A program made the translations under genes and the position numbers. Shown one piece after another: positions 1 through 63,036 of a stretch of 63,036 bases of DNA. The stretch covers positions 1-63,036 of the forward strand of contig NZ_QEIO01000010.1 in assembly GCF_003336425.1 (NCBI RefSeq), in the 5' to 3' direction. The notes under the pieces are model-generated. The model searched no databases. It saw only the letters and a program-made list of their open reading frames with translations, and was not told where the DNA came from. Each line of letters begins with the position of its first letter. Within the stretch, counting starts at the first letter, position 1. Source of the DNA: Marinitenerispora sediminis (GTDB lineage: Bacteria > Actinomycetota > Actinomycetes > Streptosporangiales > Streptosporangiaceae).

Positions 1-1162
1 GCGGCGCGGCCGTGAGCAGCAGCAGGCTCACCGCGCCCCACAGGCCCAGCACCCACCACGGGCCGGTTCCGGCGAACCTGGCGGCCAGACCGAGCCCGAA
101 GCCGTAGCAGGCCAGCACGCAGAGCACGTTCTGCAGCACGTAGCCGGAGAGCGCGGTGCGGCCGAGCGCCGCGAAGGCGCCGCTGACCGGGCCGGGGCGG
201 CGGATCCGGTCGACCACGAAGCCGACCAGCCCCACGTAGCCGAGCGCGAGCACCGGCGCGGCCACGTAGCGGTCCACGAGGGCCAGGCTGTCGCCGGCCA
301 GGGTGGTCGCGAGGTTCAGCGGGAGCCCGAGGCCCAGCCCCCAGTACAGCATCCGCGCCCGGATCCGCCGCCCGGCGGCGTCGTCGCCGAACGCGCCCGC
401 CCGGAACAGCCGCACCCCGAGCAGGAAGAGGAACATCAGCAGCGGGAAGGAGATGACCGGCTCGATCCGCAGCACGAGGGCGTTCGACAGCCGGAACGCC
501 ACCTGGTCGAGGTAGCCGCCCTCGGCGTACAGCCGGACCACCTCGGCGTCTGCGGCGGCGGCCGCGCCGCCGGGCGCCTCGGAGCCCGCGGCCGGCTCGG
601 CGCCCATGGCCAGCGTCAGCAGCGCCATGATCGCGAGGTGCAGGCCGGCCAGCGTCCACATGACGGCGTTCTGGACGCGCTGCGAGCGGGTGAGCAGCCA
701 CGCCACCACGAGCGCGGTGACGGCGTAGCCCATGAGGACGTCCCAGGCGAAGACGAGGACGAAGTGGACCGCGCCTTCGGCCAGCAGGAAGAGCGCCCGC
801 CAGCGGTAGGGCCCCGGCCAGCGGGCGCCCCGCTTCGCGGCGGACCGGAACTGGATGGCCAGCCCCACGCCGAACAGCAGGGTGAGCAGGGCCAGGAACT
901 TGCCGTTGGCGAGGAACCGCAACGCCGTTTCGGCGGCCGCGGCCGGGCCCGGGTCCGCGAGCAGCGTCTGCGCCGTGCTGAACGAGCCGCTGTTGGTGAC
1001 GATGCTCGCCTCGCCGCCGGCGGCGGTGAACAGCCAGACATTGGTGCCGAGGGTGCCGATGATCGCCACACCCCGCAGGATGTCCAGGAGGGCCGACCGC
1101 TGTGCGGCGGCTGTCGCCGCGGTGTCCGCCCGGCGCGCGGGCGTGGCGGCGGTCGAATCCAT
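1..1162 (-). CDS. DUF418 family membrane protein (3' end cut by window edge)
   Basis: The frame opens at ATG 1162 (MDSTAATPARRADT...) and stays open to base 1, so about 387 codons are visible and the extreme C-terminus is missing. Many hydrophobic segments alternate with short charged loops. The opening 'RSALLDILRGVAIIGTL' and later 'FLANGKFLALLTLLFGVGLA' are typical of the DUF418/YeiB family of inner-membrane proteins, whose function and possible transported substrate are unknown. The visible end, with 'GPWWVLGLWGAVSLLLL', matches the last helices of the family, so only a few residues are probably lost. It stands alone; the next gene to the right also lies on the minus strand but is about 205 bp away. 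Confidence 0.8.
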   Translation of the reverse strand, partial: MDSTAATPARRADTAATAAAQRSALLDILRGVAIIGTLGTNVWLFTAAGGEASIVTNSGSFSTAQTLLADPGPAAAAETALRFLANGKFLALLTLLFGVGLAIQFRSAAKRGARWPGPYRWRALFLLAEGAVHFVLVFAWDVLMGYAVTALVVAWLLTRSQRVQNAVMWTLAGLHLAIMALLTLAMGAEPAAGSEAPGGAAAAADAEVVRLYAEGGYLDQVAFRLSNALVLRIEPVISFPLLMFLFLLGVRLFRAGAFGDDAAGRRIRARMLYWGLGLGLPLNLATTLAGDSLALVDRYVAAPVLALGYVGLVGFVVDRIRRPGPVSGAFAALGRTALSGYVLQNVLCVLACYGFGLGLAARFAGTGPWWVLGLWGAVSLLLLTAAP

Positions 1163-1367
1163 GGAAGGGGTCCTTCCCGGTGGAGGGGGTCGCGCGGCGG
1201 TCGCCGCGATGCGACCATCGTCGCCACCGGAAGGGGGCGGCCGCTTCCTCCGGGGGAGGGAGAACGGCTGCCGACTTCGATGTACGTGCGCGCCGTGTCC
1301 CGCCGGCGGGATACGGGGCGAAGGGGGCGGGCCGCCGCACGGCGGCCCGCCCCGCTCCGTCCGGCCC

Positions 1368-1832
1368 TCAGAGCCGGACGGTGGTGCTCCGTACGATCTC
1401 GAAGACGGGGTGGGCGTCGGCGATCTCCACGAACGACTCCACCGGGGCGCCGGGCTCGACCTCGAAGTGCGGCCCCACGACGGCCGCCCGCGGGTGGTCG
1501 AGGTAGTCGCGCAGCACCGGTGCCGCGCGCAGCGGTCCGACCTCGGTGACGCTCACCAGCTCGATCCAGCCGCCGCGGCGCAGCGTCGCGAAACCGTCCT
1601 TGCGGATGTTGCGCACCCAGCCGACCGGCCCGTAGGGAGCGACCAGGAAGCGCCCCTGGTCGTTCTCCACCAGGCTTACCGGCGTGGTCCGCAGGAACCC
1701 CGACTTGCTGCCCCGCGTCGTCAGCAGGTGGAGCTCGGCCGGGCCGATCCCGAACTTGACGAACCCGCCGATGACGGCGTTGGCGGTGCGCCGCAGCTTC
1801 GTCATTTCGAACCGCTTGGTCTGCTTGGCCAT
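1368..1832 (-). CDS. Ddn-like deazaflavin-dependent nitroreductase/oxidoreductase
   Basis: A 154-residue protein of the split beta-barrel flavin/F420-binding superfamily related to mycobacterial Ddn. The features used are the short N-terminal basic helix, the stretch 'LHLLTTRGSKSGFLRTTPV', and 'VAPYGPVGWVRNIRKDG', the usual substrate/cofactor-facing turn of this family. Length is normal (about 140-155 residues). Members typically use reduced F420 to reduce quinones or nitro compounds; the physiological substrate cannot be told from sequence. It is monocistronic, with 205 bp to the DUF418 gene and about 196 bp to the transporter on the other side. Confidence 0.85.
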   Translation of the reverse strand: MAKQTKRFEMTKLRRTANAVIGGFVKFGIGPAELHLLTTRGSKSGFLRTTPVSLVENDQGRFLVAPYGPVGWVRNIRKDGFATLRRGGWIELVSVTEVGPLRAAPVLRDYLDHPRAAVVGPHFEVEPGAPVESFVEIADAHPVFEIVRSTTVRL

Positions 1833-2028
1833 GCCTTCTCCCTATCACGCGTCCCCCTCCATTCTGGGGGCGCGCGCGGGGCGGCGGCGCCCGCGCGGCG
1901 TCAGCCGGCGCCGGCCACCGGTGCGGAGGACGGGAGCGAGCAGTCCGGGGCCGCGACGTCGCCGAGGTCGCAGGCCCGGTGCCGGACGGCCCGGTCGCGC
2001 GCCCGCACGCCGTCGCCGGCCGTGGCGG

Positions 2029-3618
2029 TCACCTCGGATCCCCGCCGCCGCGGGTGCCACCCGCCGCGACGGCCGGCTCGGGGACGGCGGAGGTGGGCCG
2101 CCGGGCCGGGGCCGCCATGGCCGGGTCGGCCTTGAGGTCCTTCCAGAAGGCGAGCACCAGTCCGCCGATGACGAGGACGAAGGGGGCGGAGGACACGATG
2201 ACGGTCTGCTGCAGCGCCTGGAGCCCGCCCGACAGCAGCAGGATGACGGCGACCGCGCCGGTCATCCCGCCCCAGAGCAGCAGGACCGGGGTGCGCGGGC
2301 GCTGGCTGCCCTCCGAGGTCAGCATGCCCAGGACGTAGGTGTTGGCGTCGGCGCCGGTGATGAAGAACAGCGCGGCCAGGAGGACCACCGCCGCCGAGGT
2401 CGCGGCTGGCAGCGGGAACTCCTGCAGCAGCGCGAAGAACGCGTTGTTGATGTCGGCCGCGGTGGCCTCGGCGACGCCGCCGCCGCGGTAGAGGTCGGTC
2501 TCGATGGCGGAACCGCCGAAGACCGTGAACCAGGCGAAGAACGCCGCGCTCGGCGCGCCGATCACGACGCCGACGAACTGCCGGATAGTGCGCCCTCGGG
2601 AGATGCGGGCCAGGAAGACACCGACGAAGGCCCCCCACGAGATCCACCACGCCATCATGAAGTAGGTCCAGCTCTGCATCCAGGCGAGGTCGCCGAACGC
2701 CGCGCCGCGCAGGCTCATCGTCAGGAAGTCGTTGAGGTAGCGGCCGACCGACTCGAAGAAGACGTTGACCAGGAACGCGGTGGAGCCGGCGAGCAGCACG
2801 AAGGCGAACAGCAGCCCGGCCAGCACCATGTTCCCCTCGCTCAGGTAGCGGATGCCGCGGTGCACGCCCGAGACCGCCGAGGCGGTGAAGAGCAGGGTGG
2901 TGACCACGATGATCACCACCTGCGTGGTGACGCCGCTCGGGGTGCCGAGCAGGCGGGCCAGCCCGTTGTCGATCTGCAGGGCGCCGAGCCCCAGCGAGGT
3001 GGTGGTGCCGAACAGCGTCGCGAAGACGGTGAACACGTCGATCGCGGTGCCGAGCGGGCCGTCGGCCCGGCGGCCGAGCAGCGGGCGGAAGATCGCGCTG
3101 ATCAGGCCGCGCCGGCCCCTGCGGTGCGTCGAGTAGCCGAAGGCCAGGCCGAACAGCGCGAACACCGCCCAGGCGTGCAGCCCCCAGTCGTAGAAGGAGT
3201 ACTGGAGCGCCACCACCGCGGCCTCCGGGCTGCCCGGTTCGGCGAGCTGGTGCGGCGGCGCCATGAAGTGGGAGACCGGTTCGGCGACACCGTAGGAGAT
3301 GAGGCCGATGCCCATCACGGCCCCCAGGATCATCGCGATCCAGGAGTGGGTGCGAAACTCGGGCCGGTCGTCGTCGGCGCCGAGGCGGATCGTGCCGAAC
3401 CTGCTGAGCGCGAGGAACAGCAGGAAGCCGAGCAGCAGGACGGGGACGGTGAGGTAGACCCAGCCGAACCGGCTGGTCAGCCAGCCGAGCGCGCCGCTCA
3501 TCACGGCCATCTGGTTCTCCGCGCCGAACACGCCCCACAGCACGAAGAGGGCGGAGACCCCCACCGAGATCCAGAACACCGGACCCAGCCGGGTCCGCGG
3601 TGTGGTCTCCGGTCGCAT
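2029..3618 (-). CDS. BCCT family betaine/choline/carnitine transporter
   Basis: A 529-residue protein with about twelve hydrophobic segments and the BCCT signatures 'MGIGLISYGVAEP', 'FATLFGTTTSLGLGALQI' and 'ARISRGRTIRQFVG', the last preceded by the aromatic-rich 'WTYFMMAWWISWGAFVG' helix that lines the substrate site in BetP-like carriers. BCCT proteins import quaternary ammonium osmolytes by sodium- or proton-coupled secondary transport. The family's long regulatory C-terminal tail is short here (about 30 polar residues), which argues against strong osmosensing. No betaine-metabolism genes adjoin it. Start chosen at ATG 3618 with a purine-rich stretch upstream. Confidence 0.93.
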   Translation of the reverse strand: MRPETTPRTRLGPVFWISVGVSALFVLWGVFGAENQMAVMSGALGWLTSRFGWVYLTVPVLLLGFLLFLALSRFGTIRLGADDDRPEFRTHSWIAMILGAVMGIGLISYGVAEPVSHFMAPPHQLAEPGSPEAAVVALQYSFYDWGLHAWAVFALFGLAFGYSTHRRGRRGLISAIFRPLLGRRADGPLGTAIDVFTVFATLFGTTTSLGLGALQIDNGLARLLGTPSGVTTQVVIIVVTTLLFTASAVSGVHRGIRYLSEGNMVLAGLLFAFVLLAGSTAFLVNVFFESVGRYLNDFLTMSLRGAAFGDLAWMQSWTYFMMAWWISWGAFVGVFLARISRGRTIRQFVGVVIGAPSAAFFAWFTVFGGSAIETDLYRGGGVAEATAADINNAFFALLQEFPLPAATSAAVVLLAALFFITGADANTYVLGMLTSEGSQRPRTPVLLLWGGMTGAVAVILLLSGGLQALQQTVIVSSAPFVLVIGGLVLAFWKDLKADPAMAAPARRPTSAVPEPAVAAGGTRGGGDPR

Positions 3619-4364
3619 GTGCGTCTCCCTTCCGCCGGCGGGTCCGCCGCGGGGTGGTGGAGTGGTGCGGGACGAGGCGAGATGCCGCGCGGGACGCGCG
3701 CCCAGCCCGCCGAGCTGCCAAAAGTACTACTTCCGCTGCGCCGGGCTGTCCGGCGAGGTCCACGGCGACGCGGTGCCGGCCGCCGCCGCGGCATCCTCGG
3801 CTACACTCCGCGCGGGCTCGTGGGGGTGGCGGGGACCGTCGCCGCCGTGGAACTCAGTCGCCGCTGGCCGCGAACCAGGCTGGTGCGGGCCCTGACCAGC
3901 GGCGACGCGTTCGCGGTCGATCTGTCCGAGCACACTACCCCGGTATCGCCGCTGGCGCTCGCCCCGCTCCCCGGGCCGGCGGATCCCCGCCCGGACCCGG
4001 GAGCGCGGGCGGGCGAAAAGCGTGTGGATCACCACCGGCGGGGAGCCGCTGGCCGGCCCGCTCGTCCCGCTCAGCCGGGCGGGCCGCGGCCGCCCGCCAC
4101 CGGGCGTCCGGAGAGGGCGGCCGCGACCAAGCTGCGACGCACGCCCCGGACACCCTCCTGGCAACGCGTTGCGGAGAACCGACGACCAGCCGCCGGGTGC
4201 GGCGGCGCATGGGCGGCCCGCCACGGCGCGCCGACTCCGAACCGCCGCGCCTGGCACCCACCAGACATCCACCAGACATCGCAACCACTCGACGGGCGCT
4301 CGCCTCCGGCGGGAGGAACGCGGGCGTCCGGTGGCTCCGCCGGCGCCACCGGGCCGCGCGCCGG
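3619..4364. other. 746-bp intergenic region with possible gene remnant
   Basis: No gene is called here. Plus-strand frame about 3790-4020 has strongly GC-ending codons and reads plausibly (GILGYTPRGLVGVAGTVAAV...), but no start with a ribosome site precedes it and the frame decays into Arg/Pro/Gly-rich sequence afterwards, so it may be a decayed gene piece. Two perfect tandem copies of CACCAGACATC lie at 4259-4280. The AT-richer stretch around 3720-3735 may carry the BCCT promoter on the minus strand. Confidence 0.35.
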
Positions 4365-5555
4365 TCAGCGGAACGCCGGCAGCCCCGTGACCGCCTGCCC
4401 GATGCTGAGCGCGTGCACCTCCTCGGTCCCCTCGTAGGTGGCCACCGTCTCCAGGTTCAGCATGTGGCGCAGCACCGGGTACTCCAGCGTGATGCCGTTG
4501 GCGCCGTGGATCGAGCGGGCGGCGGCGGCCACCCGCTGCGCGGCGGCGACGTTGGCGAGCTTGCCGAAGCTGACCTGGGTGTGGTGGCACTGCCCGGCGT
4601 CCTTGAGCCGGCCGATGCGCGCCGCGGTGAGGTTGGCGTGGTTCACGTCCACGACCATGTCGGCCAGTTTCCGCTGGGTCAGCTGGAACCCCGCGATGGG
4701 GCGGCCGAACTGCACCCGGGTGCCCGCGTAGTCCAGCGCCGCGAGGTAGCAGGCCCGCGCCGCTCCGGCGGCGCCCCAGACGATGCCGAACCGCGCCTCG
4801 TTCAGGCAGGACAGCGGCGCGCCGAGGCCCGCCGCGGCCGGCAGCCGGGCGTCCTCGGGCAGCCGGACGCCGTCCAGCACCAGCTCGGAGGTGATGGAGG
4901 CGCGCAGCGACAGCTTGCGGTGGATGGTGGTGGCGGTGAACCCGGGCGTGCTGGCCGGCACCAGGAAGCCCCGGATACCGTCGTCGGTGGCCGCCCACAC
5001 CACGGCGACGTCGGCGACGGACCCGTTGGTGATCCACATCTTGGTGCCGTCGAGGACCCAGTCGGATCCGGACCGGCGCGCGCGGGTCCGCATCGAGCCG
5101 GGGTCGCTGCCGGAGTCGGGTTCGGTCAGCCCGAAGCAGCCGATCGCCTCCCCGGCCGCCAGGCGCGGCAGCCAGGACGCCTTCTGCTCCTCGGAGCCGT
5201 ACTTGTGGATCGCGGCCATCGCCAGTGACCCCTGGACCGAAACGAAGCTGCGCAGCCCGGAGTCCACGGCCTCCAGCTCGCGGCACGCGACACCGTAGGC
5301 GGTGGCGCTGGTCCCCGCGCAGCCGTAGCCGGTCAGGTGCATCCCGAACACCCCGAGCCCGCCGAACGCCTTCGCGAGGGCCCGGGGGTCGGGGATGGTG
5401 CCGGCCTCGAACCAGTCGGCGACGTTGGGCAGCAGCTCACGCGCGGCGAAGTCGCGGACCGTGTCGCGGATGGCCTGCTCCTCGCCGGTGAGCGCGGCGT
5501 CGACCGCGAGGAAGTCGTCGGGGGCGGGGGCCGCGGGCCCGCGCTGCTCGGTCAT
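4365..5555 (-). CDS. gcdH: Acyl-CoA dehydrogenase, glutaryl-CoA dehydrogenase type
   Basis: A 396-residue acyl-CoA dehydrogenase with the three usual domains. 'GLTEPDSGSDPGSM' and 'KMWITNGSVADVAVVWA' form the FAD/substrate middle domain, and 'YEGTEEVHALSIGQAVTG' carries the catalytic glutamate near the C-terminus. 'LRSFVSVQGSLAM' resembles the Arg-Ser-x-x-Ser-Val-Gln segment that glutaryl-CoA dehydrogenases use to hold the distal carboxylate, which is why that subfamily is preferred over a short-chain enzyme. The reaction would be FAD-dependent oxidation and decarboxylation of glutaryl-CoA to crotonyl-CoA in lysine/tryptophan catabolism. The CoA-transferase 322 bp upstream on the same strand could supply glutaryl-CoA. 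Substrate identity is inferred. Confidence 0.8.
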   Translation of the reverse strand: MTEQRGPAAPAPDDFLAVDAALTGEEQAIRDTVRDFAARELLPNVADWFEAGTIPDPRALAKAFGGLGVFGMHLTGYGCAGTSATAYGVACRELEAVDSGLRSFVSVQGSLAMAAIHKYGSEEQKASWLPRLAAGEAIGCFGLTEPDSGSDPGSMRTRARRSGSDWVLDGTKMWITNGSVADVAVVWAATDDGIRGFLVPASTPGFTATTIHRKLSLRASITSELVLDGVRLPEDARLPAAAGLGAPLSCLNEARFGIVWGAAGAARACYLAALDYAGTRVQFGRPIAGFQLTQRKLADMVVDVNHANLTAARIGRLKDAGQCHHTQVSFGKLANVAAAQRVAAAARSIHGANGITLEYPVLRHMLNLETVATYEGTEEVHALSIGQAVTGLPAFR

Positions 5556-5877
5556 CGGATCTCCTTGGGTGGGTGCCCCGGCCGGAGCCGGGAAGGTACG
5601 TGTGAGCTGGATGTTCGCGGTGCCGGTCCACCGCGGTCCACCGGGCCCGGCCGGGACGCCCGCGATCCGCCGGACCGTCCTCGGGCGGGTGCTCCTCCTC
5701 CAGGGGGTGATACCACCTCCGTTCCCCGGGCCGGGCGGCGCGGAACCGGATGCGCGCTGTTCGGCGGCACCGGCCCGGCGCCCGGACCGCCGGGCCCCGG
5801 GCCGCCCGCGGCCATGGGGAGGGCCCGCTGCCCGGCGATCGCCCCTGGCACTGGATCGGCCGGTCGGCGGCCGGCCG
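5556..5877. other. 322-bp intergenic region
   Basis: Lies between the CoA-transferase stop and the acyl-CoA dehydrogenase start, both on the minus strand. A purine-rich ribosome-binding stretch (AAGGAGAT) precedes the dehydrogenase start. No convincing promoter, hairpin or small gene was seen. Confidence 0.4.
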
Positions 5878-7137
5878 TCAGCGGACCTCGTGCTGCCGGA
5901 CCGCGCCGCGCTCGACCAAGGCCGCGATCCGGCCCTCGGACAGTCCCAGTTCGGTCAGTACCGCGGCCGAGTGCTGTCCGAGCAGCGGCGGCGGCAGCGT
6001 GGTCGGCCGGGGTCCGTCGCCAGGCCGTTCGCCGGCATCGGGATCCGGCTCGGCCGGCACCCGGAAACCAGCGCGCACGAGGTCGAGGAGGCCGGCCGTG
6101 GGGTGGGGGAGCGCGAGCGTCGCGTCGTCCCCGGCGGCGTCCGCGGCCCGCAGCGCCTCCAGGACCCCGCGGACCCGACCCGCGGGCACGCCCGCCGCCG
6201 CCAGGCGGTCCAGCCACTCGGCGGCGCCGCGCTCGCGCAGCGTCCCGGTGAGCGCCGCCACCAGTTCGGCGCGGTGCGCCACCCGGCCGGGGTTGTCGGC
6301 GTAGCGGGGGTCGGCGGCGAGGTCGGGGCGCTCCAGCGCGGCGCACAGCCGCTGGTACAGGGCGTCGTTGCCGGCGGCGATGACGATGTCGGCGTCGGCG
6401 GTGGGGAACGCCTGGTAGGGCACGATGGAGGCGTGGGCGTTGCCGTAGCGTCCGGCCTCCGTCCCGGTGACGAGGGCCGACTGCGCCACGTTCACCAGCC
6501 CCGACAGCGCCGATCCGATGAGCGAGGCGGTGACGTGCTCGCCGCGGCCGGTCGCGCGGGCGCGCACCAGCGCGCCCAGGACCGCCACGGCGGCGTTCAG
6601 CCCGGTGAGCACGTCGGTGATGGCCACGCCGACCTTCACGGCCGCTCCCGCCGGCTCCCCGGTGACGGCCATGAGGCCGCTCTCCGCCTGCACGACGAGG
6701 TCGAAGCCCGGCCGGTCCGGCGGGCGGTGGTCCGGCCCGAAGCCGGTGACGGAGCAGTACACCACCGCGGGGTTGCGCTCCCGGACGGCGGCGTAGTCCA
6801 GCCCGAGCCGGGCGACCACCCCGGGACGGAAGTTCTGCACCACGATGTCGGAGCGCGCACACAGCTCGCGCACGGCGGCCAGGCCCTCCGGGTCCTTCAG
6901 GTCGACGGCCAGGCTGCGCTTCCCGCGGTTCACCGCCAGGAAGTACGCGGCCTCGCCGCCCGCCCACGGCGGCCCCCAGGCACGGGTGTCGTCGCCGCGG
7001 CCGGGGTCCTCCACCTTGACGACCTCGGCGCCCAGGTCGGCGAGCAGCATGGTGGCGTAGGGCCCGGCGAGCACCCGGGAGAGATCGGCGACCCGCACGC
7101 CCGCGAGCGGACCGCCGGCGCCGCCCGGCGCGCTCAC
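5878..7137 (-). CDS. CaiB/BaiF family (class III) CoA-transferase
   Basis: A 419-residue class III CoA-transferase. The N-terminal half has the Rossmann-like start 'PLAGVRVADLSRVLAGPYAT' and 'LADLGAEVVKVEDPGRGDDT', followed by 'NRGKRSLAVDLKDPEG'. The catalytic aspartate, which forms the mixed anhydride intermediate in this family, is expected in 'KVGVAITDVLTGLNA'. GTG start at 7137. The family moves CoA between acids without a ping-pong release step. The minus-strand neighbour, a glutaryl-CoA-dehydrogenase-like enzyme, makes a succinyl-CoA:glutarate or similar dicarboxylate CoA-transferase a reasonable guess, but the substrate is not encoded in any motif I can see. Confidence 0.85.
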   Translation of the reverse strand: MSAPGGAGGPLAGVRVADLSRVLAGPYATMLLADLGAEVVKVEDPGRGDDTRAWGPPWAGGEAAYFLAVNRGKRSLAVDLKDPEGLAAVRELCARSDIVVQNFRPGVVARLGLDYAAVRERNPAVVYCSVTGFGPDHRPPDRPGFDLVVQAESGLMAVTGEPAGAAVKVGVAITDVLTGLNAAVAVLGALVRARATGRGEHVTASLIGSALSGLVNVAQSALVTGTEAGRYGNAHASIVPYQAFPTADADIVIAAGNDALYQRLCAALERPDLAADPRYADNPGRVAHRAELVAALTGTLRERGAAEWLDRLAAAGVPAGRVRGVLEALRAADAAGDDATLALPHPTAGLLDLVRAGFRVPAEPDPDAGERPGDGPRPTTLPPPLLGQHSAAVLTELGLSEGRIAALVERGAVRQHEVR

Positions 7138-7421
7138 CGGACCGCCTTCGTCCGGTCCGGCGCACCGGCGCGCCCGGGGGAGCGGCCGGCCCGGCCGGCG
7201 AGGTGATGGAAGCGGTCGTGGCCGTGCACGCTGGACGTGCCTCCCTTCACGCGGCCCCGCGGTGCCCGGGCCGGCCGGTGGCGCCGGCGCCCGTGCCGAG
7301 GGCGAGCACGACCAGTATCCCCGACCGGACGCGCCGTGGCCGGGCGGGCGCCCGATCGCTGACCCAGCGGCACGGCCGCCGCGGAGAGACCCCGATCACG
7401 CGCCGGACGGGCCGCCCCGGC

Positions 7422-7452
7422 TTGCCGGGAACCGGACAACGTGCGCTATAGT
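7422..7452 (+). promoter_or_regulatory. Probable promoter of the riboswitch transcript
   Basis: A TTGCCG hexamer at 7422-7427 and TATAGT at 7447-7452 (19-nt spacer) sit just before the riboswitch, placing the transcription start at about 7458-7461, the first base of the aptamer. The spacer is longer than ideal, so the -35 assignment is tentative. Confidence 0.5.
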
Positions 7453-7460
7453 CACCCGCA

Positions 7461-7565
7461 GGTCATGAGCGCCAGCGTCAAGCCCCGGCTTGCTGGCCGG
7501 CAACCCTCCTTCCGCGGTGGGGTGCCCCGGGTGAGGACCAGGTCGAGACACGACCGAGCAAGCAA
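7461..7565 (+). promoter_or_regulatory. SAM-IV riboswitch
   Basis: The sequence follows the SAM-IV aptamer consensus nearly base for base. GGTC at 7461-7464 pairs with GACC at 7536-7539 (P1), and GCCAGC at 7471-7476 pairs with GCTGGC at 7492-7497. The conserved core holds GGCAACCCTCC and GTGGGGTGCC. The extra hairpin downstream of P1 that separates SAM-IV from SAM-I is present: GGTCG 7541-7545 with CGACC 7551-7555. It lies 85 nt upstream of the class V aminotransferase and should lower its expression when S-adenosylmethionine is plentiful. No intrinsic terminator follows, so control at translation is more likely. Confidence 0.93.
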
Positions 7566-7649
7566 CCGTGTCAGGCAAGCGCGGACCCCTCCCGTGCCAG
7601 CACCACCGCGTGCACCCCGGGGTCCCCGGACCCATGGAGGTGCCCTGTA

Positions 7650-8996
7650 ATGACCGCTGTCGCCGACAACCCGCTCCCGGAGTCCGCGATCACCCCCGCT
7701 GCGGGCGAGGAGGCCGTCGGTGTCGTCGGCGCCGACGTCCGCGTCCCGCTCGTCACCGGCGAGTGGGTGGAGTACGCGAACTTCGACTACGCCGCCAGCG
7801 CCCCGTGCCTCACCGCCGTGCACCGGAGGCTGGAGGAGGCGCTGCCCTACTACGCCAGCGTGCACCGCGGGGCCGGCTTCCACTCCCAGGTCAGCACCGA
7901 CGCCTACGAGCGGGCCCGCCGCTCGGTGGCCGACTTCGTCGGGGCGCGGCAGGGCGACGCCGTGGTGTTCGTCCGCAGCACCACGGACGCGCTCAACCTG
8001 CTCGCGCGCTCGGTGCCCGACGGCTGCACCGTCGTCGTCTTCGAGGCCGAGCACCACGCGAGCCTGCTGCCCTGGCAGCACCGGGGCAGCCGGGCCGGCC
8101 GCGTGGTGCGGCTGCCGCTGCCGGCGAGCCCCGGTGAGGCGGTCGAGGCGGCGCGCTCCGCGCTCGGCTCGGCCCCGGAGGGCCCGCGGCTGCTGTGCGT
8201 GACGGCGGCGTCCAACGTCACCGGCGAGATCTGGCCGATCGAGGAGCTGACCGAGGTGGCGCACTCCGCCGGTGCGCGCATCGTGGTCGACGCCGCGCAA
8301 CTGGTGCCGCACCGGGCCTTCAGCCTGGCCGCGACCGGCGCGGACTACGTCGCCTTCTCCGGGCACAAGCTGTACGCCCCGTTCGGCTCGGGCGTCCTCG
8401 CCGGGCGCACCGACTGGCTGCGCGCCGCGGCGCCCTACCTCGCCGGCGGCGGTGCCACCGCCAACGTCACCGAGGACGGGGTCCGGTGGAACGACCTGCC
8501 GGCCCGGCACGAGGCCGGCAGCCCCAACGTGCTCGGCGCCGTCACCTTGGCCGCGGCCTGCGATGTCCTCAGCGCCGCGGACCAGGAGCGGCTGCACGAA
8601 CGCGAGCAGGCGCTGCTGCGGCGGCTGCGCGACGGGCTGGCCCGCATCCCGGGGGTGCACGACCTCGGCCTGTGGGGTGGCGACCACCCCCGCGTCGGGA
8701 TCGTGTCGTTCGTGGTGGACGGGCTCGCCGCCGACCAGCTCGCCGCGGCGCTGTCGGCGGAGTACGGCGTCGGCGTCCGGGACGGCCTGTTCTGCGCCCA
8801 CCTGCTGACCCGCCGGCTGCTCCCCTCCGGCCACACCCAGGCGGTGCGGGCCAGCCTCGGCCTGGGCACCACCGAGGAGCACGTGGACCGGCTGGTCGGC
8901 GCCGTCGCCGAGTTGGCGACGCGCGGCCCGAGGTGGAACTACGAACTCGTGGACGACCGGATCGCCCCCGTACCGGATCCGCGCCCGCGCCCCTGA
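7650..8996 (+). CDS. Class V aminotransferase, cysteine-desulfurase-like PLP enzyme
   Basis: A 448-residue fold-type I PLP enzyme. The early 'YANFDYAASAPCL' segment and 'VDAAQLVPH' (the cofactor-binding aspartate) match NifS/SufS-like proteins, and Lys240 in 'FSGHKLYAPFG' is the Schiff-base lysine. The cysteine loop used by true desulfurases is not obvious, so the reaction may be another beta- or gamma-elimination or transamination on a sulfur amino acid. ATG 7650 follows GGAGGTGCC. Control by the adjacent SAM-IV riboswitch ties it to sulfur or methionine metabolism. It appears to be transcribed alone; the next gene begins 197 bp later. Confidence 0.88.
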   Translation: MTAVADNPLPESAITPAAGEEAVGVVGADVRVPLVTGEWVEYANFDYAASAPCLTAVHRRLEEALPYYASVHRGAGFHSQVSTDAYERARRSVADFVGARQGDAVVFVRSTTDALNLLARSVPDGCTVVVFEAEHHASLLPWQHRGSRAGRVVRLPLPASPGEAVEAARSALGSAPEGPRLLCVTAASNVTGEIWPIEELTEVAHSAGARIVVDAAQLVPHRAFSLAATGADYVAFSGHKLYAPFGSGVLAGRTDWLRAAAPYLAGGGATANVTEDGVRWNDLPARHEAGSPNVLGAVTLAAACDVLSAADQERLHEREQALLRRLRDGLARIPGVHDLGLWGGDHPRVGIVSFVVDGLAADQLAAALSAEYGVGVRDGLFCAHLLTRRLLPSGHTQAVRASLGLGTTEEHVDRLVGAVAELATRGPRWNYELVDDRIAPVPDPRPRP

Positions 8997-9193
8997 GAAC
9001 GCGGCGGAAGTCCCGGTCACCCGCACGGAGTACGCATTACCGGCCATTGAATTGCGCGCGGCGGATAAATAACCGTGGAAGCGGTACCATCGGGCGCTAA
9101 TGAAAGGGCCACGGGACGTCGCGGGATTCGGAAGGCGCTGGCGCGGAGCGCCCTCCCGGTCACCGAGCCCTGATCAGCCGACGGTCGGGGAGC

Positions 9194-9982
9194 GTGATCG
9201 TGACTGACGATCGGCGGGCAAGGCACATCGAGCACGATCCCCCCGCGCTCGACGTGCCGCTTCCGCGCGTCATCCGGGTCGAGGACTACCTGCGGCGCTC
9301 CGGCCGGGAGCGTCCGCCCACGGAGGGCCGGCCCCCCGAGAACACGCGCCTTCGGCAGGCGAAACGCGGATTTCTGTGGCGGGCGGTGAGCCATTTCGCG
9401 GCGGATCTGCGGATCGCGCAATTCGTGGACGTGGGCTCGCGGCTTCCGGTCGCGGACGGGATCCACCACGCCGCCCGCCAGTACGTTTCCGACGCCCGCG
9501 TCGTGTACGTCGACACCGACTCCGCGGTGTCGCTGCACGGCCGGGCGTCGTCGTGTACGCGGACCGTGCCGGTGGTACGGGCGGCTGGCGAGCGGCCGGA
9601 AGCGGTCGTCGCGGCGCTCGGCGCACGCGGCCTGGTCGACTACGCGGAACCGGTGGCCGTACTCATGGTGGAACCGGACGCGGTGCGCGCGGCCGGGCTC
9701 GTTCCCGAGGAACTGGTACGCGCCTTCCACGCGGCCATGTGCCCCGGCGGGCGCATCGCCATCGCCCAGCGCCGCGTTACCGGCGAGCGGCCCGGGAGCG
9801 GGCCGGTGCACCCCGCCGGCGCGGTGCCGGACGCGTGGGCCCGGGAGCACGCCGCCGCGCTGTTCGGGCCGTTTCCGCTGGTGGAACCGGGGCTGGCCGA
9901 CATGGCCTGGTGGCCCTATCCGGACGAGGAGGTGACCGCGACCGGCGTCGGCGTGCTGGCCGGGGTCGGTCGGCGGGTCTGA
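9194..9982 (+). CDS. SAM-dependent methyltransferase, DUF574/Methyltransf_19 family
   Basis: A 262-residue member of the actinobacterial Methyltransf_19 family. 'RVIRVEDYLRR' near the start and 'QFVDVGSRLPVADGIHHAA' (the family's version of glycine-rich motif I) are followed by 'ARVVYVDTDSAVSLHGRA', whose acidic residues would hold the SAM ribose. Family members often carry GSGLPT; here it is GSRLPV. The substrate is unknown and the genes are abundant and scattered in actinomycetes. A second possible start lies a few codons inside; GTG/ATG at 9194 is used because the homologous N-terminus begins near there. Confidence 0.85.
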   Translation: MIVTDDRRARHIEHDPPALDVPLPRVIRVEDYLRRSGRERPPTEGRPPENTRLRQAKRGFLWRAVSHFAADLRIAQFVDVGSRLPVADGIHHAARQYVSDARVVYVDTDSAVSLHGRASSCTRTVPVVRAAGERPEAVVAALGARGLVDYAEPVAVLMVEPDAVRAAGLVPEELVRAFHAAMCPGGRIAIAQRRVTGERPGSGPVHPAGAVPDAWAREHAAALFGPFPLVEPGLADMAWWPYPDEEVTATGVGVLAGVGRRV

Positions 9983-10363
9983 CCCGCCGCCTGAGCGGGC
10001 GGCCGGCGGCGCCACCGCGCGACCACGCCCGCCGGGCGCGGGTCCGCACGCGGGACCGGGGCGGCGACGCCGTACGGGAGCCTCCGCGGCGGTTGCGCAG
10101 GCCGTCCGGCGCGAGGTCCGGACGGCCGGTCTCCGGACTGCCGGGTGAGCCGCCGGCCGGCCCGGCCCGGCCAGCCGTTGCCGGGTGCGCGGTGGTGGCA
10201 CAACGGCGGCTCCGCTTCGCCGGTGCGGTGGACGCGACGGGGGCCGCTCCCGCCCCCTCCCTGAACGCCGCGTCGGCGAGCCACCGGATCGGGCGGGAGA
10301 ATGGCAGGACTGGTGCCGGGTGACGAGCCGGCCCGCGATGTGCGGAAGGGATAGAACACCTCC
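9983..10363. other. 381-bp intergenic region
   Basis: Separates the DUF574 methyltransferase and the DinB-fold gene. It is very GC-rich with no convincing reading frame, hairpin plus T tract, or repeat. The AT-richer GGATAGAACA at 10349-10358 may hold the -10 element of the next gene. Confidence 0.35.
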
Positions 10364-10936
10364 ATGTCGGGCAGGGGGAGACGTGTGTTGAACTGGACCG
10401 CCGAGATCCTCGGGCAGCTGGAGTTCTACTGGGAGACCTCGCTGCGTCCGGGGCTGATCGGCCTGGGCGACGACGAGTTCTACTGGGAGCCGGTCGAGGG
10501 CTGCTGGTCGGTGCGGCGGCTCAGCGACGGCACGTTCGCGCCGGACCGCGAGTGGCCCGAGCCGGTGCCGCCGCCGGTCACCACCATCGGGTGGCGGCTC
10601 GGCCACATCGTCGTCGAGGTGCTGGAGATGCGGGTCGACCACCACTTCGGCGGGCGCACGATGATGCTGGAGAACGCGGCCTGGCCGGGCAGCGCTGACG
10701 AGGCGATGCGGCGGTTGGAGCGCGCGTACGCGGCCTGGTGCGCCGGGGTCCGCGCCCTGGACGCCGAGGACTTCGCCGCGCCGGTCGGCGCAGCCGAACC
10801 GTCCGAGTGGGCGGAGTTCCCCTTCCTGACACTGGCGCTGCACGTCAACCGCGAGGTGGTCCACCACGGCGCCGAGATCGCGCTGATGCGGGACCTCTAC
10901 CGCAGCCGTCCCGGCGTGGGGCGGGACGCGCTCTGA
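10364..10936 (+). CDS. DinB superfamily protein
   Basis: Up to 190 residues, mainly helical, with the DinB/YfiT four-helix pattern. A histidine in 'WRLGHIVVEVLEMRVDHH' and a histidine pair in 'HVNREVVHHGAEIALMRD' are positioned to bind a metal. Several such proteins are mycothiol- or bacillithiol-dependent transferases, but many are uncharacterised. The start is uncertain: ATG 10364 has a weak upstream site, while GTG 10385 has GGGGGAG ending four bases before it. The gene is monocistronic and followed by a hairpin. Confidence 0.75.
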   Translation: MSGRGRRVLNWTAEILGQLEFYWETSLRPGLIGLGDDEFYWEPVEGCWSVRRLSDGTFAPDREWPEPVPPPVTTIGWRLGHIVVEVLEMRVDHHFGGRTMMLENAAWPGSADEAMRRLERAYAAWCAGVRALDAEDFAAPVGAAEPSEWAEFPFLTLALHVNREVVHHGAEIALMRDLYRSRPGVGRDAL

Positions 10937-10951
10937 ACCCGTTGTGAGTCG

Positions 10952-10982
10952 ACCGACCGCCTGAACAGCGGAAACGGTCGGT
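10952..10982 (+). terminator. Possible terminator hairpin after the DinB-fold gene
   Basis: ACCGACCG at 10952-10959 pairs with CGGTCGGT at 10975-10982 across a 15-nt loop, starting 16 nt after the stop codon. It lacks a run of T, as is common in high-GC actinomycetes. Confidence 0.45.
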
Positions 10983-11124
10983 GTTCCCCGAATCTGCCGC
11001 CGAACTGGCTTGTCATCCCGGGACTTTCTGCGGAAATTCGTGATTCCCGGCGAACCCAACGCGGGGGTCGCACGTCCTACGGACAGATCCAGAGTGATCA
11101 CCGAGCGGAACGGAGTGTGACCGT

Positions 11125-12243
11125 ATGACGAAGACCGGGGGTCGGCAGCGTGCCGGTGCCGTGCGGGGCCGGCAGATGGTGCGCGTGACGGCGGCCACGG
11201 CCGCGGCACTCGCCACGACGGCGGCGCTGGCGGGCCCGGCACAGGCGGAGGACGGATGGCGCCTGGCGTACGGATCGCCGGAACTCGGCGGCACGTTCGA
11301 CGTGGTCGCCGCCGCCGACGCCGGGAACGTCTGGGCGTTCGGCATCGCCGACGACGGCGGCCCGACCTGGATCCACCGCTGGGACGGCGCCGACTGGCAG
11401 CGCGAGGAGCTGCCGGCGGACTGGACCCTCCGGCCGACCGTGGCCGACGCCTCCGCCGCGGACAACGTCTGGGCAGCCGGGGTGTCCGAGGACGGGGCCA
11501 GCACCCTCCACTACGACGGCACCGCGTGGCGTGCCGTCGAACTGGACCCGGCGCTGGTCCCCACCGACATCGAGGCGCTGTCGGAGGACGAGGTGTGGCT
11601 CCTCTCCGAGCCGGTCGACGGCTGGGCGCGCGCCGCCTACTTCGACGGCGAGGTCTGGCGCGACTACCCGGCCCCGGAGTCGACCGCCAGCGCCGTCTCC
11701 GGTGTCGCCTCCGACGCGGTGTTCGCGGCCGGCTACGACGGCGACCAGCCCAGCGTCGAGCGCTGGGACGGCACGCGGTGGCAGCCGATGGACGTCCCCG
11801 AGGTGGACCTCCCCGGCGGGGAGCCGTCCGCCGGCTTCACCGACGTCTACGCCCGCGCGGCCGACGACGTGTGGGCCGTCGGCGACATCCACTACGTGGA
11901 CGACGACGAGCGGAACCGCTACCTCCCCCTGCTGGCGCACTGGGACGGCACGGAGTGGACGGTCGAAACCGGCGAGTCCGAGGGCCGCTACTCCGGCGTC
12001 ACCGACGACGGCGCCGGCGGCCTGTGGATCAAGGACGGCAGCTGGGACGGCGACCTGGTGCACCGCACCGCCGACGGCGAGCTGACCCGGTACACGCCCA
12101 CCCAGGACGGGTACGAGCTCCACATCCCGAAGCCGACCGCCATCCCCGGCACCACCAGCGTCCTCGCCGCCGGCCAGGCCTACCCCGAGGGCGACCCGGA
12201 CGTTCCGGTCGGGTACGGAGTGGTGTTCGCGTACGGGCTGTGA
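11125..12243 (+). CDS. Secreted protein with propeller-like Trp repeats
   Basis: 372 residues with a clear Sec signal peptide: basic N-region to residue 20, hydrophobic 'VTAATAAALATTAALAGP', and an AxA cleavage site ('PAQAED'). The mature part repeats a motif of about 40-50 residues in which 'NVWAFG', 'NVWAAG', 'EVWLLS' or 'DVWAVG' is followed by 'W/YDGxxW' (HRWDGADW, HYDGTAW, YFDGEVW, ERWDGTRW, HWDGTEW). This spacing suggests the blades of a beta-propeller. No lipobox cysteine is present, so it is probably exported freely. Such proteins are common in actinomycetes and mostly unassigned. A strong hairpin follows. Confidence 0.75.
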   Translation: MTKTGGRQRAGAVRGRQMVRVTAATAAALATTAALAGPAQAEDGWRLAYGSPELGGTFDVVAAADAGNVWAFGIADDGGPTWIHRWDGADWQREELPADWTLRPTVADASAADNVWAAGVSEDGASTLHYDGTAWRAVELDPALVPTDIEALSEDEVWLLSEPVDGWARAAYFDGEVWRDYPAPESTASAVSGVASDAVFAAGYDGDQPSVERWDGTRWQPMDVPEVDLPGGEPSAGFTDVYARAADDVWAVGDIHYVDDDERNRYLPLLAHWDGTEWTVETGESEGRYSGVTDDGAGGLWIKDGSWDGDLVHRTADGELTRYTPTQDGYELHIPKPTAIPGTTSVLAAGQAYPEGDPDVPVGYGVVFAYGL

Positions 12244-12261
12244 CCCGGGGCGACAACAAGT

Positions 12262-12297
12262 GATCCGGCGGCCGGGCTGATGCCCGGCCGCCGGATC
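12262..12297. terminator. Strong bidirectional terminator hairpin (copy A)
   Basis: A perfect 16-bp stem (GATCCGGCGGCCGGGC at 12262-12277) with loop TGAT and its exact complement at 12282-12297. It sits between the convergent ends of the secreted protein gene and the accessory minus-strand operon, about 25 nt past the latter's last stop. A homologous hairpin lies at 16830-16863. Confidence 0.8.
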
Positions 12298-12321
12298 CGT
12301 TCTTGGGGGGCCCGACACCGG

Positions 12322-12786
12322 TCACGCCCCGCTCGTTCCGGGAGGCGGCGAGCAGGCCGTCCGGAGCAGGCGTTCCACCCGTTCGAGGTGAGCGCAGGGG
12401 AAGAACAGGTGGACGTCGTCCGACGTGTCGGCGCCCACTCCGAACGCGTCCGGGACCACCGGGCGGACGGCCAGCCACGAGTCGGCGGTTGCCCACCGCC
12501 GCAGGCCGGCCCGCAGCTCCCGGTCGGTGCTGACCATGGTGATGAGCCGCTGGGCGTCGGCGGCGCGGAGCTTGAGCCACACACGGCCCCGGTGGAAGTC
12601 GATCCATCGCGGGTCCCCGGAAAGCAGGCCGGGATGCGCCTGGAGGGACTCGCCGTAGTCCTGGCAGCTGGCCCGGGTGCGGATGCCGAGGTTCCACAGC
12701 AGGGAGATGAGCCGGACCAGCGCGAGGTCGACGTGCACGGTCCGCCCGTCCGGAGCGGTGAGGCGTTCACACGGGTGCCGTGGCAT
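12322..12786 (-). CDS. Uncharacterised protein, last gene of accessory operon
   Basis: 154 residues with no family I can name. 'LVRLISLLWNLGIRTRASCQ' near residues 23-42 is the most distinctive part (a helix followed by a Ser-Cys-Gln turn). The middle 'WIDFHRGRVWLKL' and the final 'DVHLFFPCAHLERVERLL' look like strands of a small alpha/beta domain. There is no signal peptide or membrane segment. Its start overlaps the end of the HAD gene by 20 bp, so the two are almost certainly cotranscribed and translationally coupled. Confidence 0.75.
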   Translation of the reverse strand: MPRHPCERLTAPDGRTVHVDLALVRLISLLWNLGIRTRASCQDYGESLQAHPGLLSGDPRWIDFHRGRVWLKLRAADAQRLITMVSTDRELRAGLRRWATADSWLAVRPVVPDAFGVGADTSDDVHLFFPCAHLERVERLLRTACSPPPGTSGA

Positions 12787-13318
12787 GGCCCTCCTCGGTG
12801 ATCAGGCCGACCGCCCACAGCCGGACGGCCTGGATGTGGCCGCGCCGGAGCCCGACGCGGGGGTCGGGTTGGATGAGCAGAGTCGGCGTCCCGGCGCGGG
12901 TCCGCTGCGCCGCCCACGCGTGGTCGGCGTCGGTGAAGTCGTCATCGATCCATGCCAGCGGTCGATCGGCTGCCCAAGTGCTGACAGAGTCGCGTTTCCA
13001 CAGGTAGCCGTGGGGATGCGGAGTGGTGATGTCCGGACGCCCCAGGTCGATGTAGGGCTGGGGGCTCAGGCCGATGCGGCGGCCGACGCACCCGTCGGCG
13101 TCGGCCATCCAGCTGCTCGCCCACACCGGTCGGACGAGGCCCATCGCGGCGGTGGCGCTGATCCACGCGCCGTGGCGGGGATTGAGCCAGACGAGGATGT
13201 CGCGATGGCCCTCGGGGGAGACTCGGTGCGGGCGGTAGCCGGGAGGAACGGACCCCTGTGGGCCGGGGAAGGGATTGAGGACCCCGTCAATGTCGATCAG
13301 TAGGGCGGGGGGTTCCAT
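12767..13318 (-). CDS. HAD-like hydrolase domain protein
   Basis: 183 residues. The first strand gives the HAD motif I 'LLIDIDGVLNPF' with Asp9 as nucleophile and Asp11 as general acid. 'ASSWMADADG' follows as a motif II-like segment, and 'LAWIDDDFTDAD' supplies the paired acidic residues that bind magnesium. Family members are mostly phosphatases; the substrate is unknown. The cap region is minimal. The gene starts 3 nt after the phosphotransferase stop and overlaps the next gene by 20 bp, so a kinase-like and a phosphatase-like protein are made from one message. Confidence 0.8.
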   Translation of the reverse strand: MEPPALLIDIDGVLNPFPGPQGSVPPGYRPHRVSPEGHRDILVWLNPRHGAWISATAAMGLVRPVWASSWMADADGCVGRRIGLSPQPYIDLGRPDITTPHPHGYLWKRDSVSTWAADRPLAWIDDDFTDADHAWAAQRTRAGTPTLLIQPDPRVGLRRGHIQAVRLWAVGLITEEGHATAPV

Positions 13319-13321
13319 GCT

Positions 13322-14230
13322 TCACACCTTCAGCAGATGGACCGCGTCCTGGACGTGGCGGCGGACGACGCGGACATAGACGTGGTCGGTGGAGTGGTCG
13401 GCGATCCAGACAGCGGCCTGGGCGAGGAACCATTCCACGACCCAGACGCGGTGCCAGCCGAGTGCCCAGTTCTCGGCCGGCAGCCCGCCCCGAATGGCGC
13501 GCGCCTGGCCCGGTCCGCCGGCCGCGACGTAGGCGTCGATGATGTCGCGGGTGCGCGCGGGGTCGGGGACGTCGACAGTGCCGTGCCAGGACGCCAGGTC
13601 GATCAGCCCCGGGCCGGCGAACGCGCGCGCCAGGTCGTAGAGGCGGCGGCGGTCACCGCGCACGTGCAGGCTCTCCGGGTGGAACTCCGAGTGCACCCAA
13701 CCGAACGGCGGCGTGCGGACGCCACGCGCCCGGGGGAGGGACGCTTCGTCCAGTGCTTCGAGGGCGTCAGCAATGTCGCTGGTCTCGTTCCACCGTCCGG
13801 CTGCGCGGAGCCGGGCCAAGTGCCCGACCGCCCGCCCGGGGAGAGTGGCCAGCCACTCCGCCGAGCCGATCGGTAGGTGGTCCGGTACGGGGGCGGCGTG
13901 CAGCGGGACGATCGCCGCGACGGCGTCGGCATCGGTCGCCTCCCGCTCAGGGGCGCCCATGTCCTCCAGGACCATGCCCAGCGCGGTGGGCGTACGCACC
14001 GACGTGATTACCTCGGGGACGTCGATCTCGGCCGCGCGCAGACGGGACAGGGACCGGGCCTCGTCTAGGAACGGCTGGACGGCGCACTTGAAGATAACGG
14101 TTGCGCTGGGAGTGTCCAGGCGTTCGACATGGGACAGCGCCCAGTCATGCAGGACGTCGCGCTTCCGGGCCGTCTGTCCCGCGCGACGCAGGACGGTATC
14201 GCGGAGCTGGTCGATGTCGGCGGTGTACAT
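13322..14230 (-). CDS. APH/choline-kinase-fold phosphotransferase-like protein, altered active site
   Basis: 302 residues from ATG 14230, preceded by GAGAGG. Lys48 in 'ATVIFKCAV' corresponds to the ATP lysine, and 'YDLARAFAGPGLIDLASW' resembles the metal-binding segment with Asp199 and Asp211. The catalytic loop reads 'WVHSEFHPESLHV' (residues 178-190), whereas the family norm is His-Gly-Asp-x-His-x-x-Asn. The catalytic aspartate is therefore glutamate and the asparagine is serine. Activity may be weak or shifted, or the protein may bind nucleotide without transfer. It lies 59 nt downstream of the unknown 245-residue protein in the same operon. Confidence 0.75.
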   Translation of the reverse strand: MYTADIDQLRDTVLRRAGQTARKRDVLHDWALSHVERLDTPSATVIFKCAVQPFLDEARSLSRLRAAEIDVPEVITSVRTPTALGMVLEDMGAPEREATDADAVAAIVPLHAAPVPDHLPIGSAEWLATLPGRAVGHLARLRAAGRWNETSDIADALEALDEASLPRARGVRTPPFGWVHSEFHPESLHVRGDRRRLYDLARAFAGPGLIDLASWHGTVDVPDPARTRDIIDAYVAAGGPGQARAIRGGLPAENWALGWHRVWVVEWFLAQAAVWIADHSTDHVYVRVVRRHVQDAVHLLKV

Positions 14231-14289
14231 GGGGCCTCTCGTCGGCGAAGGGAGGCTCCCCGCCGCGTGGGGAGCCTCGTCGGACCGGG

Positions 14290-15027
14290 TCAGCTCACCG
14301 CGAACGACTGGACCCGGGACATCCACTCGTCGCGGAATCCGGCGAGTTCGTCGCGGATGCGGTCCATTGGAGTGCCGTAGGGGGCGACGACGCCGCCCCG
14401 GCTGTCGGGGACGGACTGACAAGCGTGCACCAGCCTCCCGCCGAGGGCGGCGTGCGCCTTGATGCCCTCGATGCGGCGGTTCTCGTTGAACCATCCGCCG
14501 TGGAAGACCTCGTCCAGCATGCCGGCGGTCTCCCGGTCGAGGTCGTAGACCACTTTGGCGGCGTCGACGAAGAACCACGCCGGGCCAACGTTGCTGATGG
14601 TCCCGTCGGGCTCGACCTTGTTGAGCGCTGTGAGGGTGGAGACCTCGGCGAGCATCCGCAAGTGGTCCGCGGTCACCCCTTTCAGGCCGAGCGAGGGCAG
14701 GTGCTCCTCGCGGAACAGGAAGCCGTAGACCTGCCAGGCGATCCGCAGCACCTCGGCCGGGTCGGTGGTCGTCCGGCCGTGTTCGGCGATGAAGTTCAGC
14801 GCGATCTGCTCGATGGACTCGGTGGGCGTCTCGTTGACGGGCAGCAGTGCAGCGGCGACCTTCTCCCAGTCGATGACCGTCCACGTGGTGGACTCGACGC
14901 GGAAGTAGTACGAGGCCGGATCGATGGTGAGCGTCCTGCCGGTGACGGTGATACCGGGGATGCGGTTCCACCGTGTGTCGAAGGTGTGCGGCAGGTCCAC
15001 GGTGATCGGAGCGATCGTGATTGCCAT
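14290..15027 (-). CDS. Uncharacterised protein, first gene of second accessory unit
   Basis: 245 residues from ATG 15027; I do not recognise the family. The N-terminal third looks strand-rich ('ITVTGRTLTIDPASYYF'). The rest is helical, with conserved-looking aromatic motifs 'IAWQVYGFLFREEH' and 'VFHGGWFNENRRIEG'. There is no signal peptide, membrane helix or obvious catalytic motif. The gene begins a unit that continues with the phosphotransferase and HAD genes, and the tandem CGCAAT element lies 39 bp upstream. A possible -10 (CATACG on the minus strand, about 15038-15043) would make the message nearly leaderless. Confidence 0.7.
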   Translation of the reverse strand: MAITIAPITVDLPHTFDTRWNRIPGITVTGRTLTIDPASYYFRVESTTWTVIDWEKVAAALLPVNETPTESIEQIALNFIAEHGRTTTDPAEVLRIAWQVYGFLFREEHLPSLGLKGVTADHLRMLAEVSTLTALNKVEPDGTISNVGPAWFFVDAAKVVYDLDRETAGMLDEVFHGGWFNENRRIEGIKAHAALGGRLVHACQSVPDSRGGVVAPYGTPMDRIRDELAGFRDEWMSRVQSFAVS

Positions 15028-15065
15028 GCAAGGACCGTATGACGAAGCGTCTCGACGCCTCCTGG

Positions 15066-15083
15066 CGATTGCGCCGGATTGCG
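15066..15083 (-). promoter_or_regulatory. Tandem CGCAAT operator-like element, copy 1
   Basis: On the minus strand the sequence is CGCAATCCGGCGCAATCG: two CGCAAT half-sites exactly 10 bp apart, on the same face of the helix. It lies 39-56 bp upstream of the 245-residue protein's start. The same 18-mer, with two differences, recurs at 16769-16786 upstream of the other unit of this block, pointing to one shared regulator, perhaps the HTH protein encoded between them. Confidence 0.6.
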
Positions 15084-15113
15084 GCGCTGCTGGCTGGTGT
15101 TGCGCGAAGTCGC

Positions 15114-15956
15114 TTACGGCCGGGTGAACTGATCCCGTGCGCGGGTGATGAGGCGGTGCGCCTTGTGCTCGTAGATGGCTGAGGCGGCCATGAGATTCCA
15201 GATCCTGCGGTAGAGGGCCACGTCGTCGGTCGAGTCGAGCCACAGCTCGGCGTTCCAGGTCTCCACGACGACGAGGCGTTCGTCCATGATCCAGAAACCG
15301 TGTTTCGGTGAGAAATGGGTACGGACGCCGAACGGGATCACGCCGAGCGTGACGGTATCCAGCCCGATGACACCACACAGGCGGTCGAGCTGGGCGGCCA
15401 TCGCCTCCGGGGCGCAGCGCGCCACGTGCAGTGCACCCTCCCAGATGAGGGCATGAAAGTGGCGGCCAGGTCGATACAGCACTTCCTGCCGCTGCATTCG
15501 GGCGCGCACGCCGGCTTCGATGTCGCGTGGCGAACCGATGCGGTCGGACACGTCGGCGAGGACACCGCGGGCGTATTCGGGAGTCTGGAAGAGGCCGGGG
15601 ATGATGCCGGACTCGAAGACATGGATCGTCTTGGTCTGTGCCTCGCGGAGCGCGCTCGCTTCTTGGACGGCTCGATGGCCCGCGGCGAGATGGCGCTTCC
15701 AACTGCGGTAAGCCGTTTCCAGCCCTCGCAGGCGCCCCTTGAGTTCGCTGAGTACTCCGGTGGCTTCCAGCGCGTTAGCCCATGCTTCCAGGTCGGCGAC
15801 CGTAGCGGTCTGCCTGCCATTCTCCAGACGTGAAACTTTGGACGGCTGCCAGCCGAGACGTGCGGCAAGCTGCTTGCCGGTCAGACCGGCCTCGGTGCGC
15901 AGTTCGCGCAGCCGCGCACCGAGGTTTCTCCGGCCCTGTTGAAAGTCGGTGCTCAC
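15114..15956 (-). CDS. HTH (XRE) regulator with DUF5753 domain
   Basis: 280 residues. The N-terminal helix-turn-helix spans roughly residues 8-65 ('LRELRTEAGLTGKQLAARLG', 'QPSKVSRLENGRQ'). It is followed by a DUF5753 effector domain with the typical 'IHVFESGIIPGLFQTPEYAR' and a long 'HFHALIWEGALHV' segment. Start is GTG 15956, which overlaps the stop of the DUF6879 gene (GTGA), so translation is coupled. This HTH/DUF5753 plus DUF6879 pairing is widespread in actinomycetes as a regulator with a small partner; some relatives behave like toxin-antitoxin or sporulation regulators. It is a candidate binder of the tandem CGCAAT elements. Confidence 0.88.
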   Translation of the reverse strand: MSTDFQQGRRNLGARLRELRTEAGLTGKQLAARLGWQPSKVSRLENGRQTATVADLEAWANALEATGVLSELKGRLRGLETAYRSWKRHLAAGHRAVQEASALREAQTKTIHVFESGIIPGLFQTPEYARGVLADVSDRIGSPRDIEAGVRARMQRQEVLYRPGRHFHALIWEGALHVARCAPEAMAAQLDRLCGVIGLDTVTLGVIPFGVRTHFSPKHGFWIMDERLVVVETWNAELWLDSTDDVALYRRIWNLMAASAIYEHKAHRLITRARDQFTRP

Positions 15957-16489
15957 CCCGGTGACGGTACCTGTCTGAGGATGTCGTCCCGCTTGACGGC
16001 GTGGTGCCATGCCGCGTCCCGGATTTGGCAGAACTCGACGATGCGCGCCGGCTCCTCGACCAGTTCGGAGCCGAGAAGCTCGTCGTCCTCGTCGAAGTGC
16101 AGGACCAGCGCGCGGCGGGAGTCGAACAGCCAGAAGTCGACGGCGGGGAGGCTGAGCTTTTCGGAGTCTGCCCGCCAGAGGTTCCGGATGTCCTCGCCCG
16201 CCGCGATGTTGGACGCGGCTGAGGTGAGAAGGTAACGCTGGCCCTCCGTGGGCGGGGAGTCAAGGATTCGCACCCGCGCGAACCACTTGCCTTGGCGTCG
16301 CTGCTCCCGGACGTTCGCACACCACGGCCGGTGGCTGTCGTCCGGGAGCGGCTCTCCGGCGAGGAACCGTCGGTATTTCTCACTGGCCCGGTCGCTGGCG
16401 TAGCCACGTCGGGTTTCCAGGCGCCACACGGTGTGCTGGAAACTCTGGAAGTAGTCCCCGAAGGTGGCTTCGTCGATGTAATCCGCCAC
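15953..16489 (-). CDS. DUF6879 family protein
   Basis: 178 residues of the DUF6879 family, recognised from 'FQHTVWRLETRRGYASD', 'HRPWCANVREQRRQGKWFARV' and 'FWLFDSRRALVLHFDEDDEL'. The function is not established; in actinomycetes these proteins are nearly always encoded beside an HTH/DUF5753 regulator, as here, and are thought to work as its partner. The stop codon overlaps the regulator's GTG start by four bases. The preceding 69-residue gene ends 5 nt upstream, making a compact three-gene unit. Confidence 0.85.
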   Translation of the reverse strand: MADYIDEATFGDYFQSFQHTVWRLETRRGYASDRASEKYRRFLAGEPLPDDSHRPWCANVREQRRQGKWFARVRILDSPPTEGQRYLLTSAASNIAAGEDIRNLWRADSEKLSLPAVDFWLFDSRRALVLHFDEDDELLGSELVEEPARIVEFCQIRDAAWHHAVKRDDILRQVPSPG

Positions 16490-16494
16490 GTCGA

Positions 16495-16704
16495 TCAGTC
16501 CTTCAGCGGGAAGCGGGTGAGTAGCTCGCGCGGAACCACGACGAATGACTCCCCGTCCAGCACATGCTGGAACTGGGTGAGGTCCTCGGGATCATTCACG
16601 GTGTAGCCCTGCACGATCACCTCGCCTGTGTCGACGTCTTCGTACAGCGTCGGGCAATTGCCGTCATCAGAGGTCGACCCGATCACGCGAATCCTGCGCG
16701 CCAT
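16495..16704 (-). CDS. Small conserved protein upstream of DUF6879
   Basis: 69 residues, acidic, probably a compact beta-rich fold ('RIRVIGSTSDDGNCPTLYED', 'GEVIVQGYTV', 'ESFVVVPRELL'). Start ATG 16704 follows GAAAGGGG. Small proteins of this type commonly precede DUF6879 genes in actinomycetes, but no function has been assigned that I know of. The tandem CGCAAT element lies 65 bp upstream, so this is probably the first gene of the regulator unit. Confidence 0.75.
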   Translation of the reverse strand: MARRIRVIGSTSDDGNCPTLYEDVDTGEVIVQGYTVNDPEDLTQFQHVLDGESFVVVPRELLTRFPLKD

Positions 16705-16768
16705 GGGTCCCCTTTCTTGTCAGTGGTGTCGGAGATCAGGATGCGCGGGATGACGCGTGCCCGCTGCT

Positions 16769-16786
16769 CGATTGCGCGGAATTGCG
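16769..16786 (-). promoter_or_regulatory. Tandem CGCAAT operator-like element, copy 2
   Basis: Minus-strand CGCAATTCCGCGCAATCG, differing from copy 1 (15066-15083) at two central positions and keeping both CGCAAT half-sites and their 10-bp spacing. It lies 65-82 bp upstream of the small gene that opens the DUF6879/HTH unit, suggesting autoregulation together with co-control of the downstream enzyme unit. Confidence 0.6.
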
Positions 16787-16829
16787 CGAGGAGGTCATGC
16801 GACTCCGCTCCCCCGAGACGGCCTGCAAT

Positions 16830-16863
16830 GAACCGGCGGCCGGGCTGATGCCTGGCCGCCGGT
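16830..16863. terminator. Strong terminator hairpin (copy B)
   Basis: AACCGGCGGCCGGGC at 16830-16844, loop TGAT, and a matching arm at 16849-16863 with one G-T wobble. It begins 21 nt past the DUF397 stop on the minus strand. It shares loop, core stem and the flanking CGTTCT with copy A at 12262-12297. Where the two differ in the stem base (TC..GA versus AC..GT), the partner base has changed too. Confidence 0.75.
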
Positions 16864-16883
16864 TGCGTTCTCGGGGCGGGGGG

Positions 16884-17069
16884 TCACATCGTGTGGGTCT
16901 TGAGTTCGTGGAGGAGGGCGGTCCATGCGTCGGGGGAGAAGGTGAGGTGGCCGAGGTGGCGGTGTTGGGTGTCGCGGACGAGGACGGCAGGTCCTTCCGC
17001 TACCTCCACACAGCTGCCTTCTACAGCGCTGTAACTGCTCTTGTGCCACGTGGACTCATGCTCGAACAT
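16884..17069 (-). CDS. DUF397 domain protein
   Basis: 61 residues from ATG 17069. 'TWHKSSYSAVEGSCVEVAE', 'AVLVRDTQHRHLGHLTFS' and 'AWTALLHELK' are the standard DUF397 signature. In actinomycetes the family is paired with an HTH/DUF5753 regulator; the Scr1/Scr2 pair is a described toxin-antitoxin-like example. The start overlaps the end of the regulator gene by 14 bp, so both come from one message. Confidence 0.93.
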   Translation of the reverse strand: MFEHESTWHKSSYSAVEGSCVEVAEGPAVLVRDTQHRHLGHLTFSPDAWTALLHELKTHTM

Positions 17070-17877
17070 CAAGGTTGTCCCTGACCTTCCGGACCAATTC
17101 GCTGCTTGCGCGGGGTGAGAGCGCTTCGGACTGGAGGACACCGAAGATCGTCGCGCACTGTTGGATCTTCATTGTGTCGTCCAAAGTCATCTCGCCTCCC
17201 ATGTACTCGGCTGAGGCGACCTGAGGAGTATCCACGAAGGTGTAGATGCGAAATGGCCCTGACGCTCCCGGGTGGCACTCTGCGTCTGGAGCCATGACCT
17301 GGAACCGGATGGCTTCTCGCTCGATCAGTCCCAGGACGTGCGTGAGCTGCTCCTTGAGCACCTTCTGTCCGCCGATGGCGCGTTGGATTACAGACGCCTC
17401 CACCACCATTGACACCAGAGGTGGGGCCTCCTTCTCCAGGATGTGCTGCCGCTGCAGCCGGGACCTTACCCTGCGTTCCCGGTCCGTTGGAGTGATCCAG
17501 GGAGCACCTTCACGGTACACCGCCCGCGCATAGTCCTCGATCTGGATCAGCCCCGGAATCAGTTGCGGCTGGTACTCCCGCAGTTCGGTAACCCGGCGTT
17601 CCAGCTGCTCGACCTCTTCGTACCACACCGGTAGCGGGTCCGGCGCGTGTGCCTTCGCCCACGCCCGTGCGATAACACCAGACGTGTTGAGTGCTCGGTC
17701 GAGCTTCTCTGCCTGCTTCCCGGTCATCCCCCGAGTCCCGCATTCCCAGGCGGAGATATGCGAGGGCACCATCTGCATTTCCTTGGCGACCTGTGCCTGC
17801 GTCATCCCGGACCTGATTCGGAGTGTCCGGATTTCCCGACCGAGACGACGCCAGGCCGGTTTGATTTTGCGATCCAT
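17056..17877 (-). CDS. HTH regulator with DUF5753 domain (Scr1-like)
   Basis: 273 residues. An XRE helix-turn-helix at about residues 10-66 ('LRIRSGMTQAQVAKEMQ', 'PSHISAWECGTRGMTGKQAE') precedes a DUF5753 domain ('LREYQPQLIPGLIQIEDYAR', 'VVEASVIQRAIGG'). It differs clearly from the first regulator of this region (15114-15956), so the two are separate systems. Its partner is the overlapping DUF397 gene. The divergently transcribed ATPase gene starts about 205 bp away and may share control. Several codons are AT-richer than in neighbouring housekeeping genes, hinting at accessory origin. Confidence 0.9.
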   Translation of the reverse strand: MDRKIKPAWRRLGREIRTLRIRSGMTQAQVAKEMQMVPSHISAWECGTRGMTGKQAEKLDRALNTSGVIARAWAKAHAPDPLPVWYEEVEQLERRVTELREYQPQLIPGLIQIEDYARAVYREGAPWITPTDRERRVRSRLQRQHILEKEAPPLVSMVVEASVIQRAIGGQKVLKEQLTHVLGLIEREAIRFQVMAPDAECHPGASGPFRIYTFVDTPQVASAEYMGGEMTLDDTMKIQQCATIFGVLQSEALSPRASSELVRKVRDNLDVRA

Positions 17878-18082
17878 TAGCCCGCCTTCACAACCGGTTC
17901 ACGACCGACTACACCAGTGCAGCACGGTGGCGCCTCTGTCGAGCACCGGTTCTGACCTTTTGTATCCGAACGGTGATCTACCTGGTCCGAGGCGTTCGGT
18001 GTCGTTCATGGTGGTGCCAGGGGAACTCGCTAACGGTCTGCGAGTTTCCAATGGTTATGGGATGAATTGAAGGGGCGCGCCA

Positions 18083-18625
18083 ATGAGTGCAACCGTCATA
18101 GTCGCGGATAATTCCGACGAACAACGCGAGGACAATTACGTCACCCCGCTTCCCCGCCGAGCCACGACATCGGCCGACCGCGCCGCCGTCGACCCGGACG
18201 GCTCCGCCAGCCCCGGTACCGGCTACGCCATCACCATCCCCGGGGACCCGGCCCAGGCGGCCGTGCTTCGGCGGCATGTCCGTTTCGTCGCCGCGCTGCC
18301 CCGCGACGAGAGCGAGGTGCTGGAACAGCTCGCCAGTGAACTCTTCAACAACGCGGTCATCCACACCCGCTCCCGCCTGCCCGGCGGCAGTGTGACGGTC
18401 ACCGTCGCCAAGCTGACCGACCCCGCCCGGACCCAGATCAAGGTCATCGATGACGGCACGGAGGACGACTCCGCCGCCCCATGTGTCCAGCCCACCGACC
18501 CCGATCGGGTCGGCGGGCTGGGAATGTTCCTGGTCGATCACTACGCCGACCGCTGGGGGACGCTCCGCGGCCCCGACGGGCGGACCACCGTGTGGTTCGA
18601 GGTCGACCGGCGCCCGCCCGCGTGA
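18083..18625 (+). CDS. Histidine-kinase-like ATPase, anti-sigma-factor type
   Basis: 180 residues of the HATPase_c_2/RsbW-like family. Residues 1-50 are polar and poorly ordered. The ATPase core follows, with N-box 'ASELFNNAVIHTRS', G1 box 'IKVIDDGTED' and G2 box 'VGGLGMFLVDHYAD'. No sensor, membrane or histidine-phosphotransfer region is present. Such stand-alone ATPases often bind or phosphorylate anti-sigma-factor antagonists and are typical neighbours of HTH/DUF397 pairs in actinomycetes. It is divergent from the regulator at 17056-17877. ATG 18083 follows an AAGGGG ribosome site. Confidence 0.85.
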   Translation: MSATVIVADNSDEQREDNYVTPLPRRATTSADRAAVDPDGSASPGTGYAITIPGDPAQAAVLRRHVRFVAALPRDESEVLEQLASELFNNAVIHTRSRLPGGSVTVTVAKLTDPARTQIKVIDDGTEDDSAAPCVQPTDPDRVGGLGMFLVDHYADRWGTLRGPDGRTTVWFEVDRRPPA

Positions 18626-18647
18626 CGCTCGGACCGCGGGTGTCGTG

Positions 18648-19433
18648 CTACGCGGCCTCTGCCGCCCACTCCCGCCACGTCCGCTGGTGCGCCTCCACCA
18701 GCCAGGCGTTCGCCCAGGCGGAGTCGGCGCGCTCGGGCAGGTCGGAGCTCTCGCTCAGCGCGACGAGACGCGCCTCCAGGTCCGCGGCGGCCTCCAGAGC
18801 CTCGTCCCGGGTGTGCCGGCCCTGGCGCAGCTCGCGCAGCCAGGTCCGCCACGGCTCGGGTACCGGGACCGGCATGCGGCCGGTCTCCAGCAGGCCGACA
18901 CCCTGCACGCCCAGGCGCACCATGTGGTAGGCGTACTTGGTGTCGAAGCCGTAGGCGGCCACCAGCTCCGGGCGGTTGGTGTGCCGGGAGCCCTCCCCGG
19001 TGAGGCCGGCGCGCTGCGAGCGCAGGTAGCCGCGGAACCGCCGGGCCGCGTCGCGGGAGACGAAGCGGTGGCCCTCGGCGCGCAGCTCGCGGCCCAGGTC
19101 GGTGCGGTGCGTGACCTCCGCCTCGGGCACGTACAGCGGCAGCAGGACCGTCGGATTGCCGGCCAGGGCCAGCCGCATCCACTTGCGCAGCGCGTACACC
19201 ACGAGGTCCAGGTCACCGGGGCCGGAGCGCTCGCCCTCCCCGGCGGTGCGGAAGATGTACTGCTCGAACTGCCGCAGGCCCGCCACGTACTCCGGCGGCT
19301 CCACGCAGACCCCCATCTCGTCGCGGTCGTCCTGGCCGTCGATGGCGGTGCCGTGCACTCCGGAACCGACCTGGCAGCGCAGGATCGTGCCGCGCTCCGC
19401 CAGCCGGGCGAACTCGTCGGTGGAGTGCCGCAT
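18648..19433 (-). CDS. Nucleotidyltransferase domain protein (Pol-beta superfamily)
   Basis: 261 residues from ATG 19433, which is preceded by GGGAGGCGGAG. The active-site strand is 'QVGSGVHGTAIDGQDDRDEMG', a Gly-Ser-x-x-x-Gly motif with acidic pairs as in predicted stand-alone nucleotidyltransferases. 'NPTVLLPLYVP' and 'RFVSRDAARRFRGYLRSQ' follow in the helical part. Close relatives are found in phages and bacteria, without a settled substrate (tRNA, RNA repair or protein nucleotidylation are possible). Its end faces the ATPase gene with a 22-bp gap. Confidence 0.78.
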   Translation of the reverse strand: MRHSTDEFARLAERGTILRCQVGSGVHGTAIDGQDDRDEMGVCVEPPEYVAGLRQFEQYIFRTAGEGERSGPGDLDLVVYALRKWMRLALAGNPTVLLPLYVPEAEVTHRTDLGRELRAEGHRFVSRDAARRFRGYLRSQRAGLTGEGSRHTNRPELVAAYGFDTKYAYHMVRLGVQGVGLLETGRMPVPVPEPWRTWLRELRQGRHTRDEALEAAADLEARLVALSESSDLPERADSAWANAWLVEAHQRTWREWAAEAA

Positions 19434-19594
19434 GCTCCGCCTCCCTCGCGTGGATCCAGGGCCGCGCGGGTGCGGCCCCCCGGAGTTCCCCGGAGCGTAG
19501 TGCGGCCCGGTCACGCGGTGCCACGGGTTTTCCTTGCGGCTCGGGGAGGCGGCGGCCGGAGGCGGGCGGTGCTCCGGTGCGGGCGCCGCTCCGC

Positions 19595-21649
19595 TCACAC
19601 CACGTCGAGCGGATCCACCCGCACCTGCGCGAGCCGGTCGTCCTTGCGGGCGCTGCGGGCCGCCGCGGCGGCCTTGAGGGACGCGGACAGCCGCCGGGCG
19701 CCGCCGCGCGGGACCCGGAGGAGGGCGCGTTCCGTCCCGGCGGTCTCCGGCGCCCCGAGCACCGGGACGGGACCGAGCAGCTCGGCGTCCTCGGGCAGCG
19801 CCAGCTGGTCCACCAGTTCGCGGACGTGCGCCGCCTCCCCGGTGACCGACGCCATCGTCACCGCAGGCGGGAAACCGAGCTCCCGGCGCTCGGCCAGCTC
19901 CCGCTCCGCGAAGCCCATCGGGTCCCAGCGGATGAACGCCTGCGTGACCGGCAGCGCGGCATCGGCGAGCACGATCACCTGGCCGCCCTCACCGGCCGGC
20001 CGGACCAGCGCTGCGGCGTTGCACCACCGCCGCAGCGCCTCCTCCGACGCGCGCAGGTCGGCGCGGCCAAGCAGCGCCCACCCGTCGAGCAGCAGGGCCG
20101 CCGCGTAGCCGCCGGCCGCGGCCGGCTCGGCGCCTGGGGTGGCCACCACGAGCGCCGGCCGCTCGCCGACCTCGGTCAGCACCTCCTCCCGGCCGGACGT
20201 GCGGACCGGCAGCGACGGGAACGCCCGGCCCAGTTCCTCGGCCGTCCGCCGCGCGCCTACCACGCTCGCCCGCAGCCGGGCGTGCTCACAGTCCGGGCAG
20301 CGCCACTCGCCCGCGATGCGCCCGCACCATCGGCAGTACGGCATCGCGTGGGCGCTGCGCAGCGCCAGCGGCCCCTGGCAGCCAGGGCAGCGGGCCGGGG
20401 CCCGGCAGCGCGCGCAGGCCAGCGAGTTGAGGTAGCCGCGGCGCGGCACCTGCACGAGCACCGGCCCATTGCGGGCCGCCTCGCGGGCCACCCGCAGGGC
20501 CACGCTGGGCAGCCGGGCCGAGCGCGCCGCTTCGTCCCGCGCCAGCTCGGCGTCGTCGCCGGCCGCGCGGATCACCGGCGCCCGGCTGCGCAGCACCTCA
20601 CGGGGGGCGGCCAGCGGGCGCGCCCAGCCCGACTCCACGAGCGCCAGGCCGTCCGTGGTGCTCGTGAAACCGCCGACGAGCAGCGCCGCCTCGCTGCGGT
20701 GCGCCCGCATGGACAGCACCGTGCGGGCGTGCGGGTACGGCGCGTGCGGATCGCTGTGCACGTCGTCTCCGTCGTCCCACACCACGGCCAGCCCGAGATC
20801 GTGGACGGGGGCGAACATGGCCGCCCGGGTGCCCACAACCGCGGAGACGTGCCCGCGCCGCACGGCCAGCCAGCGCCGGTACCGCTCCTCGGGACCGAGG
20901 CTCGCGGTGAGGGCCACGTGCCGGTCCGCGCCGAGCCGGGAGCGCAGCGCAGCGTCCAGCACCTCGACGTCGCGGCCGTCCGGGGCCACGACGAGCGCGC
21001 CGCGCCCGGCCGCCACCGTGCTCGCCACCGCGACCGCGACCGCGTCCGCCCAGTCGGGGCCGGGCAGCGCGCTCCACACGGCCCGGGGCGCGCCGCCGTC
21101 CCGCAGCGCGGCCAGGAATCCCGGCCCGGCCGGGTAGTCCCGCCACGGGCCCGGCTCCGGCGCCGTGAGCGGGGGAAGGCCGGGGTGCTCCACCGGGGCC
21201 TTCTCCGTGCGGGCGTGCCGCGGCGGCACCGCCAGGCGCAGCACGTCGATGAGGGTTCCCGCGTACCGGTCGGCGACCGCGCGGGCCAGCTCCCGGATCT
21301 CGGGTGCGAGCACCGGCTCGGGGGAGACGACCTGCTCCAGGTAGGCGAGCCGGCCGCGGAACTCCGACTCGGCCACCCGCTCCAGCAGGAAGCCGTCGAG
21401 GAGCTGCCCGTTGAAGCGCACCCGCACCCGGCAGCCGGGTACCGCCTCGGCGTCCAGGGTGCTGGGGACCCGGTAGTCGAAGGGGCGGTCGAGGTGCGGC
21501 AGCGGAGTGTCGACGACCACCCGCGCCACCGAGAGCTCCGCCGCGGGGCTGCGTCGGGGCGGGGCCGGCCGCCCGGCCGCCCGCGCCTTCGCCTTGGCGC
21601 GCGGGATGTCGAACAGGAGCCCCTCGTCGGGGTCGGGTTGGGCGTTCAT
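19595..21649 (-). CDS. priA: Actinobacterial PriA-like primosomal protein N' (helicase-degenerate)
   Basis: 684 residues from ATG 21649, preceded by GAGGAAG. The N-terminal DNA-binding domain ('ARVVVDTPLPHLDRPFDYRV', 'VRVRFNGQLLDGFLLER') and the double zinc module are intact; the latter has eight cysteines between 'CARCRAPARCPGC' and 'YCRWCGRIAGEWRCPDC'. The helicase core is not: the Walker A region reads 'VAAGRGALVVAPDG' with no GKT, and the DEEH position is 'VVWDDGDDVHSD'. This degeneration is characteristic of actinobacterial PriA, which may act as a fork-binding scaffold. It usually precedes fmt on the same strand; here it is on the opposite strand and about 4.6 kb away. Confidence 0.88.
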   Translation of the reverse strand: MNAQPDPDEGLLFDIPRAKAKARAAGRPAPPRRSPAAELSVARVVVDTPLPHLDRPFDYRVPSTLDAEAVPGCRVRVRFNGQLLDGFLLERVAESEFRGRLAYLEQVVSPEPVLAPEIRELARAVADRYAGTLIDVLRLAVPPRHARTEKAPVEHPGLPPLTAPEPGPWRDYPAGPGFLAALRDGGAPRAVWSALPGPDWADAVAVAVASTVAAGRGALVVAPDGRDVEVLDAALRSRLGADRHVALTASLGPEERYRRWLAVRRGHVSAVVGTRAAMFAPVHDLGLAVVWDDGDDVHSDPHAPYPHARTVLSMRAHRSEAALLVGGFTSTTDGLALVESGWARPLAAPREVLRSRAPVIRAAGDDAELARDEAARSARLPSVALRVAREAARNGPVLVQVPRRGYLNSLACARCRAPARCPGCQGPLALRSAHAMPYCRWCGRIAGEWRCPDCEHARLRASVVGARRTAEELGRAFPSLPVRTSGREEVLTEVGERPALVVATPGAEPAAAGGYAAALLLDGWALLGRADLRASEEALRRWCNAAALVRPAGEGGQVIVLADAALPVTQAFIRWDPMGFAERELAERRELGFPPAVTMASVTGEAAHVRELVDQLALPEDAELLGPVPVLGAPETAGTERALLRVPRGGARRLSASLKAAAAARSARKDDRLAQVRVDPLDVV

Positions 21650-22273
21650 CGGGCTTCCTCCGTGGACGGCCCCGCCGTCGGGCGGGACAGGAGACGGACC
21701 CCTGCCGGGCAGGACGGGCGGAGCCGTTCCGGCACCGCGCCGCAACGCCGTCCGTCCGGCCGCGGGCCGCTGGCCGGTGCGGTGGCCCGCAGGCCATGGC
21801 CGCCCCCGCGGAGCGGGCGCGGCCGTAGCGCCGCCGCCTCCCTGAGCCGGTACCTACCCGCACGACGTGGTTCGGGCGCGAGGCCGGCACCATGGCGGAC
21901 GCCGCCGCCCGGACATGCGGCCGTGCGGTGAACCGGGACCGGGACGCCGGCGCGGCCGAGGGCGGCGCGGCCGGCGGGCCGGCGGTGCGGGGCGGTGGAA
22001 GCGGTGGGAGACCTCAACGAGCAAATCCGGGCGGGCGATCGGGATCGAAGCGGAGAACCCCGGCGCGAGCCGGGCGAGCTTTCCGCGTTCGGGAGAGGAA
22101 GCGGCCAAGTCATTGCCAGTCTTACCAGAGCGCGACGACAGTTCCGCGCCGGCGGGCGCACCGGCCGAGCCGGGGGTAACGGCTGCGCCGTGGCCGCGGT
22201 TATGGGCTGACCAGGTGCGATGCAATGTCGCAAACGCCCTCACGCCCGGCGGTCACCGTGCGACGCTGGGTGA
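21650..22273. other. 624-bp divergent intergenic region
   Basis: Lies between priA (minus) and an unknown plus-strand gene. No gene is supported. Close to the right end, TGCGA at 22216-22220 and TCGCA at 22228-22232 form a short dyad with a 7-bp spacer about 42 bp before the next start, a possible operator. Confidence 0.35.
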
Positions 22274-23872
22274 GTGACGGGACACGCGAGTTTCACCACC
22301 TATGAGCGAGAGATCCTCAGCGCCATGGCCGTGGACGGCGTCGACACCGGGGACGCCGCGGCCGTGCGCTCCTGGCTGCGCCGGGTTCCCGCCGGGGCGG
22401 CGCCGCCGGGGACGCGGCCCGCGGTGCCCGCGCAGGGCCGCAGACCGCCGGCCTCCCCCGGCCCGTCACCGCTCCGGGGCCCGGACACGACGCTGCTGCC
22501 GCCGGTGCGCCTGCCCCGCGAGGCGGAGCTGGCCGCGGCCGCCCGTGTATCGCCGGTCCTGCGCGAGGCGTGGGCGCTGCGGGACTGGGCGGACGCGCAC
22601 CGCCCCCGCGTGGTCGGCGGGGTGCTGGCCGCCGCCGACGCCCGTGCCGCGGCCGCCGCGCTCGGACTGCTGGACGACTGCTCGTCCGCCATCGACGGCC
22701 GCCGCCCGGAACTGCTGCGTGTGTGGTCCATGGCGCTCGACGCCGGCCTGCTCGTCCTCGACCCCGCCCCCGGCGAGGGGCCGCGGCCGGCCTCGGCGGC
22801 GGACCGGGAGACGCGGGCGCGTGGCGCCGAGGTGGACGACTCCGACACCGCCGCCCTGCGTCGGTGGCTCGCCGTCTACGTCCGCGCCACGGGCTTCGCG
22901 GAGTTCTGCGGGACGGCGGACCACGCCGGCCACCACGTCGCCGAACGGGTCATCGGCGAGCTGACCTTCGAGCTCTACCACTCGGGGCGGGCCACCGGAG
23001 TCGAGGCGCAGGTCGCGCTGCTGGTCAGCGACGTGCTCGCCGACGCCGCCCTGGACGGGCTGATCCGCGACGAGCAGCGCGCCCCGCTGCGCGCGGTGGC
23101 CGAGTTCGCCGTGTACCGGTCCCTCGCCACCCTGGCCCGGCACGGCGCGGTCCACCTCCACCCGGGCGGCTGCGTCGAACTCACCGCCCTCGGCCGGTGG
23201 GCGATGAACCAGCTCCTCACCGAGGCGGGCATGACCGCCCCGGTCATCGGCGACTACGCCGGCGCCGACGCGGCGGAGCTGACCGACGTGCTGGTCGGCT
23301 ACGGGGAGGCCGACCGGGCCGCGGAGTTCCGCGGCTGGCTGCGGCACCGCTCCGGACGGCAGGCCGCCGCCGAACTCGTGGCCGCCGGCGGCCGGCCGGG
23401 CTGCGGCCGCCGCGGCATGGCGGTCGCGCTGCTCCGCCGGCTGGGCCGCAGCGCCGAACCCGCGGTGCGCGCCGGGCTGGCCGACGCGCTGATGTGGCGG
23501 CACTGCGCCGAGTGGCTGAACGACCGGGGGCTCGACCCCGGCCGCGACCTCACCGAGACCGACCGGAGCTGGCTGATGGCCGACGCGGTCGCCGCCCTCG
23601 CCGAGCACCGCGGCCCCCACGAGTACATGCGCCTGCTCGGCCGCCTCGTGCACCGCTCCGACCTCGACCTGGTGGTCCGCCTTCCCCACACCGACCACCC
23701 CGAGCGCGAGCGCGCCCTGCGGCTGCTGTTCGAGTTCCACCCCGACCCGCACGTCTCCCTCGCCGTGCGGTGGACGACCGACGTCGGCGGCCAGGCGCTC
23801 AGGGACGGTCGAGACGGAGGCGCTCAGCCCGTGGGAGCCCCGCCACCACCAGGTCGTAGGAGTCCTCGATGA
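22274..23872 (+). CDS. Uncharacterised 532-residue helical protein
   Basis: The GTG start at 22274 begins MTGHASFTTYEREIL. Residues 35-75 are Pro/Arg-rich and probably disordered. The rest is Ala/Leu/Arg-rich helix, with segments such as 'LTFELYHSGRATGVEAQVAL' and a C-terminal stretch that looks like HEAT-type paired helices ('GRRGMAVALLRRLGRSAEPA', 'LRLLFEFHPDPHVSLAV'). I recognise no catalytic motif, signal or membrane segment. Codon use is clearly coding. The last 74 bp overlap, tail to tail, with the MmcQ/YjbR gene on the other strand, so the two 3' ends may interfere. Confidence 0.7.
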   Translation: MTGHASFTTYEREILSAMAVDGVDTGDAAAVRSWLRRVPAGAAPPGTRPAVPAQGRRPPASPGPSPLRGPDTTLLPPVRLPREAELAAAARVSPVLREAWALRDWADAHRPRVVGGVLAAADARAAAAALGLLDDCSSAIDGRRPELLRVWSMALDAGLLVLDPAPGEGPRPASAADRETRARGAEVDDSDTAALRRWLAVYVRATGFAEFCGTADHAGHHVAERVIGELTFELYHSGRATGVEAQVALLVSDVLADAALDGLIRDEQRAPLRAVAEFAVYRSLATLARHGAVHLHPGGCVELTALGRWAMNQLLTEAGMTAPVIGDYAGADAAELTDVLVGYGEADRAAEFRGWLRHRSGRQAAAELVAAGGRPGCGRRGMAVALLRRLGRSAEPAVRAGLADALMWRHCAEWLNDRGLDPGRDLTETDRSWLMADAVAALAEHRGPHEYMRLLGRLVHRSDLDLVVRLPHTDHPERERALRLLFEFHPDPHVSLAVRWTTDVGGQALRDGRDGGAQPVGAPPPPGRRSPR

Positions 23873-24164
23873 GCTCCCGGACCAGCAGGTCCGGAAGGCC
23901 GCCGTCGACGACCACGGTGTTCCAGTGCCGCTTGTTCATGTGCCACCCCGGCAGGATGAGGTCCGGGTGCTCGCCGCGGAGGCGTACCGCGTTCTCCGGA
24001 TCGCACTTGAGGTTCACCTTGAGGGGGCGCGCGTCCAGGCTCGACAGGGCGAAGACCTTGCCGAGCACCTTGAACGCCGCTATGCCGGGGGCAGTGGGGA
24101 AGGGGAAGTCCTCCACGGCCGCGTTCTGGGAGAGGCAGTAGGAGCGCAGCTGCTCGGGAGTCAT
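23799..24164 (-). CDS. MmcQ/YjbR family protein
   Basis: 121 residues from ATG 24164, preceded by GAGGAGGAT. The family pattern is clear: 'LRSYCLSQNAAVEDFPF' at the start, 'FKVLGKVFALSS', 'VNLKCDPENAVRLRGEHPDL', and 'PGWHMNKRHWNTVVVDG', with the conserved His-Trp near the middle. MmcQ/YjbR proteins have a CyaY-like alpha/beta fold and are annotated as DNA-binding, but their role is unclear. The C-terminal codons overlap the 3' end of the gene on the plus strand by 74 bp. Confidence 0.88.
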   Translation of the reverse strand: MTPEQLRSYCLSQNAAVEDFPFPTAPGIAAFKVLGKVFALSSLDARPLKVNLKCDPENAVRLRGEHPDLILPGWHMNKRHWNTVVVDGGLPDLLVRELIEDSYDLVVAGLPRAERLRLDRP

Positions 24165-24358
24165 TCCGGATCCTCCTCGTGATCGGCCGGCGCGGTCCGG
24201 CCCCGTTCTACCAGGACCGTCGCGATCCCGGCCGGGGCGCGTCCGCGGCGGCACCGATCAACCGACCAGTGGGCGCGGGCGCCGCCCGCGCCTGGCCCGC
24301 CCGGCCCCGAGCGGGATGGGGGTGCTCGGGGCCGAGGCCGGTCCCGGCGGGCGGCGCG

Positions 24359-24727
24359 CTACCGCGCGCCCGCCTCGTCCTGGGCCAGCAGCGTCGCGTA
24401 CCTGTCGAGGATCTCGGCGGACACGGCCGGGATGGAGCGACAGAACGTGAGGTACTGCGTGTACACCTCGCGGACCCGCGCGGCTTTGAGCGTGCGGAGC
24501 GTGTGCAGGACTCCGTAGGCCCGCGCGATGTCCGCCGTCGTCCGATCGACGAGTTCGGTGTCGCCGTTGACGTAGCCCTCGATCCGCCGCGCGTTCAGTT
24601 TCGCGATGGCGATGTTGACCGTGTCGCGGGCTCTCATCCGGTCGAGCGCGGGAGAGGGGTCGGCGGGGATCGGCTCGCCGCTCCCGTCGAAGATCTCGTC
24701 CAGCTCGGTGGAGGTCTCAGTGGCCAT
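24359..24727 (-). CDS. Uncharacterised small helical protein (pair with next gene)
   Basis: 122 residues from ATG 24727; the alternative ATG two codons upstream leaves no room for the GGGAG site. It is acidic at the N-terminus ('TELDEIFDGSGEPIPADP') and then nearly all helical ('IAKLNARRIEGYVNGD', 'YGVLHTLRTLKAARVREVYT'). No known family, membrane segment or catalytic motif was recognised. It starts 49 bp after the stop of the 361-residue gene on the same strand and is probably its operon partner. Confidence 0.6.
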   Translation of the reverse strand: MATETSTELDEIFDGSGEPIPADPSPALDRMRARDTVNIAIAKLNARRIEGYVNGDTELVDRTTADIARAYGVLHTLRTLKAARVREVYTQYLTFCRSIPAVSAEILDRYATLLAQDEAGAR

Positions 24728-24776
24728 GTGCATCTCCCTGTGGTGCCGGTCTTCGCTCGTCGTGATCAGCGGCCGG

Positions 24777-25862
24777 TCACATGCCGCGCCGGGGCGTCTG
24801 GTCGGAGGCCGGCCCGGGGTTCAGCCGGACCGAGGAGGGCTTGTGGCTGCTCCGCCTGGCTCCGCTGACCGCGTCGGTCACCTTGACCACGGCGTCGGCC
24901 GCCCGGCCGGCCAGGCCGGCCCGCTGCGGGCCCCAGCTGTCCGCGGCGGCGTTCGCCCCGCTGTACTCCTGGGCGAGCTGGCGGATGCTTCCGGACTCGT
25001 CGGCCACCTCGGAGTCCGTGCGGAGGGCCTCGGCTCCGTCCTGGACGAACCGGCCGTCCGCGCGGTACCGCCCGAGCCGCTTCTCCGGGTTGCGCTCCGC
25101 CGCCTCCCGGGCCACCTCCGTGAGCGAGCGTTCCGATGACGCCTCGTCCTTCGAGGTCCCCACCTGGAACGGGCGCGTGCGGCCGTTGGCGACCACGCCG
25201 GACTTCTCGAAGTCGGTGTCGGCACTCGGAGTCACGGCGCGCCCGATGCTGCGTTCGAGGCGCTCCTCGTACTCGGCGAGACTGGGGATCGCGATCCGCG
25301 ACGCCCCCTCCCCGGTGGAGGCGGCCTGGTCGGAGGCCGCGCTGCGAGCCGCGTTCACCCGCAGTGTCGCGTCGGTGATGTAGCCGACATGGCTGCTGGG
25401 GACCACGGTCAGCTGCTGCAGGCTCCAACCTGCGGCGCGGTCGAAGTTCTCGCGTTCCGCCGCGCCGACCGCGTACGCCTGGTCGGTGGTGCCGTCGGTG
25501 ACGCGGACGTAGTGCACCTCGCGCTCCCGGGCCTGGCGCGCCAGATCGGCCGCCCGGCCCGCCGCCGCCGTGCGGGCCGCGTCCCACTTCTCCGGGTCGT
25601 TGGAGCGCGCTACGCCCAGCCAGCCCGGGTCCCGGGTCATCAGCTCCCGCTCGTCGGCGACCACCACGTCGCCCTTCTTGCTGAGCTGGGCGATGACGTT
25701 GTCGATCGCCGGGTCCGCGTCGGCGCCGGGGGCCGCGACGATCTCGACGTAGACCGGGAAGACCGGTTTCGCCGATCTGCCCGTCGTCGGACGCAGGGCG
25801 GCGTTGAACTCCTCCTCCGACTGGCTGACCCGTGGCGACTGCCCGACCTGTTCGGTGGCCAT
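24777..25862 (-). CDS. Uncharacterised 361-residue protein (pair with small helical gene)
   Basis: Start ATG 25862 (MATEQVGQSPRVSQSE) follows GAGGAG. The N-terminal domain, about residues 30-95, looks alpha/beta ('PVFPVYVEIVAAPGAD', 'DVVVADERELMTRDPG'). The middle has strand-rich 'EREVHYVRVTDGTTDQAYAV' and 'QLTVVPSSHVGYITDATLRV'. The remainder is hydrophilic, charged and partly disordered, rich in Glu/Arg/Ser. There is no signal peptide or transmembrane helix. I cannot assign a family. Together with the 122-residue gene it forms a two-gene unit inserted between priA and fmt. Confidence 0.62.
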   Translation of the reverse strand: MATEQVGQSPRVSQSEEEFNAALRPTTGRSAKPVFPVYVEIVAAPGADADPAIDNVIAQLSKKGDVVVADERELMTRDPGWLGVARSNDPEKWDAARTAAAGRAADLARQAREREVHYVRVTDGTTDQAYAVGAAERENFDRAAGWSLQQLTVVPSSHVGYITDATLRVNAARSAASDQAASTGEGASRIAIPSLAEYEERLERSIGRAVTPSADTDFEKSGVVANGRTRPFQVGTSKDEASSERSLTEVAREAAERNPEKRLGRYRADGRFVQDGAEALRTDSEVADESGSIRQLAQEYSGANAAADSWGPQRAGLAGRAADAVVKVTDAVSGARRSSHKPSSVRLNPGPASDQTPRRGM

Positions 25863-26257
25863 TCCTGTGACTCCTCTGGTGGGGTGAGGCGAAGAAGAGG
25901 GAGCGGACCGGAATCGATGCCGCACGCTGCCGCCGTTCGGAGCCCGGGAGCACGGGGTCTTCGGTGGCGGAACCAGTCAGCCGGACGGGGTCGCCGTGAC
26001 GGCATAACGACGGCGTGCTGGGGCGCGCGGTCAGGGCCCGATGCACCGCCGGACGGTGTGCTGTGCGGCATAGTACGCCGTGCCGGTTCCACAGGCGATC
26101 GGCGGCGTCACCGAGTTTTCGGTCACCTTCTTGGAGATCCGCACCAGCGCCCCATCGCATTCCGGATACCGTCTCCAGTCCCGTGCGCGCGTGCGGCTGC
26201 GACTAGGCTCGCCGGGACGCCATCATTGGAGATCACCCGAGCTTTTGGGGAGCATGC
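25863..26257. other. 395-bp divergent intergenic region
   Basis: Upstream of fmt (plus) and of the unknown pair (minus). GACTAGGCT around 26201-26209 could supply a -10 (TAGGCT) for fmt, about 50 bp before its start. No other element or gene was seen. Confidence 0.35.
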
Positions 26258-27190
26258 ATGAAGCTGGTCTTCGCCGGAACACCCGAGGCGGCGGTGCCGT
26301 CGCTGCGCGCGCTGCTGGAGTCCCGCCACGAGGTCGCGGCGGTCGTCACCCGGCCGGACGCGGGCGCCGGCCGGGGCCGCCGGGTGTCGGTGAGTCCGGT
26401 GGGGCAGGTGGCGGCCGAGGCCGGGATCGAGGTCCTCAAACCGGAGAAGGCCAGCGACCCGGCGTTCCTCGACCGGCTGCGCGAGATCGGCCCGGACTGC
26501 TGCCCGGTGGTCGCCTACGGCGCCCTGCTCCGCGAGGAGGCGCTGGGCATCCCGCGGCACGGCTGGGTCAACCTGCACTTCTCCCTGCTCCCGGCCTGGC
26601 GCGGTGCCGCGCCGGTGCAGCACGCGGTGCTCGCGGGGGACGACGTCACCGGCGCGGCCACCTTCCGGATCGAGACCGGGCTGGACACCGGCCCGGTCTT
26701 CGGCGTGCTCACCGAGCCGGTCCGCCCCGACGACACCAGCGGCGACCTGCTGGACCGCCTCGCGCACGCCGGCGCCGGCCTGCTGGTGCGCACCCTCGAC
26801 GGGATCGAGTCCGGCGAGCTGACCGCCCGCCCGCAGGGCGCCGAGGGGGTCTCGCACGCCCCGAAGCTCACCCCCGAGGACGCCCGGGTGGACTTCGGCG
26901 CGCCCGCTCTGCGCGTGGACCGCCTGGTGCGCGCCTGCACGCCCGCGCCGGGCGCCTGGACCACGTTCCGCGGGGGCCGGCTCAAGCTGGGACCGGTGCG
27001 CCCGGCCGAGGACGCGGCGCCGCTGCCGCCCGGCCGGGTGGCCGCTGACAAGCACCGGGTGCTCGTGGGCACCGCCACCCACCCCGTCGAGCTCGGCGAG
27101 GTCCAGCCGCAGGGCAAGCGCCGGATGGCGGCGGTGGAGTGGGCGCGCGGCGTCCGGCCGGGGGAGGCGGACCTCCTCGGGGCGGAGTGA
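26258..27190 (+). CDS. fmt: Methionyl-tRNA formyltransferase
   Basis: 310 residues. The start '[20 protein letters not shown]' and the signature '[20 protein letters not shown]' (containing the SLLPxxRG loop that binds formyl-tetrahydrofolate), '[12 protein letters not shown]' and the C-terminal barrel domain starting around residue 205 are all present. The enzyme formylates Met-tRNA(fMet) with 10-formyl-THF before initiation. Length is normal. In many actinobacteria it sits between priA and rsmB; here an unknown pair lies upstream, and the Rrf2/MFS genes separate it from rsmB. Confidence 0.97.
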
Positions 27191-27293
27191 GGGGGCGCGT
27201 CCCGGGCCCGCGCCGCCTGCCGATCCGGCCACCGCCGGCGGCGCGGCCGGCGAACCGGCGGCGGCCCGCCGCTGCGCGGCTCGCCGGGGACGG

Positions 27294-27334
27294 TTGACTC
27301 GGCACCAAACCGCAACTAGTTTGGTTGCAATTTG
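27294..27334 (+). promoter_or_regulatory. Promoter and operator of the Rrf2 regulator gene
   Basis: TTGACT at 27294-27299 and TAGTTT at 27317-27322 with a 17-bp spacer form a good vegetative promoter. A dyad, ACCAAAC at 27304-27310 with GTTTGGT at 27319-27325, spans the spacer and -10, and a second dyad GCAAC/GTTGC (27312-27316, 27324-27328) is nested in it. Position over the -10 suggests repression, probably by the Rrf2 protein itself. A similar element lies before the MFS gene (27851-27873). Confidence 0.6.
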
Positions 27335-27359
27335 CGGGGCGGGCTGTGAAGGGGGCGCG

Positions 27360-27803
27360 GTGGGGCTCAGTAGCAGGAGTGCGGTCGCGATTCACGCGCT
27401 CACGATGCTGGGGCGCTGGAAGGAGCGTTCGCTGACCTCCGCGGAGATCGCCGCCAGCCTGGAGAGCAATCCGGTCCTCGTGCGGCGCATCCTCGGCAGC
27501 CTGCGGGACGCCGACCTGGTGCTGTCCACCGAGGGGCGCAATGGCGGCTGGTCCCTGGCCCGCGCCCCGCGTGAGATCACGCTCTACGACGCCTTCGCCG
27601 CCGTCGAGGCGGGGCCGGTCCTGTCGCGGCATCCCCATCCCCCCAGTGGCGAGTGCGAGGTCGGACGCAATATCCAGGCCCTGCTCGAAGTCGAGTTCCG
27701 GGACGCGGAACGGGCCATGGAAGCCCGCCTCGGCCGGACGACCATCGCCCACCTGGTGCAGCGGGTACTGGATATCGAGCGTGATCTCGCGCTGCCTCGC
27801 TGA
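27360..27803 (+). CDS. Rrf2 family transcriptional regulator
   Basis: 147 residues from GTG 27360, preceded by GAAGGGGG. The winged helix is typical Rrf2: 'SRSAVAIHALTMLGRW', 'LTSAEIAASLESNPVLVRRI', 'LGSLRDADLVLSTEGRNGGW'. The [Fe-S]-binding members have three clustered cysteines; here only the one in 'SGECEVGR' is visible, so this protein is of the cluster-free, YwnA-like kind that senses by other means. It probably represses itself and the MFS exporter that follows, since both have similar upstream elements. Confidence 0.88.
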   Translation: MGLSSRSAVAIHALTMLGRWKERSLTSAEIAASLESNPVLVRRILGSLRDADLVLSTEGRNGGWSLARAPREITLYDAFAAVEAGPVLSRHPHPPSGECEVGRNIQALLEVEFRDAERAMEARLGRTTIAHLVQRVLDIERDLALPR

Positions 27804-27812
27804 CCGGGCACC

Positions 27813-27840
27813 GGCGGAGGGCTCACCTCCGCCTTTGTTT
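27813..27840 (+). terminator. Rho-independent terminator after the Rrf2 gene
   Basis: GGCGGAGG (27813-27820), loop GCTCA, CCTCCGCC (27826-27833), then TTTGTTT. This is a textbook terminator nine bases after the Rrf2 stop, so the MFS gene needs its own promoter. Confidence 0.85.
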
Positions 27841-27850
27841 CACCCGAACT

Positions 27851-27873
27851 GTAACTATATCGGTGGCAGTTGG
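27851..27873 (+). promoter_or_regulatory. Operator-like element before the MFS gene
   Basis: This 23-bp stretch matches 16 of 23 positions with 27312-27334 in front of the Rrf2 gene, keeping AACTA, GGT, GCA and TT. AACTG at 27847-27851 and CAGTT at 27867-27871 also form a dyad. It lies 23 bp before the MFS start and overlaps the likely -10 (TATATC, 27856-27861). Confidence 0.5.
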
Positions 27874-27895
27874 TGCCGCCTGGAGGACGCCTCGA

Positions 27896-29398
27896 ATGAC
27901 CCCCACGTCGGCCACCACCGTTCGAACCGGTTCAGGGGCGGCCTTGCTGGCCGTGCTCATGCCAGCGGTGCTCATCACGGTCATCGCCAGCGACATGGTC
28001 AACCTCGTGCTCCCGTTGATGGGAGCGGAGTTCGGGGCTTCCGAGGCGGAGCTCGCATGGGTCGTCACCGGCTTCCTGCTCGTGTTCTCGGTCGGCATCC
28101 CGATCTACGGCCGCATCTCCGACCGGGTGAGCATGCGGCGTCTCTTCGGGTTCGCGCTGCTCACCTACGCCGCCGGGAGCCTGGTCTGCGCGCTCGCTCC
28201 GGATCTCCTCGTGCTCGTGCTCGGGCGGATCGTGATGGGGGTGGGCGCGGCCGGGATACCCGTGCTCTCGGTCCTCGCCATCACCAGGCTGCTGCCGGCG
28301 GACCGGCAGGGGACGGGGATCGGCGTCGTCTCCGCGGCCTCGGGGATCGGCACCGCCGCCGGGCCGGCCATTGGCGGCGGCGTCGGCGAGTTCCTCGGGT
28401 GGCCCGCGCTGTTCTGGCTCATGTTCGTGGCGGCGTTGGTCCTGGTTCCCGTGGTGGTGCGGGTGCTGCCGGGTGAGGTTCCGGCGAGCAGGGACATGTT
28501 CGACCTCGCTGGCGGCCTCCTCCTCGGCCTCGGGGCCGGGCTGCTGCTGTTCGGCGCCACCCAGCTCCAGGCCGCCGGTCCCACCGCGCCCTCGTGCTGG
28601 GGCAGCCTCGTGGCGGCGATCGCGGCGATCGGCCTCTTCGGGTGGCGCACCGCCCGCGCCGCGCACCCGTTCGTCCCGCCCGCGCTGTTCGGCAACCGGG
28701 TCTACCGGGCCGCGGTCGTCGTCGTGTTCCTGGCCATGCTCGTCAACCTCGGCGGCCTGGTGTTCGTTCCACTGCTGGTGGTGGACGTCAACGGTCTCGG
28801 CCCGGGGGCGGGGGCCCTGGTCATGATCCCGGCCGGGATCGCCGTCGCCGTCATCTCGCCGCTGATCGGTCGCCTCACCGACCGCGTCGGCACCCGGGCC
28901 CTGCTGCTGGCCGGGCTCGCGGTCATGGGCGTCTTCGCCCTGCTCCTCTCGACCTTCACGGGAAGCCCGTCGGTGATCCCGGCGGGGGTCGGAATCCTTG
29001 GGCTCAGCGTCGGCATGATCTGCGTGCTGGTCCCGGTGATCCGCGCCGCGGCGGGCACGCTACCGGCCGCTCAGGCCGGCGTCGGACTCGGGATCCTCCA
29101 AGGGGCCCAGTTCCTCGGCGCCGGTACCGGGCCGGCCCTGTTCGGCGCGCTGGTGGCCGCACGGCAGCAGGCGGGCAGCGGCGCCGTCAACCCGCTGTAT
29201 CCCGGTCACCACGGCGCCGCCTTCTCCGACGCCTTCCTCGCCATGGCCGTGCTCGCCCTCCTCGCCTTGGTCGCGGCGCTCCGGATGCCTCCCGCGGCCG
29301 CGCCGCCCCACGACGCGGGCAACATCCAGCAGGGCGGCCCCGGCAGCGGGCGACAGCGCGGGGACCGGCCCCGCCTTGGCGGGGATCCGGGGGTGTAG
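27896..29398 (+). CDS. MFS drug exporter, DHA2 (EmrB/QacA, 14-TMS) type
   Basis: 500 residues from ATG 27896, with GGAGG nine bases upstream. About fourteen hydrophobic segments are visible. Motif A is 'YGRISDRVSMRR', and the second-half equivalent is 'IGRLTDRVGTRA'. 'LGRIVMGVGAAGIPVLSVL' and 'GIGTAAGPAIGGGVGEFLGW' (antiporter motif C) mark it as a proton-coupled exporter. Ligands cannot be predicted. Its upstream element resembles that of the Rrf2 gene, so induction probably follows ligand binding or stress sensing by that regulator. Confidence 0.9.
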   Translation: MTPTSATTVRTGSGAALLAVLMPAVLITVIASDMVNLVLPLMGAEFGASEAELAWVVTGFLLVFSVGIPIYGRISDRVSMRRLFGFALLTYAAGSLVCALAPDLLVLVLGRIVMGVGAAGIPVLSVLAITRLLPADRQGTGIGVVSAASGIGTAAGPAIGGGVGEFLGWPALFWLMFVAALVLVPVVVRVLPGEVPASRDMFDLAGGLLLGLGAGLLLFGATQLQAAGPTAPSCWGSLVAAIAAIGLFGWRTARAAHPFVPPALFGNRVYRAAVVVVFLAMLVNLGGLVFVPLLVVDVNGLGPGAGALVMIPAGIAVAVISPLIGRLTDRVGTRALLLAGLAVMGVFALLLSTFTGSPSVIPAGVGILGLSVGMICVLVPVIRAAAGTLPAAQAGVGLGILQGAQFLGAGTGPALFGALVAARQQAGSGAVNPLYPGHHGAAFSDAFLAMAVLALLALVAALRMPPAAAPPHDAGNIQQGGPGSGRQRGDRPRLGGDPGV

Positions 29399-29493
29399 GC
29401 CACCTGGGCCGGACGCTGGAAGAATGGTGTCCGGGCGCCGGGCCGCAGGACGACGCCCGGCAATCCGACACCCTGGCGTGAGGCTGATTCACC

Positions 29494-30933
29494 GTGACCG
29501 ACCGTTCCCGTTCCCCCTACCGCTCCCCGCGCCGCGGCCAGCGGCGGCCGGCGGCCACCCCGCCGGCTCCGAAGGACCCGGCGCGGCGGGTCGCCTACGA
29601 CGTGCTGCGCGCGGTGGAGACCCGGGACGCCTACGCAAACCTGCTGCTCCCCGCCCAGCTGCGTGAACGCGGGGTCACCGGGCGGGACGCGGCGCTGGCC
29701 ACCGAGCTGACCTACGGCACCCTGCGCCGCCAGGGCACCTACGACGCGATCCTGGACGCGTGCGTGGACCGCTCGCTGCGCTCGGTCGACGCCGAGGTGC
29801 TGCCGGTGCTGCGGCTCGGCGCACACCAGCTGCTCAGCACCAAGATCCCGCCGCACGCCGCCGTCAGCGCCACCGTCGACCTCGCCCGCCGGGTGGTCGG
29901 CCAGCACCGCGCCCGGTTCGCCAACGCCGTCCTGCGCCGGGTCAGCGCCCGCGACATGGAGGAGTGGCTGGCCATCGTCGCGCCCGCCGCCGAGAGCGAC
30001 CGGATCGGGCACCTCGCGGTGGTGCACAGCCATCCGCGCTGGATGGTCGAGGCGCTCGCGGCCGCGCTGGGGGAGCGGCCGGGGAGCGAGCTGGCCGACA
30101 CCGAGCGGCTGCTCGCGGCGCACAACGACCGGCCGCGGGTGACACTGGTCGCCAAGCCGGGCCGCGCCGCGGTCGCCGACCTGGTGTCGGAAGGCGCCGT
30201 CGAGGCCCGGTACTCGCCGTACGCCGCCTACCTGCCCGAGGGAGACCCGGCCGCGCTGCGCCCCGTCCGGCAGGGGCGGGCCGCCGTCCAGGACGAGGCG
30301 AGCCAGCTGGTGGCACTCGCGCTGACCCGGGTCCCGGTCGAGGGCGCCGACGCCACGTGGCTGGACATGTGCGCCGGTCCCGGCGGCAAGGCCGGACTGC
30401 TCGCCGGACTCGCCGGCGGCCGGGAGGCCCACCTGCTCGCGGCCGAAGTGCAGCCCTCCCGGGCCGGCCTGGTCGCCGGCGCGGTACGGCGCTCGGTGCG
30501 CGACGCCGCCCGCGTCGTCGTCGCCGACTCCACCCGGCCCGCGTGGCGGGAGGCCGCGTTCGACCGCGTCCTGGTGGACGCGCCGTGCACGGGCCTGGGC
30601 GCGCTGCGCCGCCGCCCGGAGTCCCGGTGGCGCCGTACCCCGGAGACCGCCGAGGGGCTGGCGCCGCTGCAGCGCGCCCTCCTCGACCGGGCCCTGGACT
30701 CCACCCGGCCCGGCGGCGTGGTCGCCTACGTGACCTGCTCGCCGCACCTGCCCGAGACCCGCGGCATCGTGGACGCGGTGCGCGCGCAGCGCCCCGACGT
30801 CGCGGTCATCCGCGCCGCCGACCACCTGCCGGAGGTCGCGGATGTCGCGGTCGACGACGGCGACTACGTGCAGTTCTGGCCGCACCGGCACGGGACCGAC
30901 GCGATGTTCCTGGCGCTGCTGCGCCGCCTCTGA
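29494..30933 (+). CDS. rsmB: 16S rRNA cytosine-C5 methyltransferase (position 967)
   Basis: 479 residues, GTG start at 29494. The N-terminal 140 residues form a NusB-like RNA-binding domain ('RVAYDVLRAVETRDAYANLL'). The methyltransferase domain has SAM motif I 'WLDMCAGPGGKAGLLAGLAG', the proline-cysteine motif 'VLVDAPCTGLGALRRRPE', and the catalytic 'VTCSPH' cysteine. Length is slightly above the E. coli enzyme because of the actinobacterial basic leader. It lies in the conserved fmt...rsmB...rpe neighbourhood. Confidence 0.95.
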   Translation: MTDRSRSPYRSPRRGQRRPAATPPAPKDPARRVAYDVLRAVETRDAYANLLLPAQLRERGVTGRDAALATELTYGTLRRQGTYDAILDACVDRSLRSVDAEVLPVLRLGAHQLLSTKIPPHAAVSATVDLARRVVGQHRARFANAVLRRVSARDMEEWLAIVAPAAESDRIGHLAVVHSHPRWMVEALAAALGERPGSELADTERLLAAHNDRPRVTLVAKPGRAAVADLVSEGAVEARYSPYAAYLPEGDPAALRPVRQGRAAVQDEASQLVALALTRVPVEGADATWLDMCAGPGGKAGLLAGLAGGREAHLLAAEVQPSRAGLVAGAVRRSVRDAARVVVADSTRPAWREAAFDRVLVDAPCTGLGALRRRPESRWRRTPETAEGLAPLQRALLDRALDSTRPGGVVAYVTCSPHLPETRGIVDAVRAQRPDVAVIRAADHLPEVADVAVDDGDYVQFWPHRHGTDAMFLALLRRL

Positions 30934-31448
30934 GAGCTGGAGCGGTCCCGCCCGGCCGCGCCGCCGCGGGCACGCGCGGCCGGGGGCGCGGCCCCCGGCG
31001 GGTGAGGCGGCGGCCGAACAGGTCTGCGCGGTCCGGACACCGGGCGCGGTACCGCCAGGGCGCCTCTCGGACCGGCACGGAGCAGGGGGCGTCCGGGCCG
31101 CGCGGGTACCAGCATGGCCGGGGTGCGGCCCCGGGCGCGTCGGCGTCCGCGGGGCGCGCTGGGGAGGCGCGGTGCGGTCGGCGCACGCCCCCGGGGGCGG
31201 TCCGGGCGCAGGCGCGCACGGGTGACCGGCCGTCCGCCTGCGACCACGTGCCGCGCGGCCCGTTCCCGCCTGCCGGAGGGGCACCGGCATGAGCGTCATC
31301 GCCGCCGCGTGCGGGTCGCCAGCGCTGATCACGCGGCAGCGGCGGCGCGGTCCCCCCCGCACCGGGGCGCAGGGACGCCGCATTCCGGTCCGCCCCCGCG
31401 CCACCCGCCACGCCCGCCCGTGACCCGCGACGATCTACACTCTGACCC
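30934..31448. other. 515-bp intergenic region
   Basis: Between rsmB and rpe. It is extremely GC-rich with open frames on both strands that look like composition artefacts (Arg/Pro/Gly-rich, no ribosome site). No RNA gene, repeat or terminator with a T tract was seen. ATCTACACT at 31431-31439 may contain the -10 element of rpe, close to its start. Confidence 0.35.
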
Positions 31449-32129
31449 GTGGCCATCCAGATCTCACCCAGCATCCTCTCCGCCGACTTCGCCCACCTCG
31501 CCGACGAGGCGGCGTCGGTCGCCGGTTCCGCCGACTGGCTGCACGTGGACGTCATGGACAACCACTTCGTGCCGAACCTGACGCTGGGGCTGCCGATCGT
31601 CGAGGCGCTGCGCAAGGCCGCCTCGCTCCCGCTGGACTGCCACCTGATGATCGAGGACCCCGAGCGGTGGGCGCCCGAGTACGCCGAGGCCGGTGCCGGG
31701 AGCGTGACCATCCACGCCGAGGCGGCGAAGGCCCCCGTGCGCACGCTGCGGGCCATCCGGGCGGCGGGGGCGCGGGCGGGACTGGCGTTGAACCCGGCGA
31801 CGCCGGTGGAGCCCTACGCCGACCTGCTGGCCGAGTTCGACATGCTGCTGCTGATGACCGTGGAGCCCGGGTTCGGCGGGCAGCGCTTCCTGGACGTCGT
31901 GCTGCCCAAGATCCGGCGGGCCCGCGAGCTCATCCGGGGGCGGGACGCGGCCGTGTGGCTCCAGGTGGACGGCGGCGTGAGCGAGGAGACGATCGAGCGC
32001 TGCGCCGAGGCCGGCGCCGACGTGTTCGTGGCCGGGTCGGCGGTGTACGGCGCCGAGGACCGCGCCGGCGCCGTCGAGGCGCTGCGGGCCCGGGCCGAGC
32101 GCGCCGCGGCGCGGACCGCCTCGGAGTGA
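31449..32129 (+). CDS. rpe: Ribulose-phosphate 3-epimerase
   Basis: 226 residues, GTG start at 31449. The TIM-barrel signatures are complete: '[16 protein letters not shown]', '[18 protein letters not shown]', '[13 protein letters not shown]', '[15 protein letters not shown]', and the phosphate-binding end '[14 protein letters not shown]'. The metal-binding His, Asp, His and Asp residues are all present. It interconverts ribulose 5-phosphate and xylulose 5-phosphate; ribulose 5-phosphate is also the RibB substrate used by the riboflavin operon directly downstream. Confidence 0.97.
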
Positions 32130-32137
32130 GCGCGGCC

Positions 32138-32160
32138 GGGGGACGCGGCCGCCGTCCCCC
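32138..32160 (+). terminator. Probable terminator hairpin after rpe
   Basis: GGGGGAC at 32138-32144 pairs with GTCCCCC at 32154-32160 (9-nt loop), 8 nt after the rpe stop and before the FMN riboswitch. It lacks a T run. Confidence 0.5.
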
Positions 32161-32252
32161 GGGGACGCGGCCCCGCGTCTCCCTGTGCGGGACCCGGCAG
32201 GCGGCGGGAATACCCCCGCATGGCAGACTTGTTGGTCGAGACGTTCAACAAC

Positions 32253-32379
32253 GCGTGCTCCGGGGTCGGTGAAAGTCCGAACCGGCGGTCAAAGTCCGCG
32301 ACCCGGCCGAATCCATCGGCCGGTTGAACCGGTGGAATTCCGGTACCGACGGTGAAAGTCCGGATGGGAGGCAGCGCGC
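32253..32379 (+). promoter_or_regulatory. FMN riboswitch (RFN element)
   Basis: The RFN consensus is complete: CGGGGTCGGTGAAAGTCCGA, then ACCGGCGGTC and GTCCGCGACCC, a variable stem, GAACCGGTGGAATTCCGGTA, CCGACGGTGAAAGTCCGGAT and GGGAGGCAG. The closing P1 stem pairs GCGTGCT (32253-32259) with AGCGCGC (32373-32379). It lies 115 nt upstream of ribE. A small hairpin, CGGACG/CGTCCG at 32420-32436, lies in the leader without a T tract, so FMN probably limits translation of the operon. Confidence 0.97.
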
Positions 32380-32494
32380 GTGGCGGACGGCGGACCCGAG
32401 CCCGGTCCCGGCTGACGGGCGGACGCCGTTCGTCCGGCGGTCGAGGCCGCGTGTACATCCCCGGAGCCTGAGCAGGTAAGGGGATGGCTCTCAG

Positions 32495-33112
32495 GTGTTC
32501 ACCGGAATCGTAGAGGAGCTGGGCGAGGTCGTCGCCGTCACTCCCGTCGGCGCCTCCGGCCAGGCCGCGCGGCTGACGATCCACGGCCCGACCGTCACCT
32601 CCGACGCCGGCCACGGCGACTCCATCGCGGTCAACGGCGTGTGCCTCACCGTCACCGAGTGCGCCGACGGCCGGTTCACCGCCGACGTCATGAAGGAGAC
32701 GCTCGACCGCTCCAGCCTCGGCGCCCTCACCCCCGGATCCCCGGTCAACCTGGAACGGGCCGCCCCGGTCTCGGGCCGGCTCGGCGGGCACATCGTGCAG
32801 GGCCACGTGGACGGCACCGGACGGATCCTTGAGCGCGTCCCCGGGACCCGCTGGGAGACCGTCCGGGTCTCGCTGCCCGCCGACCTCGCCCGCTACGTCG
32901 TCGAGAAGGGCTCGATCACCGTCGACGGCGTCAGCCTCACCGTGGCCTCTATCGGCGAGGACGCGTTCGCCGTCAGCCTCATCCCCACCACCCTCGACCT
33001 GACCACGCTCGGCCGCAAGGGCGTCGGCGACCCCGTCAACCTGGAGGTCGACGTCCTGGCCAAGTACGTGGAGCGGCTGCTGGGCGCGACCGGGCGGGAG
33101 AGCAACCGATGA
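32495..33112 (+). CDS. ribE: Riboflavin synthase alpha chain
   Basis: 205 residues, GTG start, beginning with the diagnostic '[15 protein letters not shown]'. The two lumazine-binding repeats are evident ('[15 protein letters not shown]' in the first and '[20 protein letters not shown]' in the second). Each domain holds one 6,7-dimethyl-8-ribityllumazine; dismutation gives riboflavin. It is the first gene after the FMN riboswitch and overlaps the transporter gene by four bases (ATGA). Confidence 0.97.
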
Positions 33113-33780
33113 GCGGAGCCGAGGCCGGGGTGTGGTGGCTGGAGTGGGCCTACGCCGGGTTCACGCTGTTCGGCGAGCACGTCCGCTGGGCGGACCTCCT
33201 CGGCAACATCGCCGCACTCGCCACCGTGGCGCTCGCGGTGCGCCGCAGCCTGTGGACGTGGCCGGTGCAGCTGCTCGGCGCCGTCCTGCTGTTCGCCGTC
33301 TCCATCGACGCCCACCTGCTCGGCAACGCGCTCAAGCAGGTGATGTTCGCGCTGCTCGTCTGCTACGGCTGGTACCGCTGGGTGCGCGGCACCCGTGGCG
33401 GCGCCGAGCTGCCGGTGCGCCCCGCTACCGCGCGCGAGCGCGTCCTGCTGGCCGGCGCGCTGGTCGGCGGCACGGTCGCGGCCGCCCTGCTCTTCGAGGC
33501 CACGGGGATCTCCTGGGCGCCGTGGCCGGACGCGTTCATCTTCGTCGGCAGCGCCGTCGCGACGTTCGGCCAGAGCCGGGCGCTCATCGACTTCTGGTGG
33601 GTCTGGATCGTGGTCGACCTGGTGGGCGTGCCGCTCGCCCTGATGTCGGGGCTGTGGGTCAGCGGGATCGTCTACGGCGTCTTCTTCGTGCTGGCGGTCG
33701 TGGGCATCCGCGACTGGACGAGGCGGCACCGGGCGCTCGCGGCCGCGGCCGGCCTCCGGCCGGAGGGGGCGGCGGCGTGA
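33109..33780 (+). CDS. ribM: PnuC-type vitamin transporter, probably for riboflavin (RibM/PnuX-like)
   Basis: 223 residues with about seven membrane segments. PnuC-type features are the tryptophan-rich start ('[14 protein letters not shown]'), '[18 protein letters not shown]' and '[19 protein letters not shown]' near the end. PnuC proteins carry nicotinamide riboside, but relatives in actinobacterial rib operons under FMN riboswitches (RibM, PnuX) move riboflavin by facilitated diffusion. Position between ribE and ribBA is the reason for that choice; the sequence alone does not settle the substrate. Confidence 0.85.
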
Positions 33781-33874
33781 CCAACACCCCGCCCGAGAGA
33801 CCCGGGCACGCGGAGCCGGCCGCCGCGCGCCCCGCCCAGGCGAGTCCGGCCGGACCCGCACGGACACCGAGTAG

Positions 33875-35713
<1,839 letters not shown>

Positions 35714-35799
35714 CGACGCGGCGCGGCGCGGCGCGGCCGGGCGGTTCGCCCGGTCGCGCCGTCCGCCGTGATAATCCAGAGACAGGAGACGATCCAGCC

Positions 35800-36294
35800 G
35801 TGCAGCCGGGAAACGTGAGAGATGGTGACGCTGTGGGCGATTCGGCCCGCCCGCCGGTTCCGGACCTGCCCGCCACATGGCGGCCGCGCAACATCCGCGT
35901 GGTCGGCTACGGGCTGGCCGGACTGGTCCTCGCCACCATGGTCGCGCTCGCGGTGATCCTGCCGGCGGACTGGGGGCTCCAGGACCGCGTCGGCCTGGTG
36001 GCCATCGGGCTCGTGGGGGTCGGGGTGCTGCACCTGCTCGCCCGGCCGCGCGTGCTGGCGACCGAACGCGGGGTCACCGTCGTCAACTGCATCCGCACGC
36101 ACGTGCTCGACTGGGCGGAGATCGTCGACATCCGCATGCCCGTGGGGGAGCCGTGGCCCACGATCGACCTCGCCGACGGCTCCACGCTCGCGGCCATGGG
36201 CATCCAGAGCAACGACGGCCGAATGGCCGGTGAGAACCTGGCACAGCTCCAGGCGCTGCTCCACCAGCGCGGAGAGGCACAGGAACCGGGCTGA
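35800..36294 (+). CDS. PH-domain membrane protein
   Basis: 164 residues, probable GTG start at 35800 with AGGAG eleven bases upstream (GTG 35833 is also possible). A short polar leader precedes two membrane segments, 'VVGYGLAGLVLATMVALAVI' and 'RVGLVAIGLVGVGVLHLL'. The C-terminal part is a small PH-like domain ('VLATERGVTVVNCIRTHVLD', 'ADGSTLAAMGIQSND'). Similar proteins lie at the end of actinobacterial rib/his clusters; their role is unknown. It is probably the last gene of the riboswitch-controlled transcript. Confidence 0.78.
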   Translation: MQPGNVRDGDAVGDSARPPVPDLPATWRPRNIRVVGYGLAGLVLATMVALAVILPADWGLQDRVGLVAIGLVGVGVLHLLARPRVLATERGVTVVNCIRTHVLDWAEIVDIRMPVGEPWPTIDLADGSTLAAMGIQSNDGRMAGENLAQLQALLHQRGEAQEPG

Positions 36295-36467
36295 GGGCAG
36301 CGGCGCGGGTCGCGCGTCGCGGATTGCAGGGCCGATCGGGAACCAGAAGTGCCCGCACCTGGTCCCCGGCCCCCGCCGTGGCCGGAGCGCCGTCGGCCTC
36401 TGGCCGCCATCGGCGGTCCCACCGAGACGGGCGGTGTCCGTGCGGCACGGCTGCGGCTGAGGACGCG

Positions 36468-36502
36468 AACGGCCCCGCATCCTAGGTGGGTGCGGGGCCG
36501 TT
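36468..36502. terminator. Bidirectional terminator
   Basis: A perfect 12-bp stem, AACGGCCCCGCA (36468-36479) with TGCGGGGCCGTT (36491-36502), 11-nt loop, followed by T on the plus strand. It closes the riboflavin operon and also lies past the end of the convergent secreted-repeat gene. Apart from this hairpin, the 36295-36624 gap holds nothing I can identify. Confidence 0.85.
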
Positions 36503-36624
36503 TCCGCTCCAGCGCGCGCCCACCCCGAACATGACGGCGCGGCGTTCCCCGCCGGCCGGGGCTGGCAGTGGGCCTCCGGCCGGGCACGCAGGGCGGGCGG
36601 CGTTCGCTCCGGTCAGGACGCGGG

Positions 36625-37059
36625 TCAGTCCACTATGCGGGCGTACAGGTAGCGGGTCTGTCCGTTCTCGTCGCCGGAGTGCTGCCGGCCGACCAGGACC
36701 TGGTTAACCGGGGCCGCGAAGAACGAGTCGCTCTCGCGCTGGGAACCGCTCCAGATCGGGGCGCTCACCTGGACCTGTTGCCCGTCGATGAGGATGAGGC
36801 CGCAGTAGTACGTGGTGCTGCCGTTCTCGTCGCCGGAATGCGCTCGGCCGAGAAGAACCTGGTTGGTGGGGCAGACGACGGGGACGCCCGCCGACTCCCG
36901 CACCGTCTGGGTGTAGCCGTCGATGATGACGATCTCTGCGGCGCTGGCCTCGGTGGCCGTCGCCGTGGCGAGACCTGCGGACAGCAGGCCGCTGCCCACA
37001 AGAGCCAGGGCCCGCTTGCCGGTGCGCGAGAAATGGGTCACGAGCATCCTTCTTGTCAT
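36625..37059 (-). CDS. Secreted protein with two GDENG repeats
   Basis: 144 residues from ATG 37059 (ATG 37047 is an alternative). A Sec signal peptide ends near 'ATEASAAEI'. The mature 105 residues contain two copies of one unit, 'NQVLLGRAHSGDENGSTTYY' and 'NQVLVGRQHSGDENGQTRYL', about 45 residues apart. Two cysteines fall in the first unit ('VVCPTNQ', 'YYCGLI') and could form a disulfide. The repeat suggests a small beta-rich binding module, perhaps for a sugar or metal; no known domain was recognised. It is transcribed alone, convergent with the riboflavin operon. Confidence 0.72.
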   Translation of the reverse strand: MTRRMLVTHFSRTGKRALALVGSGLLSAGLATATATEASAAEIVIIDGYTQTVRESAGVPVVCPTNQVLLGRAHSGDENGSTTYYCGLILIDGQQVQVSAPIWSGSQRESDSFFAAPVNQVLVGRQHSGDENGQTRYLYARIVD

Positions 37060-37423
37060 GACGGTACGTGATTCGCCGATCGCGCTACGTCCTTTCGAGG
37101 AGGGTGGTGACCTGGTCTGTGAAGTTCCCGCTGGGGGAGCTGTCGCGGGGGCGGCGGCACGCGCAAAAGGCCCGGCACCGTACCGCGGTGACGCTCCGCG
37201 ACCGCTCCCCGAAATCCGACGGCCGGCCATGGCCGGAAACGGCCGCGCCGGTGACCTCGCGTCCGTGGCGACGGGCTCCGTCCCGCCCACCGGTAGCGGC
37301 TGACGTCGGCTCCGTACCGGTGGTCACCTGGTCTGTTCGGCGGAATCGGGTGCGCGGCCGATCGGACGAGTGGGGCCGCAGGACGGCGGCGTCCGCGATT
37401 GGAAACGTCACGGCGTCATATCG
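37060..37423. other. 364-bp divergent region with an 18-bp repeat
   Basis: GGTGGTGACCTGGTCTGT at 37101-37118 recurs with one change (G to C at position 7) at 37319-37336, in the same orientation. The first copy lies about 40 bp upstream of the secreted-repeat gene start, the second about 90 bp before the small membrane ORF. Both contain the partial dyad ACCTGGT. No other gene is supported. Confidence 0.45.
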
Positions 37424-37603
37424 ATGCGGACGGCGACCGAACGCAACCGCGCCGTAGTGCGTCTCACCGACATGGACGTCAAGGACCGGAACAGGAACGC
37501 GCATCGGTCGCGCCGGGCGGACCCGGTCGGGCTGTTGCTCTGGTTCGTCGTGGTGACCCTGGCGCTGCTCTCCCTCGTCGTCGATCACCTGTCCGGCTGG
37601 TAG
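37424..37603 (+). CDS. Possible small single-pass membrane protein
   Basis: 59 residues from ATG 37424, or 43 from ATG 37472. Neither start has a good ribosome site. The polar N-terminus is followed by one strongly hydrophobic helix ('PVGLLLWFVVVTLALLSLVV') and a six-residue tail. Codon third positions are GC-rich and the helix is convincing, but expression is unproven and a chance open frame remains possible. Confidence 0.4.
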   Translation: MRTATERNRAVVRLTDMDVKDRNRNAHRSRRADPVGLLLWFVVVTLALLSLVVDHLSGW

Positions 37604-37823
37604 CGGGGACACCGCAGCCGGCCCGTCGGGAACAACAGCACCAGCGGTCCAGCACTCGGGACGGTCGCGGCGGCGGCCGTCCTTCGGTGCTTCCGGGAGA
37701 GGGCGGCCGGTCGTGGGGGCGAATGGCGGGATCGGGGCGGTGGTTTCGGGGAACGTCCGCCTTACCCTCCCCGCCCGCAACGGCATAGCCTGGCGGAGAG
37801 CGGCACAAGGGGGCGGCCACGTC

Positions 37824-38801
37824 ATGAGCGATGTCATCGAGTCCCGCGGTCTCGCGGTCCCGGCACCGGCCGACCTCGCCGCGCTGCTCGACGCCCAGGA
37901 CTACCTTGCCGACGACGGCGTCGCGACGGCCTGCTTCCTCGCCCTCCGGATGGGGCGCCCGCTGTTCCTCGAAGGAGACGCAGGGGTCGGCAAGACCGAA
38001 CTCGCCAAGGCGCTCGCCGCGGCCGTCGGCGGTCCGCTGATCCGCCTGCAGTGCTACGAGGGCATCGACGCCGCGCAGGCCCTCTACGACTGGGACTACC
38101 CGCGCCAGCTGCTGCACCTGCGCGCGGCCCAGGCCGCCGGCGCCGACGGCGTCGCCGAACTCGAGGCCGGCCTCTACGACCGGCGCTTCCTGCTGGCGCG
38201 TCCGCTGCTGCGCGCCCTGGAGACGAGCGGACCGGCGCCGAGCGTGCTGCTCATCGACGAGATCGACCGCGCCGACGACGAGTTCGAGGCGTTCCTGCTG
38301 GAGTTCCTCGCCGACTTCACCATCTCCATCCCCGAACTCGGCACCGTGCGGGCCGCCGTACCCCCGCTCGTCGTGCTCACCTCCAACCGCACCCGCGAGG
38401 TGCACGACGCGCTCAAGCGCCGCTGCCTCTACCACTGGATGCCGCACCCGGACTTCCACCGCGAGGTCGCCATCATCCGGCGCCGGCTGCCCGAGGCGAC
38501 CGAGCGGCTGGTGCGCGACGTCGCGCGGGTCACCCAGCGGCTCCGCGATCCGGCCGCCGCGGGCCCCGGCCTGCTCAAGCCGCCCGGGGTGGCCGAGAGC
38601 ATCGACTGGGCCGCCGCGCTGGTCGCCCTGGGGGCGCGCGGGCTCGACCGGGAGCGCGCGGCCCGCACCCTCGGCGCGCTGGTCAAGCACCGCGAGGACC
38701 ACGACGAGGTGCGCCGCCGGCTCGACGATCTGCTGGCGGGCGCGGCCAGCGCCACCGGCGCCGACGGGAACGGGGCCCCGGCGGGAGGTGACCCCGGGTG
38801 A
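37824..38801 (+). CDS. MoxR-family AAA ATPase (CoxD-like)
   Basis: 325 residues from ATG 37824. Walker A 'LFLEGDAGVGKTELAKALAA', Walker B 'VLLIDEIDRADDEFEAF', sensor 1 'VVLTSNRTREVHDALKRRC' and 'YHWMPHPDFHREVAII' are all present, as in CoxD of aerobic CO dehydrogenase clusters. CoxD and a VWA partner help insert sulfur and copper, or otherwise remodel the active site, of molybdenum hydroxylases. The stop overlaps the VWA gene start by four bases (GTGA), supporting a functional pair. Confidence 0.88.
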   Translation: MSDVIESRGLAVPAPADLAALLDAQDYLADDGVATACFLALRMGRPLFLEGDAGVGKTELAKALAAAVGGPLIRLQCYEGIDAAQALYDWDYPRQLLHLRAAQAAGADGVAELEAGLYDRRFLLARPLLRALETSGPAPSVLLIDEIDRADDEFEAFLLEFLADFTISIPELGTVRAAVPPLVVLTSNRTREVHDALKRRCLYHWMPHPDFHREVAIIRRRLPEATERLVRDVARVTQRLRDPAAAGPGLLKPPGVAESIDWAAALVALGARGLDRERAARTLGALVKHREDHDEVRRRLDDLLAGAASATGADGNGAPAGGDPG

Positions 38802-39946
38802 CGTCCACCGCACCACCGCCCGCCGGCACCGGCCTGGACGCACTGCTCGGCTTCCTGCCGGCGCTGCGCGCGGCCGGCGTGCCGGCCGGCGGCGACCGGG
38901 CGCGCGCCTTCGTGGCCGCGCTCGACGCCCTCGACGTCGCCGACCCCCGCCAGGTCTACTGGGCCGGCCGGCTGACCCTGTGCTCGCTACCGGCCGACCT
39001 GCCCCGCTACGACGCGTGCTTCGCCGCCTACTTCGGCGGGCAGCACGCCACCGGAACAGCGGTCCCGCCGGTGCCGCAGCCCCGCCCGGCCGCGTGGCCC
39101 CCAGAGACCAGCGGCGACACCGGCGAGCCGCCGGACACCCGTCGGGCGCGCGCGGCCAGCGACACCGAGGTGCTGCGGTCCCGGAACCTCGCCGCCCTCA
39201 CCGACGAGGAGCGCGCCGAGGTGGCCCGGCTGCTCGGCCTGCTCGCCGCGCACCGGCCGCGGCGCCGGACCCGCCGCACCGCCCCCGCCCGGCACGGCCG
39301 GCTCGACTGGGTGCGCACCGCGCGCACCGGCCTGCGCGACGGCGGTGAACCGCTGCGGCTGCTGCGCCGGGACCGGACCACCCGGCCGCGGCGCGTGGTG
39401 CTGCTGGTCGACGTCAGCGGATCGATGGCCCCCTACGCCGACGCGCTGCTCCGCCTGGCGCACGCCGTCACCCGGGGCCACCCCGGGCACACCGAGGTGT
39501 TCAGTATCGGCACCCGCCTCACCCGGCTCACCCGCGAGATGCGCGTCCGCGACCCCGGTGCCGCGCTGGCCGCCGCGGGGGCGGCCATCCCCGACTGGAG
39601 CGGGGGCACCCGGCTCGGTGGCGAGCTCCGGGAGTTCCTGGACCACTACGGGCAGCGCGGCATGGCGCGCGGCGCGGTCGTGGTGATCGCCTCCGACGGC
39701 TGGGAGCGCGGCTCCGCCGCCCCGCTCGGCCGCCAGATGGCGCGGCTGTCCCGCCTCGCGCACCGCGTCGTCTGGGTCAATCCGCACAAGGCGCAGCCGG
39801 AGTACCGGCCGCTCACCGGGGGGATGCGCGCCGCGCTGCCGCACATCGACGACTTCGTGTCCGGGCACAGCCTGGAGGCGCTGGAGGAGCTGGCCACCGT
39901 CGTCATCGGCGGCGGACGGGGGAGGGGAGGAACGCCACGTGCGTGA
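38798..39946 (+). CDS. VWA-domain protein, CoxE-like
   Basis: 382 residues, GTG start at 38798. The N-terminal part is the conserved CoxE region ('PAGGDRARAFVAALDALDVA', 'VYWAGRLTLC'). The VWA domain begins near residue 200 with an intact metal-ion-dependent adhesion site, 'VLLVDVSGSMAPYADALLRL'. 'SIGTRLTRLTREMRV' and 'VVVIASDGWERG' follow. CoxE-type proteins act with the MoxR ATPase in maturation of CO dehydrogenase-like enzymes. It overlaps the XdhC-like gene by eight bases. Confidence 0.88.
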   Translation: MTSTAPPPAGTGLDALLGFLPALRAAGVPAGGDRARAFVAALDALDVADPRQVYWAGRLTLCSLPADLPRYDACFAAYFGGQHATGTAVPPVPQPRPAAWPPETSGDTGEPPDTRRARAASDTEVLRSRNLAALTDEERAEVARLLGLLAAHRPRRRTRRTAPARHGRLDWVRTARTGLRDGGEPLRLLRRDRTTRPRRVVLLVDVSGSMAPYADALLRLAHAVTRGHPGHTEVFSIGTRLTRLTREMRVRDPGAALAAAGAAIPDWSGGTRLGGELREFLDHYGQRGMARGAVVVIASDGWERGSAAPLGRQMARLSRLAHRVVWVNPHKAQPEYRPLTGGMRAALPHIDDFVSGHSLEALEELATVVIGGGRGRGGTPRA

Positions 39947-41099
39947 CATCAGGACGGCCGTCGCGGACCTGTACTCGACGGGGGAGACGTTCGCGCTCGC
40001 GACCGTGATCGACACCCAGCGCAGCTCGCCGCGCGGAGCCGGGGCGGCCATGGCCGTGTCGGCGTCCGGTGAGGTGGCCGGCAGTGTGTCCGGCGGCTGC
40101 GTCGAGGGCGCCGTCTACGAGCTGGCGCAGGAGGTGATCCGCACCGGCCGCCCGGCGCGCGAGCGGTACGGGGTCAGCGACGACGACGCGTTCGCCGTGG
40201 GACTGACTTGCGGCGGCGAGCTGCACGTGTTCGTGGAGCCCGTCGACCGCCGCGGGCATCCGCACCTGGGGGAGGTGCTGGCGGCCATCGACGCGCACGA
40301 GCCGGTGGCGGTGGCCACCGTGGTGGCCGGCCCCGCGCGCGTGGGGGCGCGCCGGGTCGTCTGGCCGGACCGCGCGGCGGGGCACCTCGGCACCGACCGG
40401 CTCGACGACGCGGTCGACGACGACGTCCGCGGCATGCTCGCGCAGGGCCGCACCGGGATCCTGCGTTACGGAGCGGAGGGGCAGCGGCGCGGCGACGAGC
40501 TGGAGCTGTTCGTGCGGTCCTTCGCGCCGGCGCCGCGCATGCTCGTGTTCGGCGCCATCGACTTCGCCGCGGCCGTCGCCGAGGTCGGCGGCTTCCTCGG
40601 CTACCGCGTCACGGTCTGCGACGCCCGGCCGGTCTTCGCCACTCCCAAGCGCTTCCCCGGCGCCGACGAGGTGGTGGTCCGCTGGCCGCACGTCTACCTC
40701 AGCGAGGTGGCGGACCAGATCGACGAGCGGACCGCCATCTGCGTGCTGACCCACGACCCCAAGTTCGACGTCCCGGTGCTGCGGCTCGCGCTGGGCACCC
40801 GCGCGGGCTACATCGGTGCGATGGGCAGCCGGCGCACCCACGAGGACCGTCTGGCCCGGCTGCGGGAGGCGGGCGTACCGGAGGAGCGCCTGGCCCGGCT
40901 GCGCTCCCCGATCGGGCTGGACATCGGGGCCCGCACCCCGGAGGAGACCGCGGTCTCCATCGCGGCGGAACTCATCCAGACCCGGTGGGGCGGCAGCGGC
41001 CTCCCGCTCCAGGACACCCGCGGCCGGATCCACGGCGGGCCGGCGATGCCGCCCGGCCGGATCCCGGCGGGGTCGGCCTCCGGCTCCGGCCGCCGCTGA
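39939..41099 (+). CDS. XdhC/CoxF family maturation factor
   Basis: 386 residues, GTG start at 39939 after GGGGAGG. The N-terminal XdhC domain has 'LATVIDTQRSSPRGAGAAMA' and 'GSVSGGCVEGAVYELAQ' (the conserved Gly-Gly-Cys). The C-terminal Rossmann-like domain has 'MLVFGAIDFAAAVAEVGGFL' and 'GYIGAMGSRRTHEDRLARL'. XdhC proteins bind molybdenum cofactor, help add the terminal sulfur, and deliver it to xanthine dehydrogenase-family enzymes. No such enzyme is encoded in this window, so its client must be elsewhere. Confidence 0.93.
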   Translation: MRDIRTAVADLYSTGETFALATVIDTQRSSPRGAGAAMAVSASGEVAGSVSGGCVEGAVYELAQEVIRTGRPARERYGVSDDDAFAVGLTCGGELHVFVEPVDRRGHPHLGEVLAAIDAHEPVAVATVVAGPARVGARRVVWPDRAAGHLGTDRLDDAVDDDVRGMLAQGRTGILRYGAEGQRRGDELELFVRSFAPAPRMLVFGAIDFAAAVAEVGGFLGYRVTVCDARPVFATPKRFPGADEVVVRWPHVYLSEVADQIDERTAICVLTHDPKFDVPVLRLALGTRAGYIGAMGSRRTHEDRLARLREAGVPEERLARLRSPIGLDIGARTPEETAVSIAAELIQTRWGGSGLPLQDTRGRIHGGPAMPPGRIPAGSASGSGRR

Positions 41100-41223
41100 C
41101 CCGCGGTCCCGCCCCTGGCCTGCGCGGAGGCGGGAACGCCGGGCGGGCGCTCCGCCGGGCCGTGCATGAGGCGCTCTCCACCGGGCAGGTGCGCGAACAC
41201 GCGACTTCCGGTGGGAGGGACCT

Positions 41224-41709
41224 ATGCCTGGATGGGGATGGCTCGGAGCGCTGCTGATCATCTCGGTCGGACTCATCGTGGTCTGGGCCGCGTGGCGCCG
41301 GGAGAACCGGCCGCGGCGGTTCTTCCGCGGCGGCGTGCTCGACACGGAGCAGGACCGCATCGAGCCGGCCGACCACGCGCGCCTGGCACCCGAGGTGGTC
41401 GAGGAGCCGCAGGCGCCGATCAACATGGCCAGCGGCCTCGACGCGCAGGCCGCCGCCCTGGTGGAGGGCGGGGAGCGGCCGCACGGCACGCTCTCGCCGA
41501 CCGTTGACGAGGAGGCCGCGGCGGTGGTCGACGAGGAGGTCCGGCAGCAGCGCGGCGACGACCCGGCCGACGAGCACCCGCGGCGCGACCCCCGGACGCG
41601 GCCGGCTGTCGACGGGCCCGGCTCGCGGGACGCTGCCGAGGCCCGGGGCGCGGAGGAGGCGCCGCAGCCGCACGTCCTTGACGAGGAGCCGCGCGGACGG
41701 CACGGTTGA
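41224..41709 (+). CDS. Uncharacterised membrane-anchored acidic protein
   Basis: 161 residues from ATG 41224, with GGGAGG just upstream. One N-terminal transmembrane helix ('WLGALLIISVGLIVVWAAW') is followed by a basic stop-transfer patch and a long acidic, probably disordered tail ('EEAAAVVDEEVRQQRGDDPA'). No domain is recognisable. It lies between the XdhC-like and MobA-like genes on the same strand, 124 and 148 bp away, and may belong to the same functional group or simply be inserted there. Confidence 0.68.
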   Translation: MPGWGWLGALLIISVGLIVVWAAWRRENRPRRFFRGGVLDTEQDRIEPADHARLAPEVVEEPQAPINMASGLDAQAAALVEGGERPHGTLSPTVDEEAAAVVDEEVRQQRGDDPADEHPRRDPRTRPAVDGPGSRDAAEARGAEEAPQPHVLDEEPRGRHG

Positions 41710-41857
41710 GCGGCCGGAACCGGTCACCAATTCGGGTAAACCACAGCGCCGATCGGGGTACGCGACCGTACGATCAGGGTCGTTTGTGGGCGTAACGGGC
41801 GATGCGCGGACCTGTGGGGGTCCGGGCGGGCGGGAACGCTCGTGGCATCATCACGTC

Positions 41858-42481
41858 ATGACGACACGTGCGCGAGGCGACGGCGCGGCGATCGCGGGTC
41901 TGCTCTTGGCGGCAGGGGAGGGCAGCCGCCTGGGGCGCCCCAAGGCGCTCGTCGAACTGGCCGGGGAACGGCTGGTCGACCGGGGCGTGCGGACGCTGCG
42001 CACCGGCGGCTGCGCACCCGTCTACGTCGTCACCGGGGCGGCCGACATCGACGTCGAGGACGCCGTGGACGTGCACAACCCCGACTGGAACAGCGGGATG
42101 GGCTCCTCGCTGCGCGTGGGACTGGAAGCGCTCCCGGACGCCGTGGACGCCGTCGTGGTGGCGCTCGCCGACCAGCCCCTGGTCACGCCCGCGGCGGTGG
42201 AGCGCCTGGTCGCCGCCTATCAGGACGGTGCCCGTGCGGCCGTCGCCACCTACGCCGGCAATCTGCGCAACCCCGTGCTGCTCGCCCGGGAGCACTGGCC
42301 GAGCGTGCAGGCGCTCGCGCAGGGCGACGTCGGCGCCCGGCCCTTCCTGAGCGCCTACTCCCACTTGGTGACCACGGTGGCCTGCGACGACGTGGCCCGT
42401 CCCGACGACATCGACACCCCCGAGGACCTGGACCGGCTGAGCCGGCTGCTCACCACGCCGCCGGAGGAGACCGCGTCCTGA
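41858..42481 (+). CDS. MobA/MocA-like molybdenum cofactor nucleotidyltransferase
   Basis: 207 residues from ATG 41858. The GT-A-like nucleotidyltransferase signature 'GLLLAAGEGSRLGRPKALVE' is at the N-terminus, with 'VHNPDWNSGMGSSLRVGLEA' and the metal-binding 'VVVALADQPLVTPAAVERL' following. The NSGMxxSLR segment is typical of MocA, which makes the cytosine-dinucleotide form of the cofactor used by xanthine dehydrogenase and CO dehydrogenase families. This agrees with the MoxR, VWA and XdhC genes just upstream. A dyad (GTACG/CGTAC at 41758-41771) lies upstream and may be regulatory. Confidence 0.9.
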   Translation: MTTRARGDGAAIAGLLLAAGEGSRLGRPKALVELAGERLVDRGVRTLRTGGCAPVYVVTGAADIDVEDAVDVHNPDWNSGMGSSLRVGLEALPDAVDAVVVALADQPLVTPAAVERLVAAYQDGARAAVATYAGNLRNPVLLAREHWPSVQALAQGDVGARPFLSAYSHLVTTVACDDVARPDDIDTPEDLDRLSRLLTTPPEETAS

Positions 42482-42490
42482 CCTCCGAGC

Positions 42491-42551
42491 CGGTCCCCGC
42501 GCCGGCGGGTCCGGCCGCCCGGTCCCACGGCGGGACCGCGGGCGGGGACCG
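42491..42551. terminator. Nested terminator hairpin between convergent genes
   Basis: An outer stem CGGTCCCCGC (42491-42500) with GCGGGGACCG (42542-42551) encloses an inner stem CGGTCCC (42520-42526) with GGGACCG (42532-42538). It occupies the gap between the MobA-like gene and the aldose epimerase, which converge. Confidence 0.6.
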
Positions 42552-42557
42552 CCGACG

Positions 42558-43511
42558 TCAGCGGGACGTCAGCGGATCGACCCGCCGGATCCCGTAGCAC
42601 GCCTGCACGGCGCCACCCGGCGGCAGCACGGTGAGGTCCACGCCCGAGACGAACGCGTTCGGCGGGCAGGTCATCGGCTCCACCGCCAGTTGGCCGCGGT
42701 CCGCCCCGTCGGCCAGGCCGTCGGAGCTGAACACCTGCAGCCAGCCGAAGGCGGAGTCCGCCCACAGCGCCACCGCCGAGCCGGTCCCCGAGAGCACGGT
42801 CCAGGCGCGTCCGTCGTAGTCGCGACGCAGCGAGGTGAAGGCGGTGTCCAGGACGGTGTCGCCGATCCGCCGCGGGGTGCCGAAGTCGTACCCGGTGCCC
42901 GCCACGGGCACCGGCGGCCCCGACGGCAGCAGCCGGCCGTCGACCGGGAGCCGCTCACCGGCCGGCAGCAGCAGCACCGCCTCGTCCACCGGGCCGCCGA
43001 CCGTCAGGTAGTTGTGGCTCCCGGCCCCGTAGGGGGCGGGCCGGCTTCCGATGTTGCGGGCGCCGATGCGCACGGTCAGCCCGGACGCCGCCGTCAGCTC
43101 GTACTCCACCGACAGCTCCACCGGGAAGGGGTATCCGGGCGCCCCCGGGGTCCGGTGCGTGAGCCGGGTGAGGGAGGGCGCGATCTCGGCCGGCAGCCAC
43201 GCCTCGGCGTGCGCGAACCCGTGGATGGCGTTGTCGCGCTGCGGCTCGGTGACCTCCAGCTGGTGGGTCGCGCCGTCGAAGGTGTAGCGGCCGTGGTCGA
43301 CGCGGTTCGGCCACGGCACCAGCACCTGCCCCTGGAACGCCGCGGGGCCGGGCGGGCGCCGGTAGCCCCAGACGAGGTCGCGGTCGCGCCACCGGAGCCG
43401 CTGCAGCGCGGCGCCGTGCCGGTCGACGACCGCCCGGTACTCCCCGGCCGTGAGGACGATCTCGTCGGCTGCCGCCTCGTCGGTTGCCACCTCTGTGTCG
43501 CGACCGGTCAT
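42558..43511 (-). CDS. Aldose 1-epimerase family protein
   Basis: 317 residues from ATG 43511, preceded by GAGGA. The GalM-like beta-sandwich is clear: 'QVLVPWPNRVDHGRYTFDG', with conserved Asn-Arg, then 'DNAIHGFAHAEAW', whose histidine is the general acid, and 'YGAGSHNYLTVGG', with the second histidine. The C-terminal glutamate expected as base falls in 'GQLAVEPMTCPPNAFV'. These enzymes equilibrate sugar anomers; the subfamily here resembles actinobacterial YihR/GalM-like proteins of unknown sugar preference. There are no adjacent sugar-catabolism genes. Confidence 0.9.
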   Translation of the reverse strand: MTGRDTEVATDEAAADEIVLTAGEYRAVVDRHGAALQRLRWRDRDLVWGYRRPPGPAAFQGQVLVPWPNRVDHGRYTFDGATHQLEVTEPQRDNAIHGFAHAEAWLPAEIAPSLTRLTHRTPGAPGYPFPVELSVEYELTAASGLTVRIGARNIGSRPAPYGAGSHNYLTVGGPVDEAVLLLPAGERLPVDGRLLPSGPPVPVAGTGYDFGTPRRIGDTVLDTAFTSLRRDYDGRAWTVLSGTGSAVALWADSAFGWLQVFSSDGLADGADRGQLAVEPMTCPPNAFVSGVDLTVLPPGGAVQACYGIRRVDPLTSR

Positions 43512-43660
43512 GCGTCCTCGCCGTCTGTCCGCCCGGATGTGCACCACCGGCGATCATAACGTCGCCGAGTGCGGTCGTCCGGGGTGGCGGCCGCGGACCG
43601 TGTCGGCGCGGGGCGGCGCACCGGCTGGCGCCGGGCCGCCGCTGGCCCGGCGCCGCGACC

Positions 43661-43825
43661 TCACCTCCCGCTGACCCGGACGCGCTGCCGGCGCTGGCAG
43701 CGGCGGCACTCGAAGGTCCCGAACACGGCCAGCACCTGCCCCGTGCAGTCCAGCACCGGACGGACCGTGATCTCGGTGTGGAAGGTGCGCTGCCCGCAGG
43801 TCGGACACCACAGCGGCCGGGTCAA
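43661..43825 (-). CDS. Tiny zinc-ribbon protein, TTG start coupled to upstream gene
   Basis: 54 residues if TTG 43825 is used. The stop of the upstream mini-gene overlaps it as TTGA. Two cysteine pairs, 'LWCPTCGQRTFH' and 'GTFECRRCQRRQR', are placed as in a zinc ribbon, and the C-terminus is strongly basic, suggesting nucleic-acid contact. No ATG or GTG lies in a suitable place. The pair is small enough to be missed by length cut-offs; its codon use and coupling support it. Confidence 0.6.
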   Translation of the reverse strand: MTRPLWCPTCGQRTFHTEITVRPVLDCTGQVLAVFGTFECRRCQRRQRVRVSGR

Positions 43826-43995
43826 CGCGCACCCCCGCCGATGGGAGGCAGGTCGGCTCCGAGCAGCAGGGTGATGGCGGGAACCAGGTACGCCTCGGAG
43901 ATCAGCAGCAGGATCCCGGCGGCGAGCACCGCGACGAAGTGCGCCGCGGGGCCGCCGAGCCGGACCCGCAGGGTGAGTTTGGTTTCGATGGACAC
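43822..43995 (-). CDS. Tiny membrane protein upstream of the zinc-ribbon gene
   Basis: 57 residues from GTG 43995, with GGGAG ten bases upstream. The sequence starts MSIETKLTLRVRLGG and then runs into one long or two short hydrophobic helices ('HFVAVLAAGILLLIS', 'YLVPAITLLLG'). No family is recognised. It ends in TGA overlapping the next gene's TTG. The gene diverges from the HTH regulator at 44343 across 347 bp. Confidence 0.6.
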   Translation of the reverse strand: MSIETKLTLRVRLGGPAAHFVAVLAAGILLLISEAYLVPAITLLLGADLPPIGGGAR

Positions 43996-44342
43996 GGCGG
44001 ATCACTCCCGTTGTCGTTCGCTACCGGACCGCCGCCTCCTTCCGGTGGGAAGGCACGGAGGCGGCGGCCCCTGGTCGCCACCGTCGAGCCGTGAACGGTG
44101 CTTCCGCCCCGGGGGCGGGCAGCGGCTCGACGCGGTTTCGCGCTGGTACCTTCCTTCCAGCTGCGCCTGAACCCGATGATGTCCCGCCGTGCCGCGGCGT
44201 GCCCGCGTTCCCGACACAGAGCGGTCAGCGGCGACAGGACGCCGGAAGGCAGACCGGAATCGGCCGAATTCAGCAGACGGCGGCCGGCATTGACGGACAA
44301 TCGACGACACCCGTGCCGTGTCGAGCTGTCTGCGAGGCCCCC
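43996..44342. other. 347-bp divergent intergenic region
   Basis: Separates the tiny-gene pair (minus) from the HTH regulator (plus). It holds the GGGAG ribosome site of the minus-strand gene and an AT-richer piece around 44245-44310 that may include the regulator's promoter. No repeat or clear operator was seen. Confidence 0.35.
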
Positions 44343-45173
44343 ATGCCCAAGCCCGCCCCGTCCTTCCCGCAGCCCCAGGTGGAGTTCGCGGAGCAGCTGC
44401 GCGTGCTGCGGCTGCGGGCGGGGCAGCCGACAGAGCAGGCACTGGCCAACGCGATGGGATGCGGGCGGACCACGGTCTCCGACCTCCTGAACGGCCGCCG
44501 CTTCCCCTCCTGGGAGCTGCTGTCCGCCTTCGTCGAGGCGTGCGGCGGTTCACCGCGGGACTGGCGAAGGCGGTACGAGGACGCGCACCGCGGTATCGAC
44601 GCCGCCCGCCGCGGCCGGGCCGCCCGCCCCGACGGCCAGGGAATGCTCGCCGCCACGTGGTACCGCAACAATCCGGAGTTCTACGGGGCACTGGCCCGCG
44701 AGGTCCGGGGCGCCCGTTCGGAGATCCGTATGACCTACGTGCGCCGGTATCCGCCGACGCACTACACCTCGGCCGCCTCGGCGGACTACTTCGCCGCCGT
44801 CCTCGACTGGGCCCGCGCGGCAGCGCAGGAGGAGAGCGAGCGGGGCGTGCGGCGCATCATCGGGGTGCCGGAGAGCGACGGCATCCCGGACCCGACCATG
44901 CTCGCCTGGGTCCGGGAGCACCACGAGGAGACCGCGGATCTGTTCACCTACCAGGTGAGCATCCTGCGGTGGAGCAGCACCGCGGACGGCCAGAACATGG
45001 CGCTGCTGGACGACACCCTGGCCTTCCTGGCCTTCTCCGGTGGCTCCCGGCAGAAGTTGAACGGGTTCAGCGTCAAGGACCCCACGTTCCTCGGTTACTT
45101 CGCCCGCTACTTCGACCAGCTCTGGCTGAGCCTGGCGCCGATCGACGCCTACCTTGACGGACTGGACCGCTGA
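44343..45173 (+). CDS. HTH (XRE) regulator with large C-terminal sensor domain
   Basis: 276 residues from ATG 44343. The helix-turn-helix occupies about residues 15-75 ('EQLRVLRLRAGQPTEQALAN', 'GCGRTTVSDLLNGRRFP'). The C-terminal 180 residues are not DUF5753. They contain 'SEIRMTYVRRYPPTHYTSAA', 'VRRIIGVPESDGIPDPTMLA' and 'LLDDTLAFLAFSGGSRQKLN', which resemble the DUF5919/PLD-like sensor domains of actinobacterial regulators. The ligand is unknown. A stem GACCGGC/GCCGGTC at 45172-45190 overlaps the stop and may terminate transcription. Confidence 0.75.
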   Translation: MPKPAPSFPQPQVEFAEQLRVLRLRAGQPTEQALANAMGCGRTTVSDLLNGRRFPSWELLSAFVEACGGSPRDWRRRYEDAHRGIDAARRGRAARPDGQGMLAATWYRNNPEFYGALAREVRGARSEIRMTYVRRYPPTHYTSAASADYFAAVLDWARAAAQEESERGVRRIIGVPESDGIPDPTMLAWVREHHEETADLFTYQVSILRWSSTADGQNMALLDDTLAFLAFSGGSRQKLNGFSVKDPTFLGYFARYFDQLWLSLAPIDAYLDGLDR

Positions 45174-45370
45174 CCGGCGGGACGCCGGTCCACCTCGGAT
45201 CGACTCCTGGGTAGTCCGGGCGCCGAGCCGGTCCCGCCGGGGTGCCGCCCTCAGAACGCCCCGCCTTGGGGGTGGGAATCAGCGGCACCCGAGCCGCCGG
45301 GTGGGGGAGCACCGGACGAGCGGCCGGTGTCCGATGCCTCCGCCGCCCGGACGGCGCGTACCGCCGCCCG

Positions 45371-48028
45371 CTACCCCGTGACCAGGCTCAGCGGGATCAG
45401 CACCCCCATGCCCAGCAGGAGCAGCCCGCTCGCCAGCAGCCGGAGGGCCATGAGCACCGTGCCGGCCAGCGCCAGGTGCCGGGCCGCGAGCTGGACGCGG
45501 GAGCTGCGGCGCCGGTTGGCCGCCGTGCGGCCGAGGGCCAGCAGTGCCAGGCCGAGCACGATCGCGAACCACGGGGCCTGCGCCATCTGGCCCGGCAGCA
45601 GCTGGAGCAGGTTGCCGGACACGCGGGCGAGTCCGGCCATGGCCGGGTTCTGGCTGAACTCGGTGAGGCCCAGCCGGGCGCTCTCCATGGCCGGGAGCGC
45701 GCTGTACAGGCCGCGCGTGGTCCACAGCCACTGGCCGATGCCGTCCAGCAGGCCCAGGACCCCGGCGGGGTAGGCGTAGCCGCGGCACCGGCCCGCGCGC
45801 ATCGCCCGCTTGAGCCGCCGCATGGCCCGGTCCGCGCGCCTGGTCTCGGCGGGGCTCTTGGGGTCGAGTACGTCGCGCTCCCAGTCGGCCAGCGGGCGGC
45901 CGTCGCGGCGGCGCGCCCACTGGGGACCGTACCGGGAGGCCGGGTCCGCCTCGGTGGTCGCGCGCGCGGCCCCGACCCGCTCGCGGAGGTTGGCCCACCC
46001 GCCGCCGGCCGCCGCGGTCACCTGGTCCCACCGGTGCCGCCAGCGGGCCCGGGCGTCCTGGCGGTCGCGCTCGCGGACCTTGGCGCCGGCGCGGGCCGCG
46101 CAGGGCAGCAGGAGCAGCGACGCGACGAGCGCGGCGCTCGTGGCCACCTGCCCCGGCCGGCCGCGCAGACCGCTCCGGCGAAGATCGCGCCACCAGTCGA
46201 CCCTCGGGGCGTCGCTGCGCTGCGCGGGATGCCACGACTGCGCGCGCAGCCGCCGGCGGTGCCGCTGGTCGGCGTCCGGATCCAGGACGAGTTCGGCGGC
46301 GAGGGCCCAGGCCGCGTCCCACTCGTGCCGCGCCGGGCGGCTGAAGTCCCGCACCCCCGAACGCCCCACGCTGTTGACGGTGAGCTCCACCTGCTCCATG
46401 ACGAGCGGCACCTCGTGCTGCACCCGCTCCAGCAGCGCGCACCGGTTGGTCCCCTCGGACCGGCACGCCGGGTGGCCGCACCAGTGCCGGGCCGCCAACC
46501 CGAGCGCGCCCAGCTCGATGGCCTCGCGCAGCGTCGGATGCCGGCTGGCGTCCCCGGCGGCGAGCGCGCGTACCCCCTCCGCCGAGACCTCGTGGCCCCG
46601 GTAGCGCGGCGGCATACCGGGCACGAACCGGGCGGCGAGCGCACTGATGGTCAGGTGCGCCTGCTCGGGGTGGTCGGCCAGCCGGGTCAGGTAGCCGCGG
46701 TCGAAGGTGAAGTCGCGGACCTCCCGGTCCAGCCAGGTGCGCAGCGTCGGCCAGTGCGCGCCGAGCCAGACCTCGCCCTTGTCCGAGCGGTCGAGCAGGT
46801 CGTAGGCGAGGCTGGGCGGGTCCTCGTGGGTGACGTCGGCGAAGCGGATCGGGGCGTGCCGGCGGGCCCGCTCCAGCCCGGGCGTCCGGCCGTCCAGCCA
46901 CTGCACGACCTGGGCGTGCCCCCAGCGGGCGTCGGGCGCGGGGGTGAGCAGGCCGCGGGCGAGCAGCCGCCACCGCTCGTCGGCGATGGCGGACACGTCC
47001 ACCTCGGTGTTGCGCGCCGTCAGCCAGTTCTCACCGCGCTGCGGGCGGCGGCCGGTCAGCATCTCGTGCACCATGATGCCGAGCGACCACCAGGCGGCGG
47101 GCGCCTCGCGGCGGCCCTCGATGACCTCGGGCGCCGCGTAGTCCTCGGTGATGGCGAGGCCGCCGTAGACCCGGCTCATGGTGGCGCGCACCGCACCGCC
47201 GAAGTCGGTCAGGGCGAACACCGGCGGATCCGTCTGCCGGATCAGCAGGTTCTCGGGCTTGACGTCGGTGTGGTTGTGCTGGAGCTCGTCCTGCCAGTGG
47301 TGCAGGCACTCGGCCACCCCCGCCACGATCTCGCGGGCGCGTTCGTCCGGCAGCGGCGCCTGGTCGATCAGGCCGCGCAGCGAGCCGGCGCTGAAGTACT
47401 CCTGGGCCTCCCAGGCCACCTCCTCGCCCCACGAGCTCCGCGCGTGGCCGTAGCCGTGGATCGCCGGGGTGTGCGACGCGGCGGTGCCCCGCGCGCGCAG
47501 CCGTTCCAGCAGCTCGCGGTTGATGTCGTGACCCGGGCGGTACACCTTCAGCGCCAGCCGGCGCCCGGGCGCGGAGCCGTCACCGGCCGAGCGGCCCGCG
47601 GGCTCGGCGAGGTAGACCACGGCCTCCCCGCCGGACCCGATGTGGTCGAGGATCGTGTAGCGTCGGCGCAGCTCCGCCGGAACGGCGTAGTCGGGCCCGC
47701 TCGCGGGACTGGTCACCAGCCGTCCGACCAGCCGGGCGAACCAGTCGAGCAGCGGCCCGAGGAGCCAGCGCCACCAGGGGGCGGGGTCCGCGGCACCGGC
47801 AGCGCGGGCCGCCTCGCCGCGGGGCGTGCCGAGGCGGCGGGTGCGCGCGCCCAGGGTCACGGTGTGCTCGGAGTCGGCGTCCCGGGCCTCGGGCGTGCGG
47901 CCACCCGGGCGCAGGACGGCGGTGATCCAGCGGGTCCGTCCGGATTCGGGCTCCAGCCGGGTGGTCGCGGCCGCCGGCTCGACCTTCTGGGTGGGGGCGC
48001 TCGGATCGGAGGGTTCGGGTGTGGCCAT
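45371..48028 (-). CDS. Ser/Thr protein kinase with C-terminal membrane region (non-RD)
   Basis: 885 residues from ATG 48028. The kinase domain spans about residues 122-380: glycine loop 'IGSGGEAVVYLAE', Lys161 in 'LALKVYR', catalytic loop 'HNHTDVKPENLL' with Asp255, DFG at 275-277, and 'YAAPEVIEG'. The residue before the catalytic Asp is Thr instead of Arg, so activation-loop control is probably unusual. A middle region of about 250 residues contains a cysteine group, 'HWCGHPACRSEGTNRCALL'. A hydrophobic stretch lies near residue 640 and three more within the last 80 residues. No PASTA or other extracellular sensor domain is present. Confidence 0.85.
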   Translation of the reverse strand: MATPEPSDPSAPTQKVEPAAATTRLEPESGRTRWITAVLRPGGRTPEARDADSEHTVTLGARTRRLGTPRGEAARAAGAADPAPWWRWLLGPLLDWFARLVGRLVTSPASGPDYAVPAELRRRYTILDHIGSGGEAVVYLAEPAGRSAGDGSAPGRRLALKVYRPGHDINRELLERLRARGTAASHTPAIHGYGHARSSWGEEVAWEAQEYFSAGSLRGLIDQAPLPDERAREIVAGVAECLHHWQDELQHNHTDVKPENLLIRQTDPPVFALTDFGGAVRATMSRVYGGLAITEDYAAPEVIEGRREAPAAWWSLGIMVHEMLTGRRPQRGENWLTARNTEVDVSAIADERWRLLARGLLTPAPDARWGHAQVVQWLDGRTPGLERARRHAPIRFADVTHEDPPSLAYDLLDRSDKGEVWLGAHWPTLRTWLDREVRDFTFDRGYLTRLADHPEQAHLTISALAARFVPGMPPRYRGHEVSAEGVRALAAGDASRHPTLREAIELGALGLAARHWCGHPACRSEGTNRCALLERVQHEVPLVMEQVELTVNSVGRSGVRDFSRPARHEWDAAWALAAELVLDPDADQRHRRRLRAQSWHPAQRSDAPRVDWWRDLRRSGLRGRPGQVATSAALVASLLLLPCAARAGAKVRERDRQDARARWRHRWDQVTAAAGGGWANLRERVGAARATTEADPASRYGPQWARRRDGRPLADWERDVLDPKSPAETRRADRAMRRLKRAMRAGRCRGYAYPAGVLGLLDGIGQWLWTTRGLYSALPAMESARLGLTEFSQNPAMAGLARVSGNLLQLLPGQMAQAPWFAIVLGLALLALGRTAANRRRSSRVQLAARHLALAGTVLMALRLLASGLLLLGMGVLIPLSLVTG

Positions 48029-48246
48029 CGTGCAGGCGGTGTCTTTCGGGTGGGTGTCTGCTGACGGGTGGTGTCGTGCCTGCCTCCCAGAGTAGGCGAG
48101 ACGCCGGCCGGCGACGCTGGCTCCGGCGCCGGGGGTTGTTCCGGCTCGACCGGAGCGACTAGCGTGGCTCACTGGCTAGGCCAATTCCTGGAACCGGGAG
48201 AATGTGGCGGCCCGGGTCTGGCCGCCGTCACGAGGGAGTCGCAGAA

Positions 48247-49437
48247 ATGGCAGAACCCGGCGGACCGCTGTCCGGCATCGTCGTCCTGGACCTGTCGCGT
48301 GCCCTGGCCGGACCGCACGCGGCGATGCTGCTCGGCGACCTGGGAGCGCGGGTCATCAAGGTGGAGCAGCCCGGGACCGGCGACGACACGCGGGGCTGGG
48401 GGCCGCCCTTCGTCGGGCCGGAGGACGACCCCATCAGCAGCTACTTCCTCTCGTGCAACCGCAACAAGGAGTCCATCGAGCTCGACCTGAAGTCCGAGGA
48501 GGGCGCCGGGCTGCTCACCCGCCTGGTGCGCGCCAGCGACGTGCTGGTCGAGAACTTCCGGCCGGGCGTGCTCGACCGCCTCGGTTTCTCCATGGAGCGC
48601 CTGCACGAACTGAACCCGCGCCTGGTCATCTGCTCGATCAGCGGGTTCGGCCACGACGGCCCCGAGGGCGGCCGGGCCGGCTACGACCAGATCGCGCAGG
48701 GCGAGGCCGGGCTGATGAGCATCACCGGGGCGGCCGGCGGCGAGCCCACCAAGGTGGGCGTGCCCATCGGCGACCTGCTCGCCGGGCTGCACGGCGCCTA
48801 CGGGACCCTCGCCGCGCTGTACGAGCGCGAGCGGACCGGCCGCGGCCGGGTGGTCCGCACCTCGCTGCTGTCCTCGATCGTGGGGGTGCACGCGTTCCAG
48901 GGGACGCGCTGGACGGTGGCCGGCGAGGTGCCCCGGTCCATCGGCAACCACCACCCCTCGATCGCCCCCTACGGCAGCTACTCCTGCTCCGACGGCATGC
49001 TCCAGGTCGCGGTCGCCAGCGAGGGGCAGTGGGCGAAGTTCGCCGGGCTGCTCGGCCTGGACGCCGCCGACCCGCGGTTCGCCCGCAACGCCGACCGCGT
49101 CACCAACCGGGCCGAGCTCAACACGGAGATCGAGGCGGTGCTGGCCACCGGCACCCGCGACGAGTGGCTGGCGCGCATCGACGGCATCGGCGTCCCGTGC
49201 GGCGCCATCCGCACCATCGACCAGGTGTACGAGTGGGAGCAGACGCGCTCCCAGGGACTGGTCCTGCCGGTCGAGCACCCCGTCCTCGGCCGGATCGAGC
49301 TGCCCGGGCCGCCGGTGCGCTTCGACGACGTGGCCGGCGGCCGCGCCGAGCACCTGCCGCCGCCCGGCCTGGGCGAGCACAACGAGGCCGTCCGCGCCTG
49401 GCTGGACACGCTGGACGGTGCGGGCCCGGCCGACTGA
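48247..49437 (+). CDS. CaiB/BaiF family CoA-transferase (second copy)
   Basis: 396 residues from ATG 48247, with GAGGGAG upstream. The family features are 'LSGIVVLDLSRALAGPHAAM', 'LLGDLGARVIKVEQPGTGDD', 'RNKESIELDLKSEEG' and 'KVGVPIGDLLAGLHG', which holds the expected catalytic aspartate. It is only moderately similar to the enzyme at 5878-7137 and lacks that protein's long C-terminal extension, so it is a paralogue with a different substrate. It diverges from the kinase gene 218 bp away and has no obvious pathway partner. Confidence 0.9.
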   Translation: MAEPGGPLSGIVVLDLSRALAGPHAAMLLGDLGARVIKVEQPGTGDDTRGWGPPFVGPEDDPISSYFLSCNRNKESIELDLKSEEGAGLLTRLVRASDVLVENFRPGVLDRLGFSMERLHELNPRLVICSISGFGHDGPEGGRAGYDQIAQGEAGLMSITGAAGGEPTKVGVPIGDLLAGLHGAYGTLAALYERERTGRGRVVRTSLLSSIVGVHAFQGTRWTVAGEVPRSIGNHHPSIAPYGSYSCSDGMLQVAVASEGQWAKFAGLLGLDAADPRFARNADRVTNRAELNTEIEAVLATGTRDEWLARIDGIGVPCGAIRTIDQVYEWEQTRSQGLVLPVEHPVLGRIELPGPPVRFDDVAGGRAEHLPPPGLGEHNEAVRAWLDTLDGAGPAD

Positions 49438-49464
49438 GCCGGGACGCGCGCGGAGGACGCCGGG

Positions 49465-49782
49465 TCAGCGCCCGGTGCCCTCCCCCTCCGCGGGGGCGCC
49501 GAGCCGCGCGCGGGCCTCGCGGTACATGCGGACGACCTCGTGACGCACCTGCGCGCGCTCGGTCAGCGGCGCGCTCCACGCGAGGCGCACGGCCACCTCG
49601 GCGCCGTCGACGGTGGCGGCGAAGTCGCCGCCCGTGGCGTCCAGCCCGACCATCCGGGCGGCCGTGGCCGACGGGACGCCGCCCAGGGCGCGGCAGATCA
49701 GCAGCGTGTCGTCGGCGTGGTCGTCGTTCATGTGGCGGGTGACGGCCCGCACGACCTCGGCGGAGAAGGGAGTCGACGGCAA
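49465..49782 (-). CDS. DUF2470 domain protein
   Basis: 105 residues if TTG 49782 (with AAAGGA upstream) is the start. 'VVRAVTRHMNDDHADDTLLI' is the DUF2470 signature with the conserved His-x3-Asp-His, and 'RMVGLDATGGDFAATVDGAE' follows. The family is usually a C-terminal domain of haem-degrading HugZ-type or pyridoxamine-oxidase-fold proteins; as a free-standing domain it is common in actinomycetes and of uncertain role. It converges with the CoA-transferase. Confidence 0.8.
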   Translation of the reverse strand: MPSTPFSAEVVRAVTRHMNDDHADDTLLICRALGGVPSATAARMVGLDATGGDFAATVDGAEVAVRLAWSAPLTERAQVRHEVVRMYREARARLGAPAEGEGTGR

Positions 49783-49955
49783 CGCCGGTCCTTTCGGTCG
49801 GTCCCGCCCGCGCCCGCCGCCTCGAACGGGGGCGCACCCGGAACGGGCGAGGGCGCCGGCGGACGCCGGCGCCCTCCACGTTATCGGGGCCGCGGGCCGC
49901 CGCCAGGCGGCCGGGCGCACCGGTCCGGGGGACGCGCTCGGGGGCGCGGACCCGC

Positions 49956-50501
49956 CTAGTCGGCCTGGCGGGTGAACTCGGCCTCGATGACGATGCTGAT
50001 CTTGTCGCCGACCACGACGCCGCCGCCGTCCATCGGCATCTCGATGTCCACCCCGAACTCCTTGCGGCTGATCTCGGTGGTGGCGTGGAAGCCGGCGCGG
50101 TCCTGGCCCCAGGGGTCGACGGTCGCGCCGTTGAACTCCAGCGCGAGCTCGACGGGGCGGGTGTTGCCCTTGATGGTGAGGTCGCCGCTCAGCACGATGT
50201 CCTCGCCCTTCTGGGCGAGCCCGGTCGACACGAAGGAGAACTCCGGGTGCTTCGCGACGTCGAAGAAGTCGGCGGAGCGGATGTGGTCGTCGCGCTGCTG
50301 CTGGTTGGTGTTGATGGAGCTGGCGTCGATGGTCGCGCTCACCGAGGACTGGGCCGGGTCCTCGGTCACGGTGAGCGTGGCGTCGAACGTCTCGAACCGG
50401 CCGCGCACCTTGCTGATCATCATGTGGCGCACCGAGAACCCGACCTCGGAGTGCGCCGGGTCGATCTTCCAGATGCCGGGGGTGAGGGTCTGCTCGGACA
50501 T
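49956..50501 (-). CDS. YceI family protein
   Basis: 181 residues from ATG 50501, preceded by GGAGGCAGCAGC. 'GIWKIDPAHSEVGFSVRHMM' and 'VRGRFETFDATLTV' at the start, 'DDHIRSADFFDVAKHPEFSF' in the middle and 'DKISIVIEAEFTRQ' at the end identify the lipocalin-like YceI fold, which binds isoprenoid-type lipids. There is no signal peptide, so it is cytoplasmic, unlike E. coli YceI. It is divergent from a MarR regulator that probably controls it. Confidence 0.95.
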   Translation of the reverse strand: MSEQTLTPGIWKIDPAHSEVGFSVRHMMISKVRGRFETFDATLTVTEDPAQSSVSATIDASSINTNQQQRDDHIRSADFFDVAKHPEFSFVSTGLAQKGEDIVLSGDLTIKGNTRPVELALEFNGATVDPWGQDRAGFHATTEISRKEFGVDIEMPMDGGGVVVGDKISIVIEAEFTRQAD

Positions 50502-50559
50502 GCTGCTGCCTCCAGGGAAGCGGTGGGACGGGTGGCCGGTCGGCAGGACTGGTGACACC

Positions 50560-50582
50560 GATGAATCATCAGCGAAAGATTC
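50560..50582. promoter_or_regulatory. Possible MarR operator between yceI and marR genes
   Basis: The perfect odd-length palindrome GATGAATCATC (50560-50570) lies midway between the two divergent starts. GAATC (50563-50567) and GATTC (50578-50582) form a second, wider dyad. MarR proteins usually bind such dyads in their own divergent promoter. Confidence 0.45.
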
Positions 50583-50637
50583 TTGCCAGGAAGAGAGTCT
50601 ACGCTGATCGGGGAGGCGCGCAAGTAGCATGTGCTGT

Positions 50638-51105
50638 ATGAGCGCGGTCAACTGGCTGGACGCCGACGAGCAGCGGACGTGGCGGAGCTACCTCGTCGTG
50701 AACTCGATGCTCGAGGAGCGGCTCGACCGCGACCTCCAGCAGCGCAACGGCCTCAGCCTCGTCGAGTACGGCATCCTGGTGCACCTGTCGGAGGCGGACG
50801 GGCAGCGCATGCGCATGCGCAGCCTGGCCGACACCGTCATCGTCTCCAAGAGCCGCCTCTCCCACCAGATCGCCCGGCTGGAGCGCGACGGCTACGTGCG
50901 CCGCGAGACGTGCGCGGAGGACCGCCGCGGCGCCTGGGCGGTGCTCACCCCGAGCGGCGAGTCCAAGCTCCGCGAGGCGGCGCCGTGGCACGTGGCGGCC
51001 GTGCGCGCCAACCTCTTCGGGGTGCTGAGCGACGAGCAGGCCAAGCAGCTCGGCGAGATCATGGGAGTCCTGGAGCAGCGGCTGCGCGAGACCAGCGGCG
51101 CGTGA
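50638..51105 (+). CDS. MarR family transcriptional regulator
   Basis: 155 residues from ATG 50638. 'LEERLDRDLQQRNGLSLVEY' and 'LADTVIVSKSRLSHQIARLE' give the helix-turn-helix, and 'RDGYVRRETCAEDRRGAWAV' the wing with the DxRG-type motif. One cysteine lies just before the wing (RETCAED) and might sense oxidants. It is divergent from the yceI gene and a GATGAATCATC dyad lies between them. The SseB gene follows closely; an in-frame GTG there overlaps this gene's stop. Confidence 0.92.
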   Translation: MSAVNWLDADEQRTWRSYLVVNSMLEERLDRDLQQRNGLSLVEYGILVHLSEADGQRMRMRSLADTVIVSKSRLSHQIARLERDGYVRRETCAEDRRGAWAVLTPSGESKLREAAPWHVAAVRANLFGVLSDEQAKQLGEIMGVLEQRLRETSGA

Positions 51106-51167
51106 CCGTTCCCACCGGCACCGGCCCCCGGCAGCACGCGGCCGGGGAGGAAGTAGAGTCGCCTTCC

Positions 51168-51872
51168 GTGACCGGACCACGCATCATCGGGGCGCAGCGC
51201 TTCCGCGACGACGACGGCGGCGCCGATCCGCAGCTACGCGAGCAGCTGGACGGCTACGCGCGGGGCACGGCGGGCGACCGCCAGGTGCTCGACGCCCTCA
51301 GCCGCTCCCGCCTGCTGGTGCCGGTGGTCGCCGTCCCGGTCGAGGTCGAGGAGGGCGCCGACGGCCTCCGGCACGACAAGAAGAGCGAGGTGGCGCTGCC
51401 CATCCTCGTGGGCGGCGACGGGCGCCGGGGCGTGCTCGCCTTCACCTCGGTGGAGTCGGTGCGGCGCTGGCGGCCTGACGCCCGCCCGGTGCCGGTGGAG
51501 GCCGTGGAGGCCTGCCGGGCGGCCGTCGACGAGGGCGCCGACGCGCTCGTGGTCGATGTCTCCGGACCGGTGACCTACGCCGTGGAGGGCCACTTCCTGG
51601 CCAGCCTCGCCGAGCACGGCACCGTGCCCGCCCCCTCGGAGGACCCGCAGGTCCTGGCCCGGATCTACCGGGTCACCCACACCGAGTTCGGCATCGAGCG
51701 GGTGCGCATCCACGAGTCCGAGCGCGCCGACATCGGCATCCGGCTGGAACTGGACCGCCGGGACGACGCGACCCTGCGCCGCGTCGCCGAACGGCTCGCC
51801 GCCGAACTGGCGCCGGTGCTGCCCGGCGGTATCGAACTCAGCGCCGTGGTGCGGGCCCGGCGCGACGCCTGA
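51168..51872 (+). CDS. SseB-domain protein
   Basis: 234 residues from GTG 51168. The actinobacterial SseB pattern is clear: 'RFRDDDGGADPQLREQLDGY', 'SRLLVPVVAVPVEVEEGADG', 'DKKSEVALPILVGGDGRRGV' and 'LAFTSVESVRRW'. A C-terminal region with 'IRLELDRRDDATLRRVAERL' follows. The function of bacterial SseB proteins is unclear (named after a rhodanese-enhancer gene). The GTG at 51102 overlapping the MarR stop could extend the protein by 22 residues, but homologous N-termini fit the shorter form. Confidence 0.82.
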   Translation: MTGPRIIGAQRFRDDDGGADPQLREQLDGYARGTAGDRQVLDALSRSRLLVPVVAVPVEVEEGADGLRHDKKSEVALPILVGGDGRRGVLAFTSVESVRRWRPDARPVPVEAVEACRAAVDEGADALVVDVSGPVTYAVEGHFLASLAEHGTVPAPSEDPQVLARIYRVTHTEFGIERVRIHESERADIGIRLELDRRDDATLRRVAERLAAELAPVLPGGIELSAVVRARRDA

Positions 51873-51898
51873 CGTTCCGCGTCGCGCCGGGCCGGGCG

Positions 51899-52234
51899 TC
51901 ACCGCGCGACCGGGGCCTCCCGCTCCGTCGCGCTTCCCAGCAGCTCCGCCAGCGCCGGGTGCCGGCGCCCGGCGTCGATGGTGACGATCTCGTACGCCGC
52001 CACCCCGGCCCGCACGAACGGGTCCTCCGCCGTGATCTGCTCGACGCGCTCCCGGCTCACCCCCGTGGCGACGATGGCGCCGCCGAGCTCGGCGGGGACC
52101 GAGGTGCCCGAGACCAGGAAGACGCCCTCCTCGTGGTGGCGCTCCAGATACCGGACGTGCGCGGGGACATGCGGTCCGACCTGCGCGGGCGGAACCGTGT
52201 ACCGGACGATCAGCAAGTGGACGTGTTGGCTCAT
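51899..52234 (-). CDS. YciI-like protein
   Basis: 111 residues from ATG 52234. 'VHLLIVRYTVPPAQVGPHVP' is the first strand, 'HVRYLERHHEEGVFLVSGTS' contains the conserved histidines, and 'EDPFVRAGVAAYEIVTIDAG' holds the acidic Asp-Pro-Phe motif of the YciI ferredoxin-like fold. The family includes dehalogenase- and muconolactone-isomerase-like domains, but most members have no known reaction. It converges with the SseB gene, 26 bp between stops. Confidence 0.9.
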   Translation of the reverse strand: MSQHVHLLIVRYTVPPAQVGPHVPAHVRYLERHHEEGVFLVSGTSVPAELGGAIVATGVSRERVEQITAEDPFVRAGVAAYEIVTIDAGRRHPALAELLGSATEREAPVAR

Positions 52235-52483
52235 TCAGGTGATGCTAACCGGGCCCGGCGGCCGGGACGCTCCGGCACGCCGAGGCGGGCCGACCGGAAA
52301 ACCGCAGGCCACGACGGCGTGCCCCGCCCCACCGGGCGCCCGCCGGCACCGCCCGCCCTCCGCGCCCGGCCGCCGCCGGGCGGTTGGGCCGGCGCGGGCG
52401 GCGGGGGTGTGGAACACTCTCCGGGGGCCGACCCGGTCCCGCCCCTTCTCCCCACCGTCCCGCGGATGCCCTGGAGAGCCGTC

Positions 52484-53305
52484 ATGCCCGCGCCCGTCGA
52501 CTTCCTCCTCCCGGTGGCGCTGGCCGCGCTCGGTGCCGTGCTCGGTGTGGTCCTGGGGCGGGTCGTACCGCTGTTCCACGCCTACGAGTACCGGCCCGAC
52601 GACGACTCCGGGCCGCCGCCGCCGACGTGTCCGCACTGCGGCGGCACCGTCCCGTGGGCGCGGTGGGCCGCCCTCCCGGCGCGGTTCGCCGCCTCCGGGC
52701 GCTGCCCGGCCTGCGGGCTGGCCGTCCGGTCGCCGGCGGTCGTGGCCGTGCTCACCGCGGTGGTTCTGGCGGTGCTCGGCGCCGCGGCCTCCGGCAGCAT
52801 CGCCGGCGGACCGGTCCGGTCCCCGTCGGAGGTGGCGGCGTTCGCGTTCCTCGGAGTCTGGGGCGTGCTGCTCGCCGTCATCGACGCGCGCACCCACCGG
52901 CTGCCCAACCCGCTCGTGCTGCCGGCCTACCCGGTCGCGCTCGCGCTGCTCGGGGCCGCCGCGGCGACCACGCCCGGCGGCGGCGCGGCCCTGCGGTCCG
53001 CCCTCATCGGCATGGCCGCCCTGTGGGCCTGCTACTGGCTGCTCTGGTTCATCTATCCGGCCGGCATGGGCTGGGGCGACGTCAAGCTCTCCGGGCTGCT
53101 GGGCCTGTACCTCGGCTGGACCGGGCTCGGCGCCGTGGCGAGCGGGACCTTCGTCGCCTTCCTGCTCTCGGCCTGCTACGGCCTGGTGCTCATCGCGCTG
53201 CGCCGCGCGACGCGCAGGAGCCAGCTGCCCTTCGGGCCGTTCATGATCCTCGGCGCCCTCGGCGTCATCGTCGCCGGCGACCCGCTGCCCGCGCTGCTGG
53301 GCTGA
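52484..53305 (+). CDS. A24 prepilin peptidase
   Basis: 273 residues from ATG 52484 (GGAGAG upstream). The N-terminal cytoplasmic loop has two cysteine pairs ('[10 protein letters not shown]', 'CPACGLAV') as in full-length type IV prepilin peptidases with a zinc-binding methylase-like part. The two catalytic aspartates lie in '[20 protein letters not shown]' and '[19 protein letters not shown]'. About seven hydrophobic helices are visible. It would cleave type IV or Tad pilin leaders; no pilin genes are in the window. In actinobacteria this gene often sits just before aroC, as here. Confidence 0.92.
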
Positions 53306-53408
53306 GCGCTTGGGCCCGGCGGTCCGGGGCGGGCGGAGCAGCGGTTCCACCGCCCGGCCACGTGCCCCGATGTGCCGAGACCGGCCGAACCGTGAAAGGA
53401 TCGGGGCC

Positions 53409-54590
53409 ATGTTGCGCTGGCTGACCGCGGGCGAATCCCACGGACCGGCACTCGTCGCGATCTTGGAGGGCCTCCCGGCCGGCGTGTCCGTCACTTCCGA
53501 CGACATCGCCGCCGCGCTGCGCCGCCGACGCGCCGGGTACGGTCGGGGCGCCCGGATGAAATTCGAGCAGGACCGCGTCTCCGTCATCGGGGGCATCCGG
53601 CACGGCCGCACCCTCGGCGGTCCCGTCGCCATCGAGGTGGGCAACACCGAGTGGCCCAAGTGGGAGCAGGTGATGTCCCCGGACCCGGTGGCCGCCGAGG
53701 TCCTCGAGGGGATCGCCCGCAACGCGCCGCTGACCCGGCCGCGCCCCGGCCACGCTGACCTCGTCGGCATGCAGAAGTACGGGCACGAGGAGGCCCGGCC
53801 GATCCTGGAGCGCGCGAGCGCCCGCGAGACCGCGGCCCGCGTGGCGATCGGCGAGGTCGCCCGCCGGTTCTGCGAGCAGGCGCTCGGGGTCCGCATCCTG
53901 AGCCACGTCGTCTCCATGGGCCCGGTCGCCGTTCCCGAGGACGCCCCGGCCCCCACCCCGGCCGACGCCGACCGGGTCGACGCCGACCCCCTGCGCTGCT
54001 TCGACCCCGAGACCAGCGCGCGCATGGTCGCCGAGGTCGACGACACCAAGAAGAGCGGCGACACGCTCGGCGGCGTCGTGGAGGTGCTCGCCTACGGCCT
54101 GCCGCCCGGCCTGGGCAGCCACGTGCACTGGGACCGGCGGCTCGACGCCCGGCTGGCCGGAGCGCTCATGGGCATCCAGGCGATCAAGGGCGTGGAGGTC
54201 GGCGACGGCTTCCGCACCGCCGCCCGCCGCGGCTCCGCCGCGCACGACGAGATCGAGCCAGGTCCCGGCGGAGTGCGGCGGCGCAGCAACCGCGCCGGAG
54301 GCGTCGAGGGCGGCATGACCACCGGCGAACCCCTGCGGGTGCGCGCCGCCATGAAGCCCATCGCCACCGTGCCGCGCGCCCTGGACACCATCGACGTCAC
54401 CACCGGCGAGGTCGCGCAGGCGCACCACCAGCGCAGCGACGTCACGGCCGTCCCGGCGGCCGGAGTGGTCGCCGAGGCCATGGTCGCCCTCGTCCTGGCC
54501 GAGGCCGCGGTGGAGAAGTTCGGCGGGGACTCCGTCGCCGAGACCGCGCGCAACCTGCGCGGCTACCTCGACACCCTGGCCGTCAGGTAG
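53409..54590 (+). CDS. aroC: Chorismate synthase
   Basis: 393 residues from ATG 53409. '[20 protein letters not shown]' is the conserved start, followed by '[19 protein letters not shown]', '[20 protein letters not shown]' and '[20 protein letters not shown]'. FMN-dependent elimination of phosphate from EPSP gives chorismate, the branch point for aromatic amino acids and folate. AAAGGA lies eight bases before the start. It opens the aroC-aroK-aroB-efp-nusB run. Confidence 0.98.
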
Positions 54591-54762
54591 CACCCGGCGT
54601 GCGGCCGCCGGCGGCCGCACGCCACGGCCTCCGCGGAGGGGACGCGACCGGTGCCGCGCGGGTCTCGGCCGCGCCCGAGCCGGCCGTCCCCCCGCTCCCA
54701 CCACACATCACGGACGTGGTCCCTCCCCGGCAGGGCCGGGGGCGGCCACACGAGGAGATCTG

Positions 54763-55287
54763 ATGAGCGGACCCGTCGCGGTTCTCATCGGCTCGCCCGG
54801 GGCGGGCAAGACCACGGTCGGCCGCGCCCTGGCCGAGCGGCTGGGAGCGGCGTTCGTCGACACCGACGAGGTGGTCGAGGAGCGCGCCGGCAAGACCGTC
54901 GGCGAGATCTTCGTCGAGGACGGCGAGGAGGCGTTCCGGGTGCTGGAACGCGCGGTCGTCGCGGAGGCGCTCACCACGCACACCGGTGTGCTCGCGCTCG
55001 GCGGCGGAGCCGTCCTGCACCCGGACACCCGCGCCGACCTCGAAGGCCAGCACGTCGTCTACCTGGAGGTGGAGTTCCGGGACGCCGCCAAGCGGGTCGG
55101 GCTCGACCAGGCCCGGCCGCTGCTGCTCGGCAACCCGCGCGCCAAGCTGCGCGCCCTCCTGGAGCAGCGGCTGCCGGTCTACCAGGGGCTGGCCGTCACC
55201 ACGGTGCCCACCAGCGGCTACCACCCCGAGGAGGTCGTCGACGCCATCGTCGCCGCCCTCCCCGAGCACGAGGACGGAGAGCGATGA
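54763..55287 (+). CDS. aroK: Shikimate kinase
   Basis: 174 residues from ATG 54763. The P-loop '[20 protein letters not shown]' is followed by '[20 protein letters not shown]' (shikimate-binding Asp and magnesium site), '[17 protein letters not shown]' and the LID region '[19 protein letters not shown]'. It phosphorylates shikimate at the 3-hydroxyl. The stop overlaps the start of aroB by four bases. Confidence 0.98.
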
Positions 55288-56363
55288 CGGCCACCCGCAT
55301 CGGGGTCGGCGGCACCTCGGCGCCCTACGACGTGGTCATCGGCAGCGGCGTCCTCGGGGAGCTTCCGGGGCTCGTCGGGCCGCGCGCCGAGCAGGTGGCG
55401 GTGATCCATCCCGCCGCCCTCGGCGAGGTGGCGCGGCCGGTCGTCGCCGCGCTCACCGCCGCCGGCCGCACCGTGCACGCCATGGTGGTCCCGGACGGCG
55501 AGGCCGCCAAGACCCCGGCCGTGGCCGCCGACCTGTGGGCGCGGCTCGGCCGTGCCGGCTTCACCCGCAGCGACGCCGTGGTCGGCGTCGGCGGCGGCGC
55601 GACCACCGACCTCGCGGGGTTCGTCGCCGCCACCTGGCTGCGCGGCGTGCCGGTGGTCCTGGTGCCCACCACGCTGCTCGGCATGGTGGACGCGGCGGTC
55701 GGCGGGAAGACCGGCGTCAACACCGCCGAGGGCAAGAACCTGGTCGGCGCCTTCCACCCGCCCGCGGGCGTGCTGTGCGACCTCGCCACGCTGCCGACCC
55801 TGCCGGCCGCGGACTACATCGGCGGCCTGGCCGAGATCGTCAAGGCGGGATTCATCGCCGACCCGGTGATCCTCGACCTCGTGGAGGACGACCCGGAGGG
55901 CGCCACCCGCCCCGAGGGCCGGCACACCCGGGAGCTGATCGAGCGGGCCGTCGCGGTCAAGGCCGACGTCGTCTCCGGCGACCTGCGCGAGGCGGGGCGC
56001 CGCGAGATCCTCAACTACGGGCACACCCTCGGCCACGCCATCGAACGGGCCGAGAACTACACCTTCCGGCACGGCTACGCCGTCGCCGTCGGAATGGTCT
56101 TCGCGGCCGAGCTGGCCCGGCTGTCCGGCCGGATCAGCACCGCGCTGGTGGATCGGCACCGCGCCGTCCTCGCCTCGGTCGGACTGCCGACCGGCTACGC
56201 GGCCCAGGCGTGGCCGGAGCTGCGCGAGCACATGCGGGTGGACAAGAAGGCGCGGGGCGCCACGCTGCGGTTCGTCGTGCTCGACGCCGTCGGCCGGCCC
56301 GCCATCCTCGCCGGCCCGTCCGACGACCTGCTCGACGCCGCCTACCGCGCGGTCGCCGCCTGA
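55284..56363 (+). CDS. aroB: 3-dehydroquinate synthase
   Basis: 359 residues from ATG 55284, overlapping aroK (ATGA). NAD-binding '[20 protein letters not shown]', '[20 protein letters not shown]', and the metal-ligand segments '[14 protein letters not shown]' and '[20 protein letters not shown]' are all present. It converts DAHP to 3-dehydroquinate. The DAHP synthase and dehydroquinase genes are not in the window. Confidence 0.98.
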
Positions 56364-56594
56364 CGGCGGCGCCGGGCGCGCGTGCGCACCTCGAACACCC
56401 ACTAGACTGCTCTGTGGAACAGTCCCGGCCGCATCGCACATGCCCGGCGCCCGATCGCCCGGCGCCGCCGGCCGGGACGCGAGCCGACAGCCTCCGCCGT
56501 GAGCGCCGCGCGGTCCCGCGCGGGGACGGACGCGGACGCGACCGCGGCTGAGACGATCACCGATCCTGCCCGACCGCTGGGAGAGACGACCGAA

Positions 56595-57158
56595 GTGGCC
56601 ACGACGAACGACCTCAAGAACGGCATCACCCTGAAACTCGACGGTGGCGAGCTCTGGAGCGTCGTCGAGTTCCAGCACGTCAAGCCCGGCAAGGGAGGTG
56701 CGTTCGTCCGCACCAAGCTGAAGAACGTCACCTCCGGCAAGGTGGTCGACAAGACCTTCAACGCGGGCGTCAAGGTCGAGGTGGCCAACGTCGACCGCCG
56801 CGAGATGCAGTACCTCTACGCCGAGGCCGACTCCTACGTCTTCATGGACACCCAGACCTACGACCAGCTCCACGTCTCGCGCGAGGTCGTCGGCAAGAAC
56901 GCCGACTACCTGCTGGAGAACAACACCGCCACCGTCGCGGTGAACGAGGGCAACCCGCTCTACATCGAGCTGCCCGCCGCCGTCGAACTCCTCATCAAGG
57001 AGACCGAGCCGGGCCTGCAGGGCGACCGGTCCACCGGCGGCACCAAGCCGGCCACGCTGGAGACCGGTGCCGTCATCCAGGTCCCGCTGTTCATCACCAC
57101 CGGCGAGCGCGTCAAGGTCGACACCCGCACCGGCGATTACCTCGGCCGCGTCAACTGA
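56595..57158 (+). CDS. efp: Elongation factor P
   Basis: 187 residues from GTG 56595, preceded by GGGAGAG. It starts '[20 protein letters not shown]' and ends '[15 protein letters not shown]', with all three beta-barrel domains. EF-P relieves ribosomes stalled at polyproline. The tip loop that reaches the peptidyl-transferase centre reads 'KPGKGGAF' (Lys33), whereas the well-known actinobacterial form is PGKGP. The final proline is thus glycine. No modification enzyme genes lie nearby. It is followed by nusB, 43 bp downstream. Confidence 0.97.
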
Positions 57159-57201
57159 TGCCGACGCACTCGTCCACCACGGGACCCGGGGCAGGAGACC
57201 G

Positions 57202-57615
57202 ATGAGCGGCGCGCGACGCAAGGCCCGCAGACGCGCGGTCGAGGTGCTCTACGAGGCCGAGGTGCGCGGCGTCCCGGTGCCCGCGGTGATCGAACGGCGC
57301 CGGGCGCAGACCGAGCCGCCGATCAACGAGTTCACCGAGCAGCTGGCGGCGGCCGTCGACGAGCGGCGCCGGCGCATCGACGAACTGCTGAACGAGTACG
57401 CCATCGGGTGGACCCTGGAGCGGATGCCCGTGGTCGACCGCAACATCCTGCGGATGGGCGCCTACGAGCTGCTCTGGGCGGACGACATCCCCGACGGGGT
57501 CGCGATCGCCGAGGCCGTCGCGGTGGCCAAGGAGCTGTCCACCGACGAGTCGCCCACGTTCGTCAACGGCCTGCTCTCGCGGCTCATGGAGAACAAGGCG
57601 AAGCTCACCCTGTAG
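57202..57615 (+). CDS. nusB: Transcription antitermination factor NusB
   Basis: 137 residues from ATG 57202, after GCAGGAG. 'SGARRKARRRAVEVLYEAEV' is the arginine-rich RNA-binding N-terminus, and 'RMPVVDRNILRMGAYELLW' and 'ESPTFVNGLLSRLME' are the helical-core motifs. It joins NusE (S10) at boxA during rRNA transcription. It is in its usual place after efp. Confidence 0.97.
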   Translation: MSGARRKARRRAVEVLYEAEVRGVPVPAVIERRRAQTEPPINEFTEQLAAAVDERRRRIDELLNEYAIGWTLERMPVVDRNILRMGAYELLWADDIPDGVAIAEAVAVAKELSTDESPTFVNGLLSRLMENKAKLTL

Positions 57616-57693
57616 GGGCGGGCCGCCGACCCCCGAGGCGCGGCGCCCGCCGGGTGCCGCCCCCGGGTGTGCGGGCGGATGGGAAGGAACCGC

Positions 57694-58485
57694 GTGACCG
57701 ACAACCCCGGCGTGCCCTCGGGCGGCACGTTCGCCACCGGCCCGCACCGGGCCGCGACCACGGCGCGCACGGCCGTGGTGTGGAACGTCCTCCGCGACGT
57801 CCTGGCCGGGCTCGGCTCCGAGTCCGGCGGACCGCTGGAGATCGTGGACGCCGGCGGCGGTACCGGCGGCTCCGCCGTCCCGCTCGCCGAGCTCGGGCAC
57901 CACGTCACCGTCGTGGAGCCCAGCCCCGACTCGCTGGCCGCGCTGGAGCGCCGGGCCGCCGAGGCGGGCGTGCGGGTGCGGGCGCTGCAGGGCGAGACCG
58001 GCGACCTCGCCGACCTGGTTCCCGCCGGGCACGCGGACCTCGTCCTGGTGCACAACGTGCTGGAGTACGTCGAGGACCCGCTGGCCGCCCTGGTGGACGT
58101 CGTCGGGATCACCCGCCCCGGCGGCGCGGTCAGCCTGCTCGCCGCCAACGCGGTGGCCGGCATCCTGCACCGCGCCCTGGCCGGGCACCTCCAAGAGGCG
58201 CAGCGCCTCCTGGAGTCCGCGGACGGCCGGTGGGGGGAGGCCGACCCGATGCCCCGCAGGTTCACCGAGCGGCAGCTCGTGGAGCTCGCCGCACTGGCCG
58301 GCCTGCCCGAGACCGAGGTGCGCGGGGTCCGCGTCTTCTCCGACCTGCTGCCCGGACGGGTCTTCGAGGGCGATCCGCAGGCCGGCCGCGCCCTCCTGGA
58401 GCTGGAGCAGGCCGCGTCGGCGCACCCGGAGCTGTCCGGCATCGCCACCCAGCTGCACGTGCTCGCCCGGCGTCCCGCCCGCTAG
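57694..58485 (+). CDS. SAM-dependent methyltransferase
   Basis: 263 residues from GTG 57694, preceded by GGGAAGGAA. Class I fold: motif I 'LEIVDAGGGTGGSAVPLAEL', then 'HHVTVVEPSPDSLAALERRA', 'ADLVLVHNVLEYVEDPLAAL' and 'RPGGAVSLLAANAVAGILHR'. 'VRALQGETGDLADL' is a typical mid-loop. The pattern is close to the actinobacterial relatives of tRNA-uridine modifier CmoM, but the substrate is a guess. It lies 78 bp after nusB and before dinB. Confidence 0.85.
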   Translation: MTDNPGVPSGGTFATGPHRAATTARTAVVWNVLRDVLAGLGSESGGPLEIVDAGGGTGGSAVPLAELGHHVTVVEPSPDSLAALERRAAEAGVRVRALQGETGDLADLVPAGHADLVLVHNVLEYVEDPLAALVDVVGITRPGGAVSLLAANAVAGILHRALAGHLQEAQRLLESADGRWGEADPMPRRFTERQLVELAALAGLPETEVRGVRVFSDLLPGRVFEGDPQAGRALLELEQAASAHPELSGIATQLHVLARRPAR

Positions 58486-58554
58486 GAGCCGGGGCCGGCC
58501 GAGCACCGCGGCGGGCGCGCTCAGGAACGCCGCCGTCCAGCACCGTGCGCGCGG

Positions 58555-58576
58555 GGGTACGGCCCGGGCCGTACCC
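58555..58576. repeat. Perfect 22-bp palindrome
   Basis: GGGTACGGCCC (58555-58565) is followed immediately by its exact complement (58566-58576). It lies 70 nt after the methyltransferase stop and 46 nt before the dinB start. It could serve as a terminator stem for the first gene or a protein-binding site for the second; no T tract follows. Confidence 0.55.
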
Positions 58577-58622
58577 GGGGCCGGATTGGCGCCGACCCCG
58601 TCCCAGGCCGCACACTGGTCAC

Positions 58623-59894
58623 ATGAGCCGACGCCAGCTGGAGCGCGGAGCGGCGCTGCGCGGAGTGGTCGGGCCGGACGGCATCAGGCCGCTGGCCGCC
58701 GCGGCCGCCGCCGACGCCGACTGCCACATCCTGCACATCGACATGGACGCGTTCTTCGCCAGCGTCGAGCAGCTCCGGCACCCCGAGACCCGCGGCCGGC
58801 CGGTGATCGTCGGGGGTACCGGCGCCCGCGGTGTGGTCTCCTCCGCGAACTACCTCGCCCGCGGCTTCGGCGTGCACTCCGCCATGCCCATGGTGCGCGC
58901 GCTGCGGCTGTGCCCCGACGCCGTCGTCTTCCCGCCGGACGGGGCGGCCTACCGCCGCGCCTCCGAGGCCGTCATGGACATCCTGCGGTCCGTCACCCCC
59001 GAGGTGGAGAAGCTCTCGACGGACGAGGCGTTCCTCGACGTCTCCGGAGCCCAGCGCCGGCTCGGCAGCCCGGTGCGCATCGCCGAGCTGATCCGGCACC
59101 GCGTCCGCCAGGAGCAGCAGCTCACCTGCTCGGTGGGGGTCGCGGCCACCAAGTTCGTCGCCAAGCTGGCGTCCACCCACTGCAAGCCGGACGGCCTGCT
59201 GCTCGTCCCCACCGAGCACGTCACGGCGTTCCTGCACCCGCTTCCGGTCGGCGCGCTGTGGGGGGTGGGGGAGAAGGCGGAGCAGAGCCTCACCCGGCTC
59301 GGCCTGCGCACCGTGGGCGACGTCGCGGGGGTGTCGCCGGAGACGCTCCGGCACGAGCTGGGGCACGCGCTCGGCGGCCGGCTCGCCGAACTCGCCTGGG
59401 GGCGCGACGACCGGCAGGTGGCCACCGCCACCCCCGACAAGAGCGTCGGCGCCGAGGAGACCTTCCCCCGCGACGTGGACGACGTCGAGGTCATCCACCG
59501 GGAGATCCTGCGGCTGTCGGAGAAGGTCGCGCGCCGGCTGCGCGCCAGCGGGCAGGTGGGGCGCACCGTCGTGGTCAAACTGCGCCGCGCGGACTTCACC
59601 ACCATCACCCGGTCCCGGACGCTGGGGGAGCACACCGACGTGGCCCGCGAGATCAACGCGGTGGCGCGGGAGCTGTACGCCGCGGCCGGGCTGGAACGGG
59701 TGCGGCTGCGCCTCGTGGGGGTGCGGGTGGAGGGGATCGCGGACGCCGCCACCGCGCCCCGCCAGCCGACGCTGGACGAGCCGGAGACCGGCTGGCGCGA
59801 GGCCGAGCGGGTCATGGACCAGGTCGCCCGCCGATTCGGCGCCGGAGCGATTCTGCCCGCCGCATTGGTGAATCGTGATGATGCTGACGTATGA
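58623..59894 (+). CDS. dinB: DNA polymerase IV
   Basis: 423 residues from ATG 58623. A 34-residue leader precedes the Y-family core: 'ILHIDMDAFFASVEQLRHPE' (first metal aspartate), 'RGVVSSANYLARGFGVHSAM', 'KLSTDEAFLDVSGAQRRL' (catalytic Asp-Glu) and 'LTCSVGVAATKFVAKLAST'. The thumb and little-finger domains follow, with 'LWGVGEKAEQSLTRLGLRT'. The C-terminus lacks a clear QLxLF-type clamp-binding motif; 'RQPTLDEPE' might do that job. It performs error-prone translesion synthesis. No LexA-type box was noticed upstream. Confidence 0.95.
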   Translation: MSRRQLERGAALRGVVGPDGIRPLAAAAAADADCHILHIDMDAFFASVEQLRHPETRGRPVIVGGTGARGVVSSANYLARGFGVHSAMPMVRALRLCPDAVVFPPDGAAYRRASEAVMDILRSVTPEVEKLSTDEAFLDVSGAQRRLGSPVRIAELIRHRVRQEQQLTCSVGVAATKFVAKLASTHCKPDGLLLVPTEHVTAFLHPLPVGALWGVGEKAEQSLTRLGLRTVGDVAGVSPETLRHELGHALGGRLAELAWGRDDRQVATATPDKSVGAEETFPRDVDDVEVIHREILRLSEKVARRLRASGQVGRTVVVKLRRADFTTITRSRTLGEHTDVAREINAVARELYAAAGLERVRLRLVGVRVEGIADAATAPRQPTLDEPETGWREAERVMDQVARRFGAGAILPAALVNRDDADV

Positions 59895-60166
59895 TTAGGC
59901 ACTTTCGTCCCTCGCCGCTCGTTTCCAACGGGTGGGATGGGACGCATCCCCACGCCGATTTCCGCTGCTCGACGGCGGAAGAGAGGGAACGAGGGAGCCG
60001 GTGGTTCGGGCAGACGGTGAGGGTAGTGTGACCCATGTGGGTCACCCGGTCGCGCATCTTTTCTTTTCACCGAGCGCTAAGGCAACGTATTCTGGGCATA
60101 TCAGTGGCCGTCAGATTGTTGCTCAGTACCCGTCGCCCCACTCGGGGACTGTCATTGGGAGGCGCC

Positions 60167-60556
60167 GTGCCGCTCTCTGAACACGAGCAGCGCATGCTCG
60201 AACAGATCGAGCGGGCGCTGTATGCCGAGGACCCGAAGTTCGCCAACACCGTACGTCAGACGAACCCGCAGGTCCACTACAAGCGCTGGATCATCAAGGC
60301 GTCGATCGGCTTCGTGCTCGGCGTGTGCCTCCTCATGGGAGGCGTCATCGCCAAGGCCCCCGCAGTCGGGGCGATCGGCTTCATCGTCATGCTGGCCTGC
60401 ACGCTGTGGGGTCTCTCCGGATGGCGGCGGGTCGCGGGCAGCAGCCCGGGCGAGACCGCCGGCACCCCGCAGCCGCGGCAGCGGCGGCAGCAGCGCCCGG
60501 GCATGATGGACCGCTTCGAGGAGCGGTGGCGCCGTCGGCAGGAGGGCGACCAGTAG
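60167..60556 (+). CDS. DUF3040 membrane protein
   Basis: 129 residues from GTG 60167, after GGGAGG. 'MPLSEHEQRMLEQIERALYA' and 'EDPKFANTV' are the DUF3040 signature, followed by two membrane helices ('GFVLGVCLLMGGVIA', 'GAIGFIVMLACTLWGLSGW') and a basic, Arg/Gln-rich C-terminal tail. The role is unknown. In actinobacteria it commonly lies between dinB and mraZ at the head of the division/cell-wall cluster, so that cluster probably continues beyond the right edge. Confidence 0.95.
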   Translation: MPLSEHEQRMLEQIERALYAEDPKFANTVRQTNPQVHYKRWIIKASIGFVLGVCLLMGGVIAKAPAVGAIGFIVMLACTLWGLSGWRRVAGSSPGETAGTPQPRQRRQQRPGMMDRFEERWRRRQEGDQ

Positions 60557-60640
60557 CGCGTAGCGGCGCGTACGCCGCTTCAAGGATCCCGGCCCCACGG
60601 GATCGGAGTCTCCACCGGACGGGCGTCCGCCCCGGCAGCA

Positions 60641-60662
60641 GCCGGGCGGGCGCCCGCCCGGC
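60641..60662. terminator. Palindromic terminator between convergent genes
   Basis: GCCGGGCGGGC (60641-60651) and its exact complement (60652-60662) form a stem of up to nine pairs with a four-base loop, in the 166-bp gap between the DUF3040 and TgpA-like genes. Confidence 0.5.
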
Positions 60663-60722
60663 GTGTCCGGCCGGGTTCGGCGGGCGCCGGCCCCCGGTGC
60701 CCGGGCGCTGGGGGCGGCGGGG

Positions 60723-63020
60723 TCAGCGCAGGACCGGCAGCAGCAGCGCGCGCAGCCGGACGCGGCGGCTCCGGGCGGCGACCAGCGCGGCCCGCACCGC
60801 GGCGCTGTCGGCCGCCAGGTCCTCCGGCACCTCCGGCACGGGGGCGTAGCGGGCGCTCTCCTCGGCGCTCGCGATCCGGAGCAGCGCCGCGCGGGCGGGG
60901 TCGGCCAGGCCTACCTGGGCGGCCAGCCGGCGGGCGGCCGCGCGGGGGGTCTCGGCCGGGTCCCAGCCCAGCCGGGAGTCCAGGACGTCGGCGCGCAGCT
61001 CGCGCCAGGCCGCCCGGGCCCGGGCGGACGGGGTGCCGGCGCGCGCCCACCGCAGCCGGCTCCGGGCCAGCCGGGCGAGCGCCGGGGCGGCGAGCAGCAC
61101 CGGCAGCAGCGCCGCCACGGCCACGAGCACCCACCAGCCAGCCCCGGACCCGGTGGCACCGCCGGTGGCGGGCTCGGCGGGCTCGGCCGTGGCGGCGTCC
61201 TCCGGGCCCGGCTCGGCCGCCGCGGACGGCTCCGGCTCCGCCTCGGGCCGGCGCTCCTCCTCGGTCCCGCCCTCGTCGGCCGCGGCCCCGGGATCGGCCG
61301 GGACCGCGTAGGCGGGCGTGGTGGCGCTCGGCTGGCCGGCGGCGGTGGCAGGTGTCGGCTCGAAGCGCAGCCAGCCCGCGCCCTCGAAGTAGAGCTCCGG
61401 CCACGCGTGCGCGTTCCGCTCGGTCACCACCCAGCGGCCATCGGCGGTGCGGGTGCCGGACGTGTAGCCCACCGCGACCCGTGCCGGCACCCCGGCCTGC
61501 CGGGCCATCAGCGCCATGGCGGCGGCGAACTGCTCGCAGTAGCCGATCCGGCTGTCGAACAGGAAGTCCACCAGCGGGTCGACCCCCTCGGGGACCGCGG
61601 GCGGGCGGAGGCTGTAGGCGAACCGGCCGCCGGTGAACCACTCCTGCAGCGCCACCGCCCGCGCGTGCGGGGTGGCCGCGCCGCTGACGATCGACCGCGT
61701 GAGCTCACCGACACGCGGGTCGACCGAGTCGGGCACCTCCAGGTAGCCGCGGTCCACCGTCGAGACGGTGCTGAAGCGCGCCGCGCCCAGTTCGGCGGGG
61801 TCGGGGTCGGGCACCGCGCTGCGCACCCGGTAGGTCAGGCCGGCGGCCTCGCCCTGGGTGGAGAACACCATCAGCGTGGCGGGGTCCACGTACCACTCCC
61901 CGGCGACCTCCACCCGGCGTGCCGCATAGGGCAGCGGCAGGAAGTCGAACCGCGCCGCGGTGCCGGGGACCGCGACCTCCGTGGTGACCGCGGTGGTGCC
62001 GCCGCCGTCCTCGTCCACACCCGGCGGCTCGGGGAGGTCCCCGTCCGCCACCCGGTTGCGGCGGGCCGCCTGCACCGCCGACATGGTCCAGCTCTGGCCG
62101 TCGAAGACGTCCAGCACATGCACGCGCAGGTACTCCGGTCGGGCCGCCGACGTGCGGTACTCCAGCACCTGGCGGTCCGTGGGCGAGGTGAGGTCGCGCC
62201 GCAGCGACACCAGCGGGTGCGTGGTGATGACCGTCTGGGCGCCGCTCCGCTGGCCGCCCGCCAGCGCGTACACCGCGCCCTCGGTGAGGCCGGGGACGGC
62301 GTGGGGAAGCAGCAGCGCGACGGCCAGCGCGGCGGCGGCGATGCCGGCGCCGCCGCCGAGGTGCCGGGCGCCGCCCCCCAGCGCCGCGAGCCGCGCCCGC
62401 AGCCCGGCCCGGGACCAGCGCGGCGTCCCGACCGGGTCGGCGGTGCCCCAGGGCGCGATCCGCTCCCAGCCGTCGACGGCGAGCAGCAGCAGGTAGCCGC
62501 CGGCGGCGCAGGCGAACGCCCGCCACCCGACACCGCCCTGGTCCACGGTCAGCGGCACGAACAGCACGGCCAGCAGCACCGGACCCGTCAGCGCCGCGGC
62601 GTACAGCGTCACGGCGAGCAGGTCGACGAGGAGGGCGAGCAGCGTGAGGCAGAGCGCGACCACCAGCATGAGCCCGGCCCCGGTCGGTACCGGCGTCGGG
62701 TTGGCGAGGATCGCCCCCCACCCCTCGCCGGCCAGACCGCGCAGGGCCGCCAGGGCGGCCGGCGACGGGACGAACCCCAGCCATGCGGTGCCGGGCGGGG
62801 CCAGCAGCGCGGTCAGCAGGCACAGTGCGGCCGCCGCCTGCACGGCGGGAACCGCCCAGCCGGGCAGCCGGGCAGCCCGGGCCGCGGCTCCGGCCACCGC
62901 GACCGCCACGACGGCGAGCACAGCCGGCCGCCACCACCCCGCGCCGTCGAACAGCGTGTGCAGCAGCGGCACCGCCGCCAGTGTCGCCGCCATCGCGGCG
63001 AACGTGATCCCCAGCCTCAC
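60723..63020 (-). CDS. TgpA-type transglutaminase-like membrane protein (DUF3488)
   Basis: 765 residues, GTG start at 63020 just inside the right edge (GGGAGGGG upstream). Five or six N-terminal membrane helices make up the DUF3488 region, then an extracytoplasmic transglutaminase-like core: the catalytic cysteine in 'SRIGYCEQFAAAMALMARQA' and histidine in 'VTERNAHAWPELYFEGAGWL'. The third member of the triad, often Asp, is Glu in 'RFEPTP'. A Glu/Pro-rich linker, one more helix ('GWWVLVAVAALLPVLLAAPA') and a DUF4129 tail ending in Arg-rich sequence complete it. Partners (DUF58, MoxR) usually lie directly upstream, outside the window. Confidence 0.92.
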   Translation of the reverse strand: MRLGITFAAMAATLAAVPLLHTLFDGAGWWRPAVLAVVAVAVAGAAARAARLPGWAVPAVQAAAALCLLTALLAPPGTAWLGFVPSPAALAALRGLAGEGWGAILANPTPVPTGAGLMLVVALCLTLLALLVDLLAVTLYAAALTGPVLLAVLFVPLTVDQGGVGWRAFACAAGGYLLLLAVDGWERIAPWGTADPVGTPRWSRAGLRARLAALGGGARHLGGGAGIAAAALAVALLLPHAVPGLTEGAVYALAGGQRSGAQTVITTHPLVSLRRDLTSPTDRQVLEYRTSAARPEYLRVHVLDVFDGQSWTMSAVQAARRNRVADGDLPEPPGVDEDGGGTTAVTTEVAVPGTAARFDFLPLPYAARRVEVAGEWYVDPATLMVFSTQGEAAGLTYRVRSAVPDPDPAELGAARFSTVSTVDRGYLEVPDSVDPRVGELTRSIVSGAATPHARAVALQEWFTGGRFAYSLRPPAVPEGVDPLVDFLFDSRIGYCEQFAAAMALMARQAGVPARVAVGYTSGTRTADGRWVVTERNAHAWPELYFEGAGWLRFEPTPATAAGQPSATTPAYAVPADPGAAADEGGTEEERRPEAEPEPSAAAEPGPEDAATAEPAEPATGGATGSGAGWWVLVAVAALLPVLLAAPALARLARSRLRWARAGTPSARARAAWRELRADVLDSRLGWDPAETPRAAARRLAAQVGLADPARAALLRIASAEESARYAPVPEVPEDLAADSAAVRAALVAARSRRVRLRALLLPVLR

Positions 63021-63036
63021 CGCGGCCCCTCCCGCC

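Follow-up and report, generated by a model that had tools for sequence, protein, structure and literature searches.

Two separable modules in an accessory gene block of Marinitenerispora sediminis: a recurrent core encoding an APH-fold protein with an altered catalytic loop, and a regulatory triad

In the WhiJ9–BldB9–IosA system of Streptomyces venezuelae, 10-bp direct repeats form the operator of WhiJ9, and signs of autoregulation are described in the available text of the report (PMC10294661). The seven-gene block of Marinitenerispora sediminis analyzed here resembles that system, as presented there, in its XRE regulator, its 10-bp direct repeats, and a target protein without a known fold. 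It departs from it in that WhiJ9 is described with a partner of the DUF397 type and a single target of 15 kDa, whereas the block has a small protein together with a DUF6879 protein, a multi-gene operon, and binding that is predicted (PMC10294661). The XRE–DUF397 pairs of Streptomyces coelicolor, proposed in the available part of their source to be toxin–antitoxin systems, likewise combine an HTH and DUF5753 regulator with a small partner; in the block, DUF6879 is found instead and no DUF397 gene is included, with one located in the neighboring unit (PMC10364602). A further likeness is to the APH/choline kinase/fructosamine kinase family (PDB 4r78, 2ppq, 3jr1, 8agy), with which one protein of the block shares the whole fold, the N-lobe Lys/Glu, and the metal-binding Asp, but whose loop reads HxD...N where that protein has HSE...HPxS. 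A first-pass annotation had been unable to match the block to a described system, and within the library searched here no match was found either.

The window, that is, the whole 63,036-nucleotide stretch of DNA that was analyzed, contains the following features:

16831..16864, no strand: near-identical hairpin between the neighboring DUF397 gene and the small gene; not flagged as terminator-like
16770..16787, minus strand: tandem operator-like element GCGCAATTCCGCGCAATC, 10-bp period, 65 nt 5' of the small gene
16495..16704, minus strand: small 69-aa protein, triad gene 1 (ORF)
15953..16489, minus strand: DUF6879 protein (Pfam PF21806, 3.6e-54)
15114..15956, minus strand: XRE HTH_31 + DUF5753 regulator of WhiJ-type domain layout (Pfam DUF5753, 3.8e-38)
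15067..15084, minus strand: tandem operator-like element CCGCAATCCGGCGCAATC, 10-bp period, 39 nt 5' of u245
14290..15027, minus strand: u245, 245 aa, anchor of the core operon (ORF, no reliable family)
13322..14230, minus strand: APH/choline-kinase-fold protein with loop HSE...HPxS (structure model)
12767..13318, minus strand: HAD-superfamily phosphatase-like protein (near-cutoff PF18143 HAD_SAK_2)
12322..12786, minus strand: u154, 154-aa protein with conserved C41-Q42 (ORF)
12262..12297, no strand: hairpin 3' of u154 with convergent genes on either side; terminator-like, minus strand

An ORF check placed all seven minus-strand genes of the first-pass annotation where it had put them, and the features that had suggested coupled translation can be read directly in the sequence: the GTGA overlap of the DUF6879 and HTH genes at 15953-15956, the 20-nt overlap of the HAD and u154 genes at 12767-12786, and the 3-nt gap at 13319-13321 between the APH-like gene and the HAD gene. 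The proposal that the seven genes make up one fixed system does not hold, as all seven occur together only in the window among the loci examined. The genes instead form two separable modules, a recurrent core and a regulatory triad. The core comprises u245, the APH-fold protein, and the HAD protein, with an optional methyltransferase and, in some loci, u154; the triad comprises the small, DUF6879, and XRE/DUF5753 genes, in that order.

Recurrence of the core was assessed by tblastn within set distances downstream of u245 at 52 named actinomycete loci, which are not independent: most are from Streptomyces, L079 shares its contig with L083, and L042, L076, L079, L082, L083, L085, and L086 are genomes also present under other labels. 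An APH gene follows u245 at 47 loci, a HAD gene at 45, a methyltransferase at 42, and u154 at 5. The methyltransferase is thus the commonest extra core member, and it is missing from the window; NUDIX genes occur at 26/52 loci, and no biosynthetic or transport gene was seen to be constant in the operon. Five loci (two of them truncated u245 matches), as well as one plasmid, lack an APH gene close downstream. An apparent u245–APH fusion ORF in L063 seems to be a frameshift and not a true fusion. In addition to the 5/52 named loci, u154 accompanies the core in L030, L192, and the window, and it follows the HAD gene in the window, L042-L044, L087, and L192. The predicted co-occurrence stands for u245, APH, and HAD, but not for the remainder, with the HTH/DUF6879 genes mostly replaced and u154 infrequent.

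Among 150 family genomes, u245 was found in 15 and full-length APH in 14, with both present in 12 against an expectation of 1.4 (hypergeometric 2.3e-13, kinship ignored). APH without u245 was seen in G065, G114, and G097. Pairwise distances of u245 and APH are correlated across 28 loci (r 0.85; 0/999 permutations), a relationship that common descent would also produce. The limited distribution of u245 and its frequent decay bear out the earlier view of the block as accessory and transferable, and the priA site lacks the block in all three relatives compared (G006, G007, and G010).

The APH-fold assignment, already made in the first pass, was upheld and rests on a structure model (pLDDT 94.2, pTM 0.90). 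The model matches 4r78 with Z 19.2 and an rmsd of 3.3 over 269 residues (Foldseek E 4.9e-8), choline and homoserine kinases match it at Z 19, and the nearest structures in the fold search include spectinomycin, corramycin, and amicoumacin kinases. At the level of sequence, the window protein has no Pfam match, Pfam APH (PF01636) scores 2/35 members at E<=1 (best 8.5e-14), and the APH sequence profile has a sole match among solved structures, corramycin phosphotransferase at E 0.049. The catalytic loop of APH kinases carries the motif HxDxxxxN. At this loop, all 38 called ORFs, that of the window included, read HSE(F/L/W)HPxS rather than HxDxxxxN, and HSE...S aligns to the HGD...N of a protein scored as APH by Pfam. 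Substitution of the catalytic Asp and Asn by Glu and Ser in 38/38 proteins means that catalysis may be lost. L189, L190, L195, and L198 all carry the pattern; in L191, which at 37% identity is the most divergent of the APH-like copies, it was not detected. K48, E57, and D199 are invariant in 35/35 aligned proteins, and the alignment suggests their assignment as the N-lobe Lys/Glu pair and the metal-binding Asp, respectively.

For u245, family and profile searches gave no reliable family. A structure model was obtained (pLDDT 77.9, pTM 0.81), and a fold search of the PDB, with a VIA second look and viral libraries, returned nothing at E<=0.001 or Z>=5, a result that does not by itself prove a new fold. 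A likeness to MoaF came from a single weak match in 1/28 members and was taken as chance. Sequence searches of solved structures with u245, u154, and the HAD profile yielded nothing useful; we set aside one designed protein as well as eL21 matches at E 0.11-0.56.

The motif of the HAD superfamily consists of DxD, a Lys, and an acidic pair. These are present in the HAD protein as D9, D11, K108, D125, and D126, invariant in 19/19 aligned proteins, although its score against PF18143 HAD_SAK_2 (25.9 bits, 1.4e-5) remains below the curated cutoff of 27.5. Matches to the HAD profile occur in 95/150 family genomes, compared with 15 for u245, and scores >180 bits are confined to 7 of the 150, every one of them u245-positive. 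Family searches with u154 gave no family at a useful E-value; C41 and Q42 are invariant in seven aligned sequences.

The first-pass claim that both transcription units carry the same tandem element was confirmed, with GCGCAATTCCGCGCAATC 5' of the small gene and CCGCAATCCGGCGCAATC 5' of u245. A pattern built from the two, allowing <=2 mismatches, has four sites in the genome, two of which are the window pair, against none for a reversed control. A period-10 hexamer common to both intergenic regions arose in 1/20000 dinucleotide-shuffle pairs; a 7-nt period-10 repeat within a single region came up more often, in 76 and 41 of 5000 shuffles. In a search of 150 genomes, exact CGCAATCnnnCGCAATC also precedes u245 in G119, which belongs to another genus. 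In that genome the element runs across the end of the HTH gene, some 175 nt 5' of u245, a distance that differs from that in the window; a candidate before the small gene of G119 was too weak to count. Four further exact matches in these genomes were taken as chance because the fetched stretches lack the triad. The elements are predicted to be operators bound by the XRE protein.

The XRE regulator has an N-terminal HTH and a C-terminal DUF5753 domain (Pfam). The 6.01-Mb M. sediminis genome holds 26 DUF5753 matches and two copies of DUF6879. The small protein has no useful family match and no DUF397 match at E<=1 (Pfam); homologs occupy the same position in L141, L031, and L036, and a decayed copy is present in L261. 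The HTH/DUF6879 triad lies 5' of u245–APH in two other genomes, G119 (L031) and G016 (L036 with L035, on two contigs), and no tandem element was seen in the latter. In a decayed remnant in G085 (L261), neither HTH nor u245 could be recognized. In most relatives, the u245 core stands under regulators other than the triad, the substitutes being an NsdA-type regulator with NUDIX, XRE with a flavoprotein, and HATPase genes. Regulators of the NsdA family (NCBIfam NF053720), absent from the window block, hold this position in most Streptomyces loci.

Near-identical hairpins had been reported at the block ends, and their 28-nt cores (12266-12293 and 16834-16861) indeed differ by one base, with 65-nt surroundings that are 80% alike. 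The stem recurs at one additional site in the 6.01-Mb genome at 0-1 mismatch. At <=3 mismatches, 17+12 stem matches were found genome-wide against 25+23 for the reversed control, which indicates that a G+C-rich stem is as such nothing special in this genome. Of these hairpins, only that at 12262-12297 was flagged as terminator-like, by a scan with 3 sites versus 2.2 in shuffles; the hairpin at 16831..16864 received no such flag.

Based on these data, we tentatively favor, at somewhat less than even confidence, a horizontally moving two-module accessory operon in which the core would be a phosphotransfer pathway and the triad a portable switch. We infer that the block is a small-molecule or signaling system, and the core is most likely a short phosphotransfer pathway whose substrate would be a peptide or small molecule. 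Phosphorylation would be carried out by the APH-fold protein through its altered HSE/S loop, u245 would be the partner of that protein or an enzyme that processes its product, and removal of a phosphate would fall to the HAD protein. The XRE/DUF5753 protein would bind both 10-bp-spaced elements, before its own unit and before u245, and so control both itself and the core, with the small and DUF6879 proteins tuning it. It is possible, if doubtful, that the core represents a new phospho-metabolite or phospho-peptide pathway in which a Glu-based APH-type kinase depends on u245, a protein with a new fold; the pathway as a whole would then have moved between actinomycetes under whichever regulator module was available.

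The loop substitution would also fit an ATP-binding pseudokinase that forms a nucleotide-sensing or scaffolding complex with u245 while the HAD protein acts apart, and the retained N-lobe Lys/Glu and metal Asp would agree with ATP binding. However, Glu could in principle act as a base, the loop is strictly conserved without drift, and a phosphatase-like gene is kept downstream at 45/52 loci, so that we consider a pseudokinase unlikely. Self-protection or detoxification, in which the kinase would inactivate a toxic compound as aminoglycoside-type kinases do and the phosphatase or methyltransferase would tune the process, appears improbable. The antibiotic kinases among the nearest structures, the u154 relatives that adjoin MFS or EamA transporters (L199 and L201), and two plasmid copies of u245 are consistent with it, but no constant transporter was seen, choline and homoserine kinases match equally well, and u245 is not known to have an equivalent in characterized resistance operons. 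A peptide pathway of the lanthipeptide or thioamitide type was considered given the match to TvaE of thioviridamide biosynthesis (PDB 8jsu), which is a match of fold only (E 1.8e-6) equaled by many APH structures, and given the methyltransferase and flavoprotein that several u245 loci likewise contain. It was set aside as the leading explanation because neither a precursor peptide nor a YcaO or HopA1-like gene was noticed among the core genes and the flavoprotein is tied to one regulator type. TvaE exemplifies an APH-type fold working in a peptide pathway.

Because the core lies near integrative-element genes and decays often, it could instead serve a mobile element, in anti-phage or anti-element defense or in control of its carrier. 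Integrase, relaxase, MobC-like, or DUF3631 genes, identified from one member each, occur in the flanks of 19/52 loci as a raw count; the core adjoins a relaxase gene on an IMG/VR contig, and remnants persist in G085, G141, and G117. Yet PADLOC matches only the regulator (16 models, mainly via the HTH part) and none of the other six proteins, no match was found among 50,697 phage records, and no integrase- or relaxase-type genes were recognized directly beside the window copy, which makes such a function quite improbable. No tRNA was found beside Streptomyces copies at the 12 loci scanned. RNA-end or nucleotide repair is highly improbable. The likeness of the HAD protein to HAD_SAK_2 of RNA-repair proteins, alongside a kinase and a methyltransferase, would suit it, as would the NUDIX genes and an RlaP RNA-repair family gene 2 kb upstream, but the HAD_SAK_2 score is under the Pfam cutoff, the HAD profile is far more widespread than u245, and an RlaP homolog also adjoins priA in G007, where the block is absent. 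The APH-like kinase fold, which we take not to be of the polynucleotide-kinase type, counts against repair as well.

The analysis defines a recurrent, uncharacterized operon whose conserved parts are clear. One of these parts is a family of kinase-fold proteins, named here, whose catalytic loop is strictly altered; another is u245, a family without a detected fold relative. The predicted operator is open to direct test, and the swapping of regulator modules before one core offers a good model for how XRE-type switches of actinomycetes gain targets.

An ORF reading of the window located all seven minus-strand genes of the block at 12262-16863 as the first-pass annotation had named them: a small protein, a DUF6879 protein, an XRE/DUF5753 (HTH) protein, a 245-residue protein, an APH-like protein, a HAD protein, and a 154-residue protein. 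The GTGA overlap, the 20-nt overlap, and the 3-nt gap between these genes were all read in the sequence, and both the near-identical hairpins bounding the block and the tandem element common to its two transcription units are present. The elements of the proposed single seven-gene block are real, but they are better redrawn as a mobile core under an interchangeable switch. The regulator differs among loci encoding the 245-residue protein. Other features of the window are as follows.

7461-7587, plus strand, SAM-IV riboswitch, above the Rfam gathering score
32251-32381, plus strand, FMN riboswitch, above the Rfam gathering score
16884-18625, abaA/whiJ/bldB-like trio (HATPase, XRE/DUF5753, and DUF397 genes) adjoining the block
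18648-19433, nucleotidyltransferase of the RlaP RNA-repair family, between the trio and priA (an RlaP homologue adjoins priA in the relative G007 as well)

A profile search for the 245-residue protein named 52 loci, mostly from Streptomyces and hence not independent, with others in Nocardiopsis, Kitasatospora, Actinoplanes, Microbispora, Microtetraspora, Sphaerimonospora, Nonomuraea, and one actinomycete MAG. Downstream partners were counted by tblastn on the same strand within set distances. The co-occurrence expected across actinomycetes was borne out for the APH-like gene (47/52) and the HAD gene (45/52), but not for the 154-residue protein (5/52) or for the regulatory triad of small, DUF6879, and HTH genes, which precedes the 245-residue protein in G119 and, across a contig break, in G016. 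A class I methyltransferase, identified from one member, lies downstream at 42/52 loci. Where ORFs were called, median gaps were 77 nt before the APH-like gene (37 loci), 0 nt between it and the methyltransferase, and 19 nt between methyltransferase and HAD gene (33 loci each). Counting against a constant core are five of the 52 loci with no APH-like gene close by (L075, L082, L083, L090, and L092), one plasmid carrying only the 245-residue protein and methyltransferase genes, and three genomes with an APH-like gene and no 245-residue protein (G065, G114, and G097). In L065, L071, L072, L074, and L084, an additional HAD-type gene (Pfam Hydrolase, 6.4e-13 in L065) stands between regulator and 245-residue protein, on the latter's strand; a 61-62-aa ORF, without a Pfam match in the L065 copy, starts at the HAD gene end in L051, L052, L057, L065, and L084.

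In a family-level sample of 150 genomes, taken evenly from a larger set and including the window's own, profile matches were obtained for the 245-residue protein in 15, the 154-residue protein in 13, the HAD protein in 95, and the APH-like protein in 26, 14 of these at ≥350 bits. The 245-residue protein occurs in 12 of those 14 genomes (hypergeometric 2.3e-13, kinship ignored) and in all seven with HAD scores >180 bits (2.2e-8, kinship ignored). Class-wide, it was matched in 14/394 genomes, fragments counted.

Along almost its entire length, the model of the APH-like protein (pLDDT 94.2) matches the fold of APH and choline kinases. Its catalytic loop, HSE(F/L/W)HPxS, aligns to the HGD...N of a protein scored as APH by Pfam and was found in 38/38 called ORFs from the 52 loci and the window, and in four additional copies. 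No such loop was detected in L191, the copy that diverges most. Both the N-lobe Lys/Glu and the metal Asp are conserved without exception (35/35). The model of the 245-residue protein is moderate (pLDDT 77.9, pTM 0.81; poor at residues 199-218) and returned no match in fold searches. In the HAD protein the motif residues are intact, and its score lies under the HAD_SAK_2 cut-off. Of seven relatives of the 154-residue protein examined outside the core, two lie beside transporters (L199 and L201) and two stand downstream of a radical SAM gene plus one more ORF (L200, region 3324-5925, and L203, region 3267-5889); that additional ORF encodes 244-269 aa and appears kinase-like by eye, without a Pfam APH match.

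The regulator position is variously occupied. An NsdA-family-type protein (one member checked, NF053720, 9e-105), found at 39/52 loci by ORF clustering and 35/52 by tblastn, mostly lies immediately upstream of the 245-residue protein, often accompanied by a NUDIX gene (26 loci). XRE416 occurs at 6/52 loci, five with a flavoprotein; a HATPase gene lies upstream in L041, L042, L030, and L192, two loci with a downstream HATPase being left out of this count; and one plasmid has an HTH/DUF397 pair in this position. The window's genome holds a second triad (L141, contig 13, 6572-8972; small 61%, DUF6879 44%, and HTH 57% identical). Because it precedes two small ORFs, neither matching any core protein, the triad is a portable switch in its own right.

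The tandem element (16770-16787 and 15067-15084) exceeds chance: the pattern from both copies, at ≤2 mismatches, occurs four times in the 6.01-Mb genome, twice at the block promoters, versus none for the reversed control, and a period-10 hexamer common to both regions arose in 1/20000 shuffled pairs. Its half-sites are spaced at 10 bp, like the repeat unit of the operator bound by WhiJ9 in Streptomyces venezuelae, which has three direct repeats with consensus CGXXCTCAAC (PMC10294661). The 150 genomes contain six exact copies of CGCAATCnnnCGCAATC, one being that of the window. Another lies in G119, of a different genus (L031 7910-7926), straddling the HTH gene end about 175 nt before the 245-residue protein; the stretches fetched around the remaining four held no triad. 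The period-10 repeat of the L141 triad is a different one, AGAAACA, of a kind that arose in 71/5000 shuffles, and no tandem period-10 element was found in G016. The pattern fits an XRE protein predicted to bind tandem 10-bp sites.

At the priA site, priA is followed within 1.4 kb by a homologue of the 11125-12243 gene in G006, and by other genes conserved in the window's surroundings in G007 and G010; the block and adjoining XRE/DUF397/HATPase genes are therefore absent from the site in all three relatives examined. The G010 core sits on another contig. As a raw count, 19/52 loci have a tyrosine integrase, a MobA-type relaxase, a MobC-like gene, or a DUF3631 gene somewhere in the available flanks; identity was checked in a single member of each type. 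Against 72,556 plasmid records the 245-residue protein gave two matches, and against 50,697 phage records it gave none; one IMG/VR contig carries regulator, 245-residue protein (matched), APH, methyltransferase, and HAD genes, as read by eye, beside a Pfam-confirmed relaxase. Fragmented copies occur in G044, G263, G141, G117, and G085. Because the G085 remnants are ordered small, DUF6879, APH, HAD (the HAD pieces share 61-69% identity with the window), triad and core were probably once together there too.

The bounding hairpins are most simply terminators of the 154-residue protein gene and of the neighboring DUF397 gene. Across the genome, the stem recurs at one further place at 0-1 mismatch; at ≤3 mismatches it has 29 matches, fewer than the 48 of the reversed control. 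A terminator scan, with a total close to chance, flagged only the first hairpin.

A literature search, most subscription papers and preprints lying outside its coverage, found no description of the system. The finding is real and is better drawn as a mobile core of phosphotransfer type governed by an interchangeable switch, for which the function proposed is one that we infer.
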